Positions 1-43,792 of a stretch of 43,792 nt of DNA are shown here, piece by piece. The stretch lies in IMG/VR virus record IMGVR_UViG_3300008450_000087, positions 1-43,792 of that record; one strand, written 5' to 3'. Positions within the stretch are counted from its first letter, which is position 1, and each line of letters begins with the position of its first letter. A model generated the notes under the pieces. It saw only the letters and a list, made by a program, of their open reading frames with translations, searched no databases and was not told where the DNA came from. Source of the stretch: a virus. The position numbers were made by a program, and so were the translations under genes.

Positions 1-114
1 GTGCTTTGTTAGTGCCGTCTCGATGCACTGGCGGATCACTTTGACCAATACGCGAACCATCTTGGCGTAACGGCTGTCGGCATCCAAATGGTGCCCGCTG
101 CGAGGAGTAACAGC
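1..114. repeat. Terminal direct repeat, left copy (assembly overlap)
   Basis: These 114 bases are identical to 43679-43792. Both copies lie in the same reading frame of the metallophosphoesterase gene, so the repeat is best explained as the overlap left when a circular or terminally redundant genome is assembled, not as a biological duplication. It shows that the genome is complete with a unit length of 43,678 bp. Confidence 0.95.
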
Positions 115-660
115 AGCTATCGAGTCGTAGTGCGCAGCATCCCCCAGGTTAACGATTGTGCACGTCTCAGTGCGCGGCGCGGCGTCCACAAGCGCAGCCA
201 TGGCGCTACAGTGCATGCGCTCGGCAATGGCTAGATCCCAAGACTTGCCGCACTCTTCTGACCAAATGTATTCGCCAATATGGGGATCGCCAATCGGGTA
301 GCACGCCATTAGGTCAGGCAGATAGTCTCCGGCATAAGGTCGCGCGATAAGCTGTGGCAAATCCTCCTTTAGCGCCTCGCACGCCTCCACCATCATCTGA
401 TAACGCCGCTCATCGTCAGCGCTGGATTTAACCCACTGCGCCGACACCTGACCTTCTTTGTTGTAGAGCGTCGAAACGCCTTTAACTTTGAACCCCTCCG
501 GCACGGTGTGCGTCATATCGTGGTCAGGCGAATGGCCGCGCAGTGCCAGGCGCTTAAGTCGGCGCTTGAGTGATCGCAGGTTCATTTCAAAATGCGCGGC
601 AGTCTCGGCAACGGAATGCGTCTTGCGGTATGCGAGCAAATCATCCTCAGTCACTCGCAT
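1..660 (-). CDS. Metallophosphoesterase, N-terminal 220 residues (split by the window ends)
   Basis: The ATG is at 660 and the frame stays open to base 1; it continues at 43678 and ends at TAA 43223, giving 371 residues when the circle is closed. About the first 35 residues look like a helix-turn-helix segment. The calcineurin-like two-metal phosphoesterase motifs follow: GDPHIG (D-x-H), NLGDAAHYD (GD), then in the other part PGNHDE, THHGH and TGHVHHE. All metal-ligand motifs are present, so the enzyme should be active on a phosphodiester or phosphoprotein. Phage relatives of this fold include SbcD/Mre11-like nucleases and lambda-type phosphatases; the substrate cannot be told here. The ATG follows directly after the stop of the upstream gene (661), so it is read as the distal gene of the operon starting at 3549. 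Confidence 0.88.
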   Translation of the reverse strand, partial: MRVTEDDLLAYRKTHSVAETAAHFEMNLRSLKRRLKRLALRGHSPDHDMTHTVPEGFKVKGVSTLYNKEGQVSAQWVKSSADDERRYQMMVEACEALKEDLPQLIARPYAGDYLPDLMACYPIGDPHIGEYIWSEECGKSWDLAIAERMHCSAMAALVDAAPRTETCTIVNLGDAAHYDSIAAVTPRSGHHLDADSRYAKMVRVLVKVIRQCIETALTKH

Positions 661-1158
661 TTATTCGCCCGCCTTGTGGATGCGGTAGGCGATGATGTCG
701 TAAGCGTATGGCTTGTGGCTCCAGTCGTATCCTCCGGCGCGACGAGCTGGCTCCTTATTGGTATTCCCGCGCCACTGCACATCAACCAGAACATCACCGC
801 CCACCGGGCGCTCCCCGCCGTCCCACTTGATCCAGCCGTCTGCGTTCGTTACGCCGCCGTGGGCAACTGGTGACGCGGCGCCACCTGATCTAGCAGCAAA
901 CGCACACTCGCCACGCAAAGCAGCATAGGCTGCCTCGTCCTCATAGTTGTCTGCTTTGAACTCTCCCTGCTGGCTGCGAACCATTTTAAGCAGGCCCATA
1001 AACAGCCAGCCTTGTTCCTCGGTCATCTCGACGCCAGACACGCACTTGAAGGCGCCAACAGTGGCCGCCATTGAGCGTTCGCCGGTCGGCTTATCGTATG
1101 TAGCTGCCCGGTCTTGCATGTGGCCTAAGCCGGCATTTAGGAAGTCTTGTGCTTTCAT
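661..1158 (-). CDS. Conserved phage protein, DUF6378-like N-terminus with a W-rich C-terminal module
   Basis: 165 residues. The frame is open upstream to 1233, but the start at ATG 1158 (MKAQDFLN) is chosen because GGGGTGG lies just before it and the upstream 39-residue gene stops in an ATGA overlap here. The N-terminal ~85 residues (AQDFLNAGLGHMQDRAATYD, then GAFKCVSG and MTEEQGWLFMGLLKMVR) resemble DUF6378, a family of unknown function common in phage accessory regions. The C-terminal ~55 residues (WIKWDGGERPVGGDVLVDV, ending DIIAYRIHKAGE) form the small W/G/P-rich module often found alone in phages. Function unknown. Its stop abuts the start of the metallophosphoesterase. Confidence 0.75.
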   Translation of the reverse strand: MKAQDFLNAGLGHMQDRAATYDKPTGERSMAATVGAFKCVSGVEMTEEQGWLFMGLLKMVRSQQGEFKADNYEDEAAYAALRGECAFAARSGGAASPVAHGGVTNADGWIKWDGGERPVGGDVLVDVQWRGNTNKEPARRAGGYDWSHKPYAYDIIAYRIHKAGE

Positions 1159-1274
1159 ACCAACCACCCCACCAAATGGAAAAAAGAAACCGCGCCAACA
1201 AACAGCGCCAGAGAAACAACAAAAGCAGCACATGCAGCTAATGCGTCATCTTTCCAGTAGTCGTTATTTTTCAT
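1155..1274 (-). CDS. 39-residue single-pass membrane peptide
   Basis: ATG at 1274 with GGAG eight to nine bases upstream. It starts inside the end of the upstream HTH gene and its TGA shares bases with the ATG of the next gene (ATGA at 1155-1158). The peptide begins MKNNDYWKDD and is then almost entirely hydrophobic (ALAACAAFVVSLALFVGAVS, then FFHLVGWLV), one membrane span with a charged N-terminal end. Translational coupling at both ends and a good ribosome site argue that it is real. Function unknown; small inner-membrane peptides of this kind in phages include superinfection-exclusion proteins. Confidence 0.6.
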   Translation of the reverse strand: MKNNDYWKDDALAACAAFVVSLALFVGAVSFFHLVGWLV

Positions 1275-1434
1275 TCATTTTCTCCTTGCGACGTGCGCGC
1301 TGGCCTTCGTAGGCTGTCGGATTGACTAGCTGGTATAGGCGGGAGCGGCTGATTTTGTATTTTGCCAGCAGAGCCGGCACCTTAGCGCCCTCTTCGTATT
1401 CTAGCTGTAGGTTTTCGTTTCGTTCGGCTTTCAT
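1264..1434 (-). CDS. Small helix-turn-helix DNA-binding protein
   Basis: 56 residues from ATG 1434, which overlaps the stop of the 17-residue ORF upstream. The central part (EEGAKVPALLAKYKISRSRL) has the pattern of a resolvase/MerR-like helix-turn-helix: a short helix, the turn at KYKIS and a recognition helix RSRLYQLV. The C-terminus is very basic (RARRKEKMNEK). It is probably a small DNA-binding regulator; target unknown. Confidence 0.6.
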   Translation of the reverse strand: MKAERNENLQLEYEEGAKVPALLAKYKISRSRLYQLVNPTAYEGQRARRKEKMNEK

Positions 1435-1484
1435 TGGCCTGGATTCCTGTAAACCATCATTGCGAAAAATAGTAGGGCGATCAT
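1431..1484 (-). CDS. Possible 17-residue hydrophobic micropeptide
   Basis: ATG at 1484 overlaps the TGA of the upstream gene (1481-1483), and its own TGA (1431-1433) overlaps the ATG of the HTH gene (1434). The product would be MIALLFFAMMVYRNPGQ, a short hydrophobic peptide. It could serve only to couple translation between neighbours. The two exact ATGA junctions are the only support. Confidence 0.35.
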   Translation of the reverse strand: MIALLFFAMMVYRNPGQ

Positions 1485-1621
1485 ACATTGACTCCAGCAA
1501 TCAGCATTTGCACCGCGATAAACATAAGCCAAGCCAACACGTAGCGCGGAATGCTTAGTGGCCACACTGCAAACATAAAGCATGCACTAATCAGAGTGTA
1601 TGCAATAAATGTGTCGCTCAT
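1481..1621 (-). CDS. 46-residue membrane protein
   Basis: ATG at 1621 overlaps the stop of the zinc-ribbon gene (ATGA, 1618-1621). The product starts MSDTFIAYTLISACFMFAVW and has two hydrophobic stretches split by a P-x-x-I-P-R turn near residue 25, so two membrane spans are likely. Function unknown; it sits in a run of small coupled early genes. Confidence 0.55.
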   Translation of the reverse strand: MSDTFIAYTLISACFMFAVWPLSIPRYVLAWLMFIAVQMLIAGVNV

Positions 1622-1776
1622 TCGTCGTCATCCTCAGTCAGTGCGTTGTCGCAATATGGGCACATGCCCTCGAAGTATGTTGCAATATCAGGCGAGAATT
1701 TCTCCTCGCACTCGACGCATTCCATCGAAGGCGGATCGTCTGGCAGATCGATTGGGTTGGATTGGTTAGATCGCAC
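1618..1776 (-). CDS. Zinc-ribbon protein
   Basis: 52 residues. A GTG start at 1776 is preferred because AAGGAG lies seven bases upstream and the gene then overlaps the previous one by only 11 bases. The sequence holds CVEC, 15 residues, then CPYC, a classic four-cysteine zinc ribbon, followed by an acidic tail (EDDDE). It is likely a small adaptor or regulator; no partner can be named. Confidence 0.65.
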   Translation of the reverse strand: MRSNQSNPIDLPDDPPSMECVECEEKFSPDIATYFEGMCPYCDNALTEDDDE

Positions 1777-1969
1777 CTTCCAGCTCCTTGCGGCGATATG
1801 CGCACGCATTATCAGCAAGGTCGGCAATAATCAGGTATTGGCGCCCGGTGATAATATTCATTTCGTGAAGCGCGCCCAGATACCCAAGCACGCACATACG
1901 CTGAGCGTGAGCGTCAAACTCTGCATTGCGCACCATTTGCAGCCTGGCCAATATTTTGTCTGTGTTCAT
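1766..1969 (-). CDS. Hypothetical small phage protein
   Basis: 67 residues from ATG 1969 (MNTDKILARL), chosen over the start at 1987 because GGAG lies eight bases before it. Mostly helical by composition, with one moderately hydrophobic segment (QYLIIADLADNA). No known domain recognised. It is followed by the zinc-ribbon gene with an 11-base overlap. Confidence 0.6.
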   Translation of the reverse strand: MNTDKILARLQMVRNAEFDAHAQRMCVLGYLGALHEMNIITGRQYLIIADLADNACAYRRKELEGAI

Positions 1970-1999
1970 TTTTACTACTCCAGTCATTGAGCGCCTAGT

Positions 2000-2188
2000 C
2001 TATCGCAGACCGCGCGACTTGCCTAGACAAATCGCCTTAGAAAGACGCTCTGGGTTAATTTCAAACCGGCCCGCAACATCCATAAGCCGCGCGCCGTTTT
2101 CGATCAGTTCGTAGCACCTGGCTAGCAGGTCAATCTGCACGCCATTTATGTGCGTTTTGAGCCTGTCTAATCTTTGAGCATTTTGCAT
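2000..2188 (-). CDS. Small HTH-like protein
   Basis: 62 residues from ATG 2188 with GAGG five bases before it. The C-terminal half (ENGARLMDVAGRFEINPERL followed by SKAICLGK) has the helix-turn-helix pattern seen in small phage DNA-binding proteins. Its 5' end overlaps the zinc-finger ORF 2130-2297 by 59 bases in another frame, so one of the two starts may be later than stated. Confidence 0.55.
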   Translation of the reverse strand: MQNAQRLDRLKTHINGVQIDLLARCYELIENGARLMDVAGRFEINPERLSKAICLGKSRGLR

Positions 2189-2297
2189 GGTTGCCTCGAT
2201 TCCGATAGCCTCCGCAGATATTGCAAAGGCTATGTACCTCAAGCGCCCGAACTGCTAGCGGGCGCGGTTTGGTTGTGGCGGTGTAGTTGATTAGCAT
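2130..2297 (-). CDS. Small zinc-finger peptide
   Basis: 55 residues from ATG 2297, preceded by AGGTG nine bases upstream. It contains LCNICGGYRNRGNHAKCSK, that is C-x2-C with H and C ligands eight and eleven residues on, a credible zinc finger, in an otherwise basic sequence. It begins just after the lipoprotein gene (stop 2308). The overlap with the next gene is longer than is usual here, which lowers confidence. Confidence 0.5.
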   Translation of the reverse strand: MLINYTATTKPRPLAVRALEVHSLCNICGGYRNRGNHAKCSKIRQAQNAHKWRAD

Positions 2298-2307
2298 TTA
2301 TCTGCAC

Positions 2308-2487
2308 CTATTCGCTTTGTTGGCCTTGCGCTGGTGGAGCACATTTGATCTCGCCATATCCAGTTTGATATGTGCTCATCCCCGCAGAGGCGCACACCTT
2401 AAAGTCTTCCGCCTGCTGATCTGGAGTATTGCGAGCAGGTTCGCACGCTGACAGGAATACCGCTGCAACAATCATAAGCATTCTCAT
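2308..2487 (-). CDS. Small outer-membrane lipoprotein
   Basis: 59 residues from ATG 2487, which overlaps the upstream stop (ATGA) and is preceded by CCAGGA. The N-terminus is a lipoprotein signal peptide: MRMLMIVAAVFLSAC with the lipobox LSAC and lipidation cysteine 15. The mature part has two more cysteines and a proline/glutamine-rich end (APPAQGQQSE). It could be an Rz1-like outer spanin, but it lacks a recognisable inner-membrane partner gene and is far from the lysozyme, so this is only a possibility. Confidence 0.65.
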   Translation of the reverse strand: MRMLMIVAAVFLSACEPARNTPDQQAEDFKVCASAGMSTYQTGYGEIKCAPPAQGQQSE

Positions 2488-2771
2488 TCCTGGCACCCCG
2501 CAGCTTTGGCGCGGGCCTTGGCGCATATCTGCCACCAATGCCAACCCCCACGCACCCACTCGGTCGCATAACTCCCGTCCTTGTTTTTCCCGAGGAACTG
2601 CCTGCAGTCCACTTCAGCCTCAAACAACGCCCGCTCCTTCGCCTCGTCGTACTGGTGAGAGGCTAGGTGGTCGGCGTGCAGGACGCATTCGCCCTTTTGG
2701 CTTGGCACAAGGGATGGTCCGCCGTCCTCGTTGTATCGGCGTGCGTGATACCGCTTTATCGTCGCGCTCAT
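2484..2771 (-). CDS. Hypothetical phage protein
   Basis: 95 residues. ATG 2771 has GAGGG eight bases upstream and overlaps the previous stop. It carries a CxLHxDH pattern (GECVLHADHLASH), an isolated cysteine in DCRQF and a tryptophan-rich segment (WVRGGWHWWQIC). No family recognised. It is coupled by ATGA to the lipoprotein gene. Confidence 0.65.
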   Translation of the reverse strand: MSATIKRYHARRYNEDGGPSLVPSQKGECVLHADHLASHQYDEAKERALFEAEVDCRQFLGKNKDGSYATEWVRGGWHWWQICAKARAKAAGCQE

Positions 2772-2947
2772 GGAAATACCCTCATAGAAAACATGCGCCA
2801 GCCCTTGAACAGGCTAAATCCTTTGAATGCAAAAGCCCCAGATATTTCCATGCGTCGATTTAAGGCAGAGCTGTACAAGTAGAACCTTTCGCCATTTACA
2901 TCAAAAAGCACATACCCGCGCACAAGTGCTTCAAGGCTCTTATTCAT
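2768..2947 (-). CDS. Hypothetical small protein
   Basis: 59 residues starting at ATG 2947, in an overlap with the upstream stop; a GTG one codon earlier (2950) is an alternative, with AAGGGCGG before both. Basic and aromatic-rich, with no clear membrane span or domain. It is coupled by ATGA to the next gene. Confidence 0.55.
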   Translation of the reverse strand: MNKSLEALVRGYVLFDVNGERFYLYSSALNRRMEISGAFAFKGFSLFKGWRMFSMRVFP

Positions 2948-3549
2948 CACACACCGCCCTTGCCGTTGATAGCAGCGTTATGTTCTGAGATACATTCCGG
3001 AGAGTGGTATTGCCCATCTGTGCTTGTGCAGTTGGCGCCCTTGCAGATAGTCGGCAACGCTTTTAGTTCACGCAATAGCTGAGGAATGAACCGATCCCCG
3101 TAATTCTCTAAGCGATCAATCCAATAAGAGACAGAATCCGCCACCCCCTGCTGCTCGGCGCTTACCACTGGGGCGGCGCGCATGCGATTTAGGCACTCAA
3201 TCCAGCCGGCTCGATAGTCTTGCACGCGGTCATTTTCATAGGCCGATGAAGAGTCTGTTGGCCACTTCTTTAGCGCATGCGGGCCTGCTTCGTCTGCAAT
3301 CCACCGTTCAAACTCTTCTCGCTCATCCGCCACCGGCTCCTGCGCTTTGAGGGCGGCAAGCTTGGCTTCTGCTGCAATTGCTTTGTCTCGCCAGAAATCA
3401 CGACTATCTGTCAGCTCCATTACGCGAGCCCACGCCTCCCGCTCCAACACACAAGGCTCATCCACAACAGTCTCCCGCCGCTCGAGCCCAACCGACTTGC
3501 GCGTGACGTTTCCGTCAATCTCTTCGTGATAGTATGCGACGATTCTCAT
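2947..3549 (-). CDS. Hypothetical phage protein with coiled-coil centre
   Basis: 200 residues; first gene after the promoter at 3577-3606, with AGGAG before ATG 3549. The N-terminal ~35 residues are beta-like (MRIVAYYHEEIDGNVTRKSV), residues ~40-75 are a charged helix (FWRDKAIAAEAKLAALKAQ), and the C-terminus has a C-x4-C and a C-x3-H set. This is the modular build of variable phage accessory proteins; no function can be assigned. Confidence 0.65.
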   Translation of the reverse strand: MRIVAYYHEEIDGNVTRKSVGLERRETVVDEPCVLEREAWARVMELTDSRDFWRDKAIAAEAKLAALKAQEPVADEREEFERWIADEAGPHALKKWPTDSSSAYENDRVQDYRAGWIECLNRMRAAPVVSAEQQGVADSVSYWIDRLENYGDRFIPQLLRELKALPTICKGANCTSTDGQYHSPECISEHNAAINGKGGV

Positions 3550-3576
3550 GGTGTTACTCCTGTTAGGTGAGCCGCG

Positions 3577-3606
3577 ATTATTGACTAGACTCGCGGCGGT
3601 TGTCTA
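3577..3606 (-). promoter_or_regulatory. Sigma-70 promoter with CTAGACA element (early class)
   Basis: Minus strand: -35 TAGACA, 18-base spacer, -10 AATAAT. The -35 sits in TAAATAAACCTAGACAACCG, a context shared with the sites at 38439, 40876 and 43214. A second inverted GACTAGAC lies in the spacer. It directly follows the stop codon of the gene ending at 3610 and precedes the gene starting at 3549. Confidence 0.6.
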
Positions 3607-3609
3607 GGT

Positions 3610-3918
3610 TTATTTACATGGATTGGCCGATTTGTGTTTGCCATATATAAAATCCATTGCGTCAGACAAGCGAACCAGCTCTGTCCCATGCGGCATTCTC
3701 TGGCCAACAAAGAAAATCGAATATTGAGTGTCACCGTCAACATCTGTGTACTCTTTAACTTTTGCAGAAACAGGCAGACTATTTATCGTTTCGCGCGTTT
3801 TGCGCCGCAGCAGCTCACGAATCTCGGAAACCTCTTTATCTATATCAATCCCCATAAAACTCATTGTGCAAATTCGCTCAAGAAGCTCAATAGGAACACC
3901 GTCAACTGTGTCATTCAT
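3610..3918 (-). CDS. Hypothetical phage protein
   Basis: 102 residues, ATG 3918 with GGAG upstream. Acidic N-terminal half, predicted helical (VSEIRELLRRKTRETINSL), then a beta-rich part (DTQYSIFFVGQRMPHGTELV). No known domain seen. It is the last gene of the operon starting at 5503, and its stop overlaps the AT-rich part of the next promoter. Confidence 0.6.
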   Translation of the reverse strand: MNDTVDGVPIELLERICTMSFMGIDIDKEVSEIRELLRRKTRETINSLPVSAKVKEYTDVDGDTQYSIFFVGQRMPHGTELVRLSDAMDFIYGKHKSANPCK

Positions 3919-3970
3919 CGCATTTCTCCGTTTTGTTATAAAGTAACGTTTTAGCCGAGAATTAGAGCTG

Positions 3971-4531
3971 TTACTCTAAAATTCCCCACTGATCCGCCAT
4001 CGCATCGGCGATCCCTTGGTACGTCCGCGACCGATTCTTCCAGCGCTCAGGGCCAGGCGGCATATGGTGAACAACCGGCGCACGACCATCGACAACATTG
4101 GTAGGAACAAGCAACGGCAATCCCTTAAGCCACAAGCATGTAGCCTTGGTTTCGCCATGACCGAACATCCAAGGCTGAATAATTTGATCAGGCTTGCGAA
4201 TCTTGCTGCTGATAACGCTGATCGGGTTTTCTAGAGCAATTCTCGGAATTGGAGCATCCAGCAAGAATTGAACAAAGTCCAAAGCAGCTCCCTGGCGACC
4301 GTCTGCAATCTTTTCCTTGAAGTGGCGAGCACCACTAACCGCAAGGTCAGTGCAAGGCGGATGGCAGATCATAAGATCCCATCCGTCATTGATAACGTCG
4401 CGCAAATCACCTTGATAGTGATTCCCGGGCTGTTCAGTCGGCAGCAGGTCGCAGCTCATAGCGTCGTGACCCATCGCTGCAAATGCTTCGCGCACACGGC
4501 CTGAGTATTCGCAGGCGATTAATACTTTCAT
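3971..4531 (-). CDS. Miniature cytosine-C5-methyltransferase-like protein
   Basis: 186 residues from ATG 4531 (GGAG upstream; ATGA overlap with the preceding gene). Residues 1-15 (MKVLIACEYSGRVRE) form the SAM-binding motif I strand and loop. HPPCTDLAVSGARHF at 57-71 is motif IV with the catalytic Pro-Cys (Cys60), and ALENP at 99-103 corresponds to the ENV motif. There is no room for the usual target-recognition domain and motifs IX-X: typical C5 methylases exceed 300 residues. It belongs to the short phage proteins annotated as DNA cytosine methyltransferase; activity and target are unproved. It may protect phage DNA or take part in base modification with the cassette at 12.4-15.0 kb. Confidence 0.7.
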   Translation of the reverse strand: MKVLIACEYSGRVREAFAAMGHDAMSCDLLPTEQPGNHYQGDLRDVINDGWDLMICHPPCTDLAVSGARHFKEKIADGRQGAALDFVQFLLDAPIPRIALENPISVISSKIRKPDQIIQPWMFGHGETKATCLWLKGLPLLVPTNVVDGRAPVVHHMPPGPERWKNRSRTYQGIADAMADQWGILE

Positions 4532-4716
4532 TCTGTATCTCCAATTAGCTGTTTTAGACATGGTTGTTCGCTAGCATACCTCTCAAGCCTAGCCTGATCC
4601 CGCTCAGACAGCGTATATGACGCCAGGTAGCGCTCTTTGATGCCTGATTGCTTGGCGATGGTGGCTAGTGGGTATCCTTCGCGGATGAGGGTGCGGATTA
4701 TTTCATTGGATGTCAT
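4528..4716 (-). CDS. Small HTH protein
   Basis: 62 residues, ATG 4716 with GAGA upstream. IREGYPLATIAKQSGIKERY is a clear helix-turn-helix (G-x-P-L-A-x-I-A, turn at SGI). It could be a small repressor or activator of the surrounding operon. It overlaps the coiled-coil gene upstream by 14 bases and the methylase gene by ATGA. Confidence 0.6.
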   Translation of the reverse strand: MTSNEIIRTLIREGYPLATIAKQSGIKERYLASYTLSERDQARLERYASEQPCLKQLIGDTE

Positions 4717-4870
4717 TGATAATCTCGCTCAGCAGTTCCAGTTTTGCGCGCAATTCAATCAGCTCAATTGCCTGGTCACGATAGACCCTCATGTGCTGGT
4801 CATTGCGCTGGCGTAGCTCGGAGTTTTCCAGCTCCAGTCGGCGCAGCTTTGCGGATTCTTTGGCGGTCAT
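4703..4870 (-). CDS. 55-residue coiled-coil protein
   Basis: ATG 4870 overlaps the stop of the previous gene (ATGA) and has GGAG in front. The whole product is a charged amphipathic helix (LRRLELENSELRQRND, later ELIELRAKLELLSEI), a likely coiled coil. It is framed by genes with the same close coupling. Function unknown. Confidence 0.6.
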   Translation of the reverse strand: MTAKESAKLRRLELENSELRQRNDQHMRVYRDQAIELIELRAKLELLSEIINDIQ

Positions 4871-5109
4871 TTCGCCTGCTCCATTGCGGTGTCGATCCGC
4901 AAATCTAGCGCATCAGGATCATTCATTCCAAGTCGATAAAAACGATACCGCCCAGCATCCTTGCGCAGCTCTGCGTTTTCGGCGCGCAGGGTGCGGATAA
5001 GGCCCGCGATAGCAGCAACATCTGCGCGGTCAAGCTCTAAACCGCAATCACACTGCTCGCTAAGCTCAATCTCCCCCAGCAACTCATCGGTAAGCGTTTG
5101 TACGGTCAT
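4867..5109 (-). CDS. Hypothetical small protein with coiled coil
   Basis: 80 residues, coupled at both ends by ATGA overlaps. A CDCG pair lies near residue 20, and the middle (AIAGLIRTLRAENAELRKDA) is a leucine/charged helix often seen in small phage proteins that start the module GRYRFYRL. Function unknown. Confidence 0.6.
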   Translation of the reverse strand: MTVQTLTDELLGEIELSEQCDCGLELDRADVAAIAGLIRTLRAENAELRKDAGRYRFYRLGMNDPDALDLRIDTAMEQAK

Positions 5110-5300
5110 ACCTCCAACTCCATAGCCACAAGCGCCGAACGAATAGCGGCAGACACTAAGTCCCAGTCGGCTACGTTCGTGCAGTATCCGTCAATTTTGA
5201 CCACTGCCGATTGGCCGTCGAACATCTCTATCTTGGCCGCTAAGTCGCCGCCAGCGCTTATGACTTCGAAGTGCGTTGGGGTAACTAGATAGCCACTCAT
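5106..5300 (-). CDS. Hypothetical small phage protein
   Basis: 64 residues, ATG 5300 in an ATGA overlap. Beta strands are followed by a C-terminal helix (WDLVSAAIRSALVAMELEV). No domain recognised. Confidence 0.55.
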   Translation of the reverse strand: MSGYLVTPTHFEVISAGGDLAAKIEMFDGQSAVVKIDGYCTNVADWDLVSAAIRSALVAMELEV

Positions 5301-5503
5301 ACGTCACCCCGGCATTTTGCGATGATGGCGCGGGCCTTATGCTGTTGCGCAACGATTATGTAATACAAAACAGAGCTATCCGTTTTGGATACGTCTGTCT
5401 CTGCGATATCTGCCAGCGCCGCCAACAACTCATCCCGCTCGGCCAGCAGCGCGTCGTAGTCGGATGCGTAGACCAGACCATTAAACCGTTCAACCTGTTT
5501 CAT
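5297..5503 (-). CDS. Hypothetical small phage protein, first gene of the early operon
   Basis: 68 residues. ATG 5503 is chosen over GTG 5512 because GAGGGG lies at a workable distance only from the ATG. The YDALLAERDELLAALADIAE segment is a charged helix shared by many small phage proteins. It stands just downstream of a strong-looking promoter at 5541-5568. Confidence 0.6.
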   Translation of the reverse strand: MKQVERFNGLVYASDYDALLAERDELLAALADIAETDVSKTDSSVLYYIIVAQQHKARAIIAKCRGDV

Positions 5504-5540
5504 CTTCGTCACCCCTCATCCGGTCAATTCCCGTCTGGTG

Positions 5541-5568
5541 ATAGTAGCTTGTCTAGTGCAGTAGTCAA
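5541..5568 (-). promoter_or_regulatory. Sigma-70 promoter with CTAGACAA in the spacer (early class)
   Basis: Minus strand: -35 TTGACT (5563-5568), 16-base spacer, -10 TACTAT (5541-5546). The spacer carries CTAGACAA (5549-5556), the same octamer core found at the -35 of four other minus-strand promoters, which suggests a shared operator. It would transcribe the genes from 5503 leftwards. Confidence 0.6.
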
Positions 5569-5593
5569 TAGCTTTTGCGGTTATTTTTTACGG

Positions 5594-5885
5594 TCGGGAC
5601 AGGCGGCAATCAAGCGCCGGGACAGACACCCCTGTATATATACAGGGGGATGTCTTGTCCCAGCTGTGCCGTGGTAAAAAATACCAAACATTCTGGGACA
5701 AGCCTGGGACAAGCCTATTTTTGCGAAGGCTCTATTCCGCGCCTTCCAGCCTGGGACAAAAAAAGGTAAGCCGTTGTCCCAGCTTGTCCCATGTCCCAGC
5801 GTTCAATATAACGCACAAAACCTGGGACAAAACCTGGGACAAACACCCCTAAAAACAGGGTGTCTGGGACAATCGTTTTGTCCCA
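5594..5885. repeat. TGGGACAA iteron array
   Basis: Ten perfect and three partial octamers in about 290 bases, in both orientations, some spaced 10-12 bases apart (5694/5705, 5774/5784, 5823/5835), one helical turn. The arrangement indicates cooperative binding of a protein, either a phage initiator or the small HTH protein encoded at 7457-7642. Confidence 0.8.
5629..5648. repeat. Perfect 20-bp palindrome
   Basis: CCCCTGTATATATACAGGGG reads the same on both strands. It lies inside the iteron region and could be a dimeric-repressor operator or an unwinding element. Related half-sequence ACACCCCT recurs at 5843. Confidence 0.75.
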
Positions 5886-5950
5886 GTTTTCTGGTGTTTT
5901 GCTATTGGCTATTGATTGTTGATAGGTTTTTACTATCGTAGTGATTTGGC

Positions 5951-5977
5951 CATAAAAAAGCCCTATTGAAAGGGCTT
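5951..5977 (-). terminator. Rho-independent terminator after the helicase gene
   Basis: Stem AAGCCCT (5958-5964) / AGGGCTT (5971-5977), six-base loop, followed on the minus strand by a run of T. It lies 18 bases beyond the stop of the helicase gene and separates it from the iteron region. Confidence 0.8.
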
Positions 5978-5994
5978 AAGTTGTTGATTTACCG

Positions 5995-7467
5995 CTAGAA
6001 AACAGCTGCCCGCTCAATTACCCCTTCTGAGTCTATCGCAATCCAGCCATCCAGCACGAGTTGATCCATTGCGCGCCTGAATTGCTTGCGGGTTGTTTCG
6101 TTTTTTCCTCCGACTGCGTGAAAGAAACTGTCTTGTACGAAAGACTTCATGCACGATCCGCCGTTGCGCGATATCTCCTGGCCAATGATGTTGTTTACCG
6201 TGTTCGCGTGCCCGGTCAATTCTTGAGCCGCGCTGCTGCCGTCGCCAATGTTTACCGCTTTAGGGACAAGGCTAATCATGTCGCGCCCCTTTGCGTCTTT
6301 GCGCCCAATGTCTACGGCCTCCAGTTTAAAGTCTAGATCCTCTATCGGGTCGCTATCCTTTGCCTTGGTGCAGGTAAGTTTAGTGACCTTCTTGCCGCTG
6401 CTGACTACCTTGAACTCAAAGTCACACGCAGCACGCAGTGCAGACGAGCCACGGGCGCCCTTCTCGGCATCTTTGCCGCTGTGGTGTATCACTAGCACGG
6501 TAGCGCCTGTTTTCTCGCGTATACGGTCGCAGGCTTTGATAAAGCCGCCCATGTCTGACGCGCTGTTCTCGTCGCCGGCAAAGGATCGCGCCAGGGTGTC
6601 TATGACGACCAGCTTTACGTCCTGGCTGATTGAGTCGGCGGCCTGGTCGCACAACTCAATAAGGTGCTGGCATTCAATCGCAGCGTTGATCGTAACAGCG
6701 CTGCCGAGGATGCCTAGATTGGTGATCTGCTTATGATGGCGAATCTCCCATGCCTTTTTTCGCAGGTGAAGTCCTGACGCGCCCTCTGCTGCGATGTAGA
6801 TGACGTGCCCGCTGTTGTCCACGTCGCGGCCATGCCAGGCTATTGCCGAGGCGATGCTGGCGGCCATGTCGATGGCGATAAAGGATTTGTACGCGCCAGA
6901 CGGGCCAAAGATCACGCCGAAAGCGTCTGCCGGGATCACGCCGTCTATTAGCCATTGCTGGTTTGCGATCTGGTCAAGTGCTGAATCAGAGTCATAAGCA
7001 AGCCGGCGAAGAAACGGATTAAAGCCTTCTGCCTGTTCTGGCTGCGACTCTTCCAGCTCCTCAAGTTGACGGACGGCCCGCTCATGTACGGCGTGCGCCT
7101 CTGCCAGTTCCGCCAGGTCTGCGCTGGATAGCTCGGTTTTTGCAGCCTGCGCCGCTGCCAAATCGAAAATCAGTTTCGAGTGGTCAATAGCTGATCGCGC
7201 TGCCTGAATATCGTATTCGCGTCGGCGCTCTGGATTTAGTGAGTCGGCGAATAGATCGGAAAGGCGCAGGTCTACAGCCTCGACCACTTCTTGAGCCGAG
7301 CAGCCGGCAAAGCAGTGGACTAGAACGCGACTGTCCTTTTCCTCGATTGACAGGCAGTCATGTCCGCCATGCGCAGGGCACGAACACATATAGCCTTTGC
7401 CAGACTTCTTGACGCCATTGATACGAGACAGCAGTACGTCGATTGGTGCGCTGCCGTTAAATTTCAT
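5995..7467 (-). CDS. RepA-like hexameric helicase with zinc-binding N-terminus
   Basis: 490 residues from ATG 7467, whose ATGAAATTTAA overlaps the end of the HTH gene. Residues 28-56 hold five cysteines and a histidine (CSCPAHGGHDC, later HCFAGC), a CHC2/P4-alpha-type zinc domain. After a helical linker comes the AAA_25/RepA ATPase: Walker A GPSGAYKS at 188-195, Walker B KLVVID at 285-290, then VIHHSG at 326-331 and the arginine-containing GARGSSALR. Such proteins unwind DNA at origins and may also prime or load host primase; no TOPRIM primase domain is seen. The iteron region directly downstream and the lack of a phage polymerase suggest it opens the origin and recruits host replication proteins. 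Confidence 0.88.
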   Translation of the reverse strand: MKFNGSAPIDVLLSRINGVKKSGKGYMCSCPAHGGHDCLSIEEKDSRVLVHCFAGCSAQEVVEAVDLRLSDLFADSLNPERRREYDIQAARSAIDHSKLIFDLAAAQAAKTELSSADLAELAEAHAVHERAVRQLEELEESQPEQAEGFNPFLRRLAYDSDSALDQIANQQWLIDGVIPADAFGVIFGPSGAYKSFIAIDMAASIASAIAWHGRDVDNSGHVIYIAAEGASGLHLRKKAWEIRHHKQITNLGILGSAVTINAAIECQHLIELCDQAADSISQDVKLVVIDTLARSFAGDENSASDMGGFIKACDRIREKTGATVLVIHHSGKDAEKGARGSSALRAACDFEFKVVSSGKKVTKLTCTKAKDSDPIEDLDFKLEAVDIGRKDAKGRDMISLVPKAVNIGDGSSAAQELTGHANTVNNIIGQEISRNGGSCMKSFVQDSFFHAVGGKNETTRKQFRRAMDQLVLDGWIAIDSEGVIERAAVF

Positions 7468-7642
7468 CCGTGCGCGCTCCTTGCTTTTCCCACTCGGCCA
7501 GGTCGTCAATGTGCCAGCGGTTAAGTGTCCCGCACTTGCGCGGACGTGGGAATTTTCCGGCCTCGATCATCCGGTAGATGGTGCGCTCTGATAGCAGGTA
7601 TCGAAAGGAAACCTCCTTAACGTTGAGCATTATTTTCTGCAT
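7457..7642 (-). CDS. AlpA/excisionase-like HTH protein
   Basis: 61 residues from ATG 7642 with GGAG nearby. LNVKEVSFRYLLSERTIYRM, then IEAGKFPRPRK and RWHIDDLAEWEK, is the winged-helix pattern of AlpA, Xis and helix_turn_helix_17 proteins. No integrase is present, so a role as transcriptional regulator or as origin-binding protein for the helicase encoded next to it is more likely than excision. It overlaps the helicase start by 11 bases and faces the divergent helicase operon. Confidence 0.75.
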   Translation of the reverse strand: MQKIMLNVKEVSFRYLLSERTIYRMIEAGKFPRPRKCGTLNRWHIDDLAEWEKQGARTDEI

Positions 7643-7724
7643 ATCCACTCCTTGTTTTTCGTTGTCAGGCGTTGCCAAGGTGGGCAGCATACGTTACCTT
7701 GACGGCTCAATGAAAGGGGGCGAC
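7643..7724. promoter_or_regulatory. Divergent intergenic region between replication operons
   Basis: These 82 bases separate the minus-strand HTH-helicase operon from the plus-strand recombination operon and must hold promoters for one or both. A plus-strand candidate is TTGCCA (7672-7677), 17 bases, TACCTT (7695-7700), with a weak -10. No convincing minus-strand hexamers were found. Confidence 0.4.
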
Positions 7725-9518
7725 ATGAAAATAGCTTTACGCGACTATCAACAAGAAGTATTTGACAAGGTGATTGCTTACTTTCGATCACCGAAAGGCG
7801 CAGAGCCTGCAATCGTGGATATGTCGGTTGGCAGCGGGAAAACCGCGCTCGCTGCATTTCTTGCGCAGAACTCGGCAAGCAAGGGCGGGCGCGTGATGCT
7901 GATTGCGCGCCAGGGCGAGCTAGTACAGCAGGATGGCGAGTTTGCCGAGGCTATCGGTGTCAGCGTCAGCTATTACAGCAGCAGCCTTGGCGCGAAGTCG
8001 GTACGGCATAACACTATTATGGGCACCGAGGGTACGGTAGTTCGCTCGCTTGATTCAGCGTTTAAGGCATGGGCGCCTGATCTGATCCTTTGGGACGAGG
8101 CGCACCAGGGCGACTATGAGCGCGATGAATCCATGTTCATGAGGATCATGTCGCACTTCCAAACGCTAAACCCGAAAGCGCGCATTCTCGGCCTTACCGG
8201 CTCTCCGTTTCGCGGAACCGAAAGCATGATCGGAGACTTTTGGCGCGCGTGCATTGCGTCAATCTCGACTGAGTTCCTAATTGGCGAGGGCTGGTTGGTG
8301 CAGCCGCACTTCGGATGGCCTGAGCACGAGTCTGATTCGTTTGACTTTTCCATGCTTGAGCAGGAAAACGGCGGACTTGAATTTACTGATGAGCAGATGG
8401 ACAAGCTGCGCGCAGGCGATCCGACAAAGACAGAGCGGATCATGGCCGAGGTTGTTCATCGCACCGCTGACGACTTGGGCGTGCTGATCTTTGCGCAAAC
8501 CAAAAAGCATTGTCTTGAGATTGCCGGCGCATTGCCGCCAGGTAGCTGGGCGATTATCACCGACGAAACTCCAGACAAAGAGCGGGCCGCTTATATTGCA
8601 GGCGCAAAGACTGGCGCAATCAAGTACACGATCAACGTGGCGGTACTTACTACCGGCGTAGACGTTCCGTATTGGCAGTCAATCGTATACCTTCGCCCGG
8701 TCGGCTCGCTCGTGCTGCTGATTCAGTCTATCGGGCGAATCTTGCGCCTGCTGATCGAATCAGGAGCCGATATGAACGCATTAGATCGTGACGGGCGCCT
8801 GGCAGAGATTGCCGCAAGCCCTAAGCCGTTTTCGCGGGTGTATGACTATGCCGGCGTGATGGATCGCCTTGGCCACTTGTACGAAAACCCACTCCTAGCC
8901 CAAGCCCAGCTCGAAAAATCCAAGCGCGAAGGCTCGGTCATCTATTGCCCCGTGTGCAATGTCGAAAACTCAGACAAGGCCCGTCGCTGCATTGGAGTCG
9001 ATCACAAAGGCGTTCGCTGCGATCACTTTTGGCTTAGCCAGGATTGCCGAAAGTGCGGCGCAAAGAATGACGTAACAGCGCGCGATTGCCGTGTGTGTGG
9101 CGAGCAGTTGATTGACCCGAACGCCAAGCTGCTGCACAAGGCTTACACTGACACCGAGTTGGTAGCGGTCACCAAAATGGAAATGGAACCTACAAAAAAC
9201 GGCGGGCTGATTATCAAGTATGAACTTGAAGGCGAAAAGCCGGAGCACGGATGGCCTGTTGAGTTTTATTCTCCAGCAGGATCGCCGACGGCTAAGCGTG
9301 TTTGGTACAACAACTTTGTAAAGGCGCACGTCCGCACGAGCAAATGGCAGTCGCAGGTGTACGGCATGAAAACGGTTGCGGCCATCCTAAAGATGAAAGC
9401 TATGTTCAATAAGCCGACGCACATTGCTTACCGGATCAATGAAAAAGGAAAGTATGTGATAGGGCGCCGACGATTCAATGACGGCATGACCACAAACGAA
9501 AAAGGCGAGCGGGAATGA
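7725..9518 (+). CDS. Superfamily II DNA helicase (DEAH) with C-terminal zinc fingers
   Basis: 597 residues. ATG 7725 is chosen because AGGGGG lies just upstream and the family motifs start at once (RDYQQEVFDKV). Motif I VGSGKTA at 35-41, motif II DEAH at 124-127, motif III LTGSPFRG at 157-164, motif VI QSIGRILR at 334-341. After the helicase core, residues ~408-460 hold CPVC, CRKC and CRVCG pairs, one or two zinc ribbons probably for DNA binding. It is the type of helicase found beside RecE-like nucleases in siphovirus recombination/replication modules. Its stop overlaps the next gene by four bases. Confidence 0.88.
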   Translation: MKIALRDYQQEVFDKVIAYFRSPKGAEPAIVDMSVGSGKTALAAFLAQNSASKGGRVMLIARQGELVQQDGEFAEAIGVSVSYYSSSLGAKSVRHNTIMGTEGTVVRSLDSAFKAWAPDLILWDEAHQGDYERDESMFMRIMSHFQTLNPKARILGLTGSPFRGTESMIGDFWRACIASISTEFLIGEGWLVQPHFGWPEHESDSFDFSMLEQENGGLEFTDEQMDKLRAGDPTKTERIMAEVVHRTADDLGVLIFAQTKKHCLEIAGALPPGSWAIITDETPDKERAAYIAGAKTGAIKYTINVAVLTTGVDVPYWQSIVYLRPVGSLVLLIQSIGRILRLLIESGADMNALDRDGRLAEIAASPKPFSRVYDYAGVMDRLGHLYENPLLAQAQLEKSKREGSVIYCPVCNVENSDKARRCIGVDHKGVRCDHFWLSQDCRKCGAKNDVTARDCRVCGEQLIDPNAKLLHKAYTDTELVAVTKMEMEPTKNGGLIIKYELEGEKPEHGWPVEFYSPAGSPTAKRVWYNNFVKAHVRTSKWQSQVYGMKTVAAILKMKAMFNKPTHIAYRINEKGKYVIGRRRFNDGMTTNEKGERE

Positions 9519-9988
9519 TTGAGGTCATAGCGGGCGACTTCCTAACATTCCGCCCGCTGGTCAATCCGAAAGTTTGCCGGCCAGAGTGGAATGAGCAGGT
9601 TGATTTTGTCGCATGGATGCGGCATTGGTGGCCAGATGATGCCGCAATGATGATTCACCCGGCCAACGAAGGCGACGTTGCCGTGCAGCATCGCCAGGAT
9701 CAAATAAAGGCCGGGATGCTAAAGGGCGCCAGCGACTTGATCCTGCTTAAGGCTGGCCATTCTCACGCCTGCGCGCTTATTGAGTTTAAGCGGTGCTGGC
9801 ATAAGGCCAAGCCGACAACGGAGCAGCGCGACCTGCTGCGGCTAGCCGTGAGCGATGGCAAGTTCGCTGCCGTGGTTAATGGATGCGAGGCAGCTAAGGT
9901 TGCTTTCATTATTTACAAAAAAGGCTTGTCTAGTGCTGAGCTAGTCGGTAAGGTGGCGCTTCCACTAATTGAAGGAGATGGACGATGA
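9515..9988 (+). CDS. VRR-NUC domain nuclease
   Basis: 157 residues, start overlapping the helicase stop (ATGATTG). The PD-(D/E)xK core is visible: HPANEG at 48-53, GASD with Asp74, and IEFK with Glu90 and Lys92, D-x15-E-x-K. VRR-NUC proteins are structure-specific nucleases often linked to SF2 helicases in phages, acting on branched or flap DNA. The one-operon link to helicase, exonuclease and SSB fits this. Confidence 0.85.
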   Translation: MIEVIAGDFLTFRPLVNPKVCRPEWNEQVDFVAWMRHWWPDDAAMMIHPANEGDVAVQHRQDQIKAGMLKGASDLILLKAGHSHACALIEFKRCWHKAKPTTEQRDLLRLAVSDGKFAAVVNGCEAAKVAFIIYKKGLSSAELVGKVALPLIEGDGR

Positions 9989-10815
9989 AAGAGGGTATCT
10001 ATACGAGCGACCAGCTCAGTAATGAGCAGTATCATGCGAGCGAAGGCATCAGCAAAAGCGGCATTGACCGAGTTGCGCGCAGCCCGCAGCACTTTGTTAG
10101 CGGCGGCATTCACGAGCCGAGCCGCGCCATGGAAATTGGAACTGCGATTCACTGCGCAGTATTGGAGCCGATGGTATATAAGCGCGAGTATCGCACCGTT
10201 GACTGCATGGCTCGCACAAGCGCGATCTATAAGGCGGCGTGCAAAGACCGCGATTCGTCGTTGGTTCTGACGCAAGCAGAAGGCGACAAGATCGAAGGAA
10301 TGCAGGCTGCCATCATGCGCAACAAGTCTGCGGCAATGCTTCTGAGTGGCGAAGGCCAAAATGAGCTGTCTGTCTTCGCGAAAGACCCAGAAACAGGCGT
10401 GCTGGTAAAGTGTCGATTTGACCGGCTGATTGGCGGCGTGGCAGTTGACCTCAAGAAAACACAAGACGCACGCAGCCCAGCATTTAGCCGAGCGATTGAA
10501 AACTATCGCTATCATGTGCAGGCAGCGTTCTACATGGACGTTTACCACTGGGCAACAGGCGAAACCCTGAGCTCCTTTAAATTCATCGCGGTAGAAGAGT
10601 CGTCGCCACACGGCGTGCGCGTTTACACGATCAACGAAGAGTCGATCATGGTAGGCCGCGCACTATACCGTGACGCGCTAAATATTTATGCGGAATGCCT
10701 AGACAAAGGCGAATGGCCTGCGTATGGTGACGACGAAGAAGAAATTGGCATTCCTGGATGGGCAATCAGCCAGTTTGAAGACTCGCTAGAAGTAAACTTT
10801 GACGAAGGAGAATAA
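9985..10815 (+). CDS. RecE-like exonuclease (PDDEXK, DUF3799 type)
   Basis: 276 residues, ATGA overlap with the nuclease. GTAIHCAVLEP at 52-62, Asp146 in KCRFDRL, Asp155-x-Lys157 in AVDLKKTQ and YHVQAAFYMDVY at 176-187 match the active-site layout of the RecE C-terminal/YqaJ family. It should degrade 5' strands of double-stranded ends for annealing-type recombination. A RecT/Erf/Redbeta annealing partner is not obvious; the next gene may take that place. Confidence 0.85.
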   Translation: MKEGIYTSDQLSNEQYHASEGISKSGIDRVARSPQHFVSGGIHEPSRAMEIGTAIHCAVLEPMVYKREYRTVDCMARTSAIYKAACKDRDSSLVLTQAEGDKIEGMQAAIMRNKSAAMLLSGEGQNELSVFAKDPETGVLVKCRFDRLIGGVAVDLKKTQDARSPAFSRAIENYRYHVQAAFYMDVYHWATGETLSSFKFIAVEESSPHGVRVYTINEESIMVGRALYRDALNIYAECLDKGEWPAYGDDEEEIGIPGWAISQFEDSLEVNFDEGE

Positions 10816-10816
10816 C

Positions 10817-11377
10817 GTGGAAGGCTCACTAGCTCACACAATCACACCGAAAAGCGATCAGGCCAATGCCGATGATTTGATTGCCTCGCCTGTTACTGTG
10901 CAAATCGTATCGGTTAAGCAGGGCGACAAGGAATCGCCGGTTTGGATCACAACGACAGGCTTTGAAGGCCGCGCATGGAAACCCTGTAAGTCGATGCGGC
11001 GCGTATTGATCGCTGCATGGGGCGAATACCCGTCCGCATGGATTGGCCGCAGTGTTACGCTGTTCTGTGACCCTGAGGTGATGTATGGCGGAGTCAAGGT
11101 TGGCGGGATTCGTATCAGCCATATGAGCGACATTGCTGCGGATCTGGCTTTGTCGTTGACCGCAACGCGCGGCAAGCGCAAGCCGTTTACGGTTCGCAAA
11201 CTTGAAGTGCCGATGTACCCTGCTGCCGTATTTGACAGCAAACTTCAAGCAATGCGCGGCCAAATCAAGCTCGGAAAGATGACAGCAGAACAAGTAATCA
11301 GCCACGCCGAAAAAACAGGCAAGCTGACAGACGAACAGAAGGCCGCTATTTCGGCGCCTTTTAATGATGGGGAATAG
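10817..11377 (+). CDS. Conserved phage protein of the recombination operon
   Basis: 186 residues. GTG 10817 is chosen for the GAAGGAG directly before it. The central part (RAWKPCKSMRRVLIAAWGEY, then YPSAWIGRSVTLFCDPEVM and GGIRISHMSDI) is a compact beta-rich domain I recognise as recurring between RecE-like exonucleases and SSB in siphoviruses, but I know no function for it. The C-terminal ~45 residues (MTAEQVISHAEKTGKLTDEQ) are helical. An accessory or annealing role is an inference from position only. Confidence 0.7.
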   Translation: MEGSLAHTITPKSDQANADDLIASPVTVQIVSVKQGDKESPVWITTTGFEGRAWKPCKSMRRVLIAAWGEYPSAWIGRSVTLFCDPEVMYGGVKVGGIRISHMSDIAADLALSLTATRGKRKPFTVRKLEVPMYPAAVFDSKLQAMRGQIKLGKMTAEQVISHAEKTGKLTDEQKAAISAPFNDGE

Positions 11378-11379
11378 TA

Positions 11380-11766
11380 ATGAACGTATTTAGCTTTACA
11401 GGCAACCTAGGCAAAGACTGCCGCAAAGGCACTGGCTCCACTGCCGTTCTGAATTTTGGCGTAGGCGTAAAGTCTGGCTTTGGCGACAAGGCGCAAACCA
11501 TCTGGATTGACTGCGCGCTGTGGGGCAAGCAAGCCGAAAGCAAGCTGTCTGATTATCTGCTCAAGGGTCAGCAGGTTGCCGTTAGTGGCGAGCTTGGCAC
11601 GCGCGAACATGAAGGCAAGACCTATCTGACGTGCCGGGTTAACTCGATTGATCTGGTCGGCGGCAGGCGTGATGAGTCGGCGCCGCAGCAGTCGCGGCCA
11701 GCTCAGCAGCCGGCAGCAAAACCGGCTCCTGATTACGACAGCTTCGACGACGATATCCCCTTCTAA
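11380..11766 (+). CDS. ssb: Single-stranded DNA-binding protein
   Basis: 128 residues. The OB-fold begins FSFTGNLGKDCR and continues IWIDCALWGKQAESKLSDYL and GQQVAVSGELGTREHEGKTY; a Q/P/A-rich linker follows, and the acidic end DSFDDDIPF is the classic C-terminal tip that binds host replication and repair proteins. Follows the previous gene by two bases. It should coat single-stranded DNA during phage replication and recombination. Confidence 0.93.
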   Translation: MNVFSFTGNLGKDCRKGTGSTAVLNFGVGVKSGFGDKAQTIWIDCALWGKQAESKLSDYLLKGQQVAVSGELGTREHEGKTYLTCRVNSIDLVGGRRDESAPQQSRPAQQPAAKPAPDYDSFDDDIPF

Positions 11767-11814
11767 CCACCCCGCGCCAGCCTAAACCCCTGGCGCATCA
11801 CCCGGATACCAGTT

Positions 11815-12306
11815 ATGCCACGCTCAATAATCCGCGAAGTAGAAGATGAATATGGCGAGCCGTTTTGGGATGTTGTGGCCGGATATGCTGCGGATGGCCA
11901 CAGCATCCACTCGACAGCGGATATGCTCGGCTATGCGTCCGATACGCCGTTTCGCCGGCTGATTGCTCGGCATGGCGTCACGATAAAGTTTGCCAGTGCG
12001 CAAGAATCAGTGTTTCAGAAAGAGGCGCGAGCCAGCAGGATTGGGCGATGCTCTGAGGCGCAACTGGCCGCAACTAAGACAGCCAGCGCCGCAAACACTG
12101 GCTATATTTATCTTGACTACAAAGGCGTTCGGGATACACTCGCCGGGCACGCTAGGCGACTAGGCATGTCGATTAGCACGGTTCGCAAGCGGTATGCTGC
12201 AAATCCTGATCCGGTGCATGTGTTCTTTAAGGGGTCGCATGTTGTAGTGCCGATTGGGAAGGGCTGGGGCGAGTTTAAGGATAGTGATAAGGGAGGCTGG
12301 TTGTGA
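11815..12306 (+). CDS. Putative DNA-binding HTH protein
   Basis: 163 residues from ATG 11815. Two possible helix-turn-helix segments are visible: residues ~20-45 (DGHSIHSTADMLGYASDTPF) and ~108-130 (GHARRLGMSISTVRKRYAAN). The C-terminus is beta-like with a WGEF motif. Likely a regulator or accessory replication factor; there is no known family name I can attach. It is followed by an overlapping small gene that starts with a strong ribosome site. Confidence 0.65.
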   Translation: MPRSIIREVEDEYGEPFWDVVAGYAADGHSIHSTADMLGYASDTPFRRLIARHGVTIKFASAQESVFQKEARASRIGRCSEAQLAATKTASAANTGYIYLDYKGVRDTLAGHARRLGMSISTVRKRYAANPDPVHVFFKGSHVVVPIGKGWGEFKDSDKGGWL

Positions 12307-12434
12307 CCACCCGCCGCTACCAAGTAAAAACAACCGGCAAGCCAGCTTTTAGCATGATATGCTCAGAATGCCTTAAGGACGCGACAGCATCCTGCATTAA
12401 AATTTTTGGAAATAGACTGGAGTGGGTGAGATGA
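12303..12434 (+). CDS. 43-residue CxxC protein
   Basis: GTG 12303 sits six bases after GGAGG and overlaps the previous stop; its own TGA overlaps the ATG of the ibrB-like gene (ATGA 12431-12434). The product ends SMICSECLKDATASCIKIFG then NRLEWVR, with C-x2-C and a third cysteine, perhaps a small metal site. Strong coupling on both sides makes it a real gene and probably part of the cassette downstream. Confidence 0.65.
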   Translation: MTTRRYQVKTTGKPAFSMICSECLKDATASCIKIFGNRLEWVR

Positions 12435-13078
12435 ATTTTGACTATTTGGCAGACCTTCCAATCGACGAGCGAGTCGAAGAAATCAACCGATTGCGCGAGA
12501 TGATTCACGCGCACAGCCCATTCAATTCTGAGCCTGTCGACTTCGTGCGATGGGTAAAGAATGACATTGTGCATGCAAACGACTACAACCCGAACAGCGT
12601 GGCTCCGCCGGAGATGAAACTGCTCGAGCATTCCATTATGAGCGATGGCTATACTCAGCCAATTGTCACATGGCCAAACGAAGGTATCGAAGTGGTAGAC
12701 GGCTTCCACAGGCACCGAGTCGGCAAAGAGTCTCCAGCGATCAGCGCCCGCGTGCATAGCTATCTACCCATAGTTGAGCTGAAGGCTGGCCAGCATGACC
12801 GCAATGATCGGATGGCAGCAACCATTCGACATAATCGAGCGCGCGGCGCTCACAAAGTCGAGTCAATGTCGGAAATTGTTGTTGAGCTAAAGCGCCGTTT
12901 TTGGACTGATGAGCGCATTTCTACAGAACTTGGTATGGATGCTGATGAGGTTTTGCGTTTGCAGCAAGTTACTGGACTGGCAGGGCTGTTTGGCGACGAG
13001 GCCTTCAGCGAGGCATGGGAGGCTGTTTCGTTCGACGAGGCAGACGAATTGGAGCTGATTGATGAATCGAAAGTTTAA
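12431..13078 (+). CDS. ibrB: IbrB-like ParB-fold protein
   Basis: 215 residues from ATG 12431 (GGAGTGG upstream). Residues 43-110 form the ParB/Srx nuclease-like fold: VKNDIVHANDYNPNSVAPPE, LLEHSIMSDGYTQPIV, then VVDGFHRHRVGKE at 88-100 with the GxHR nucleotide-binding motif. This matches IbrB, known from enterobacterial prophage-like islands, where it works with IbrA to raise expression of eib genes. Residues ~120-185 (MAATIRHNRARGAHKVESMS and a predicted HTH) resemble the ParB linker. The ParB fold can bind or hydrolyse nucleotides (CTP in ParB, ATP in Srx and serine kinases). It is followed within one operon by the IbrA homologue, as in known IbrAB pairs but with two genes between. Confidence 0.85.
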   Translation: MNFDYLADLPIDERVEEINRLREMIHAHSPFNSEPVDFVRWVKNDIVHANDYNPNSVAPPEMKLLEHSIMSDGYTQPIVTWPNEGIEVVDGFHRHRVGKESPAISARVHSYLPIVELKAGQHDRNDRMAATIRHNRARGAHKVESMSEIVVELKRRFWTDERISTELGMDADEVLRLQQVTGLAGLFGDEAFSEAWEAVSFDEADELELIDESKV

Positions 13079-13469
13079 GCGCGTTTATCGGCATTACCTA
13101 GAATGTGAGGAATATCAAGGTGCGATGTGGAAGGTTTTGCCGCCTTCCGAGCGCATTGGCATGCCAGAGGCGTCTGCGGCGCTCATGATAGATTATGAGG
13201 CCTTTCTATCCGCTTGCATGCTTGTGCTAGAGCGGTGGCCAAATAGCTGCGACGTTAATCTAAGCGCCTCAGTCATCAATCACCAAGCATGGATTGGGCA
13301 CGCTGCATGCTACATTCACCACGGAGCAAGCGAAGACCTTACAAGGCTCGGCTGGCGCATGATGACGGAAGAGCAGCAAGAAATGGCAAACCTGGCCGCT
13401 GACATTGCTATATTGGAATGGAGAGATAGGTATGAGCGTGCAAATCCTAAACTTGTCAAAAGACCGTAA
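13062..13469 (+). CDS. Unknown protein within the Ibr cassette
   Basis: 135 residues from ATG 13062, overlapping ibrB by 17 bases, with GGAG upstream. Rich in aromatic residues, histidine and cysteine (INHQAWIGHAACYIHHGASE), all-helical by composition; the H-x2-W-x2-H-x3-C-x2-H-H cluster could bind a metal. No family recognised. Its retention between IbrB and a GNAT protein suggests a role in the same process. Confidence 0.7.
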   Translation: MNRKFKRVYRHYLECEEYQGAMWKVLPPSERIGMPEASAALMIDYEAFLSACMLVLERWPNSCDVNLSASVINHQAWIGHAACYIHHGASEDLTRLGWRMMTEEQQEMANLAADIAILEWRDRYERANPKLVKRP

Positions 13470-13809
13470 AGACTTCTATTTGCTGATGGGGCCGTACTTC
13501 GGCTCTAGAGCTGTAGCAAAAGAGGTAGGAATTAACATTTACGACGATGACGATAAGGAATGGTTTGGCGCTTTTGTCGATGGCTCTCTGATTGGGTTCG
13601 CATCGGTTAGAAAGTCGGTAGTTTCTGACTGCTACGTAAAGCCAGCATGGCGATGGAATGGAGTATTTTCTGCGCTGCTATCAAGAATTTTGCTTGCATT
13701 CCCATGCAAGCTAACTGCAAACTGCACAAAAGCCAGCCTAGGTACATTCATTGCGCTTGGCTTTTCCGAAAAGTCATCGACTAAGAACTTCACTCGAGTA
13801 GAGAATTGA
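13432..13809 (+). CDS. Short GNAT-fold acyltransferase (Mom-like candidate)
   Basis: 125 residues from ATG 13432, six bases after GGAGAG and overlapping the previous gene by 38 bases. WFGAFVDGSLIGFASVR at 44-60, SDCYVKPAWRWNGVFSALL at 65-83 (beta4 and the acyl-CoA loop, here R-x2-G-V-F instead of R/Q-x2-G-x-G/A) and SLGTFIALGF at 102-111 follow the GNAT order. The protein is close to the minimum size of the fold. The phage Mu DNA-modifying protein Mom is also a GNAT-fold protein that acts on adenine in DNA, so with IbrA/IbrB a DNA-modifying role is possible but unproved; an ordinary acetyltransferase is the alternative. Confidence 0.7.
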   Translation: MSVQILNLSKDRKDFYLLMGPYFGSRAVAKEVGINIYDDDDKEWFGAFVDGSLIGFASVRKSVVSDCYVKPAWRWNGVFSALLSRILLAFPCKLTANCTKASLGTFIALGFSEKSSTKNFTRVEN

Positions 13810-13810
13810 C

Positions 13811-15019
13811 ATGCCAAAGAAAGGGTTAGGGCTTAGCGTTTTTGACGCAGCAAAAGAGAGAATTGCTTTTACGTTTGATCACTTTGATCGCGTATATTTG
13901 TCGTTTAGCGCTGGTAAGGATTCAACCGTAATGCTGCATATGGTGGCCGCCGAAGCTAGAGAGCGAGGGCGAACAATTGGCGTGCTAATGATCGACTGGG
14001 AGTGCCAGATAGGCCTAACGATTGATTTTGCGCGCAACATGCTTGATGAGTATTCAGACGTTATCGTGCCGTACTGGGTTGCGCTTCCAATGAAGACTTG
14101 GAACGCATGTAGCCAGATAGAGCCAGAGTGGACGGCGTGGGATCCTGACAAAAAGGATTTATGGGTTCGCCAGCCTGATAAATCCAGCATTACAGATGAG
14201 TCGTTTTTCCCGTTCTATTACACTGGCATGCCATTTGAGGAATTTACGCCAGCGTTTGCGCAGTGGTATGCAGAAGGCAAGTCATGCGCATGCTTCGTCG
14301 GTATCCGCGCAGACGAAAGCCTAAACCGTTTTCGCGCAATTGCGCGCGATGACAAGCCAACTTTTATGGGTAAACAGTGGACTACGCAGGTAGAAGGAAT
14401 CGCATGGAACGTATACCCAATCTACGACTGGAAGACAAAGGACATTTGGCGGTTTCATGGCAAGACGGGGCTTGAATACAATCGACTGTATGATCGGATG
14501 CACCAAGCCGGCATGAAGATCAGTCAAATGCGCATTTGCGAGCCGTTCGGTGATGAGGCGCGCAAAGGTCTATGGCTGTATCAGATTGTTGATCCGGCCA
14601 TGTGGGCAAAAGTAGTTTTGCGCTGCGCAGGTGCTAACACCGGAAAGATGTACAGCCAGGAAAAAGGCGCCATCATGGGAAACCACAGCATCGCGCTTCC
14701 AGAAGGCCACACTTTCGAGAGCTTTGCTCGACACATTTTGCGCACCATGCCAAAGCCAACCGCCGAGCATTACAAGAACAAGCTGGCGGTGTATCTCAAG
14801 TGGTGGAGCAAGCGCGGCTATCCAGACGGCATACCAGACTCTGCTGACAAGTCGCTAGAGAGTCGCGGAAAGGTGCCAACCTGGCGAAAGGTTGTAAAGA
14901 CATTCCTGAAGAATGACTACTGGTGCAAAGGCCTTGGATTTAGCCCGACAAAAAGCACCGCTTATCAGAGGTACTGCGAGCTAATGAAGCGGCGACGAGC
15001 AGAGTGGAATAATATTTAG
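13811..15019 (+). CDS. ibrA: IbrA-like PAPS-reductase-family protein (DUF3440)
   Basis: 402 residues, starting one base after the GNAT stop. The PP-loop of the adenine-nucleotide alpha-hydrolase superfamily is clear: SFSAGKDSTVML at 31-42. CACFVGIRADESLNRF (about residue 160) is the second substrate-binding block of the family, and WKTKDIWRF follows. The C-terminal ~150 residues are the DUF3440 part that separates IbrA from true PAPS reductases. The family activates a substrate by adenylation; DndC and TtcA relatives use this for sulfur insertion in DNA or RNA. It ends at a strong terminator and is the last gene of the plus-strand operon. Confidence 0.88.
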   Translation: MPKKGLGLSVFDAAKERIAFTFDHFDRVYLSFSAGKDSTVMLHMVAAEARERGRTIGVLMIDWECQIGLTIDFARNMLDEYSDVIVPYWVALPMKTWNACSQIEPEWTAWDPDKKDLWVRQPDKSSITDESFFPFYYTGMPFEEFTPAFAQWYAEGKSCACFVGIRADESLNRFRAIARDDKPTFMGKQWTTQVEGIAWNVYPIYDWKTKDIWRFHGKTGLEYNRLYDRMHQAGMKISQMRICEPFGDEARKGLWLYQIVDPAMWAKVVLRCAGANTGKMYSQEKGAIMGNHSIALPEGHTFESFARHILRTMPKPTAEHYKNKLAVYLKWWSKRGYPDGIPDSADKSLESRGKVPTWRKVVKTFLKNDYWCKGLGFSPTKSTAYQRYCELMKRRRAEWNNI

Positions 15020-15023
15020 AACA

Positions 15024-15050
15024 AAGCCCGCATTGCGCGGGCTTTTCCTT
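15024..15050 (+). terminator. Rho-independent terminator of the plus-strand operon
   Basis: GCCCGC (15026-15031) / GCGGGC (15037-15042) stem with a five-base loop, followed by TTTTCCTTT on the plus strand. It lies five bases after the ibrA-like stop and meets the end of the convergent gene 15050-15214. Confidence 0.85.
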
Positions 15051-15214
15051 TACTGCTTTGGCTTATCCTTGCCGTATCTCGACGCCAGCACGTTATAAAT
15101 CGACTGCAATGCGCCGATCTTGCCGAGCCATGCAGGCGTGCCGATGATAGCCGCGACGTGCGGCATGATGGCTAGGATGGTGCCAGCGGTTACCATTACT
15201 GTCTCGATGTTCAT
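15050..15214 (-). CDS. 54-residue hydrophobic protein downstream of lysozyme
   Basis: ATG 15214 overlaps the lysozyme stop (ATGA, 15211-15214); TAA at 15050. The N-terminal ~35 residues are hydrophobic (TVMVTAGTILAIMPHVAAII) and the last ten are basic (RYGKDKPKQ), consistent with one membrane span and a cytoplasmic basic tail. Coupling to lysozyme suggests a lysis function (pinholin, antiholin or spanin-like), but the true holin candidate is at 41307-41630. Confidence 0.65.
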   Translation of the reverse strand: MNIETVMVTAGTILAIMPHVAAIIGTPAWLGKIGALQSIYNVLASRYGKDKPKQ

Positions 15215-15645
15215 TTGTCGCCCTCAAATAGTCGTTTCTCGGCTTCGCGCCGCTTAGTTAAACCTGGCAGCACCTTGCCACCAGCCTTATTCCATCGGGC
15301 GAACTCATTGGCCGCGCCCGCAATGTCGCCGGCTTTCAGTTTTGCGGCAAGCGTAGATTCTCGCAGCGCACCGAGGCCAACGTTAAACGCAAAGCTCACC
15401 AAGGCGTCAAATTGGCCCTGCGTTAGCGATTGCTTGATAACCTCATGCACGCCTACCTCAAAGCGCGCTAGATCGTCCAGCAGCAGGCGCTCGGCCTCTT
15501 GCGCGGTAATCGCCATGCCGGGCTTGACGTGCGCCCCGGTGCTGCCGTATCCGATGGTCAGAACGCCGGCAGGGCATTTGTAGGCAGTAAGTCGCAAGCC
15601 TTCAAACTGTTTTATGACTGCTAGGCCTTTTGGGCTGATTTTCAT
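15211..15645 (-). CDS. Lysozyme (endolysin, GH24)
   Basis: 144 residues, close to the usual length of phage muramidases without a signal anchor. Residues Glu15 (KQFEGLRLTAY), Cys24 and Thr30 keep the E-8-x-5-T spacing of the T4/P1 family; position two of the triad is Cys, as in P1 Lyz, rather than Asp as in T4. GYGSTGAH and FDALVSFAFNVG are further family signatures. No N-terminal membrane or signal segment, so release needs a holin. A near-perfect sigma-54-type element ends three bases upstream of the start codon; another start further in is not plausible because the family sequence begins at residue 2. Confidence 0.93.
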   Translation of the reverse strand: MKISPKGLAVIKQFEGLRLTAYKCPAGVLTIGYGSTGAHVKPGMAITAQEAERLLLDDLARFEVGVHEVIKQSLTQGQFDALVSFAFNVGLGALRESTLAAKLKAGDIAGAANEFARWNKAGGKVLPGLTKRREAEKRLFEGDK

Positions 15646-15647
15646 TT

Positions 15648-15665
15648 ATGCAAACCTCGTGCCAT
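15648..15665 (-). promoter_or_regulatory. Late-class GG-N10-GC element before lysozyme (sigma-54-type consensus)
   Basis: Minus strand ATGGCACGAGGTTTGCAT matches the sigma-54 -24/-12 consensus TGGCACG-N4-TTGCA at every position. If a transcript began 12 bases after the GC it would start inside codon 3 of lysozyme, so either the start site is closer or the element acts otherwise. Confidence 0.6.
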
Positions 15666-15694
15666 GTATTGACAGTATATCAGGAATAAAAAGT

Positions 15695-15723
15695 TTGACG
15701 GGGTTGATGGCGCTGCCTAGTAT
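15695..15723 (+). promoter_or_regulatory. Sigma-70 promoter for the pentapeptide-repeat island
   Basis: Plus strand TTGACG (15695-15700), 17 bases, TAGTAT (15718-15723). The start codon of the pentapeptide gene is about 40 bases beyond the expected transcription start, with AGGAG in between. It is divergent from lysozyme. Confidence 0.6.
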
Positions 15724-15768
15724 TAGACACATGCCAGGCACAACGGATGGCGAACAGGAGTAACAGAG

Positions 15769-16350
15769 ATGAACCACGAAGAATTGATGGCAGTCGCAGA
15801 GTCGCACGGAGAATGGCTGCGTAATGATGATTGCGGATCACGCGCTGACCTGTACGACGCTGACCTGTACGGCGCTAACCTGCGCGGCGCTAACCTGCGC
15901 GGCGCTGACCTGCGCGGCGCTAACCTGAGCGGCGCTAACCTGCGCGGCGCTAACCTGAGCGGCGCTAACCTGCGCGGCGCTGACCTGCGCGGCGCTGACC
16001 TGCGCGGCGCTAACCTGCGCGACGCTAACCTGAGCGGCGCTAACCTGCGCGGCGCTGACCTGAGCGGCGCTAACCTGCGCGGCGCTGACCTGCGGTGCAT
16101 GGGCAACCTAAATAACATTAAAACAATCCAAGCAGACCTCTGGCAAATTGGTTACACGCACGACACGATGCAGATTGGCTGCCAGCGACATTTGATTGCT
16201 GAATGGTGGGCATTTTCTGATCCGGAAATATCAAGCATGGACGCGCGGGCTCTTGCTTGGTGGGCAGTATGGAAGCCTATTTTGCAGGCGATGATTGCAG
16301 CTTCTCCGGCCGAGCCGACTGGGTATGTTGAGAAGGATAAGCGGAAATGA
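15769..16350 (+). CDS. Pentapeptide-repeat protein
   Basis: 193 residues; ATG 15769 with AGGAG upstream. Residues ~26-110 are about 17 tandem A(D/N)L-x-x pentapeptides ([15 protein letters not shown]), which fold as a right-handed quadrilateral beta-helix. The C-terminal ~75 residues ([20 protein letters not shown]) are a separate helical domain typical of phage members. Qnr/MfpA proteins of this fold mimic DNA and bind gyrase; a similar DNA mimic could protect the phage against host defence or topoisomerase attack, but this is inference. The DNA repeats are nearly identical (15-base units), suggesting recent expansion. Confidence 0.88.
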
Positions 16351-16526
16351 GTGAGTGGATTAGTGTTGATGAGCGGTTGCCTGATGGGTTAACCGACGTT
16401 CTTGTTGCTGGATACCAGCAGGGAATGTGCGCAGTTGCGTATATAGTTCTTGGTGATTGGAAGCCTGTAAATGTTGACTGCATGGCGAATGAGCAGATTT
16501 ATTTGGACTTCACGCCAACCCACTAG
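16347..16526 (+). CDS. DUF551-like small protein
   Basis: 59 residues; ATG 16347 overlaps the pentapeptide stop (ATGA), TAG at 16524. [20 protein letters not shown] is the conserved opening of the DUF551 family (W-x-S-V-x-E-R-L-P), very common in phage accessory regions and of unknown function. Coupled to the pentapeptide gene. Confidence 0.7.
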
Positions 16527-16549
16527 CAACCCCTCCCGGAGCCGCCAAA

Positions 16550-16732
16550 ATGAAAACCCCACGCCAATGGTGGTCAACCAAGACCACCGACAAGAAGCAA
16601 AACTGGTACATGCTTTCAATCCTGATCCTGCTGATCGGCTCAGGCTTCTGCGAGTTTTCGCCGTGGATGGCGCTTGTCGCGGTAATCCCTGCGCTAGCGA
16701 TGGTCGCGCTTGAGCTGAGCGCGCCAGAATGA
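16550..16732 (+). CDS. Small two-span membrane protein
   Basis: 60 residues with GGAG upstream. Basic N-terminus (TKTTDKKQNW), then LSILILLIGSGF and ALVAVIPALAMVALEL as two membrane spans joined by a short acidic turn: an inner-membrane hairpin. Function unknown; superinfection exclusion is one option for a protein in a moron-like operon. Confidence 0.65.
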   Translation: MKTPRQWWSTKTTDKKQNWYMLSILILLIGSGFCEFSPWMALVAVIPALAMVALELSAPE

Positions 16733-16923
16733 CTTACGGCGTGTTCATCCAGCGCGGCAAAGGGTTGCCCACGCTTGTGTGCTGGCGTGACACGCGCGGT
16801 GCGGCGGCTATAATTGCGCACAGGATCAAGGCTGACGGACTAACCCCCAGTATTTACCCGATAGAGTGGCCAGACAATGGATCTAAAAGAGATGCTGCAA
16901 GCAATGCTTGTGGCTCAGTATAA
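16729..16923 (+). CDS. Hypothetical small protein
   Basis: 64 residues, ATGA overlap with the membrane protein gene. Looks like a small alpha/beta protein (YGVFIQRGKGLPTLVCWRDT) with no known domain. Its end overlaps the next gene by 47 bases. Confidence 0.55.
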   Translation: MTYGVFIQRGKGLPTLVCWRDTRGAAAIIAHRIKADGLTPSIYPIEWPDNGSKRDAASNACGSV

Positions 16924-17089
16924 CTACCACCGCTGCGAGAATGCCGAGCTGGCATTGAACGCTGGCATTTATCGACAAGCGCGCACGGCATACATGGTTG
17001 CCTGCGCTGATTATGTAACTGGATTGATTGCGAATGACACCGATTTACCTAGCTGGCCAGACGGCGCGAATGATGGGGTTACCCTGTGA
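16877..17089 (+). CDS. Hypothetical small helical protein
   Basis: 70 residues from ATG 16877, preceded by GAGTGG. Helical with alanine repeats (AELALNAGIYRQARTAYMVA). Starts inside the previous gene and is coupled to the next by a GTGA overlap. Confidence 0.55.
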   Translation: MDLKEMLQAMLVAQYNYHRCENAELALNAGIYRQARTAYMVACADYVTGLIANDTDLPSWPDGANDGVTL

Positions 17090-17265
17090 CATTATCAAAG
17101 GACGCGATCCAAAGTATCAGGCGGCATGGCTTAACGGCTACTCCGAAGCCGTGCCATTGCGACCACAAGCGGACAGGGACGGGCGCCGTGTTTTACCAGT
17201 CTGTCGGCGTGCTTGAATGCACGGTGTGCGGTGGGTTTCAGGAAATTAGGAAGCCCATAAAATAA
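17086..17265 (+). CDS. Small zinc-binding protein ending the plus-strand island
   Basis: 59 residues from GTG 17086 in a GTGA overlap; TAA at 17263, directly before the terminator. It contains KPCHCDHK and, 21 residues on, ECTVCGG, a likely four-ligand zinc site. Function unknown. Confidence 0.65.
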   Translation: MTLSKDAIQSIRRHGLTATPKPCHCDHKRTGTGAVFYQSVGVLECTVCGGFQEIRKPIK

Positions 17266-17283
17266 GCCCTCCGAAGAGGGCTT
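17264..17283. terminator. Bidirectional terminator between convergent operons
   Basis: AAGCCCTC (17264-17271) / GAGGGCTT (17276-17283) with a CGAA loop, T-rich on both exits. It closes both the plus-strand island and the minus-strand late operon ending at 17289. Confidence 0.85.
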
Positions 17284-17288
17284 CATTT

Positions 17289-17858
17289 TCAGTACTCAAC
17301 TCGGCGAATCGGCCTGACGTAGCGGTTTCCGTATGTTGGGTCTTCGTCGATTGTAACGCCGTCAAAAAATCTAAGAGCCTTTACCGAAAAACCGTCGATC
17401 CGAGTAGATGAAAAAAGCGGGGTTGTGTCCGCGCTGTATATGACCTGCGCTCCTCCTGTCTTAAACAGCGCCGGAGTTCCGGCTGAGTTCGGATTCAATC
17501 CTGTGAACAGTATCGCTAGCTCGTCTATTGCGGGCATGTACCAGTCCGAGAAACCGCCACCGGAGTGGTTCCGGCATTGCTGCCCGGCTGGGTACGCAGA
17601 TATGCCAAGCTCAACCATCTTCATTGTGTTTGCGTAGCCGTCTGTTGCGCTGTCCATTCCTGATGGGACTGGGTAGCCGGTACGATACGCAGATTGAATC
17701 TCTGCCGACTTATCCGCGATTACGATGCGGTAGTTTTTCCCGCCGTAGGTTATGGCGCCCGCGTAATAACCGCCGCCGTAAGCCTCGCCAATAACCGGCG
17801 CTGCGGCAGGAGGTGTAGCTGCCGTGACACGCTGCGCAGCCATGATGCCGGCAATCAT
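17289..17858 (-). CDS. DUF1566-type fibre-tip or adhesin protein
   Basis: 189 residues; ATG 17858 overlaps the upstream stop (ATGA). After an alanine/proline linker the sequence is the DUF1566/Lcl C-terminal fold, related to C-type lectin-like tips: [34 protein letters not shown], and the closing [10 protein letters not shown]. In phages such domains sit at the ends of tail fibres and bind receptors. It is the last gene of the late tail operon, consistent with a fibre tip. Many DUF1566 proteins are targets of diversity-generating retroelements, but no reverse transcriptase is present. Confidence 0.75.
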
Positions 17859-18274
17859 ACAGGCCACACCATCGGCGGAAGCCCCGCCAAAACCTCAGAC
17901 TCTGCCGGAATTGATCTGGTTCCTGCGTTAACCTCGGCCAGCAGCGCATAACCATAGGCCCAACACTGGTCGCGAACATCCACGCCGCGCTGACCCTCTG
18001 CGCGAAATGTAGGATTGCTGCTGGTTGCGTATGTGCATAGGCTCAAGATTCCGTCATAGCCTCGTTCGGATGCCCACGCATCTAGGCGACCCTGCACCAG
18101 TGATTGCATCCGAGCGAATACTTGTTCCGGCGTTGGAGGCGGAACCGGCGCCGGAACCCCTCCAGCCAGTAGCCATTCCTCGTAAGCTTGTCGGTCTGTG
18201 TTCTGGATATCGTTAGGAATGCTTGCGCCGTCTGTCAGGCGCGTTACGATGTCGCTGCTGGTCAGCTGATACAT
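17855..18274 (-). CDS. Tail fibre assembly-like protein
   Basis: 139 residues. N-terminal part with [19 protein letters not shown], then [20 protein letters not shown] and [14 protein letters not shown], the pattern of the small proteins that follow tail fibres in siphoviruses (DUF4376/tail-assembly type). They probably act as fibre chaperones or caps. Confidence 0.7.
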
Positions 18275-18276
18275 GC

Positions 18277-19647
18277 TTAAAGCTCCACCCCGGTAAGTTC
18301 AAACGAGCACCTTACAGCGGTTCCCGGCGTCCAGTTTGACGCAGAGTTGTAAATTATCCCGCCGTCCAGTGCGAAAAACAGTTGGGTTGCAGTCCCAGGC
18401 GACCCACCCCCAACCGAAAAGGAAGCATTTGAAAGCGTCGGTATTGCGCGCATTGTTGTAGGCCATTTGATGCTGAACCCGTCGCCTGCGGACTGAGCAA
18501 ACCCAATGCCCAGGTTCACCGCTTTCCAGTAGTACCGCTGACACAGGGTCAGCTCCTGCGAATACGGCCTATCTCCCCCAGAAGTTGCAACAGTTCCGAC
18601 TTCCACCTTCTCGTTCTGGAACGTTCCACCAGAAAAACGAACAGTCGCATTAGTGTTAGCTGGGAGCGTAAATGCCTCGCCGTTGGTTCGCGCAGTACCG
18701 TTTACGGATGCGGTAGCTGTCCCTGTCCAGCTAATCACATAGCTGCCGCCCGCGATGTTTATGCCCTCGATCACCTGCTCGACACCGCCAGCCGGCGCAG
18801 TTTTGATAAACCCATTACCGGACGCAACAAAGGCAAGATTCTGCCCGCTAACCACAACGCGATACCTGTCGATGGTGTACTCATTTGCGGCCGTTGTTGC
18901 CGTGCTGCTTGTATAACCACGCTGATTGATACTTCCAAGCGAGTTGTAAAGCAGGTTTGCGCCTGCTCCAGCTGCCGAACCAATAACCCCGCCGCACCAC
19001 CACGAATCAGATCCGATACGCTTGATAGAGGCCGCGCCGTTCTGCGTGCTCAGCGTCAGCGACCCGGCCGCAACCCCGTTAAGCGACACGCCAGCAGCAG
19101 TGGTTATCGTGATGTCGCCCGTGTTCGATGGCAGGAAGTGCATCTCTGCGTCGGCAGTCCATGCGACGGTTGCCTGCGCGGGGATCGTCGCTGTGTAGTT
19201 GCTCACCGTTGAGTTGACGTTGAAGGTGTTGATGTCGACCAGGGCGAGCGACCGGCTAGCCGAAAGCGCCTGCACGACTGGAAGCGTTGCGCCACCGCCG
19301 CCGCCAGTCGCAACAACAGACCACGCCCCAGCTTTTAGTTCATACCGCACAGCCTCATCGGTAACCCATACAGACCAGCCGTTAACTGGAGATGCGAACG
19401 TCCACGCGCCAACACTTGCCAGCCAATATGCCAGTTTTCCAGATTGACCAGACCACGCGCCAGTTGCGCCGGCAGCAACAATATACATTGCGCCATCTGC
19501 CGGGCTTACCGGCGGAGCGGATAGATCCTTATCTACCACGTTCGCCTGTACAAGCTGTGCAAGAATTGCGAGCGCCTGATTATGCGTTAGCTCTTTGCCT
19601 GCCTGCCCGACAACAAGTTCGGGCAGCGCGAGTTTAGGAGTTGTCAA
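18277..19647 (-). CDS. Tail fibre or appendage protein (DUF2793 N-terminus)
   Basis: 456 residues. The N-terminal ~130 residues ([20 protein letters not shown] and [20 protein letters not shown]) are DUF2793, typical of phage and gene-transfer-agent tail appendages. The rest is serine/threonine/glycine-rich beta structure ([20 protein letters not shown] and [20 protein letters not shown]) and ends with a LCQRYYWKA fibre motif. It attaches to the tip protein encoded upstream, with which it overlaps by four bases. Confidence 0.8.
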
Positions 19648-22600
19648 AGTGTCGCCTCCAATGGATAGCCGCGACCGACTACCGACGATAACTGATAAAT
19701 CTTGACGGATACCGACGCTTGAGCGGAGCCAAAGTCAGTAACTTGCATTGCGCTAGTATACAGCACGCTAGGAGTGGTTGCTGTTATCGTCCGCTTAACA
19801 GTTGCACCATCCATAATATCAACCTCGTAAGCCTCTGACGTTTCGCCAAGCGATGCGTCCACATTGTCACGCCATGCGCCGCCAACACGAGTACGGCGCT
19901 GCCACTTAATGTTTAGATCGTCAGATGCTCGACTGCCTACAGCGTGCGCGCCTGAATATGTCTCAAGGTTAACGCCGGCATAGGTGTATGCCGAGCTTGT
20001 CGCGCTATCAATATCCGCACCAATGGTGATTGCCCGATAATCGCGCGGCTGGCCAATGCTATCGGTTGGCATGCCGACAAACGCCAGATCTGGGTCAGTC
20101 ATTAGGACAAAGTAATCATTCGCAGCGTGCAGACCAGTAGCCCATTCCGTTCCTCGATCACCACGCCAGAACGTATCGAGCGTATAAGTTCCGTCACCAT
20201 TAAGCGTTGCATTCTGGAATCGGATAATCTCCCATCGTCCGCTGGCGCCATATGCCGCTATGTTGGCGCCGTTTAACATTTGCGACTCGGTTACGCTTTC
20301 GAGTGCGCCAGATATCAGCGACACCGTTAGCGATCCGCCTTTCTGGATGAGGTTGCCGGCGTTAGCAGATAGCGAAGTCGATGCAGTCCCGGCGGTTGCT
20401 TTGCCTTGGAACGCCTGCAAATCTACCCACGTCTGCCCGCCATCCGCCGTCTGATAAAGAACGCCGCCTGGCCAGCCTGCCGAGTAGCCGGTAAGCGCAG
20501 ACGCGAAGCCTGGCGCATCCTGCAATCCTTCGTCAATTACTGGGCAGTCGATAATGATCCCAATGGTAGATCCTGCAAGCGGGATTGTAGTGTCGCCACC
20601 TTGCCCGCCATCGCCTGGCGCGATACTGGTATACGTCGATGCACTGCTAGGGCGGCCGGCGCACTCAAGGCGGCCGTCTGCTGTGTAGTTAACCGATACA
20701 AGGCGTAGAACAAAATCTGCATCATCGGTTGCGATGGTGATTACGTCGCCCGGTTCAAGGTAGCGATATGGCGCAGGCAGCACAAAGCTAAAGTCTGACT
20801 TTTCCAGCGCGTAGATACGGATCAACTTGTCGGCAACTTGCGCAGCCTGATTGGCGGACAGCACAACAGGGAGTTCGATCACCAGCGAGTTAACCGCTTC
20901 TGTGTTGTCACGCTGCGCCCGCTGCTCGTTCTGGTCGTATTCCCGCTCGCGGTCAATATGCTTAACTGTTACGTTCTGCGGAAGCTGAGAATCCATCTCG
21001 CGCGACTCTGTGAGCTGCGTGTCAATGGCCAGTTCGCCAACTGGAATAGTCACGACAGAAGCTGATCCGCGAGTAGTCGCCTTGATCTTGTAGCCAGACT
21101 GAACAACATCGAACGGCCACGCGCCGCGAAGAGGCTCAATTGCGTTACGGATTGATCCGGTAGCGGTTACCTTGAACCCTGTTACAGAATCGGTAAGCCC
21201 GGATGTGTCGATGTCGGCCGGCTTGATAAGGTTTGACCGCATCGCCTCATCATAAACGATGTCAGACAGAGGGACGTTATTAGCTGCCACCCTATCTGTG
21301 TACTGGCACAGCCTGCCATTCTCATAACATATTGGATATGTAGTTGAAAAAACCTGCTTTCTTTCTGCTCCGGTAGAAGGGATTGATCCTATCAGAGAAA
21401 GCCCAGCGGGTAGAACGTCATACGCTGACAGGCTATTGGCTACCGAAAAAACGGCTATATTGTTTTCAACTGAAAACTCGACATTTGGGCCGTCACCGCC
21501 AGGTGAGTAGCCGAGCGAATACGACCACAGCGGAACTGTAGGATCTTCTGCAAACTCACCAAAAACCATTTCCCCGCCAACCGATGCCGAATACCTGAAA
21601 AACATTCTCCCGGTAAATTTGTCCTTCCTGATTCTAAATCGAAGCGCGCCTATTGATGACGGGATTGGAAAAGTTGCCGCGACATTGTATGCCTTGGATA
21701 CTTTGTAGATATTCGACGCGCCGCCAAACCAATAAAACTCGCCGTCATAATAGCTCTCGGCATGCACGCCGAATGAATCGCCGGTAATATCTGGTATGTA
21801 AATGCTTGCGCCAGATCCATAAATCCGAACAGTTGACGATGCCGCCGATATTGCTGCGGCGCCATTTTCCTTGCCTATGATCTCGCGTGAGAAAAAGTAA
21901 AGCGGGTCTGTTGAACCGCTAGAATTTGGCATCTCTTCATATATCGTGCGCTCAGATACTTTCTGCCTTGTCTGCATGTCGTATCTTGTAAACTTGGAGC
22001 TTGCAACATATACAACTGATGAAACGTATCCAGGCTGAGGAGTGGCGGATTCAAGAACTGAAAAGTCAGAATATACCGGAGTGCCATTTATCTGGATATC
22101 ACCAACAGCGCTCGGGACTGCTACCGATAGAGAATTTACGACCTCTACTTTTACCTGCGCGCCTGCAACGCTATTTCCATAATCGGCAAGCGGCAAATCC
22201 TTCATAACGATATATGCAAGTCCGCGATATGCAGGGCAGTTAGCTACGCCCATTTCCGCCTGCATGCGAGGGTCTGGCTGCTGCGTGTCGGTTCCGAGAT
22301 AAATGCTGAATCCTTCTGCTGCCTGGTTGCTTGCGATGATAGTGCCGAGGTCGCCAGATCCGGCATCATAGACAAGATCAGGCCCGACCCATATACGGCG
22401 CACGCCAGCAATTGGGCCTTCGCACAGGCCGACTGCAAATGTTGCGTAATACGAATAGGTCTTAATGGTAGACCCGCCGCCGCCGCCCTTGCCGCCTGAC
22501 TTTTTCTTCTTGACCTTTTCTTGGATGGCATTATTTTCAAGCCAGAAGACGTTACCGCTTAGCCCGATTGTGCCATAGGTGCGAGGAATGAATTGGCCGT

Positions 22601-22787
22601 AGGTTGACGTCTGTACTGAAAGGTCATTGAGTCGCGGCCCTTCAATTGTTGGGCCTTTTGGCGGGTCTAGGTAACCGCCGACACCCATGCCGAGCGCCGC
22701 GCCCTGTACCGCGCCAGCCGGGCCGCCAACATAAAAACCAACTACCGCACCAACAATACCGCCAACAATCTGCCCGCCGCTACTCAT
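19644..22787 (-). CDS. Tail tip/hub protein (J-like)
   Basis: 1047 residues, the largest gene. The N-terminus is a glycine-rich hydrophobic segment (QIVGGIVGAVVGFYVGGPAG), then a conserved tip region (TYGQFIPRTYGTIGLSGNVF, ATFAVGLCEGPIAGVRRIWV) as in phage-tail_3/J-type proteins. A central region matches hub domains (LEPGDVITIATDDADFVLRL) and the C-terminal ~250 residues are beta-rich (TQYDLDTFWRGDRGTEWA type). It forms the distal tail tip and host-contact platform. Order DUF2460-DUF2163-NlpC/P60-tip is that of gene-transfer-agent-like tails. Confidence 0.88.
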   Translation of the reverse strand: MSSGGQIVGGIVGAVVGFYVGGPAGAVQGAALGMGVGGYLDPPKGPTIEGPRLNDLSVQTSTYGQFIPRTYGTIGLSGNVFWLENNAIQEKVKKKKSGGKGGGGGSTIKTYSYYATFAVGLCEGPIAGVRRIWVGPDLVYDAGSGDLGTIIASNQAAEGFSIYLGTDTQQPDPRMQAEMGVANCPAYRGLAYIVMKDLPLADYGNSVAGAQVKVEVVNSLSVAVPSAVGDIQINGTPVYSDFSVLESATPQPGYVSSVVYVASSKFTRYDMQTRQKVSERTIYEEMPNSSGSTDPLYFFSREIIGKENGAAAISAASSTVRIYGSGASIYIPDITGDSFGVHAESYYDGEFYWFGGASNIYKVSKAYNVAATFPIPSSIGALRFRIRKDKFTGRMFFRYSASVGGEMVFGEFAEDPTVPLWSYSLGYSPGGDGPNVEFSVENNIAVFSVANSLSAYDVLPAGLSLIGSIPSTGAERKQVFSTTYPICYENGRLCQYTDRVAANNVPLSDIVYDEAMRSNLIKPADIDTSGLTDSVTGFKVTATGSIRNAIEPLRGAWPFDVVQSGYKIKATTRGSASVVTIPVGELAIDTQLTESREMDSQLPQNVTVKHIDREREYDQNEQRAQRDNTEAVNSLVIELPVVLSANQAAQVADKLIRIYALEKSDFSFVLPAPYRYLEPGDVITIATDDADFVLRLVSVNYTADGRLECAGRPSSASTYTSIAPGDGGQGGDTTIPLAGSTIGIIIDCPVIDEGLQDAPGFASALTGYSAGWPGGVLYQTADGGQTWVDLQAFQGKATAGTASTSLSANAGNLIQKGGSLTVSLISGALESVTESQMLNGANIAAYGASGRWEIIRFQNATLNGDGTYTLDTFWRGDRGTEWATGLHAANDYFVLMTDPDLAFVGMPTDSIGQPRDYRAITIGADIDSATSSAYTYAGVNLETYSGAHAVGSRASDDLNIKWQRRTRVGGAWRDNVDASLGETSEAYEVDIMDGATVKRTITATTPSVLYTSAMQVTDFGSAQASVSVKIYQLSSVVGRGYPLEATL

Positions 22788-23212
22788 TCCGACACCTCAA
22801 CAAAACGATAGATCCGCATGATTCGCGCCCGCCATAACTCGTCAAGGCGGTGCATGCAGGTTTTGCCGTGCTCTTCGCTGGCGTGGATGATGTATGGCTG
22901 GCCGTCGATATAACCGGCATGGATGCCAATGTGCTGCGGCTGTTTGGTGATGCGCATGGCGAGAATATCGCCCGGCATTGCTTCGGATACGCGCTCAAGG
23001 CATGGTTGTGAGTCGAGCTGTTTTTCTAGCTGGCCGTCATATGGGTTGCGCGGGTAGCCTTTTGCGTCGATATGCAGCAAACCAAGCTCACGGCAGATAT
23101 GCACATACAGGCCGGCACAATCCAGCCCAAGGCCTGCAACGCGCCCTTGGTGCATGAATGGGGTGTCAATGGCATCCTGTGCCACTCTAAGCGCGCGCTC
23201 TGCCAGCGTCAT
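22784..23212 (-). CDS. NlpC/P60-type tail peptidase
   Basis: 142 residues, ATGA overlaps on both sides. Catalytic Cys32 in LGLDCAGLYVH, His94 in QPQHIGIHAG and a third polar residue around His110 (YIIHASE) form the papain-like triad. Tail-tip NlpC/P60 proteins cut peptidoglycan cross-links during DNA entry. Position between DUF2163 and the tip gene is the usual one. Confidence 0.88.
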   Translation of the reverse strand: MTLAERALRVAQDAIDTPFMHQGRVAGLGLDCAGLYVHICRELGLLHIDAKGYPRNPYDGQLEKQLDSQPCLERVSEAMPGDILAMRITKQPQHIGIHAGYIDGQPYIIHASEEHGKTCMHRLDELWRARIMRIYRFVEVSE

Positions 23213-24033
23213 TTAAGGCCCCTTGTGGTGTATGTGCTGCCGGTAGGAATGCGAGTAAACCCGCCGAAATTGAGCACGTTCGCCCACTTGTCGCGGCAAT
23301 CTTCCAGGCGCTTTCGGCAGCCCGGTGTCAGCGAGTAAGTGTCGCCAACTTGCATAGGATAGAAAAACGCTTCGTATAGCTCGATGGTTCCATCTGCTGC
23401 GTAGGCCTTAACTTCCTGAGACTTTAGCCCGACATTAGCGCCGCTAGTCCAGACGATAGACCCGGCCCCGAAATAGTCGGCTAGCTCGGTTCGCGCAGCG
23501 TCTCGGAACTTATAGCGATCAGTCACGCTGGTGACGGTGCCGGTTACCGGAGATACGACCTTTTTGCAGCCGGCATATTCTTGCCCGCCGAATTTCTTGG
23601 GGCATGTCGCGCCGTAAGTCTTGCCAATCGGCTGATTCATCGCGTCGATCAGGCTCATGACTTCGATGCTGTAACGGTCATCTTTAAGCGTGGTGCGGCC
23701 GAGAATGCCCTTGCTGATTGGCTCGTCATCTTCTGCCGGCGCATTCCACTCGGTGGCGAAAACATACAGCTTGGCATTATCCAGAAAACCGCTGGCAATC
23801 GAGGCGCGGTTAATGCCGGCAAGCTCGATGATCCCTTCTAGGTCAAAGGTGCCAGGCGTCATGCTCGACTCGGCAGCATTTCCGCTGAACTCATAGCCGG
23901 CGTCAGAGCGGTAAAGATGCCCGCCAATGGTCAGATCGCGGATATGGTCGGTGATATAGATGGGCGCGCCAATAAGCGGCTCAATGCGGATGCAAGTAAT
24001 GCGGAATTGATAGTCTACAACGCTGGGTTTCAT
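23209..24033 (-). CDS. DUF2163 tail hub protein (phage_BR0599)
   Basis: 274 residues from ATG 24033 with AGAGG upstream. N-terminal DUF2163 (SVVDYQFRITCIRIEPLIGA, YEFSGNAAESSMTPGTFDLE) and the C-terminal phage_BR0599 region. Cys144 and Cys156 (CPKKFGGQEYAGC), Cys239 and Cys246 (CRKRLEDC) make a four-cysteine set that matches the iron-sulfur-binding tail proteins of the lambda gpL/GTA type. Has its own late-class element at 24050-24067. Confidence 0.85.
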   Translation of the reverse strand: MKPSVVDYQFRITCIRIEPLIGAPIYITDHIRDLTIGGHLYRSDAGYEFSGNAAESSMTPGTFDLEGIIELAGINRASIASGFLDNAKLYVFATEWNAPAEDDEPISKGILGRTTLKDDRYSIEVMSLIDAMNQPIGKTYGATCPKKFGGQEYAGCKKVVSPVTGTVTSVTDRYKFRDAARTELADYFGAGSIVWTSGANVGLKSQEVKAYAADGTIELYEAFFYPMQVGDTYSLTPGCRKRLEDCRDKWANVLNFGGFTRIPTGSTYTTRGLK

Positions 24034-24049
24034 GGCATAACCTCTGCTA

Positions 24050-24067
24050 ATGCAAAGATTATGCCAC
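24050..24067 (-). promoter_or_regulatory. Late-class GG-N10-GC element before DUF2163 gene
   Basis: Minus strand GTGGCATAATCTTTGCAT, GG and GC ten bases apart. It lies 17 bases before the start codon, internal to the tail operon, with no terminator upstream. The AGAGG ribosome site lies at the predicted sigma-54 start, so the true start may be nearer to the element. Confidence 0.5.
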
Positions 24068-24072
24068 ATTAC

Positions 24073-24948
24073 TCATGGGTTTAGAATCTCGACCAGATTG
24101 ATCCCGCCAGTGCTCAGCGTGTCGAACGTGGCGAAGTTAAGCCCGCTCAAGTCGCTATCAAAGCGCATTGGTAGATCGAACTCGAAACCAGCGGTCACGA
24201 CCTCTGAGCCAATCGGGCTGGTCTGCACGGTGCCGCCGCTGGTATATGTGCCGAACGCCGTCGAGTTAATCGCAACGGTAATGGTTGTGCCGCTGGTCGC
24301 GGTAATCAGCGCGCGCAGTCCGTTAATCTGAGTCATGCCGAGCACGCCAGTGAATGCGACTGACTCACCAGTCGCGAACGTGTGCGCGCCAACCGTTACA
24401 ACTGCCTGCGCGGCTTTCGTGATGGCGGTGATAGCACGCGACTTGTTAGCTGCCATCGTGATGCGCCCGGTTACGGTGTCCACAGTCCACTGCGAAATAG
24501 GCAGAGCGGCGCCAGCCATGCCAACCACTACCGAACCCGCTACCGGCTTGAATACAGTGCGGATAGGGCGGCCAATCGAAAGCGTACTGCCTGCGCCGCC
24601 ATACGACTTCTGAAGCTGGTAAACGCCAGCCGAGACAAGCGCGCAAGCCTGGTCTGCAAATGTCGGCGTGCCGGTGTAGCCATTGCTCGAAAAGTCTGCA
24701 ATGTTCTTGACGCGAAACCCGGCGAACTTGCCAAATACGCGATGGAATAGAGACACCACTTCATCCATCACCCATAGCTGCTGGCGCATATCGAACGATA
24801 GGTCATAACGCGCGCGCGGAGCATTGTGACGCAAGCGCCGGTATTCGTTGCCGTTCGCGGTGGTGTCAACCTCGACGGCGTATTCCTCGCCAAACGAACT
24901 GCCATAGTCAATATTGATTGGCAGCCGATCTTCCAAAAAGCTAGGCAT
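24073..24948 (-). CDS. DUF2460 tail protein with inserted FCCH-like repeat
   Basis: 291 residues, overlapping the tape-measure stop by eight bases. N-terminus FLEDRLPINIDYGSSFGEEY and the RLRHNAPRARYDLSFDMRQQ block are DUF2460 signatures; the closing DLPMRFDSDLSGLNF is also typical. Residues ~185-245 (VTVGAHTFATGESVAFTGVL, then TYTSGGTV) look like a ubiquitin-activating-E1-FCCH-type beta domain inserted in the family, a known extra module in phage tails. It forms the distal tail ring joining the tube and hub. Confidence 0.85.
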   Translation of the reverse strand: MPSFLEDRLPINIDYGSSFGEEYAVEVDTTANGNEYRRLRHNAPRARYDLSFDMRQQLWVMDEVVSLFHRVFGKFAGFRVKNIADFSSNGYTGTPTFADQACALVSAGVYQLQKSYGGAGSTLSIGRPIRTVFKPVAGSVVVGMAGAALPISQWTVDTVTGRITMAANKSRAITAITKAAQAVVTVGAHTFATGESVAFTGVLGMTQINGLRALITATSGTTITVAINSTAFGTYTSGGTVQTSPIGSEVVTAGFEFDLPMRFDSDLSGLNFATFDTLSTGGINLVEILNP

Positions 24949-27238
24949 AACGCGCCCCTGAGTTTACTGCGCCCATAATTGCGCGACGTGTTGCGCCAGC
25001 GCTGCGTTCTGCTTCCCTGGTATTACTTACGCCAGGCTGATTGATGATGATGGTATTGCCGCCGCTCATCTTGGCTGTAGCTTCGCGCCCGGTGACGTTG
25101 ACAGGCCCGCGAACAATCTCCGGGCCTTTCTCGCCAACCACGCCAAACTGGCCGCTAGGGATGTTGCCGCCGTTATCGAAGAAGCCGGCGAAAGAGGTAA
25201 ACAGGCTTGCCAGGCCTGCGCCCTTCGATGCAGTGCCTCCGCCAGTGGTTCCGCCAATTCCGAGCGAGCTAAACAGCGATTGCGTCAATTGAGCCGCCGC
25301 AGCCTCGGCAATCATGCGCTGAATCATGGCGCCCCAGCCGCTAAGGATGTCCTTAAACGAACCATTGAAGCCGTCGACCAGAGTGTCAGCCAGTTGCGAC
25401 TGGATGTTCTCCTGGGCTGTCTTGGTGAACTCGTCCAGTGCGCCGCTTGCCTCATTGGCGCCATAGGCAACTTCGCGCATAGCCTCGCTGTTTTTGGTAG
25501 ATATCTTGTTGTAGGTTTCTTGCGTGATGCTGCCGTTTTGCAGTGCGTCGTAGTATTCCTGTTGCTTGTCGGCCAGCACTTCAAGGTCAGAACGCGACTC
25601 AAGGGTTATAGCCTTGCCGCGCGCGGCCTTTTCTTCCTCTGCTTTCTTCGCCTTATTGGCCGACTCTGCCTGTGCCTCGTATGCACTTACCGTGCCAAGT
25701 GCTGCCTGGGCCGATGCAAGCTGCGACTCAGTTGCGCCGTCGAGTGCCAGCTTGAGCAGCGTTACTTCGTCCTTGTCCTTGCCTACGGTTTCGGCTTGGA
25801 ATTGGAGTGCGGCCACTTGAGAGTCAAGCGAGCGGGTATGGGCAAGCGCAGCATCTGCGGCTTTCTTTGCTGCCTTTTCTGCGTCGTTGTCGGCCTTGGT
25901 TTTTTTCTCAATTACCGGAATTGCCGTTGCCGTTTTCTCGGTTACTTTTTGCTGCTGATTGGCAAGCTGCTGCTGCGCCTGATATGCGGCTACCTGCGCT
26001 TCCTCGCCTCGTGCATACTGCTCTTCTAGTTTTACCAGCTCTGCGCGCAGACCAGCTACGCGATCAGCGTTAAATGACTTTGCGAAGCCTGATTGCTTGT
26101 CGAATCCGGTTAGCTCTTCCTTGATGCTGGCAATCGCGTCAGCCGTGCGAACCAAGTCACCCTCGGCCGGGCCGCCAACCGCAGCGGCTAGCTCTTCGCC
26201 TACCCATTGAGTGAAATTAGTCAAGGCTGGTAGCGCATTTGCTGCGGCAGTTGTTACGCTAAGAATACCGGCAACAATAGTAGCAAAGGCTTCTTTAACT
26301 GCCGGGTCAGAGATCGCGGCGTTAAGCTCTTCAACCGCAGTCTTTGCGTCGTTAAGATTGCCGCCGCTACCTTCCAGCAGATCGCCTAGCGAGTTTTGCA
26401 GGCTGGTAACTGCGCCGCCGAACGTGTCGCGTGCAGCTCGTGCAGATCCGCCGAACTCGACGGCAAGCTCAGACAGGATGACCTTTTGCGCGCCAGCGAC
26501 GTCGCCAGTTTTTACAAGGGCCTCGATTACAGCCTTTTGATCGTCTGTAAAAGATACGCCAACCTTTGATAGCGCGCTGATACCTTGAACCGGATCATTG
26601 AGCGCCTTGCCAACCTGAACAGCCGCGCCCTTAAGGTCGCCGCCCATCTTGGTTGCCAGGTCTAGAATGGCCTCGGTTGCAGCCGGTACTGCGTCTTTCC
26701 CGATCTTGGTAAACGTCAGCAGTTGCGACTGCATCGAGATGATTGCGTCGTCACCAAACGTGGTTACTTGCTGTAACCCCTGCGCCATTGCGACAAGTTC
26801 GTCAGAGGTCAGGCCGGCGGCGCCGCCAGTCGACTTGATCGTGGCGTTTAGCTGGGCGAGTGCGTTTTCCGATTCTATGGTATTGGCGATTACGGCTTGA
26901 AAGAAAGCTCCGCCAGCGAATGCTGCGGCAAGTCTTCCGATATTTCTGCCAAAGTCAGCCGCACCGCTAGATGCGCCTTTGAATTTAGACTCTACGCCCT
27001 CAAGACCTAGCTCTGCCTTACGCGCGCTAGAAAGAAAGCGCCCATTAGCCTCACGCAACTTGCCGGACGCATCGGCATAAACCCCGGCGGCCTTCGCGGC
27101 ATCGCTAAGCGCATCGCCAAGGCTCTCTGTCGCGCGCTCAGTCTGGACTGACGACGATCCGAGCTTCTTTAGCTCATCTGTCGCCGTCTTTACGCCTTCT
27201 GTCGAAACCGATACTACAAGACTTGCCGTTTCAGTCAT
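24941..27238 (-). CDS. Tail tape-measure protein
   Basis: 765 residues from ATG 27238 (AGGAG upstream; a GTG at 27247 is less likely). Long alanine/lysine/glutamate-rich helices (VKTATDELKKLGSSSVQTER), a hydrophobic region (NIGRLAAAFAGGAFFQAV), a predicted lambda-H-type C-terminus (DGFNGSFKDILSGWGAMIQR) and the end IIINQPGVSNTREAERSAG. By the usual 0.15 nm per residue this gives a tail of roughly 115 nm. Starts within the end of the frameshifted chaperone gene. Confidence 0.9.
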   Translation of the reverse strand: MTETASLVVSVSTEGVKTATDELKKLGSSSVQTERATESLGDALSDAAKAAGVYADASGKLREANGRFLSSARKAELGLEGVESKFKGASSGAADFGRNIGRLAAAFAGGAFFQAVIANTIESENALAQLNATIKSTGGAAGLTSDELVAMAQGLQQVTTFGDDAIISMQSQLLTFTKIGKDAVPAATEAILDLATKMGGDLKGAAVQVGKALNDPVQGISALSKVGVSFTDDQKAVIEALVKTGDVAGAQKVILSELAVEFGGSARAARDTFGGAVTSLQNSLGDLLEGSGGNLNDAKTAVEELNAAISDPAVKEAFATIVAGILSVTTAAANALPALTNFTQWVGEELAAAVGGPAEGDLVRTADAIASIKEELTGFDKQSGFAKSFNADRVAGLRAELVKLEEQYARGEEAQVAAYQAQQQLANQQQKVTEKTATAIPVIEKKTKADNDAEKAAKKAADAALAHTRSLDSQVAALQFQAETVGKDKDEVTLLKLALDGATESQLASAQAALGTVSAYEAQAESANKAKKAEEEKAARGKAITLESRSDLEVLADKQQEYYDALQNGSITQETYNKISTKNSEAMREVAYGANEASGALDEFTKTAQENIQSQLADTLVDGFNGSFKDILSGWGAMIQRMIAEAAAAQLTQSLFSSLGIGGTTGGGTASKGAGLASLFTSFAGFFDNGGNIPSGQFGVVGEKGPEIVRGPVNVTGREATAKMSGGNTIIINQPGVSNTREAERSAGATRRAIMGAVNSGARYA

Positions 27239-27566
27239 TGCGCGCACTCCTTAAAATGGCGTCGTCAATCTTAATGAGTGCTGCTGCATCGCGCCCGCAG
27301 ACTGGCGTACAGGTCATGCGCGACCAGTTAGCCATTGTTTCCCACGATAACGGGTCACTATTGCGCTTTAACTCAAAGTACCAGCGCCACAGGTATGCCA
27401 GTTCGTCGGGTACATCCGGCATTTTCAGCGCGTCAGGCTTAGTTCCTGATCGCTTCCATTGCCGGTGTAGTACCTCGCCAAGCGTCAGGTCGCTATCCTT
27501 GCTAACCCGCTTTTGTAGTTTTGCCCATGCCTCAGCGTATTCAATCAGCCTGCTGAGGCCGGCGTG
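27231..27566 (-). CDS. Tail chaperone T-part, made by -1 frameshift from the G gene
   Basis: This frame has no good start of its own: its first codon before the slippery site is a stop (TGA), and it joins the G frame at T TTT TTC (27566-27572). From there 111 residues run to TGA 27231 (AGLSRLIEYAEAWAKLQKRV, later LAYLWRWYFELKRNSDPLSW). The fusion would be 232 residues. This is the G/GT arrangement of siphovirus tail chaperones, which bind the tape-measure protein and tail tube subunits during assembly. Confidence 0.75.
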   Translation of the reverse strand, partial: HAGLSRLIEYAEAWAKLQKRVSKDSDLTLGEVLHRQWKRSGTKPDALKMPDVPDELAYLWRWYFELKRNSDPLSWETMANWSRMTCTPVCGRDAAALIKIDDAILRSARND

Positions 27567-27928
27567 AAAAAATCAGCACTTCGCACCGACTGTTGGTCAA
27601 TCCACTTGGCCAGATACGGGCGCTTTTGCAGCAGCGCCAGCACGTTGGGCTGCGTGCATTCTTCTTCAAGTTCCCACGCCGCGACAAGATACGACATTGC
27701 GCGCAACGATGATTCCTCTACCAGTCGTTGCCGCTCGATTGGGCACTCGATACCGGCAAGCGAGCCGCCCAAAGTGGCCAGCTCCACAGCCATTACGCGC
27801 CGGAAGATATCGCTCTGAGAGTGGCGGATCGTCATCTTGACCGATGGCACGCCGTTAATGTCAGGTGCTAGGAACTCGCGGCCATCGCTGGCCGCCTCCA
27901 GGCTGTAACCGTCGTTGAAACCAGCCAT
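27545..27928 (-). CDS. Tail assembly chaperone (G-like)
   Basis: 127 residues between the tail tube and tape-measure genes. MAGFNDGYSLEAASDGREFL, then a helical C-terminal half (LVAAWELEEECTQPNVLALL, PYLAKWIDQQ). Length and place match G-type chaperones. Overlaps the tube gene stop by one base. The slippery site is seven codons before its stop. Confidence 0.8.
   Translation of the reverse strand: MAGFNDGYSLEAASDGREFLAPDINGVPSVKMTIRHSQSDIFRRVMAVELATLGGSLAGIECPIERQRLVEESSLRAMSYLVAAWELEEECTQPNVLALLQKRPYLAKWIDQQSVRSADFFTPASAG
27566..27572 (-). other. Slippery site T TTT TTC for -1 frameshift
   Basis: In the zero frame the codons are GAT TTT TTC, so the heptamer has the X XXY YYZ form. A -1 slip bypasses the G stop at 27545 and opens the frame to 27231. 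Some inverted-repeat potential (GCCTCAGCAGGC) lies just downstream. Confidence 0.75.
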
Positions 27929-29079
27929 TACGCCAATCGCTCCAGTACAAACTCACTATTAGCGGCAAGGTTGTAGCCTGCCGAGTAGGTCAGGTTAACG
28001 ATCACGTCAGTGCCGCTCGATTGCTTGGAGCCGCTAACGTAGGTAGCGTCCGGGGTTTTCAGGCGGTAAGCGCTGATGCCGTCATGAGCGATAAGCGCCA
28101 TGCTTGCGTGCGTGTCGTTAAGGAAGCGATTGTAAAACGCTGCAGAGTCGAAGAACGCCACAACCGTGCCGTCTGCGGTGATGGTGTCGATAACGCTGGC
28201 CACCGAGTTTTTCGAGCCGACTACGAACTTCTGCGCGATGCCGTTAGCCACCGATGCGGTGTACTCGGTACAGAAACCGAATTCGGTGCCGGCGATGTCG
28301 AGCGAACCGTCGAGCGCGGTCATAAAGTCAGTGGTAGTCGCGGCGGGGAAAGTCGAGCCAGCCGGCAGAGAAACAAGCTGCTCCTGCGAAGTGCCCAGCA
28401 GCGAGAATGTCACGTCCCACTTTTCGCCAGCCTTGCCGCTGATTGCGATCTTGTCCACTTCCATGCCGCGATAAACGTAGTCAATGCCGAGATCGGTGTG
28501 CCGCTCAAGAATTGCGAAGGTGCGGCGAGTCTGGCCAGTCACCAAGCTGGATTGCTTAACAACGGTGATCGACGGGCCGGCAGCCACAGTAACCAGCGTG
28601 ACCGGCAGGCCTTCGATGCTGACAACAGTCAACTTGGAAGCGGTCGCGGTAACTACGCGAAACAGTCCGTTGTTAGCTGGCGCAACAAAGCCGGACACCT
28701 TGATAATGTCGCCTGCAACCTGCGTAAACGTGGCCGCGCTGTTAAACGAACTGTCAGCGCTGGCTGCGCTGATGCCTGTGTTGGTCACTGGCGTGGCCGC
28801 TACCCAAGTACCGCAGAATCCAGCCTCTAGCAGATCGTCAAGCGCGCCGTATGCAAGCTGGCACGACAGATCGCCGGCAGCGGAGAACGTGCCGCGACGG
28901 TCTGCGGTGCGGTGACGGTCGCCGCGCACTTCCTCACTGGTGATTCGTTCGGCGTTATAGGCCAGCGAGTTGCCGCCAGTCTTGTAGCGAATCGGCTTCC
29001 ATACCGGGTTAGACGGAATCGCACCGGCCACCTCGGCAACATAGAACAGGCTGACGACTGATGCTGATGCAATTGGCAT
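27928..29079 (-). CDS. Major tail tube protein
   Basis: 383 residues, long for a tube protein. N-terminal NPVWKPIRYKTGGNSLAYNA, ITSEEVRGDRHRTADRRGTF and GDLSCQLAYGALDDLLEAGF are characteristic of the phage tail tube family; the extra length includes a beta-rich insert (TFTQVAGDIIKVSGFVAPAN) around residues 110-190, an FCCH-like or Ig-like decoration. Position directly before the chaperones supports the call. Confidence 0.85.
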   Translation of the reverse strand: MPIASASVVSLFYVAEVAGAIPSNPVWKPIRYKTGGNSLAYNAERITSEEVRGDRHRTADRRGTFSAAGDLSCQLAYGALDDLLEAGFCGTWVAATPVTNTGISAASADSSFNSAATFTQVAGDIIKVSGFVAPANNGLFRVVTATASKLTVVSIEGLPVTLVTVAAGPSITVVKQSSLVTGQTRRTFAILERHTDLGIDYVYRGMEVDKIAISGKAGEKWDVTFSLLGTSQEQLVSLPAGSTFPAATTTDFMTALDGSLDIAGTEFGFCTEYTASVANGIAQKFVVGSKNSVASVIDTITADGTVVAFFDSAAFYNRFLNDTHASMALIAHDGISAYRLKTPDATYVSGSKQSSGTDVIVNLTYSAGYNLAANSEFVLERLA

Positions 29080-29085
29080 TCTGTA

Positions 29086-29505
29086 TTACCTCGGGACGTA
29101 TGCAGTCCAGTTGATTGTCATGCTGACTCTGTACCAGCCGTCAACTGGCCGCCCCTGAGAGCGTCCGCACGATTGAATTTGTACCTGCTGGCCGCCGTAT
29201 GCAAGGCGCGTGCCAGCTTTAAAGTATTGTGCCACATTATCGGCTTTCGTAACAACTGAGCCGGCTCCGGCATTGGCTGGATAGTTCAGGTCAATCTGCA
29301 TGAATCCGGTGTGCCCATCCATTCCACCCTCGCCTACAGATTCAACGGATGGCTGATTTGGCACGATGAAAACCGAGGCCCACGCAATCGAGGTTGCGGG
29401 CTTTGTGAATGCGGCATTTTCGTATGCAGTCAGCGCGTCAGTGAAGAATGCGCCCGCCCGGTATCGGTCAATTAGCGCCTGCGAGATGTTTTTAAATGCG
29501 CTCAT
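29086..29505 (-). CDS. Tail terminator-like protein (DUF4128 type)
   Basis: 139 residues, ATGA overlap upstream. ALIDRYRAGAFFTDALTAYE, MQIDLNYPANAGAGSVVTKA and a WYRVSMTINWTAYVPR ending match the minor tail/tail-terminator family that caps the tube at the head side. Gene order (connector, gp10-like, this, tube) agrees. Confidence 0.8.
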   Translation of the reverse strand: MSAFKNISQALIDRYRAGAFFTDALTAYENAAFTKPATSIAWASVFIVPNQPSVESVGEGGMDGHTGFMQIDLNYPANAGAGSVVTKADNVAQYFKAGTRLAYGGQQVQIQSCGRSQGRPVDGWYRVSMTINWTAYVPR

Positions 29506-29897
29506 ACTTTATTATCCCGTGCTGCTTTTGCGACTATTTGTTGGATGCGGGCGACGTTTTTTCTCAACATGCCGCCTGGCGCTTGGTCAGACCAGCCGTC
29601 ATATTCTAGCCGGTAGATGTAAGGCAAATTGTTGCTTAGGTAGATAACCTTGCCGCCGCTAAAGTCTGCCACGGTCGCGGATACTTCTTTGACTGCCTCG
29701 CCGTCGCCAAGCCTGTCGACTTCACCATTAGCTGGCGCGCCGATAGTGGTCTGCCAGTTGCCACGCGCGCGTCCGGTATCTACTGGAGTGTCTTTGATCG
29801 TGCTGCTGAACAACTCCAGCGCAATGGCGCGCATGGTTTCGTCAACTGACTTACCAGCCTTATCAGCAAAGCCTTGCACGTCATCCGCGAAACTCAC
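29502..29897 (-). CDS. HK97 gp10-like tail completion protein
   Basis: 131 residues. KDTPVDTGRARGNWQTTIGA is the diagnostic P-V-D-T-G-x-A/R-R-x-N-W motif, followed by YLSNNLPYIYRLEYDGWSDQ and MLRKNVARIQQIV. These proteins act at the head-tail joint. ATGA overlaps on both sides. Confidence 0.9.
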   Translation of the reverse strand: MSFADDVQGFADKAGKSVDETMRAIALELFSSTIKDTPVDTGRARGNWQTTIGAPANGEVDRLGDGEAVKEVSATVADFSGGKVIYLSNNLPYIYRLEYDGWSDQAPGGMLRKNVARIQQIVAKAARDNKV

Positions 29898-30256
29898 GCA
29901 CGCCCCTGAATAACAAAAACCACGTTAACACCCTGCCCACCAACCGGCTTGATATTCTGGCTTGCATACGACACGCCAGCGACGGTGACGACGCACGACA
30001 TAGCAGGCTCAAGCGCTACGCCTTGCCCGGACACAATCAACTTTCGGTCGCCGGTCTGTACCAGCGTGCCGGACTCATTGACTCGACCGGAGTAGTTGCC
30101 GACGTAAACGGATACCGGGTAAGTGGTATATGCCGGCACATTAGTCTGTGTTGCCGGGTCGTATGTGGCGCCGGATTGGACTTGGAGTGTGCCGGGGTCG
30201 CCTTTATCCGCCAGGATTTTTAGTGCGGTTGCCGATAGTTCGCTGTAAAAGCTCAT
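29894..30256 (-). CDS. Head-tail connector protein
   Basis: 120 residues, beta-rich (TYPVSVYVGNYSGRVNESGT, DRKLIVSGQGVALEPAMSCV). It has the size and place of stopper-type connector proteins (gpFII/DUF-type). ATGA overlaps on both sides. Specific family not certain. Confidence 0.7.
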   Translation of the reverse strand: MSFYSELSATALKILADKGDPGTLQVQSGATYDPATQTNVPAYTTYPVSVYVGNYSGRVNESGTLVQTGDRKLIVSGQGVALEPAMSCVVTVAGVSYASQNIKPVGGQGVNVVFVIQGRA

Positions 30257-30732
30257 ACGCGCGTCACTGCAAAATTACTACCGCCGCCGCTGATCTTGTA
30301 AAGCGGCTTAACGATGGCCGTTACGCTGCGGAATACTGGCGCCTCATTAGTTGCGCCATCGGCATACTTAACCGAGATCACGTCTACAGTCTCCTCGATA
30401 ACCGCGCCTTTCGCGCCAGCAACAACGGTCGGCATCAACGGCTGGCTAATCGCCTCAATCGCTAACTGGCACTGCGCCTGGATGATCCGTTGCGGCACTG
30501 CATCCGAAGCCTGCAGCGAACCATAGACGTATACGCCAGTGCGCGGCCACGCAAGCGGCTGGCTGGTCGAGGTGCGGTAGCCTTGCCATTGGCCTTCTAG
30601 GGATTCGAGGTAGTCCATCGCTTGAACGAGAAGCACGTCTGGCGTGCCAGTGATCGTAACGCCTCTAGCTGCGGCATAGGCCGCTAGCTGTGCATCGGTT
30701 GCATAAGTGTCCAAGCCTACAGTGAGAGCCAT
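30253..30732 (-). CDS. DnaT-like head-tail adaptor
   Basis: 159 residues from ATG 30732 (GAGGA upstream). ATDAQLAAYAAARGVTITGT, AMDYLESLEGQWQGYRTSTS and QPLAWPRTGVYVYGS match the DnaT_2 connector family, whose name comes from an old sequence similarity; the members are head-tail adaptors. First gene after a terminator and a late-class element, so it should start the connector-tail operon. Confidence 0.85.
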   Translation of the reverse strand: MALTVGLDTYATDAQLAAYAAARGVTITGTPDVLLVQAMDYLESLEGQWQGYRTSTSQPLAWPRTGVYVYGSLQASDAVPQRIIQAQCQLAIEAISQPLMPTVVAGAKGAVIEETVDVISVKYADGATNEAPVFRSVTAIVKPLYKISGGGSNFAVTRV

Positions 30733-30748
30733 GTGCAATCCTCATTCA

Positions 30749-30766
30749 ATGCAGGAATTATGCCAT
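30749..30766 (-). promoter_or_regulatory. Late-class GG-N10-GC element before the connector-tail operon
   Basis: Minus strand ATGGCATAATTCCTGCAT. It fits both the sigma-54 -24/-12 consensus (GG-N10-GC) and an extended -10 (TGGCATAAT). The GAGGA of the next gene begins only eight bases after the GC. Confidence 0.6.
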
Positions 30767-30793
30767 AAAAGAAGCCCGCCGGTTAGGCGGGCT
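30766..30793 (-). terminator. Terminator after the collar fibre gene
   Basis: GCCCGCC (30774-30780) / GGCGGGC (30786-30792), five-base loop, followed on the minus strand by TTCTTTTAT. It stands directly against the late-class element. Confidence 0.85.
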
Positions 30794-30799
30794 GGATGT

Positions 30800-32137
30800 T
30801 TACAGTCCTAAGTAAATGAACTTACCGAATGCGGTATACATAGGCACAAAGTCCGCCTGCGCCACGTTACCGTTGATGCTATCGCTGGTGAAGTAGTGCT
30901 TGTGCGTGCTTTCGTCGGCAGTGTCACCTGTAAGTGTGTGAGAGTGCGACCCCGGCCCCGATGTGGTTGTTTGGTAGTGCGATCCGCTGCCGACATTAAA
31001 GTCATTACCGGATGCGCCCCGCACACCCATCTTGTCATAGAGGTGGTCATGATTGCCCGTATTGGGCGCTGTTGTAATGGTGCCCGATCCGTGCCTGTGC
31101 GCATCACCCGCGTCAGTGCGGCCAGTAATAGTGATGTTAGGTAACATCGCCTTACTGATCTTCACACCACCACCAGAAGTACCGCGAGGATACTGCCCGC
31201 CAGCACCCATACTCACACGATCTATTGAGTTAGGCAGTGACCCTGAAATGCCAAGCGAGGCACATATGGCCTGTTGTGATGCTCTGAGCGTGCTTACCTG
31301 CCGACCATTCAGGAAAATCCACCCATCATGGTCTATCGTGCTGTAGTGCTCTTTAATATCGCCATAGTGAACATTGCCGACCATTACGTCAGTAAAGGAG
31401 CGGGCAATTAAACGCCGGAAAGGGTGAGCGGTATTTACAAGCCCGCCGCGAACCTTAAGCAGTTGACCGTCTTCCTTCCTTATGGTTTCTCGCAGACTGT
31501 CGCCTTGGCGTGCGAAGTATAGCGACGGGTACTCCAACCAGAACAAGTTGCCGGCAGTAATGTTGACTGTCTGCGATGTTGAATGTAGCTCAACTCCTTT
31601 GGGGCTGCTCATTATGGAGTGGGTTAGCTTGCCGCTGTAAGTCTCCCCGGCCATGATCTGCATACGCGACACAACTACGCTGGTTGGCACGGTGTTCGTA
31701 AAGTCGTAGCCAACAATGTTGGTTGCGTGCCCTGATCCGTTGGGGTCGTATGATGCCCAGTAGTCGCCGAACTGCAAATAAGTTGGCACGGCGGGTTCTT
31801 GCGCTCCGGCAATGTCACGCCGCAATCCCTGCCACGGCGGGAACCACACCATAGATGCGCCATCTGTCGCACTATGGGCCTCGTTCTTAAATACGACGTT
31901 CTGCCCGGCGCTACTAACCGAGTGCGCCGGCGCTGTTGATTCGCCGCCACCCAAATGCAGGGAGCCTACGCCGGTACTAACCGAGGTGCGAAACCAGCTA
32001 CCGTCTGGCGACTGTACGCCAATCTTCTGGTTTTTCTTCCACAGCTCAAGGGCGCCTGTATCTTTGTTTGTGACGTACCGATAATCACCAGCAACCGCCG
32101 CAGATTTTGCGCCAGCCTTTCCCCTTTGAAGGCTCAT
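30800..32137 (-). CDS. Tail-collar-type fibre protein in the head-tail region
   Basis: 445 residues. The middle is serine/threonine-rich beta structure; residues ~285-315 (DGWIFLNGRQVSTLRASQQA and GSLPNSIDRVSMGAGG) are the phage tail-collar signature, and the end is rich in histidine (SHSHTLTGD, STHKHYF) before PMYTAFGKFIYLGL, as in short and long tail fibre tips. Its place between capsid and connector genes, away from the other fibre genes at 17-19 kb, is unusual. It may be a head or neck fibre or a mobile receptor-binding module. Start overlaps the previous stop (ATGA). Confidence 0.75.
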   Translation of the reverse strand: MSLQRGKAGAKSAAVAGDYRYVTNKDTGALELWKKNQKIGVQSPDGSWFRTSVSTGVGSLHLGGGESTAPAHSVSSAGQNVVFKNEAHSATDGASMVWFPPWQGLRRDIAGAQEPAVPTYLQFGDYWASYDPNGSGHATNIVGYDFTNTVPTSVVVSRMQIMAGETYSGKLTHSIMSSPKGVELHSTSQTVNITAGNLFWLEYPSLYFARQGDSLRETIRKEDGQLLKVRGGLVNTAHPFRRLIARSFTDVMVGNVHYGDIKEHYSTIDHDGWIFLNGRQVSTLRASQQAICASLGISGSLPNSIDRVSMGAGGQYPRGTSGGGVKISKAMLPNITITGRTDAGDAHRHGSGTITTAPNTGNHDHLYDKMGVRGASGNDFNVGSGSHYQTTTSGPGSHSHTLTGDTADESTHKHYFTSDSINGNVAQADFVPMYTAFGKFIYLGL

Positions 32138-32352
32138 AGTACGTCATACTCCGCTCCGCCAGCCGGAACAATGCGAAACAGCGCCAAGCCGAAGAACATT
32201 TCGGTGGCAATGTCGGCGTCGTATGTGTCTGACGTGACCCAGTTAGATCCGCCAGCATGGCACTGAACAGATACGGTTCCGCCGTTAGCTCTGACGACCA
32301 GCACGCGAGCACCCCTGTCTAGAAACTGAAAATTCTGTGCCGTGTTGTACAT
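32134..32352 (-). CDS. Small protein upstream of the collar fibre
   Basis: 72 residues from ATG 32352 (AGAGGG upstream). Beta-rich (DRGARVLVVRANGGTVSVQC, LFRIVPAGGAEYDVL). Coupled to the fibre gene by ATGA, so perhaps a fibre connector. No family recognised. Confidence 0.65.
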   Translation of the reverse strand: MYNTAQNFQFLDRGARVLVVRANGGTVSVQCHAGGSNWVTSDTYDADIATEMFFGLALFRIVPAGGAEYDVL

Positions 32353-32421
32353 TTTTCTAACCCTCTGCGTGTTAACCGTTGCGAAGGCTGATCTACAATC
32401 CACTACAGCAGCCGGCGCTAT

Positions 32422-32439
32422 ATGCAAATATTATGCCAT
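32422..32439 (-). promoter_or_regulatory. Late-class GG-N10-GC element before the collar fibre operon
   Basis: Minus strand ATGGCATAATATTTGCAT. Here a ~70-base leader follows before the ribosome site at 32353-32362, so a sigma-54 start 12 bases after the GC is fully compatible. Confidence 0.6.
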
Positions 32440-32451
32440 AAAACCGTTCTG

Positions 32452-32481
32452 GCAAAAAGAAGCCCCGGATGACCGAGGCTT
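32452..32481 (-). terminator. Terminator after the gene at 32487
   Basis: AAGCCCCGG / CCGAGGCTT stem with one mismatch and a four-base loop (32460-32481), then TTCTTTTTG on the minus strand. Confidence 0.75.
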
Positions 32482-32486
32482 GAGTT

Positions 32487-33044
32487 TTACGGGCGCTCTT
32501 CCCAGAAGATGTTATATACACCTTTCGCAGCGCCAGTGCCGATGTTCGCAAGCCGAATATAGTAATCACCAGGCGGCAATCCGCGCTCATCAGCCACCGA
32601 GCCGCCAACCGTAGACTCATGCGCGCTAGCGTTTGCAGATACAACGCGCACAACCTCAACAATGGTTCCGCCCGTATATGTGCCGCCCGTGTTAATTGTC
32701 GCCTGAGCGGTGTAATACGGCTGCGGTCTTGTGGTCATGCGGTTCTTGCCGACTACCGGCATTGCCGTTCCGTATGTGCCAGCCGGAGTTCCGTTGATTT
32801 CAGCCGTCATCTTGATTGCGCCAGAGTCAACCGTTAACGCCTGCTGGAACAGAATGAAGTTAACCGGCGAGCTAAACCGCCCGACGATTGACTGCCCTGT
32901 CGGAATATCGAACTCCAGAAACGACCGAAACTCACGGCCCTCGAAAAATCCGGTCTGCGCAACATCGACACGAACGCGCCTGAATTTCTCGCGTTCGCTT
33001 GTAAGCAGGTCGGCAGGCCCGAAGTCCGGGATAGTATAGGTCAC
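32487..33044 (-). CDS. Putative virion protein of the capsid operon
   Basis: 185 residues; the start is a GTG at 33044 overlapping the previous stop. EKFRRVRVDVAQTGFFEGRE, PVNFILFQQALTVDSGAIKM and a beta-rich C-terminus. Place just after the capsid and before a terminator suggests a head decoration, fibre or stabilising protein. No family recognised. Confidence 0.65.
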   Translation of the reverse strand: MTYTIPDFGPADLLTSEREKFRRVRVDVAQTGFFEGREFRSFLEFDIPTGQSIVGRFSSPVNFILFQQALTVDSGAIKMTAEINGTPAGTYGTAMPVVGKNRMTTRPQPYYTAQATINTGGTYTGGTIVEVVRVVSANASAHESTVGGSVADERGLPPGDYYIRLANIGTGAAKGVYNIFWEERP

Positions 33045-33133
33045 GGAGTTTCGTCCACGGCCTTACGCTTTTTCATCTGGCGCTTATTGTACTGCGCCAT
33101 GAATGCGCGCCACAGGTCAGACTTTATCGGCAT
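33041..33133 (-). CDS. Possible 30-residue basic peptide
   Basis: ATG 33133 lies within the end of the previous gene and the TGA overlaps the GTG start of the next (GTGA, 33041-33044). The product is strongly basic (NKRQMKKRKAVDE). No good ribosome site, so translation would depend on coupling. Confidence 0.35.
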   Translation of the reverse strand: MPIKSDLWRAFMAQYNKRQMKKRKAVDETP

Positions 33134-33281
33134 CGGCTGCTTTGGCTGGTCGTCCACGCTTTGGTTCCTCTGCTGGCTTTTCTTCTTTGGCACGCTGGCG
33201 ACGCTCCGCCTCGATGCGCTGGATAGTGGCGAAGTCGATAGGCTTGCCAATCTCAAGTCCGTCCTCGTTAAGCTCAGGCAT
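33117..33281 (-). CDS. Small AT-hook-like protein after the capsid gene
   Basis: 54 residues from ATG 33281 with GAGGA upstream. The C-terminal half is very basic with EPKRGRPAKAADADK, the G-R-P core of an AT-hook. It may bind DNA or the capsid interior. Driven by the late-class element at 33301-33318. Confidence 0.6.
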   Translation of the reverse strand: MPELNEDGLEIGKPIDFATIQRIEAERRQRAKEEKPAEEPKRGRPAKAADADKV

Positions 33282-33300
33282 TACGATTCCTCTTTGTTTG

Positions 33301-33318
33301 ATGCAAATAGCATACCAT
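33301..33318 (-). promoter_or_regulatory. Late-class GG-N10-GC element after the capsid gene
   Basis: Minus strand ATGGTATGCTATTTGCAT, directly behind the capsid terminator. The GAGGA of the next gene starts 12 bases after the GC. Confidence 0.55.
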
Positions 33319-33343
33319 AAAAAAGCCCCCAATTAAGGGGGCT
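33317..33343 (-). terminator. Terminator after the major capsid gene
   Basis: AGCCCCC (33324-33330) / GGGGGCT (33337-33343), six-base loop, then six T on the minus strand. A strong stop 16 bases after the capsid gene. Confidence 0.88.
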
Positions 33344-33359
33344 AGTCTGTTGCGGCGTA

Positions 33360-34370
33360 TCAGTTGGTTACGAGGAAAGCCATCGGAATGTTCTTCCGCT
33401 CGATCACGCGATCCCAAGTGGTAGCAAGCGCCAGCTCGGCAGGGGTGAACGAAACGCCAGCAGGGGTGCCAACGTTCTGATAGCCAGCCGGGTGCAAGAT
33501 CCAAGTCTTGCGAGTCCACAGGGTTTCGACGCCAGCGCCGTTACCTTGCGATTCCTGACGCTCAACCTCAACCGGTACAATTGGCTCGCCTTCGCCGTAT
33601 GCAAATGCGCCCTCGCCAAACAGCACGGAGGTGTATTTGAAGCCGCTGGTAGAGCCAGGGGTTACTGTCATGCTGTCGTCAACGATAACGCGCAGGCCCA
33701 TGTAGGTCGGAATGGTCAGCATGCCCTGGCTGTCAGGGATGTAAACGATGTCGTCGTTCTTGACCATCTGCTGCATCACTCGGCTGTGAACGCCAATGGC
33801 GCGCAGCTTGTCGGCAGCATCGCCCATGGTGTAAACGGCATCGGTGAAGCTGTCGCGGTTGAACTTGGTTGCAGCGGTTTGCGAACCGATAATCTCGGCA
33901 GCCACGTTGATTACCATATCGCCGCCGCCGGATGCCACGTTGTCAGCATACACGCCGTTACACGATGCGAGCAGGCGGCGCTCCCACTGGCGAGTCCAGT
34001 AGGTGTCGATCCGATTGCGGATGTGCTGCATCGCGCGCGGACCCATGGCAAGTTCAGACGCCAGGTCGGATGCGGACACGCCAAAGTTCAAGAACGCCTT
34101 GCGGCAAATCTGCTCGCCCTGCTGGACTTTTGCGGCCGATGCCAAGGTTGCAGGGTTATCGGTGCTCAGGTTTGGCGCAACGGTCTGGTCAATATCTTTC
34201 CAGAATGGCAGCTCGGCAATCTTGCCTGGGCCGGATGCGAGCGAGTCGAAAACAGGCGAGCGCGACACAATGCCGGACTGGAAGAATGCGGTTTTTTCCG
34301 GGCTGTTTACCGGGACGAGATCTTGAAAGACCTTAACGTCAATGATGTCAGCAAGTTGAACGGTAGCCAT
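33360..34370 (-). CDS. Major capsid protein
   Basis: 336 residues with GAGG before ATG 34370. LADIIDVKVFQDLVPVNSPE, PFWKDIDQTVAPNLSTDNPA, AMQHIRNRIDTYWTRQWERR and YVDNVASGG-type loops match the HK97-fold coat family that goes with DUF4055 portals and separate scaffolds. No protease or delta domain is visible. It follows the scaffold gene and is followed by a strong terminator, which allows high separate expression. Confidence 0.88.
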   Translation of the reverse strand: MATVQLADIIDVKVFQDLVPVNSPEKTAFFQSGIVSRSPVFDSLASGPGKIAELPFWKDIDQTVAPNLSTDNPATLASAAKVQQGEQICRKAFLNFGVSASDLASELAMGPRAMQHIRNRIDTYWTRQWERRLLASCNGVYADNVASGGGDMVINVAAEIIGSQTAATKFNRDSFTDAVYTMGDAADKLRAIGVHSRVMQQMVKNDDIVYIPDSQGMLTIPTYMGLRVIVDDSMTVTPGSTSGFKYTSVLFGEGAFAYGEGEPIVPVEVERQESQGNGAGVETLWTRKTWILHPAGYQNVGTPAGVSFTPAELALATTWDRVIERKNIPMAFLVTN

Positions 34371-34372
34371 TT

Positions 34373-35056
34373 TTAGTAACCTCGGGTGCGGATATTGTGA
34401 TCGGCTTTAAGCCGGTCATATAGGGCTTGGTCTTTTCGGCGGATCTCAACAAGCTCTTCGCCGTTGTATTCTTCAAACTTTTTGACAGCCCCGCTGCCCG
34501 ATTTGCTACCAGCAGCCCCGCCGCCGGATGATTGATTCCCGTCCACTAGGAACGGATAACGTTCGGCCAGTTGGCTCTTCAACTGATCCACAGTCAGAGT
34601 TCCGTCCGGGCCTGAAATAACAACGCCGTCTGGCGTGTGTGCGATAAAGGCCAGCGCCTTATCACGGAGCAACTCAGCGCGCGCAGTGTCGCGGGTCAGG
34701 CTGGTTGCAAGTTCGTTTGCCAGTTCGCCGCGCTCTTTGTCGGCCAGCTTGCGCTTGAACTCTTCAAACTCTAACGCCTGCTTATCGAAGGCGCCTTTGG
34801 TGTTCTTGTACAGAGTTTCGTATTCTTGCCGCTCTTCAAGGCTCTTTTGTGCAGCCTCGGTTTGCGCTTTCTCAAACTCGCTCAGCTTGTCTTTTGCTGC
34901 TTTGCGTTCGTCGCGCTCTTTGCGCAGGGCTTCTTTCAGCTCGTCGGCTGGGTCGATGCCCTCTACCTTCAATCGAAACTTGCCATTCTTTTCTTCGTAA
35001 AGCGATTTAAGTGCATCGTCAACGCCGTCAAGCGTATCAACTTCAAACTTAAGCAT
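34373..35056 (-). CDS. Scaffold protein
   Basis: 227 residues with GGGGTAGGA before ATG 35056. Residues ~40-130 are a long charged coiled coil (LKEALRKERDERKAAKDKLS, QALEFEEFKRKLADKERGEL), followed by a glycine/serine linker and a short basic end. This is the build of phage scaffold proteins of the minor structural GP20 type. It stands directly before the capsid gene. Confidence 0.8.
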   Translation of the reverse strand: MLKFEVDTLDGVDDALKSLYEEKNGKFRLKVEGIDPADELKEALRKERDERKAAKDKLSEFEKAQTEAAQKSLEERQEYETLYKNTKGAFDKQALEFEEFKRKLADKERGELANELATSLTRDTARAELLRDKALAFIAHTPDGVVISGPDGTLTVDQLKSQLAERYPFLVDGNQSSGGGAAGSKSGSGAVKKFEEYNGEELVEIRRKDQALYDRLKADHNIRTRGY

Positions 35057-35093
35057 TTCCTACCCCGTAGGCTATCAATATGTCACCTGACAT

Positions 35094-35111
35094 ATGCAAA
35101 TTGTATGCCTA
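35094..35111 (-). promoter_or_regulatory. Late-class GG-N10-GC element before the scaffold-capsid operon
   Basis: Minus strand TAGGCATACAATTTGCAT. Here the extended -10 reading fails (CATACA), while GG-N10-TTGC is intact; a 28-base leader then carries the ribosome site. This supports the sigma-54 reading. Confidence 0.55.
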
Positions 35112-35140
35112 GAAAGGAATGCGTGCAAGTAGTGTGCCAG

Positions 35141-36175
35141 TTATAGGCCGGCCCGCTCAAACGCCAGCGGCTCAAGCGCTAGCAGCTGGTCTAGCGTGTA
35201 CGACTTGCCCGAGTCGTCAACGAACTTTTGCAGCGACAGTCCGCCGCTTCTGAATAGCTTGGCTTTCGTATCGCCCAACACTTCGTCCTGAAACGCAGCC
35301 GGCTGCGATTTCAGCCAACTGTTATATGTTGTCTGCGAACTAACAGGCCCGTAAATGGTCGCCCGTGTTGCGCCCTCTCTAAGCTCTGCAAATGCCTTGT
35401 CAACAACGGGTATGCGCACGCTTCGGCAATTGTAGTGGGCGGGCGGCATTGGTCCTTGACCTACCGGGTAAATCTGACCGTCCCTAGCCATACAGACATC
35501 GGTTGTTCTGCCGTCGAGCACACTTGACCACTCTTCCCCCTTCAACACATCACTATTCGCCCGATAAACCTCAGACCGCGCCACACTCCCCGCCATATTC
35601 GCAGCAGTCCGCACAACCGTTTCGGCCTGCGCTTTGGTGCGCGTATTGACCAGCCCGAATACCTCTGCGGCGATTTCCTTTGTGACTGAGCCGCGCGTGA
35701 TGCCGGCTTGCACGGCGGTCATAACTTCGCGCGAAGTGCCGGCAGCGAAGGTATCGAAAATCCCCAGCATGGTCGTGCTGATCGTTTTCTTGCCGCTGAT
35801 TAGCTTCATCGGCGCTAATTCGATAGCCCGCGACAATGCCGCACTATTCACGCCAGCAAGCTCGACAGTGACCGCGCCGGCTAGCATCTTCTGCGTAAAT
35901 TGTGTCTCATAGGCTGCAAAATCCTGCATTGCAGGCATAGTTTGCTGCTCAAGGGCTACACCGGCAGCCTTGGTGATGGCGTTGATTTCGAGTTGCAGCG
36001 CGGTTAGTCGTGCTGTTTGGAAGCTGGTTAAGTCGTGATTAAGCAGCGCTGCGCGAATCTCCCGCGCCATACGACGGATAATCGGCAGAGACTTTTTAAC
36101 CTGGCCGGATGCTAGGCGCTGGATAAAAAGCTGGTGCCGGCTGAGCGCGTCGAATATGTAGCCCTGCGTACTCAC
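35141..36175 (-). CDS. MuF-like head morphogenesis protein (SPP1 gp7 family)
   Basis: 344 residues, ATGA overlap with the portal gene. RSEVYRANSDVLKGEEWSSV, LDGRTTDVCMARDGQIYPVG and PMPPAHYNCRSVRIPVVD are the signature of the MuF/gp7 domain, around residues 200-265. The protein joins the portal during procapsid assembly and may be ejected. Gene order portal-MuF-scaffold-capsid is standard. Confidence 0.9.
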   Translation of the reverse strand: MSTQGYIFDALSRHQLFIQRLASGQVKKSLPIIRRMAREIRAALLNHDLTSFQTARLTALQLEINAITKAAGVALEQQTMPAMQDFAAYETQFTQKMLAGAVTVELAGVNSAALSRAIELAPMKLISGKKTISTTMLGIFDTFAAGTSREVMTAVQAGITRGSVTKEIAAEVFGLVNTRTKAQAETVVRTAANMAGSVARSEVYRANSDVLKGEEWSSVLDGRTTDVCMARDGQIYPVGQGPMPPAHYNCRSVRIPVVDKAFAELREGATRATIYGPVSSQTTYNSWLKSQPAAFQDEVLGDTKAKLFRSGGLSLQKFVDDSGKSYTLDQLLALEPLAFERAGL

Positions 36176-37596
36176 TCAACCACCACAGGCGCCGCAACAA
36201 CAGGCGCAAGCGGCTCAACTTCCTCTGCCTCGCTGTCGAGTTCGTCGTCAGTGCGATCAGCGTTAAGGTATGGCGTGCCTCGCAAAGAGTCGCGCACGTC
36301 TGCCAGCGCGATGACGCCACGGTCTAGCAGTTGGATCGAAGCCATTACGGCCTGAGCATCCACGCCTTTCGGGAAAAACTCGCGGTTCAGTTCGAATTCA
36401 ACCGACTCAGGATCGCCACCCATAAACCGAGCGGCATCCTCTAGGGCGGCCTCGACGGCCTCAGATACGTTATCGGCAGCGGTTAGCAGTGCAGAAGCTT
36501 TGCTGCTGGCGTCGATGCGCGCGGCTTCTGCGGTTTCGTTGTCGCCGCGCTCGGTGATTAGGTGTGCGCCCACAGACAGCATGTTGCCTTCTAGCGACTT
36601 GAGCTTAGCCTCTACGGCGTCGGCTGGAGCGAGCTGCACAAGAGTAATGCCGCCACCCTGAGTGATAACGCCTTGATCTGCGCCAACCATTACGCCATTC
36701 GGGTTAACCTCTTTCCATTCAGTCGCGCTGGTATCGCCGCTGTTAATGTGCAACAGGCCGCCGCTATGGATGTGCAAATTCTTCATACTGTCTGCGCTTA
36801 GCTGATAGTGCGCAGTATTCAAATCAATAATGCCACTGATAACCGCCTTATCAACATCTGGCCGGTTAGTCTCGCTGCCGATAAAGTGAAACGGGATGTG
36901 GTCGAACGTATTGCCGTTGAAGTCGGTAACCTTAAACTCTGCCGTAACTTCGTCGCCGCTATCGTCGTATACCGCCTGGGTATATACGCCATCACGCAAG
37001 CGCAGCACCCGGTAGCGCGTTTCGGTTTCGTATGTGTATTCGTCTTTCTCGATCTCGGTCAGCTCGCACAGCTTGACCATCGTCAGCTTCAAGATGCCGC
37101 CGATCAATTCAAACTTCCAGTTGTCGATTGACTCGGCGCGGTATGTGGTTAGGCGCGCTTGCAGGTTTCGCGCTGCCACTTGCTCAGCAGACAACCCAGG
37201 CTCTGCCTGTGGATACTCTGCCAGGATGCCACAGCGCCCGACCTCGATAGCCTCGCCCGTGTAAATCTTGGCGCACTGCTCAAGCGACAGGCCAGAACCG
37301 TCGGCGTTTTCGAGCATGTATTCCAGTTGCGACGGAAGATCGGTTTTAGGCGGCGCGCGGAATACCATGCCAAGCAGGCCCTGCTTGGTGTAGCTCGACA
37401 CAGGGAGCCACACGGCGCGCATAAGGTAGCGTGCGTATCGACTGCGGGCCTCGGTGCTTCGGTCTGCCTCGGAGTCGTCTGGCAGGAATAGGGTTGTTTC
37501 CTGCTTAACCTCGTCTTGCCCGGCACATGCCGCGCGGTTACGCCGCCAGCGTTCGGTGTTGGCGGAGTATTCGGCGTGTACTGAGCTGATAGGCAT
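36172..37596 (-). CDS. Portal protein (DUF4055 type)
   Basis: 474 residues from ATG 37596. HAEYSANTERWRRNRAACAG, RSRYARYLMRAVWLPVSSYT and KQGLLGMVFRAPPKTDLP are DUF4055 signatures, and SLEQCAKIYTGEAIEVGRCG and GVITQGGGITLVQLAPADAV follow. Twelve copies should form the DNA gate of the head. The acidic C-terminus (DELDSEAEEVEPL) is usual. Preceded by a late-class element and terminator. Confidence 0.9.
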   Translation of the reverse strand: MPISSVHAEYSANTERWRRNRAACAGQDEVKQETTLFLPDDSEADRSTEARSRYARYLMRAVWLPVSSYTKQGLLGMVFRAPPKTDLPSQLEYMLENADGSGLSLEQCAKIYTGEAIEVGRCGILAEYPQAEPGLSAEQVAARNLQARLTTYRAESIDNWKFELIGGILKLTMVKLCELTEIEKDEYTYETETRYRVLRLRDGVYTQAVYDDSGDEVTAEFKVTDFNGNTFDHIPFHFIGSETNRPDVDKAVISGIIDLNTAHYQLSADSMKNLHIHSGGLLHINSGDTSATEWKEVNPNGVMVGADQGVITQGGGITLVQLAPADAVEAKLKSLEGNMLSVGAHLITERGDNETAEAARIDASSKASALLTAADNVSEAVEAALEDAARFMGGDPESVEFELNREFFPKGVDAQAVMASIQLLDRGVIALADVRDSLRGTPYLNADRTDDELDSEAEEVEPLAPVVAAPVVVE

Positions 37597-37617
37597 ATGG
37601 GGCGCGTCCTGTTAGAT

Positions 37618-37635
37618 ATGCACGAAGTATGCCAT
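37618..37635 (-). promoter_or_regulatory. Late-class GG-N10-GC element before the portal gene
   Basis: Minus strand ATGGCATACTTCGTGCAT, behind the terminator at 37651. The AGGA of the portal begins ten bases after the GC, so a start 12 bases downstream would cut into it. Confidence 0.58.
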
Positions 37636-37650
37636 AAAAACTTGCAGGCA

Positions 37651-37677
37651 AAAAGAAGCCCGCTAGGTGCGGGCTTT
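37651..37677 (-). terminator. Terminator of the small early-type cassette
   Basis: GCCCGC (37658-37663) / GCGGGC (37669-37674), five-base loop, T-rich on both exits. Ends the three-gene cassette 37681-38383. Confidence 0.85.
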
Positions 37678-37680
37678 TGG

Positions 37681-37899
37681 TTACTTAGGTGCTAGCGGTA
37701 TCGGCTGCCAGTGTATCGGCTGTCTTTCTCTATGCCATAAAACGCCCAAAAACTCTTTTTGTGATTTCCAATACGGTCTAGGCGTCTTGTTGAATTTCTG
37801 GTCATCGAACCGCCAGATTCCAACATAACCGCACGCTGTAGCTGCCAGTATCTCAGTACCATCAGTAGGCGCCGTACTTATATCTAACCATTCGCTCAT
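37681..37899 (-). CDS. DUF551-like protein
   Basis: 72 residues, ATGA overlap. EWLDISTAPTDGTEILAATA and the end HWQPIPLAPK are the conserved ends of the DUF551/W-x-P-I-P family; function unknown. Last gene of a cassette inserted between terminase and portal. Confidence 0.75.
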   Translation of the reverse strand: MSEWLDISTAPTDGTEILAATACGYVGIWRFDDQKFNKTPRPYWKSQKEFLGVLWHRERQPIHWQPIPLAPK

Positions 37900-38090
37900 T
37901 TAACCACCCCCTCTACCCGCCCACCAACAAACTCACCGCCACCCGGCATAGCGTAGATTACGCGGCCCTTATAAATGATCGGGTCATGCACTTTGGCTGC
38001 TGGGTTAGTGATGTCTACTTTTGCGACTAGCTCGACATTGCCGAGCATTAGGTTTGGGATAAAGCCCATCGAAGTGTTGGTGCCGTTCAA
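37896..38090 (-). CDS. Hypothetical small protein with TTG start
   Basis: 64 residues. TTG 38090 is favoured: AGGAG lies seven bases upstream and the start overlaps the previous stop. The first ATG (38069) has no ribosome site. Beta-rich (YKGRVIYAMPGGGEFVGGRV). No family recognised. Confidence 0.6.
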   Translation of the reverse strand: MNGTNTSMGFIPNLMLGNVELVAKVDITNPAAKVHDPIIYKGRVIYAMPGGGEFVGGRVEGVVK

Positions 38091-38383
38091 TTTGATTCTC
38101 CTTTTGCGCGGGCGATTGCGGCGTGAGCCTTGTCAATAAGCGGGCATTCAGTGATGTTGAATTCATCGCGCAACGCATCACTATATACTGCGCTCAATTC
38201 TTCAAGCGCCTCCAACAAATCCGGAGCGGCTGCGATTAGGCGGGCGTTTGCTTCAATTTCTGTTTGCTTCATTCCCTCAGTGCCTGCCTTATAGACAATC
38301 CATTTGCCACGGCCTGCTTGTACGCCTTGTTTCCAGAACCCGTTTTCTACCGCCTTCCATGGCCCTTTTGTATGCCCGCTCAT
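38087..38383 (-). CDS. Conserved small phage protein (TKGPW family)
   Basis: 98 residues from ATG 38383 with GGAG upstream. HTKGPWKAVENG at the start and EANARLIAAAPDLLEALEEL in the middle are the hallmark of a very common phage accessory family of unknown function. First gene behind an early-class promoter. Confidence 0.75.
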   Translation of the reverse strand: MSGHTKGPWKAVENGFWKQGVQAGRGKWIVYKAGTEGMKQTEIEANARLIAAAPDLLEALEELSAVYSDALRDEFNITECPLIDKAHAAIARAKGESN

Positions 38384-38415
38384 TGTAAAACTCCAAATCA
38401 ATCGAATGTCGGGCC

Positions 38416-38444
38416 ATTGTGCAGGGTGATCGTGCGACTGTCTA
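38416..38444 (-). promoter_or_regulatory. CTAGACA promoter (early class) between terminase and portal
   Basis: Minus strand -35 TAGACA (38439-38444), 17 bases, -10 CACAAT, in the shared context TAAAATAATTCTAGACA. It starts at the stop codon of the large terminase and drives 38383-37681. Confidence 0.5.
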
Positions 38445-38452
38445 GAATTATT

Positions 38453-39697
38453 TTAGTACCCGAACCTCACACCAACCGACACAACAGGCTTAGCCACCGG
38501 ATACTTGCGATGGATAAAATAACCAGAGCAATCTACCCAGTCGTCAATCGCCGGGTGCTCGTCGAATTTCTCCGGCTCGCCCTTCTTTGTGTAGCCCTGA
38601 GACTCAAGCGCGAATGCTAGCTCTGGGCACTTTTCGCAGTTAATCAGCAGCCGGTCATGCGCCAGCATTGCGTTATAGGCGTTGATCCGATCGCGGACGG
38701 CTGGGTTTTTCGATGGCACGTCAATCATAAAACCAGCATCGCTAAGGATGTCCACGTCTGAGCGGCTGGCGTTCGTGCTGCCGCTCTTCCCGCTGGCATC
38801 CGGGTAGATAACGATCTTCTTGCCCGGATAGCGCGCAACGATGTTGTTTACCACGTCGTATGTGTCGTGACTCACGAACTCGTCAACCGCTACAGGGCCG
38901 TCACCGTCGATAACGAACACGACAGCGCAACAGCCGCCAATGTTGAAGTCGAGGCCGATATGCAGACGCACGTCAGACGGCAGAATCTCCCGGTCGGTGC
39001 TGTGCTTCTTGCGGTCGAAGAAGTGGTAAACCTTGTTCATAGACAGCGAAACGAATTCGCCGTTTAGGTACAAGTCCGCCAGCACCGGGTCATAGTTGGC
39101 GCGGATCTGCTCGATGTACTCGTCAGGCAAAAACGGGTTGCTGGCAGTCGGCGCCTTGTAAATCTCATAACCCGGCTGCTTTAGCTTGGCCCACTTTTCG
39201 TAGACGAAACCGTTAACGCCCTGGTCTGGCGTTGTAACTACGGCAATCGTGTTGCGCCCGTTTAGCTTCTGCCGGTTACGCTCTGAGATTTTCCGCCAGA
39301 CGAATGCCGCTTTCTCTTTCGGCAGGGTGTCCAGCTCATCGACTACCGAGTGCGCTACCTCATATGCAACGATACGCTCGGGTCGCTCATACGAACGACA
39401 GACGATGAACCCAAGGCCGTCGATGGTGATTAGGTATTCAGACTTGTTAACCTTGAACTTAAGCCCTAGCGACTTAAGGTCATCCTCTAAGCCTGGCATT
39501 GCGCGCAGCCTTAAGAGGTCATAGGTCGGCATGTAGTACGCGCCGTTTGCGCCCGGCTCTTCCATCATTTTGATGAGCAGGCGCATGGTGCCGGCGCGCG
39601 ACTTACCAGAACCAAGTCCGCCAACGATGGCCGGATAAGCCGCGCCCGAAAAGCAGAACTCTTCCTGCGGCTCTGTTAGCGGGATCTCGACATCCAT
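38453..39697 (-). CDS. terL: Large terminase subunit
   Basis: 414 residues. ATPase: Walker A GGLGSGKS at 26-33, Walker B HSVVDELD with Asp120-Glu121. RNase-H-like nuclease: Asp250 in GLDFNIGG, Asp300 in YPDASG, and a late acidic residue in DDWVDCSGYF. All catalytic parts are there. It cuts and pumps phage DNA into the head together with the small subunit. ATG directly follows the small-subunit stop. Confidence 0.93.
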   Translation of the reverse strand: MDVEIPLTEPQEEFCFSGAAYPAIVGGLGSGKSRAGTMRLLIKMMEEPGANGAYYMPTYDLLRLRAMPGLEDDLKSLGLKFKVNKSEYLITIDGLGFIVCRSYERPERIVAYEVAHSVVDELDTLPKEKAAFVWRKISERNRQKLNGRNTIAVVTTPDQGVNGFVYEKWAKLKQPGYEIYKAPTASNPFLPDEYIEQIRANYDPVLADLYLNGEFVSLSMNKVYHFFDRKKHSTDREILPSDVRLHIGLDFNIGGCCAVVFVIDGDGPVAVDEFVSHDTYDVVNNIVARYPGKKIVIYPDASGKSGSTNASRSDVDILSDAGFMIDVPSKNPAVRDRINAYNAMLAHDRLLINCEKCPELAFALESQGYTKKGEPEKFDEHPAIDDWVDCSGYFIHRKYPVAKPVVSVGVRFGY

Positions 39698-40138
39698 TTA
39701 GTCTGGCTGCTGTTCTGGCTTGCAGGCTCGTACAAACGTGATCCGTGGCGAATCGCCAAGCTCGACAACGGCCTCTACCTGTCGATCAATACCAGCAAGT
39801 TTCGCCTGCGCCATAATCGCCTGTACGGCAGCGGCGCACTGCGGACGCTCTCCACCCTTGGCCAGCGCCAATACCTGCTCTAGCTTTTCAATCTGGCCTT
39901 CGACGGTAATCAAAAAGCGCTCCTTAATCTCTGATTTGATCTGGTCAAGATACTTCTTAAACCTCGGCTGCTGCTTCAACTGGCACGCTTTGACTCTTAG
40001 GCAGTTAAGTGACGCCTGCGAATCAGGGCAGAAAACCTCTTTGTATATCTTCCACTCAGGCACATGCGTCTCGGTCATCATGCGCCGCGCGAACTCTTCG
40101 TTCTTTCTGTTGTGGACTTTGTAGGTTCGTTTTTCCAT
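39698..40138 (-). CDS. terS: Small terminase subunit
   Basis: 146 residues if started at ATG 40138 (MEKRTYKVHNRKNEEFAR). Basic helical N-terminus for DNA binding, then helices (YLDQIKSEIKERFLITVEGQ) and AAAVQAIMAQAKLAGI, the oligomerisation pattern of TerS. The late-class element 40137-40154 reaches the start codon, so a sigma-54 transcript would begin inside the gene; translation from the ATG pair at 40082-40079 (MMTETH, GAAGAG upstream) is then possible. Place before terL supports the call. Confidence 0.82.
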   Translation of the reverse strand: MEKRTYKVHNRKNEEFARRMMTETHVPEWKIYKEVFCPDSQASLNCLRVKACQLKQQPRFKKYLDQIKSEIKERFLITVEGQIEKLEQVLALAKGGERPQCAAAVQAIMAQAKLAGIDRQVEAVVELGDSPRITFVRACKPEQQPD

Positions 40139-40154
40139 GCAGGTATTGTGCCAT
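40137..40154 (-). promoter_or_regulatory. Late-class GG-N10-GC element before the terminase operon
   Basis: Minus strand ATGGCACAATACCTGCAT, with the TGGCAC half identical to the sigma-54 consensus. It overlaps the first ATG of the small terminase gene. Confidence 0.55.
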
Positions 40155-40167
40155 AAATATGTGGATG

Positions 40168-40194
40168 GCAAAAGAAAGCCCCGGTTAAGGGGCT
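40168..40194 (-). terminator. Terminator after the gene at 40200
   Basis: AGCCCC (40177-40182) / GGGGCT (40189-40194), six-base loop, then TTCTTTTG on the minus strand. Confidence 0.82.
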
Positions 40195-40199
40195 AGGTT

Positions 40200-40826
40200 T
40201 TAGGCGTCTGGGCGGGAGTGCCAAACAAGACCGGATACAGGCGGGAAATAAAACCCATCAACCTCAACATCTTGCCCGCAAGACGAACCGTCAAACCGTG
40301 TAATTGGAAGCAGCTTTCCTGCAGGCATATCTGTCTTTGGAGACTCGCATTTAAGCATTACCAGATCTCCAATTTCCCATTCTTTGCGCGGCAATTCTTC
40401 TGTTTCAGCAGCCTGCACAATCAACGCAAAACCCTCGCCAGCCAGCTTGCTGACAAGAAACTCGCGCTCAGTCGCCATCGCTTTAGTCTGTGCGTCGATC
40501 TCTAAGATGCGATCACGCCAACGGACAGGGCCACCGTAAACGGCTTTAGCATCTGCGGACGGCTTCAATTTATCCCGCTCAGCCTGCCACATTTCGCGGG
40601 TGACGATTGCGGTGGCGTGGTCGTCTGCAATACAGCTAAGCGGTGTAATGTTCGTGATATGACCCATGCTTGACCATACAACATCATCGTCATCTGGGCA
40701 TGTTACTGCCGGACTAAGAGTACGCCATGCACCAATATCTCCAGACGTGTCTTGGCAGATAGTCAAACAGCTATCCTCCGGCCACTCCCCCAACTCTTTC
40801 GCCAAAATCTCAACCAGCTTTGCCAT
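40200..40826 (-). CDS. Hypothetical phage accessory protein
   Basis: 208 residues; GGAGG seven bases before ATG 40826. N-terminus KLVEILAKELGEWPEDSCLT, a middle with REMWQAERDKLKPSADAKAV and a beta-rich end (GDLVMLKCESPKTDMPAGKL). The W-x-x-E-R-D region recurs in modular phage accessory proteins. Single-gene unit with own promoter and terminator. Function unknown. Confidence 0.65.
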   Translation of the reverse strand: MAKLVEILAKELGEWPEDSCLTICQDTSGDIGAWRTLSPAVTCPDDDDVVWSSMGHITNITPLSCIADDHATAIVTREMWQAERDKLKPSADAKAVYGGPVRWRDRILEIDAQTKAMATEREFLVSKLAGEGFALIVQAAETEELPRKEWEIGDLVMLKCESPKTDMPAGKLLPITRFDGSSCGQDVEVDGFYFPPVSGLVWHSRPDA

Positions 40827-40853
40827 GTTGCATCCTCCATTCAGTGAGCCGTC

Positions 40854-40881
40854 ATCATATCAAGCGGCGCGGTGTTGTCTA
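40854..40881 (-). promoter_or_regulatory. CTAGACA promoter (early class) for gene 40200-40826
   Basis: Minus strand -35 TAGACA (40876-40881), 16 bases, -10 TATGAT. Context TAAAATAAAGCTAGACAA is shared with the other early-class sites. Confidence 0.62.
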
Positions 40882-40892
40882 GCTTTATTTTA

Positions 40893-40922
40893 TGCAAAAG
40901 AAAGCCCGCGCAGTGGCGGGCT
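40893..40922 (-). terminator. Terminator downstream of the holin unit
   Basis: AGCCCGC (40903-40909) / GCGGGCT (40916-40922), six-base loop, then TTCTTTTG on the minus strand. Confidence 0.82.
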
Positions 40923-41306
40923 ATCAGTGGGCCAATTTGAGCATCGCAGGGCGAGAGGCGTGGTGCCTTATTGGTAATGAATGGGCCGGTGTCATTCTGC
41001 ATTGGCCCCATGTTGGCCCCGGCGCTTACAATGCTAGCATTCCATTCATTCGGCTGGTGACTGTTTGTACTGAGCCGGCACGTCTCACCGTGTTAACCCG
41101 ACAGCTTCCTGCCCGCCCACTGATAAAGCAGGCCAATCACCATGCGAATAAATAGCCGAATCGAGCACGGTGGCTAGCCGTCATGAGGTGTCTCACCCCG
41201 CTCTGGTCGCTTTCCCTAACGCGCGTAGCCCGGAGTAAAGGCATCATTGCAAGCGTTTCGAGGTTTAGTGCAGCGTGCCACACACCAGCGGCAAGTATCG
41301 CCGCCA
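40923..41306. other. Gene-poor region with nested inverted repeats; candidate packaging or regulatory site
   Basis: No well-supported gene. It holds GGGCCAAT (40929) facing ATTGGCCC (41001), AATGAATGG (40976-40984) facing CCATTCATT (41042-41050), a perfect palindrome AATGCTAGCATT (41030-41041) and two TTGGCCCC repeats 11 bases apart (41002, 41013). It lies between the holin and terminase units, where cos or pac sites are often found. Confidence 0.45.
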
Positions 41307-41307
41307 T
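41137..41307 (-). CDS. Weak 56-residue ORF coupled to the holin
   Basis: Its ATG shares a base with the holin TGA (TGATG). The product is MAAILAAGVWHAALNLETLA, then basic (RATRVRESDQSGVRHLM). No domain, no separate ribosome site and uneven composition, so it may be chance. Confidence 0.3.
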   Translation of the reverse strand: MAAILAAGVWHAALNLETLAMMPLLRATRVRESDQSGVRHLMTASHRARFGYLFAW

Positions 41308-41630
41308 CACTCACCAGAGTCAACCTTTTTATCTGCCCAATGCTTAACCCACACCTTGAACTGCTCAAGCCCAAACAATCCAACCATGGCGCCTAGAAAA
41401 TAACCCCAGCCGTCTGACATGCCGGCTGCCTGAAAGCCATTCGCCGCCATGAGAATCAACGTGGTGCCAACCGTGACGCGCATCAGCACGCCGCGAAGTG
41501 TTGCGTCTTTATCTTGGATCGAGACAACCGCGCTTAGCACGAACGTCATAATGGCAGCCTTAACCGGCTCGGGGATGCTCATCCATACCGCGTACCATGT
41601 GCCTGGGTCTTTTTCGGGCATGTCCGACAT
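41307..41630 (-). CDS. Lambda S-like holin with possible dual start
   Basis: 107 residues from ATG 41630 (MSDMPEKDPG); a second ATG three codons on gives MPEKDPG, closely recalling lambda S (MKMPEKH). A TTG at 41636 is less likely. Three membrane spans at about 22-38, 48-66 and 74-95, then a basic/charged tail (KVWVKHWADKKVDSGE), as in class I holins. It forms the membrane lesions that release the lysozyme encoded at 15211-15645. The ribosome site is weak. It follows the lipoprotein gene in one small operon. Confidence 0.82.
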   Translation of the reverse strand: MSDMPEKDPGTWYAVWMSIPEPVKAAIMTFVLSAVVSIQDKDATLRGVLMRVTVGTTLILMAANGFQAAGMSDGWGYFLGAMVGLFGLEQFKVWVKHWADKKVDSGE

Positions 41631-41642
41631 ATCCAATACCGA

Positions 41643-41879
41643 TTAAAGGAAGTTTACCGCTGATACCTTCGCCTTCCATTCAGAGCATATATGGCCTTGA
41701 ACCATCTCGCCTTCCTGGTTTAGCGCACGAAACCCGATAGCCATGCCGCAGCTTTTTAGCGTGTACCCTGTAAGTTCAACGCCAGAAAGCCCGCGACCGT
41801 TGAGCGAATGCTTCACCGTCGATACGTCCTGGCAGCCTGCTAGCGATACGACAAGTGCAAGGGCGATGATTGGGCGCAT
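41643..41879 (-). CDS. Small lipoprotein upstream of the holin
   Basis: 78 residues from ATG 41879, chosen because a lipoprotein signal begins there: MRPIIALALVVSLAGC with lipobox LAGC and Cys16. The mature part is short and soluble (LSGVELTGYTLKSCGMAIGF) with two further cysteines. It shares an operon with the holin; a role in lysis (outer spanin) or in altering the infected cell surface is possible, but there is no C-terminal membrane span as in a unimolecular spanin. Confidence 0.72.
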   Translation of the reverse strand: MRPIIALALVVSLAGCQDVSTVKHSLNGRGLSGVELTGYTLKSCGMAIGFRALNQEGEMVQGHICSEWKAKVSAVNFL

Positions 41880-41912
41880 GCGTTGCTCGTGTTGGTGGCA
41901 TGGGTTTTGCAT

Positions 41913-41942
41913 ATCATAGCGGAATGGTCGGGGTGGTGTCCA
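41913..41942 (-). promoter_or_regulatory. Sigma-70 promoter for the lipoprotein-holin unit
   Basis: Minus strand -35 TGGACA (41937-41942), 18 bases, -10 TATGAT (41913-41918). Expected start about 25 bases before the lipoprotein ATG. It lacks the CTAGACA core. Confidence 0.6.
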
Positions 41943-41989
41943 CGGCTGGATTGCGCGATTATTGCGATTATTTGCGGAAAAATAATTGG

Positions 41990-42019
41990 CATAAAAAAGC
42001 CGGCGCAGTGGCCGGCTTT
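41990..42019 (-). terminator. Terminator of the 42-43 kb accessory operon
   Basis: AAAGCCGGC (41996-42004) / GCCGGCTTT (42011-42019), six-base loop, followed by six T on the minus strand. Confidence 0.88.
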
Positions 42020-42027
42020 GTTTGGGG

Positions 42028-42573
42028 TTATTGTTTGCGCCATCCCGCGTCATAGATTCGTCGCGCCTGCTCAAAAGATGCAGTGGCTACGTCTTTTCCT
42101 GCGTCTTTGATTAGCACCAAGATAGCTGCCTCCCGCTCATCCGCCGCGATCTGCTCGGGGGTGCGGATTGGGCGGAACTCAAGCACGTTAGGCGGGTAAA
42201 AACCGTCATCTTCCGCAAACCATGCGTAGGTCTTGCCTTTGATTTCGTGATAGGCGATTACGCTACCTTCAATCCAAATAAAGCTCCGTTCGCAATTAGG
42301 CCCGGTTGCGTGTGGAATTGCTGCCTCCACGCGCAAACCAACCGGCGGCAGACCTTCGCCAGACCATGGGGTTGGTTGTGGGCGAGCAATCAGCAAGTCT
42401 CTTTTTGCCGAGTATTCTCCAGCAGCCCCCCATTTTGTATCCTCGCCATCGTCAATTATTGCCATCAGATATTGGCCATTTCGCTTTATCCAGCTTGCGA
42501 AATACTCCTTGCAAGACGGCAGATAATGCGTAGCCCCTTCCGGCGCCTTACTCCAATCAATAACGTCGCTCAT
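42028..42573 (-). CDS. Hypothetical phage protein (W-S-K-A-P-E-G-A-T-H-Y type)
   Basis: 181 residues; ATGA overlap. Begins IDWSKAPEGATHYLPSCKEY, an N-terminal module seen in many variable phage accessory proteins, then SGEGLPPVGLRVEAAIPHAT and a C-terminal helix (EREAAILVLIKDAGKDVATA). Function unknown. Last gene of its operon, ahead of a strong terminator. Confidence 0.68.
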   Translation of the reverse strand: MSDVIDWSKAPEGATHYLPSCKEYFASWIKRNGQYLMAIIDDGEDTKWGAAGEYSAKRDLLIARPQPTPWSGEGLPPVGLRVEAAIPHATGPNCERSFIWIEGSVIAYHEIKGKTYAWFAEDDGFYPPNVLEFRPIRTPEQIAADEREAAILVLIKDAGKDVATASFEQARRIYDAGWRKQ

Positions 42574-42773
42574 CTTTTCGGCACTCCAGTTTTCGAGTCA
42601 ATCCAGCCCAATTGGTATGGCTTGATTAGCCAGGCCCAGTGGGTGACATGCTTCGTGTCTGACAGCGTAGAAAAATCACCTAAAAGCAATGGGCCGTCCC
42701 AGTCCTTCATTCGCACAACCATGCCAACCTCAAGCTTATCCGGCGCGCCTTCAATCCATTCAACGTTAATCAC
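42570..42773 (-). CDS. Hypothetical small phage protein
   Basis: 67 residues, ATGA overlaps at both ends. WIEGAPDKLEVGMVVRMKDW suggests a small beta-barrel-like domain; ends in the HWAWLIKPY segment. No family recognised. Confidence 0.6.
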   Translation of the reverse strand: MINVEWIEGAPDKLEVGMVVRMKDWDGPLLLGDFSTLSDTKHVTHWAWLIKPYQLGWIDSKTGVPKR

Positions 42774-42961
42774 TGCCCCGACTCCATGCTCATGATCTTC
42801 TCAATCTTCTTGTCAAGGTGATAGTTAACGTGCGAGGTGTGAGCAGCGCAGAAGATCCACGGCAGAATCCAGAAGCCGAGCGTAAACACGGTCAAGATCA
42901 GATGCAGCAGGTGGCTAGTTTTTACTTTCTTCATTTCAAGCAAGATGGCGGCGTTGTTCAT
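42770..42961 (-). CDS. Small membrane protein
   Basis: 63 residues from ATG 42961 (AGGAG upstream), overlapping the previous stop. LLHLILTVFTLGFWILPWIF is a long hydrophobic segment with the central G-F-W turn, probably a re-entrant hairpin or one long span, preceded by KKVKTSH. Proteins of this pattern are common in phages and have been proposed as superinfection-exclusion factors; unproved here. Confidence 0.68.
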   Translation of the reverse strand: MNNAAILLEMKKVKTSHLLHLILTVFTLGFWILPWIFCAAHTSHVNYHLDKKIEKIMSMESGQ

Positions 42962-43158
42962 TTGTTGCGCTCCTGTAGCATGGCGTCGGCAACAGAGTAA
43001 GAACACTCTGCAAGTTTTTGTGCCGTTGTTTCTTCAACCATATCAGCAAGCAAGCCCTGCATCGCCTTAGCCGCAAAGTAATCGCGCAAGGTCATGCCGT
43101 AAAAATAATCACTGTTAGTCTCGCTCGGAAACGCCGGCCCGCCATTATCTTTACTCAT
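42958..43158 (-). CDS. Conserved small phage protein (MTLRDYFAAKAMQ family)
   Basis: 66 residues, GGAG before ATG 43158. NGGPAFPSETNSDYFYGMTL and RDYFAAKAMQGLLAD are the hallmark of a widespread phage accessory family of unknown function. First gene behind the early-class promoter at 43191-43219. Confidence 0.78.
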   Translation of the reverse strand: MSKDNGGPAFPSETNSDYFYGMTLRDYFAAKAMQGLLADMVEETTAQKLAECSYSVADAMLQERNK

Positions 43159-43190
43159 TTCTACCGCTCCAATTCGTGAATTGCCCGCAC

Positions 43191-43219
43191 ACCATATCGC
43201 TACGGCGTGCGGGTGTCTA
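43191..43219 (-). promoter_or_regulatory. CTAGACA promoter (early class) for the 42-43 kb operon
   Basis: Minus strand -35 TAGACA (43214-43219), 17 bases, -10 TATGGT. Context TAAAATAAACCTAGACA begins in the last codons of the metallophosphoesterase gene. Confidence 0.58.
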
Positions 43220-43222
43220 GGT

Positions 43223-43792
43223 TTATTTTAGCATTTCAGGATGCACAGTGTGACGCGCGACCTCGCCGTATTCACGGTGCAGAACAACGCACTTCATATT
43301 CTCACGCGAACGCCAGCCGCCAGCAGTCGCATAAGCATCACCAGGCGCAAGGGTATTGAAGCTCTCAACCGTGCAGCCTGGATACTCCTTCTTGCTTTCG
43401 TGATGCACATGGCCAGTCCACCACATGCGGTGCTTTGTGCGGCCCCAGGCTTGCGGCTGGTCTGCTGCCATTACCTGCCCAAGCCGGTCAGCTTTGCATG
43501 TATGGCCGTGATGAGTGCCGACAAGCGAATTGCCAAACTCAAAATAGGTAAACAATGCGGGGCTGATATCAACCGTTACGCGCGGCTCGTTTTCGTAGAT
43601 ATGGCTAAGCGCAGTGGATAGCCAGAGTGCGCCCGTCTCGTCGTGGTTGCCCGGCACGTTAATGATGTGCACGCTCTTGTGCTTTGTTAGTGCCGTCTCG
43701 ATGCACTGGCGGATCACTTTGACCAATACGCGAACCATCTTGGCGTAACGGCTGTCGGCATCCAAATGGTGCCCGCTGCGAGGAGTAACAGC
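43223..43792 (-). CDS. Metallophosphoesterase, C-terminal part (runs off the window end)
   Basis: Continuation of the gene whose start is at 660. On the circular unit this part is 43223-43678; 43679-43792 duplicates 1-114. Motifs seen here are NVPGNHDE (GNHD), GTHHGHTCK and TGHVHHE, the metal-binding and catalytic histidines of calcineurin-like enzymes. TAA at 43223. The stop codon overlaps the AT-rich part of the next promoter. Confidence 0.88.
   Translation of the reverse strand, partial: AVTPRSGHHLDADSRYAKMVRVLVKVIRQCIETALTKHKSVHIINVPGNHDETGALWLSTALSHIYENEPRVTVDISPALFTYFEFGNSLVGTHHGHTCKADRLGQVMAADQPQAWGRTKHRMWWTGHVHHESKKEYPGCTVESFNTLAPGDAYATAGGWRSRENMKCVVLHREYGEVARHTVHPEMLK
43679..43792. 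repeat. Terminal direct repeat, right copy
   Basis: Identical to 1-114; see the left copy. Joining the two restores a continuous 371-residue metallophosphoesterase frame. Confidence 0.95.

Follow-up and report, generated by a model that had tools for sequence, protein, structure and literature searches.

The helicase initiators SaPI Rep and SCCmec Cch2 have iterons directly downstream of the genes that encode them (PMC7581432). In pRN1, the replication helicase ORF904 carries a C-terminal winged helix and an essential stem-loop lies directly 3' of its gene; this stem-loop is poorly conserved in sequence and well conserved in structure, and phages with similar stem-loops have been noted (PMC4234260). 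The alpha protein of phage P4 combines a helicase with a primase and an origin-binding winged helix, together with short repeats (PMC4234260), and for primase-helicases, some of them of the RepA type, the authors of work on the PrimQH family suggested that the C-terminal winged helix might recognise the origin (PMC5862659).

The DNA analysed here, referred to as the window, is a stretch of 43,792 nucleotides (IMG/VR record IMGVR_UViG_3300008450_000087) with the appearance of a whole phage genome, in which terminase, portal and tail genes are present. A 114-bp direct terminal repeat (1-114 and 43679-43792) suggests that the genome is circularly permuted or complete. Among the genes outside the region of interest are those for a DNA methyltransferase family protein (3971-4561, minus strand; phrog_757), for a phosphoadenosine phosphosulfate reductase-like protein with DUF3440 (13811-15019, plus strand; IbrA-like), which is of a metabolic or host-takeover type, and for a 193-residue pentapeptide-repeat protein (15769-16350, plus strand) adjoining a phage lysozyme gene (15211-15645, minus strand); the pentapeptide-repeat fold is known for DNA mimicry. 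The stretch that holds the repeat array is bounded by a helicase gene (end at 5995) and a small minus-strand ORF (start at or before 5512), and the features of this region are as follows.

5536-5592: AT-rich flank on the distal side, 39% GC (base composition)
5596-5885: iteron array of 13 GGGACA copies, ten of them as TGGGACAA, in both orientations (motif counts)
GGGACA copies on the plus strand: 5596, 5619, 5695, 5706, 5753, 5824, 5836, 5866
GGGACA copies on the minus strand: 5656, 5775, 5785, 5792, 5879
5619-5661: distal dyad made up of a plus iteron (5619-5624), the palindrome and a minus iteron (5656-5661), laid out as the CCCTWWAGGG dyads of relatives
5629-5648: perfect 20-bp palindrome CCCCTGTATATATACAGGGG (palindrome scan, shuffles)
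5886-5955: AT-rich flank between the array and the helicase terminator, 34% GC (base composition)
5958-5977, minus strand: intrinsic-terminator-like hairpin directly 3' of the helicase gene, distinct from the array palindrome
5995-7467, minus strand: replicative helicase of the RSF1010-RepA type (sequence and structure match)
5998-6240, minus strand: C-terminal winged-helix domain, residues 410-490, the putative iteron reader
6052-6099, minus strand: recognition helix within the winged helix, residues 457-472
6073-6075 and 6085-6087, minus strand: recognition-helix codons for R465 and K461, respectively
6253-6975, minus strand: helicase core, residues 165-405 (AAA_25, E 1.9e-39)
7457-7642, minus strand: small HTH_17/AlpA-like protein (profile match), ruled out as the reader of array specificity
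7725-9518, plus strand: divergent DEAD/ResIII-type helicase (profile match)

A first-pass annotation of this DNA had described ten exact octamers in both orientations, a 20-bp palindrome and AT-rich flanks beside a RepA-like helicase, all of which were borne out. The octamer TGGGACAA occurs ten times, six on the plus and four on the minus strand, always inside 5655-5885 and nowhere else in the 43.8-kb genome, compared with a whole-window expectation of 0.9 and a maximum of 4 in 100 shuffles, and the flanks stand against a genome GC content of 54%. The flank at 5886-5955 is a possible unwinding region. The array is somewhat bigger than the ten octamers, because CGGGACAG at 5595 and 5618 and TGGGACAT at 5791-5798 also belong to it; its 13 copies of the GGGACA core span 5596-5884, with four others elsewhere in the window. 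The start-to-start distances between them (23, 37, 39, 11, 47, 22, 10, 7, 32, 12, 30 and 13) limit the spacing of one helical turn, also part of that description, to some of the copies. The octamer had further been called unlike known iterons; no paper describing it was found in the open-licence literature, but the motif is common in phages, since TGGGACAA triplets are present in at least 119 IMG/VR stretches, many of which carry single-strand copies only and have no recognised helicase. At two of these triplet loci (L010 and L112) and at others, GGGACA arrays accompany only a distantly related helicase or none that was recognised, and may be either more origins or repeats within genes. The array region had no Rfam match, on which ground an RNA element was rejected. 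Classical plasmid iteron origins have longer direct repeats (17-22 bp) and DnaA boxes, whereas the repeats of the window measure 7-9 bp in both orientations and no DnaA box of the form TTWTNCACA was found in it, so that an origin of this kind was rejected as well.

The helicase encoded at 5995-7467 consists of an N-terminus similar in sequence to the zinc finger of a phage primase (phrog_6088), a RecA-fold core and a C-terminal winged helix. The core is closest to that of RSF1010 RepA, a hexameric helicase, both in sequence (hmmsearch, E 1.3e-9) and in structure, RSF1010 RepA being its best match in the PDB (Z 15.2, 189 residues, rmsd 3.1). RSF1010 RepA covers residues 188-410 of the model only, and the window protein has about 80 residues more, which are predicted to fold as a winged helix (pLDDT 85.7). 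Fold searches with this domain returned numerous unrelated winged helices with comparable Z, so that it cannot be assigned to a family from its fold. BLASTN of 5400-7700 and TBLASTN of the 7457-7642 protein gave no match to named phages. A DEAD/ResIII-type helicase gene is found at this position, likewise divergent, in L128-L132, L135, L137 and L143.

The window shares with SaPI Rep and Cch2 a helicase with a C-terminal DNA-binding domain, which in the window is predicted, and short repeats directly 3' of it. However, the helicases of SaPI Rep, Cch and Cch2 are D5/MCM-like AAA+ proteins (PMC7581432 and general knowledge), whereas the core in the window is an AAA_25 domain of the RecA-fold RepA type, and the Cch2 iteron is AAGTG in three copies as opposed to 13 copies of GGGACA (PMC7581432). 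The oriV of RSF1010 (RepA, RepB', RepC and the ssiA and ssiB hairpins; PMC4234260) has the same helicase type as the window and likewise combines iterons with hairpins, but its iterons are read by a separate protein, RepC, and its RepA is devoid of a C-terminal winged helix, whereas the putative reader of the window is fused to the helicase. pRN1 differs in having an SF3 helicase, an archaeal-type primase, no iterons and a stem-loop of about 100 nt, compared with a RepA-type helicase, iterons and a smaller structure, a 20-bp palindrome inside a 43-bp dyad, in the window. The alpha protein of phage P4 has another type of helicase and another repeat, its likeness to the window being one of description only. 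The background on P4 alpha and its ori is in part textbook knowledge. Some PrimQH family AEP primases have the domain order of the window protein, with a RepA/DnaB-type helicase and a C-terminal winged helix, and the excerpted text describes no iterons, specificity rule or dyad for them (PMC5862659). Two proteins of the same name were discarded as comparators: the RepA of mycobacteriophage prophage origins is a different protein, a plasmid-type initiator of 320-350 residues for which its authors found no iterons (PMC7157519), and the RepA of the Vibrio PLE satellites belongs to the RepA_N proteins and is distinct from the window helicase (PMC7145576).

Arrays with repeats in both orientations were found directly 3' of the helicase gene in 11 of 11 close viral relatives. 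The second set of helicase relatives had a 3' array in 49 of 77 cases, a count not pooled with the first as it includes ten first-set contigs again (viral set L139-L148), and the hold-out set in 57 of 78, the other 21 loci not reaching the pass mark, so that not every relative has a detectable array. In none of the three sets was an array detected on the 5' side (0/9, 0/64 and 0/69, respectively). The letters of the repeat vary by phage (GGGACA, GAAACA as in L128, GTTACA as in L131, GTCACA as in L132, GCAACC); those of the close relatives read CGGGACA, GGGGACA, CGAAACA, AGTTACAT and TGGTCACA, with TGCAACC in one further relative. The common form is GNNACA, in which NN is altered throughout the whole array. 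Among named phages, a 3' array is present in HK578, Salicola CGphi29, Alteromonas XX1924, Roseobacter CRP-831 and ST231, and none was found 3' of the helicase in K1G, phi673, Caulobacter RW, KayaCho or Vibrio 1244. Escherichia phage HK578 (NC_019724), a laboratory phage, has seven copies of GCGGGACA, whose flank differs from that of the window, immediately 3' of the gene for its replicative helicase-primase; neither this nor the other named-phage records fetched annotate the array. The array of Alteromonas phage XX1924 (L307) is built on GTGAACCA/TGGTTCAC, a repeat that we take to resemble that of the phage P4 origin.

Across these loci the repeat letters track the C-terminal winged helix, and neither the helicase core nor the neighbouring HTH protein. 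L131 and L135, with cores 81% and winged helices 86% identical, have the same array, and L130 and L132, with cores 85% and winged helices 46% identical, have different ones, as is true of pairs in which 82-85% identical cores are combined with winged helices of only 45-46% identity. Partial Mantel tests on 47 non-redundant loci gave a correlation of motif with winged helix given the core (r = 0.33, p = 0.0005), compared with r = 0.005 (p = 0.44) for motif with core given the winged helix. From this co-variation and the modelled fold, we infer that the winged helix of the helicase is the probable reader of the iterons.

Two residues of the recognition helix, 461 and 465, predict the repeat letters at the level of sequence. 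In the first set, residue 461 was K, R or Q when G precedes ACA, and T, V, M, A or S when another base stands there, and this rule was written down before 80 newly fetched loci were examined as a hold-out. The rule held there: K/R/Q occurred at 461 in 21 loci with the G and in 0 without it, compared with 1 and 3 for other residues (p = 0.0017); the hold-out is new sequence from the same family, retrieved by means of an alignment containing members of the first set, and before the redundancy filter a few of its members were near copies of first-set loci. R465 goes with ACA in the hold-out (p = 1.2e-4), a link that lay outside the written prediction. The split of K/R from Q was noticed while reading the hold-out, with no prior prediction, and was tallied afterwards for the two sets: K/R at 461 accompanies GGACA in 18/18 hold-out loci and 22/22 overall, and Q accompanies [TA]GACA in 3/3 and 5/5, respectively, residues other than these being mostly associated with a non-G base. 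On the core tree, motif class differed in 11 of 12 edge-disjoint pairs differing at residue 461 and in 0 of 9 same-class pairs (Fisher test, p = 3.4e-5). L332 and L243 are exceptions to the code; residue alignment and motif calls were automatic, and some calls of "no ACA" are threshold effects (e.g. L130).

The palindrome CCCCTGTATATATACAGGGG was not equalled in length in any of 20 shuffles. In the arrays of relatives, CCCTWWAGGG is present in 32 of 91 (0.1 expected; control stretches 0/84) and the shorter YCTWWAGR in 49 of 91 (1.9 expected), figures in which the shuffle and control comparison constitutes the evidence rather than the count, because the pattern was defined on the loci where it was counted. 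These sites almost always lie amid two iterons of opposite orientation, close to centred. The window dyad has the same layout with TGTATATATACA at its centre instead of CTWWAG, and in six close relatives pairing is kept while 7 of 14 pairs have changed on both sides, from which it follows that the symmetry is conserved; it may serve to form a hairpin or to present a protein with a two-fold site. That the palindrome is the terminator of the helicase gene was rejected, as there is a separate terminator-like hairpin and the palindrome has no T run. In Burkholderia phage BcepGomr (L301), AAAATA-rich repeats 3' of the helicase surround CTCCCCTTTAGGGGAG, so that a similar dyad is accompanied there by an AT-rich repeat.

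Since repeats adjoin the helicase gene as with SaPI Rep and Cch2, and pRN1 has a winged-helix replication helicase followed by an essential stem-loop, we interpret the array as the probable replication origin of the phage, read by the adjacent helicase through its own winged helix, to which we assign a probability of roughly 0.8. The earlier proposal of an origin with cooperative initiator binding is thereby retained in part: the position 3' of the helicase, the co-variation with the winged helix, the conserved dyad and, weakly, the skew speak for it, whereas its suggestion of the HTH protein as the binder does not stand. The distance from the array centre is 0.7 kb for the cumulative GC-skew minimum of the window and 0.1 kb for its keto-skew minimum, which falls inside the array, and GC-skew minima lie 0.7-2.7 kb from the array in four genomes. 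These minima fall where the genes switch direction, and in HK578 and XX1924 they are weak; skew, which agrees with the array but is confounded by gene direction, was set aside as evidence of location.

According to the mechanism we propose, the RepA-type helicase would bind every GGGACA site through its C-terminal winged helix, with R465 at the ACA end and K461 at GG, contacts suggested by the co-variation. The many bound copies would collect helicase molecules, and the inverted iterons around the palindrome would position a pair of oppositely directed helicase rings on the short TA-rich centre. The strands would open at this centre and be primed both ways, as the symmetry and the precedents of SaPI, pRN1 and RSF1010 suggest. 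The array and the winged helix, which co-vary, would be exchanged or evolve together, so that the origins of related phages would differ in specificity, a presumed biological advantage.

The small HTH_17/AlpA-like protein, originally put forward as the binder of the array, belongs to a DNA-binding family and its gene adjoins that of the helicase, but a double dissociation makes it a barely credible reader: L130 and L131 have HTH proteins 98% identical and different arrays, L131 and L135 have HTH proteins only 40% identical and an array in common, and the arrays persist in L128, L129 and L137, where another small HTH gene takes that place. It is also conceivable, though decidedly improbable, that motif and winged helix co-vary merely as neighbours swapped by recombination and that another protein reads the array. 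Because the code for the winged helix, at the 3' end of the gene, physically adjoins the array, part of the co-variation could indeed be joint inheritance; as a full account this is made less likely by the held-out residue-base rule, in which single recognition-helix residues predict bases across distant lineages and out of sample, whereas linkage by itself gives no reason to expect GG where the residue is K/R, or TG/AG where it is Q.

If the helicase does bind the array, the latter might still be mainly an operator or a copy-number control of the helicase operon, with replication starting elsewhere. Iterons frequently double as control sites, and the support of skew for the location of the origin is weak; nevertheless we consider this unlikely, since the array is situated on the 3' side of the helicase gene, past the terminator-like hairpin at 5958-5977, no promoter-like site above chance was found, the conserved dyad would be left unexplained, and the specifically binding helicases SaPI Rep and Cch2 are initiators (PMC7581432). 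A partition centromere, a packaging site or a recombination site seems highly improbable given that the array adjoins the helicase and co-varies with a domain of it and that a limited test found no ParA/ParB-like gene among the neighbours scanned. Short repeats in both orientations may, however, also be found at such sites.

We know of no described origin for most tailed phages. Helicase-read iteron origins as such are already known; what appears to be new here is the RSF1010-RepA type of the helicase, whose winged helix is re-targetable and follows a simple residue-base rule, together with the shared dyad. No description of the repeat, of the dyad or of phage helicases with downstream iterons was found in the open-licence papers searched, though one elsewhere is possible, and the combination of an RSF1010-type helicase, a fused iteron reader and its DNA site is undescribed in that literature. 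We lean slightly towards the view that the window represents a widespread class of phage origins, in which the winged helix of a RepA-type helicase would select its own downstream iterons, the two variable bases being specified by residue 461 and the ACA end by residue 465, and in which a specificity-independent CCCTWWAGGG dyad would load two helicases in opposite directions. If this is true, origin specificity would be predictable from protein sequence and would have been re-assigned many times in evolution; the helicase gene would locate the predicted origin, and two residues would predict the letters read. The naturally re-targeted helicase/iteron pairs would provide a ready test set for the evolution of initiator specificity, and would allow one to ask whether co-infecting phages avoid each other's origins.

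Follow-up and report, generated by a model that had tools for sequence, protein, structure and literature searches.

A mobile IbrA-IbrB cassette with a helical partner and exchangeable accessory enzymes in phages: a candidate nucleotide-chemistry module

What does a phage do with IbrA and IbrB, two proteins annotated only as "co-activators of prophage gene expression" and for which we found no enzymology? The question is raised by the IMG/VR virus record IMGVR_UViG_3300008450_000087, analysed here from position 1 to 43,792 (one strand, 5' to 3'; these 43,792 nt are referred to as the window). In the literature that we found, IbrAB/DUF3440 proteins are covered only by annotation and regulation, although an earlier prediction in Iyer 2013 (NAR, gkt573) is possible. 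In the window, positions 12431-15019 hold one overlapping operon on the + strand in the order IbrB-HEL-GNAT-IbrA, which, with moderate confidence, we read as a mobile nucleotide-chemistry module in which IbrA would adenylylate, clade-specific enzymes would tailor the product and phage DNA would be the likeliest target. The cassette and its upstream neighbours are as follows.

11815..12306, + strand: HTH-like gene, 163 aa, directly upstream; a neighbour (weak HTH_23 match, 0.003)
12303..12434, + strand: CxxC ORF, 43 aa, 4-base overlap with IbrB; without relatives or family match, membership unsupported
12431..13078, + strand: IbrB (ParB/sulfiredoxin-type), 215 aa; PHROG 2159 at E=3.7e-66, DGFHR and RHNxARGxH motifs
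13062..13469, + strand: HEL, all-helical third component, 135 aa; co-occurrence with IbrB/IbrA, AF2 model
13432..13809, + strand: GNAT-fold accessory protein, 125 aa; PF13673 at 25.1 bits, AF2 model
13811..15019, + strand: IbrA (PP-loop, PAPS reductase/CysD-type, with C-terminal DUF3440), 402 aa; DUF3440, PAPS_reduct and PHROG 2302

The genes are tightly packed, with a 17-base overlap between IbrB and HEL, a 38-base overlap between HEL and GNAT and a 1-base gap between GNAT and IbrA. Compared with the related locus L002, dN/dS is 0.013 for IbrB, 0.051 for HEL, 0.026 for IbrA and 0.208 for GNAT, which points to purifying selection on all four. The preliminary description had counted five genes; these four are real and conserved, while the CxxC peptide (12303-12434) was dropped as a fifth member since tblastn found no relative in any fetched cassette locus and profile searches gave no family match; this ORF is perhaps spurious, or else specific to one lineage. 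The HTH-like gene is probably not part of the cassette either: its position is not fixed, as its relatives sit downstream of IbrA in L003 and L004, as opposed to upstream of the cassette in the window. The cassette closes the + strand block of the window, and no Rfam elements were found around it. A lytic lifestyle, as proposed earlier, is tentatively suggested by the lack of a detectable tyrosine or serine recombinase in a record that is linear and of unknown completeness.

IbrA was recognised correctly from the outset as a DUF3440 protein with an intact PP-loop. DUF3440 scores 121.5 bits (Pfam cut-off 25; E 4.6e-35), PAPS_reduct 56.4 bits (cut-off 22.5; E 5e-15) and PHROG 2302 is matched at 2.9e-89, and the loop SFSAGKDST is of the ATP type, with S33, G35, K36, D37 and S38 kept in 30/30 relatives. 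Among solved structures, those nearest to the family profile are CysD (8.7e-10) and FAD synthase (2.7e-9), which places IbrA closest to PP-loop enzymes that transfer AMP. The same profile also reaches a tRNA U34 thiolase (1.9e-4) and, weakly, TilS (0.017), and tRNA-modifying enzymes are abundant in the PP-loop superfamily, as would suit modification of RNA (tRNA or mRNA) instead of DNA in the manner of TilS, TtcA and ThiI. The matches to CysD and FAD synthase are much stronger, however, partners of the ParB type go with DNA systems (Dpd and CmoX among them), and the window contains no tRNA genes. In our judgement an RNA substrate is improbable.

An analogy with the sulfur-inserting enzymes DndC and TtcA had also been drawn. 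In a full version of such a scheme, IbrA would put sulfur in DNA with IbrB as a DndB-like partner. DndC and IbrA do have the PP-loop fold in common, albeit with weak similarity (E 0.014; PADLOC DndC 1.8e-4; TIGR03183 at 14.3 bits against an equivalog cut-off of 290.4), and IbrB and DndB have the ParB superfamily in common. DndC, however, requires an Fe-S cluster with C280 (PMC11662687), whereas in IbrA C243 is found in 17/30 relatives (replaced in 13) and C372 in 22/30 (replaced in eight), and no cysteine column exceeds 22/30. Neither a cysteine desulfurase nor DndD or DndE is annotated in the cassettes examined. The analogy is thus weakened by the lack of a family-wide conserved cysteine and by nearest relatives that transfer AMP, and we regard sulfur insertion as very unlikely indeed.

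IbrB, whose constant partner is IbrA, was likewise identified correctly as a homologue with a ParB fold. Its Pfam ParB_N score (17.8 bits) lies under the cut-off of 26.3, but we accept it into the ParB/Srx superfamily because of the PHROG 2159 match, the match of the family profile to ParB/Noc structures (1.1e-6; SerK 0.05) and the DGFHR motif, in which D90, G91, H93 and R94 are invariant in 29 relatives. IbrB thus carries a ParB_N-type domain with a conserved nucleotide site.

The third component, HEL, has the motif WxxSC-x4-L-[ST]-x4-N[HRQ]xAW[ILV]G[HQ]A. Among the best 80 IMG/VR HEL loci, genes all lie on one strand and 94% of the gaps are of 50 bases or less; IbrB accompanies HEL in 80/80 and IbrA in 79/80, and in nine loci the C-terminus of IbrB continues into HEL as a fusion. 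This co-occurrence and the fusions mark HEL as an obligate partner, a role new in this analysis. Its AF2 model (pLDDT 97.5) is all-helical; a PDB sequence search gave no match and Foldseek none at E<=0.001, an absence that is not proof of a new fold, while the best match in a VIA fold comparison reached only Z 3.5 over 80 residues. The single BFVD match, unnamed and 32% identical, is most likely a family member.

Accessory enzymes are more variable. The GNAT-fold protein exceeds the PF13673 cut-off (25.1 against 23.6 bits), and its AF2 model (pLDDT 91.6) best matches the acetyltransferase 3f8k (Z 13.8, rmsd 2.2 over 113 residues). Its signature is DFYxLxGPxFGSR...YDDxxKxW, and within the CoA loop (R/Q-x-x-G-x-G/A) R74 and G77 are invariant in 11 phage members, most of which do not have G or A at the last position; in the window the loop reads RWNGVF, ending in F and departing from RxxGxG/A. 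As four clostridial relatives have no CoA loop, acyl transfer may not be the universal job of this protein. Relatives were recovered only with alignment A1 as query; a single-sequence search of IMG/VR returned none, and GenBank phages yielded none at E 0.01. Loci retrieved by GNAT alone contain IbrA/IbrB in 12/12 viral and 4/4 genome cases, in two gene orders, IbrB-HEL-GNAT-IbrA and IbrA-GNAT-IbrB. Within the cassette, GNAT is an optional accessory and not a core part.

Mom of phage Mu is a DNA modifier with a GNAT fold, and the protein in the window had been described as GNAT/Mom-like. While the GNAT fold held, a sequence relation to Mom was not found (hhalign probability 0.5%, E 0.12, with one Mom sequence as comparison), and no Mom structures appeared among the fold matches of the model. 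The GNAT of Microbacterium phage Rasputia, where glycosyltransferases, this GNAT, a methyltransferase and IbrA are followed by three ParB genes, was also rejected as a relative (hhalign 0.4%); it may represent an independent association, or a relation too distant to tell.

A sister IbrAB subfamily, new in this analysis, carries EctC in place of GNAT. EctC (PF06339, 132.7 bits) occurs in 21 IbrAB loci, fused to IbrB or within the cassette in shuffled orders, and never in the same cassette as GNAT. With residue roles taken from PMC6344544, the iron ligands E57, Y84 and H92 and also S23, R25, T40, Y52 and H55 are kept in 19/19, the carboxylate contact N38 alone being altered. All EctC-bearing cassettes fall in one IbrA clade and may therefore go back to one acquisition. 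Ectoine synthesis was discarded as the role of EctC because no EctA was found in eight EctC-bearing phage records, several of which are fragments.

The pair itself is near 1:1 in phages: IbrA occurs in 216 and IbrB in 218 of 50,697 phage records with a nearly identical host breakdown, an association for which chance does not account. GNAT-bearing cassettes L005-L008, L011 and L015 have flanks with 0-1 genes in common: the cassette is passed on in one piece among phages whose flanking genes are unrelated, also a new observation. Such transfer between unrelated phages, together with chromosomal occurrence of the pair, would fit a defence or counter-defence moron in which IbrA/IbrB keep competing phages out, either by consuming or modifying nucleotides or by tagging DNA. 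A SNF2-type helicase occupies position -1 in 20 contigs, and such a helicase precedes IbrAB in Streptococcus and Flavobacterium phages; the Dnd, Ssp and BREX-4 systems also include proteins of the PP-loop and ParB superfamilies (PMC12839542, PMC10853773). On the cassette, however, PADLOC models gave weak BrxP/DndC matches only (best 1.3e-4) and no nuclease effector is constant, and we consider such a moron unlikely.

Gene position bears on a regulatory role, in which, in line with the names of the pair, IbrB binds DNA and together with IbrA turns on late or prophage genes, while GNAT and EctC modulate this switch or acylate host proteins. In phages the cassette is often placed immediately ahead of the terminase or where early and late genes meet, and it ends the + strand block here, and the E. 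coli pair carries its co-activator label in annotations, the complex being recounted in PMC4541368. Regulation, however, has no need for an invariant ATP-type PP-loop, for EctC with all iron ligands or for methyl- and glycosyltransferase neighbours, and activation could be an indirect outcome of DNA modification. We therefore see regulation as a possible but doubtful explanation.

In the module that we favour, IbrA would most likely transfer AMP from ATP and so activate an acceptor, as its nearest relatives suggest, while IbrB would bind nucleotide and probably the nucleic-acid target too, with HEL presumably in the same complex. The activated target would then be substituted and the product elaborated by clade: by GNAT here, by an EctC-type cyclase in the sister subfamily and by methyltransferase or glycosyltransferases beside IbrA elsewhere. 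Since GNATs acylate amines and EctC forms its ring out of an amide and an amine, sulfur fits less well than an adduct bearing an amine, of the kind made in lysidine synthesis. GNAT, EctC, methyltransferase and glycosyltransferase neighbours fit the modification pathway proposed earlier, for which we infer phage DNA, protected from restriction, as the likeliest target. In its favour, a phage enzyme proven to modify cytosine is reported to have ParBc genes next to it (PMC12783734); against it, the literature that we found reports no modified base in any IbrAB phage. Chromosomal pairs (E. coli ybdNM, PMC9068703; Listeria lmo1309/1310, PMC7020466) also count against this target, a phage-DNA role not being obvious there.

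A bolder and rather speculative version would make IbrA-IbrB-HEL the core of an undescribed phage DNA hypermodification pathway: IbrA would adenylylate a base and add an amine-bearing group, HEL, as a new fold, would present the target, and GNAT or EctC-type enzymes would acylate or cyclise the group, giving an ectoine-like ring on DNA in one subfamily. If true, this pathway would be widely distributed, with carriers among the phages of many phyla of bacteria. More generally, a mobile IbrAB system with an obligate HEL and swappable GNAT, EctC and methyltransferase would replace a vague label by a biochemical pathway that can be tested. Should DNA be the target, phage-host conflict would gain a modification chemistry that is widespread, and the occurrence of IbrAB in Pseudomonas, Streptococcus, Flavobacterium, Mycobacterium and other phages would be explained.

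Among known systems, phage Mu Mom is set apart from the cassette also by its surroundings, as no IbrAB is annotated beside mom in Mu. The Dnd/Ssp and Dpd 7-deazaguanine systems similarly pair a base or backbone modifier with a ParB-superfamily protein (DndB, DpdB), but they have no counterpart of HEL, IbrA has no conserved Fe-S cysteines, and no DndA/D/E or DpdA/C is annotated in the cassettes examined. The ectoine pathway (EctA GNAT, EctC cyclase) is echoed by the GNAT-fold and EctC accessories of two IbrAB subfamilies and by the EctC active site, whereas IbrAB cassettes differ in keeping the two enzymes apart, in the EctC phage records without EctA and in the replaced N38. With CysD ATP sulfurylase and eukaryotic FAD synthase, IbrA shares the intact ATP-type PP-loop and a downstream P-x-x-DW-x-x-x-DIW motif, while the C-terminal DUF3440 domain and the ParB-like partner distinguish it. 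Closest in gene content are E. coli IbrA/IbrB and K-12 YbdN/YbdM, adjacent DUF3440/PAPS-reductase and ParB-like pairs with no biochemical activity reported in the literature found, to which the phage-borne cassette of the window adds HEL and GNAT in the order IbrB-HEL-GNAT-IbrA.

The window, a virus record of 43,792 bases, carries genes for portal, major head protein, terminase, tail, endolysin, helicase/primase, exonuclease and SSB, and the cassette claimed for it in the preliminary description proved largely right: the ParB-like IbrB, the all-helical 135-residue HEL, a 125-residue GNAT-fold protein (GNAT) and the PP-loop/DUF3440 protein IbrA overlap or almost touch. The CxxC peptide that had been counted as a further member is not supported as such: a search for relatives of its ORF found none.

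Features of the window
3974-4561 (-), DNA methyltransferase (PHROG 757, 2.4e-71), a second possible DNA-modifying gene of the same phage
12303-12434, CxxC ORF
12431-15019 (+), IbrB, HEL (13062-13469), GNAT and IbrA, in that order
15769-16350 (+), pentapeptide-repeat protein (PF00805, 119.4 bits), shortly downstream of the endolysin gene

IbrA matches DUF3440 (121.5 bits) and PAPS_reduct (56.4 bits), while GNAT barely exceeds the PF13673 cut-off (25.1 vs 23.6). IbrB lies under the Pfam ParB_N cut-off, yet matches PHROG 2159 at 3.7e-66; HEL passed no curated cut-off and drew no match in PHROG, NCBIfam or PADLOC. The dN/dS values against the nearest relative, locus L002 (IbrB 0.013, HEL 0.051, GNAT 0.208, IbrA 0.026), indicate purifying selection on all four genes. 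Across six GNAT-bearing loci (L005, L006, L007, L008, L011, L015), the flanks have 0 or 1 homologue in common per pair and the four genes keep their order, i.e. the cassette moves as one unit.

The IbrA-IbrB pair is widespread among phages. By tblastn over 50,697 phage records, IbrA was found in 216 and IbrB in 218, with near identical host-genus breakdowns, and chromosomal pairs occur in E. coli (ybdNM; PMC9068703) and Listeria (lmo1309/1310; PMC7020466). HEL ranks as the third component beside this pair, though it was undetected in one clade of IbrAB loci and in the E. coli-type pair. A HEL-only profile search of IMG/VR returned 559 relatives; among the best 80 of these, IbrB was present in 80 loci and IbrA in 79 (the exception, L142, ends shortly past HEL), all genes lay on the same strand, and 94% of gaps were <=50 bases. 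HEL occurs in several gene orders and is fused to the IbrB C-terminus in nine loci. Its sequence is fully or almost fully conserved at E16, W59, S62, N73, A76, W77, G79, A81, A109 and A113, among other positions. The AF2 model (pLDDT 97.5) gave no Foldseek match in the PDB at E<=0.001 and a best VIA Z of 3.5, consistent with, though short of proof for, an unrecognised fold. Many IbrAB-only loci have an SNF2-type helicase upstream of IbrA (L034:3640-5124, L186:2258-3493, L185:1740-2948); L192 and L195 have like-sized genes there that matched no Pfam family. At L028:2305-4629, IbrA is immediately preceded by a RAMP-type protein and by another PP-loop protein that is CysH-like, perhaps marking a type IV-like CRISPR locus beside IbrAB.

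GNAT is an optional partner of IbrAB, but one that stays with the pair. It is missing from Pseudomonas phage Amjad_SA, whose IbrA is 80.6% identical, and from L009, L012-L014 and L016-L017, and its distribution on the IbrA tree requires at least three gains or losses. Searches with the GNAT alignment alone (the pattern-based search reaching near relatives only) found 12 viral and four Clostridiales-type genome loci, 16/16 with IbrAB. Eleven have the order IbrB-HEL-GNAT-IbrA, while L179 and the four genomes have IbrA-GNAT-IbrB; hhalign (99.3%) shows the L179 protein to be a genuine relative. The predicted model (pLDDT 91.6, Z 13.8) has a clear GNAT fold. No relation to Mom was seen on comparison with a single Mom sequence, and the earlier likening to that phage Mu DNA modifier is weakened. 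The N-terminal signature DFYxLxGPxFGSR...YDDxxKxW is kept throughout the family. In phage members the CoA loop survives only in part (R74 and G77, with F following in the window), while all four genome loci have lost it; acyl transfer by the window GNAT is therefore plausible but not certain.

Other cassettes carry other enzymes. An ectoine-synthase-type protein (EctC; 132.7 bits vs a cut-off of 27, L-ectoine synthase structures at 1e-21) occurs in 21 loci, fused N-terminally to IbrB or within the cassette, in shuffled orders. Its active site retains the iron site, with Asn-38 altered (residue roles from PMC6344544), and EctA was not found in eight EctC-bearing phage records. EctC and the window-type GNAT never share a cassette, and the EctC cassettes sampled form a single IbrA clade. 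The GenBank record of Pseudoalteromonas phage XCL1123 already bears the label 'ectoine synthase/ParB multidomain protein'; the literature covered, which did not extend to one 2013 survey of modification systems in phage DNA, gave no description of HEL, of the cassette with GNAT or of EctC fused to IbrB.

Features of relatives
L145:1592-2503, L123, L143, L152, L158, L162, L163, L086, EctC domain fused to IbrB
L062-L064, L144, L150, L156, L165, L167, L087, EctC as a separate gene
L062:10801-11070, L087:5296-5604, L123:3745-4065 and about 20 others, stand-alone paralogue (~100 residues) of the IbrA C-terminal region, downstream of HEL in the EctC subfamily
L086:4634-5008 (Mycobacterium phage Nebkiss), gene for a GIY-YIG-like endonuclease, lying between IbrB and HEL
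L190:16040-21097 and L191:1-1890 (MT639646), cluster of Microbacterium phage Rasputia

In Rasputia, glycosyltransferases, a GNAT (PF00583, 49.5 bits; no relation to the window GNAT detected) and a methyltransferase lie upstream of IbrA and three ParB genes downstream. The cluster spans the record ends and has the look of a large modification island. A PHROG 11826 methyltransferase lies inside the cassettes of Arthrobacter phage Laroye and Bacillus phage 031MP004.

The nearest structures to the IbrA profile are CysD (8.7e-10) and FAD synthase (2.7e-9), followed by PAPS reductase (7.3e-7) and tRNA thiolase (1.9e-4). CysD and FAD synthase transfer AMP onto an oxyanion. The PP-loop is intact, and S33, G35, K36, D37, S38, D62, E64, R166, E169, D206 and W207 are present in 30/30 relatives. 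The best two cysteine columns reach only 22/30 and 17/30, so a cysteine relay or Fe-S centre is not the mechanism common to the family, and the parallel with sulfur-inserting enzymes drawn at first is weakened. The IbrB profile matches ParB/Noc CTPases at 1.1e-6; its match to free serine kinase is weak (0.05). IbrA would transfer AMP, IbrB and HEL would bind nucleotide and target, and the accessory enzymes would tailor the product. An amine-bearing adduct suits these enzymes, with their expected activities (acyl transfer to amines, amide-amine cyclisation, methylation), better than sulfur. The Mom and sulfur parts of the first interpretation are weakened, and its idea of nucleic acid modification gains strength from new directions; the rival readings are that the cassette modifies RNA, or acts in transcriptional activation or in defence. 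DNA would be the likeliest target, by analogy with Dnd, Dpd and CmoX and from the phage setting. In those systems ParB-type proteins stand alongside DNA modifiers (PMC12839542, PMC12783734).
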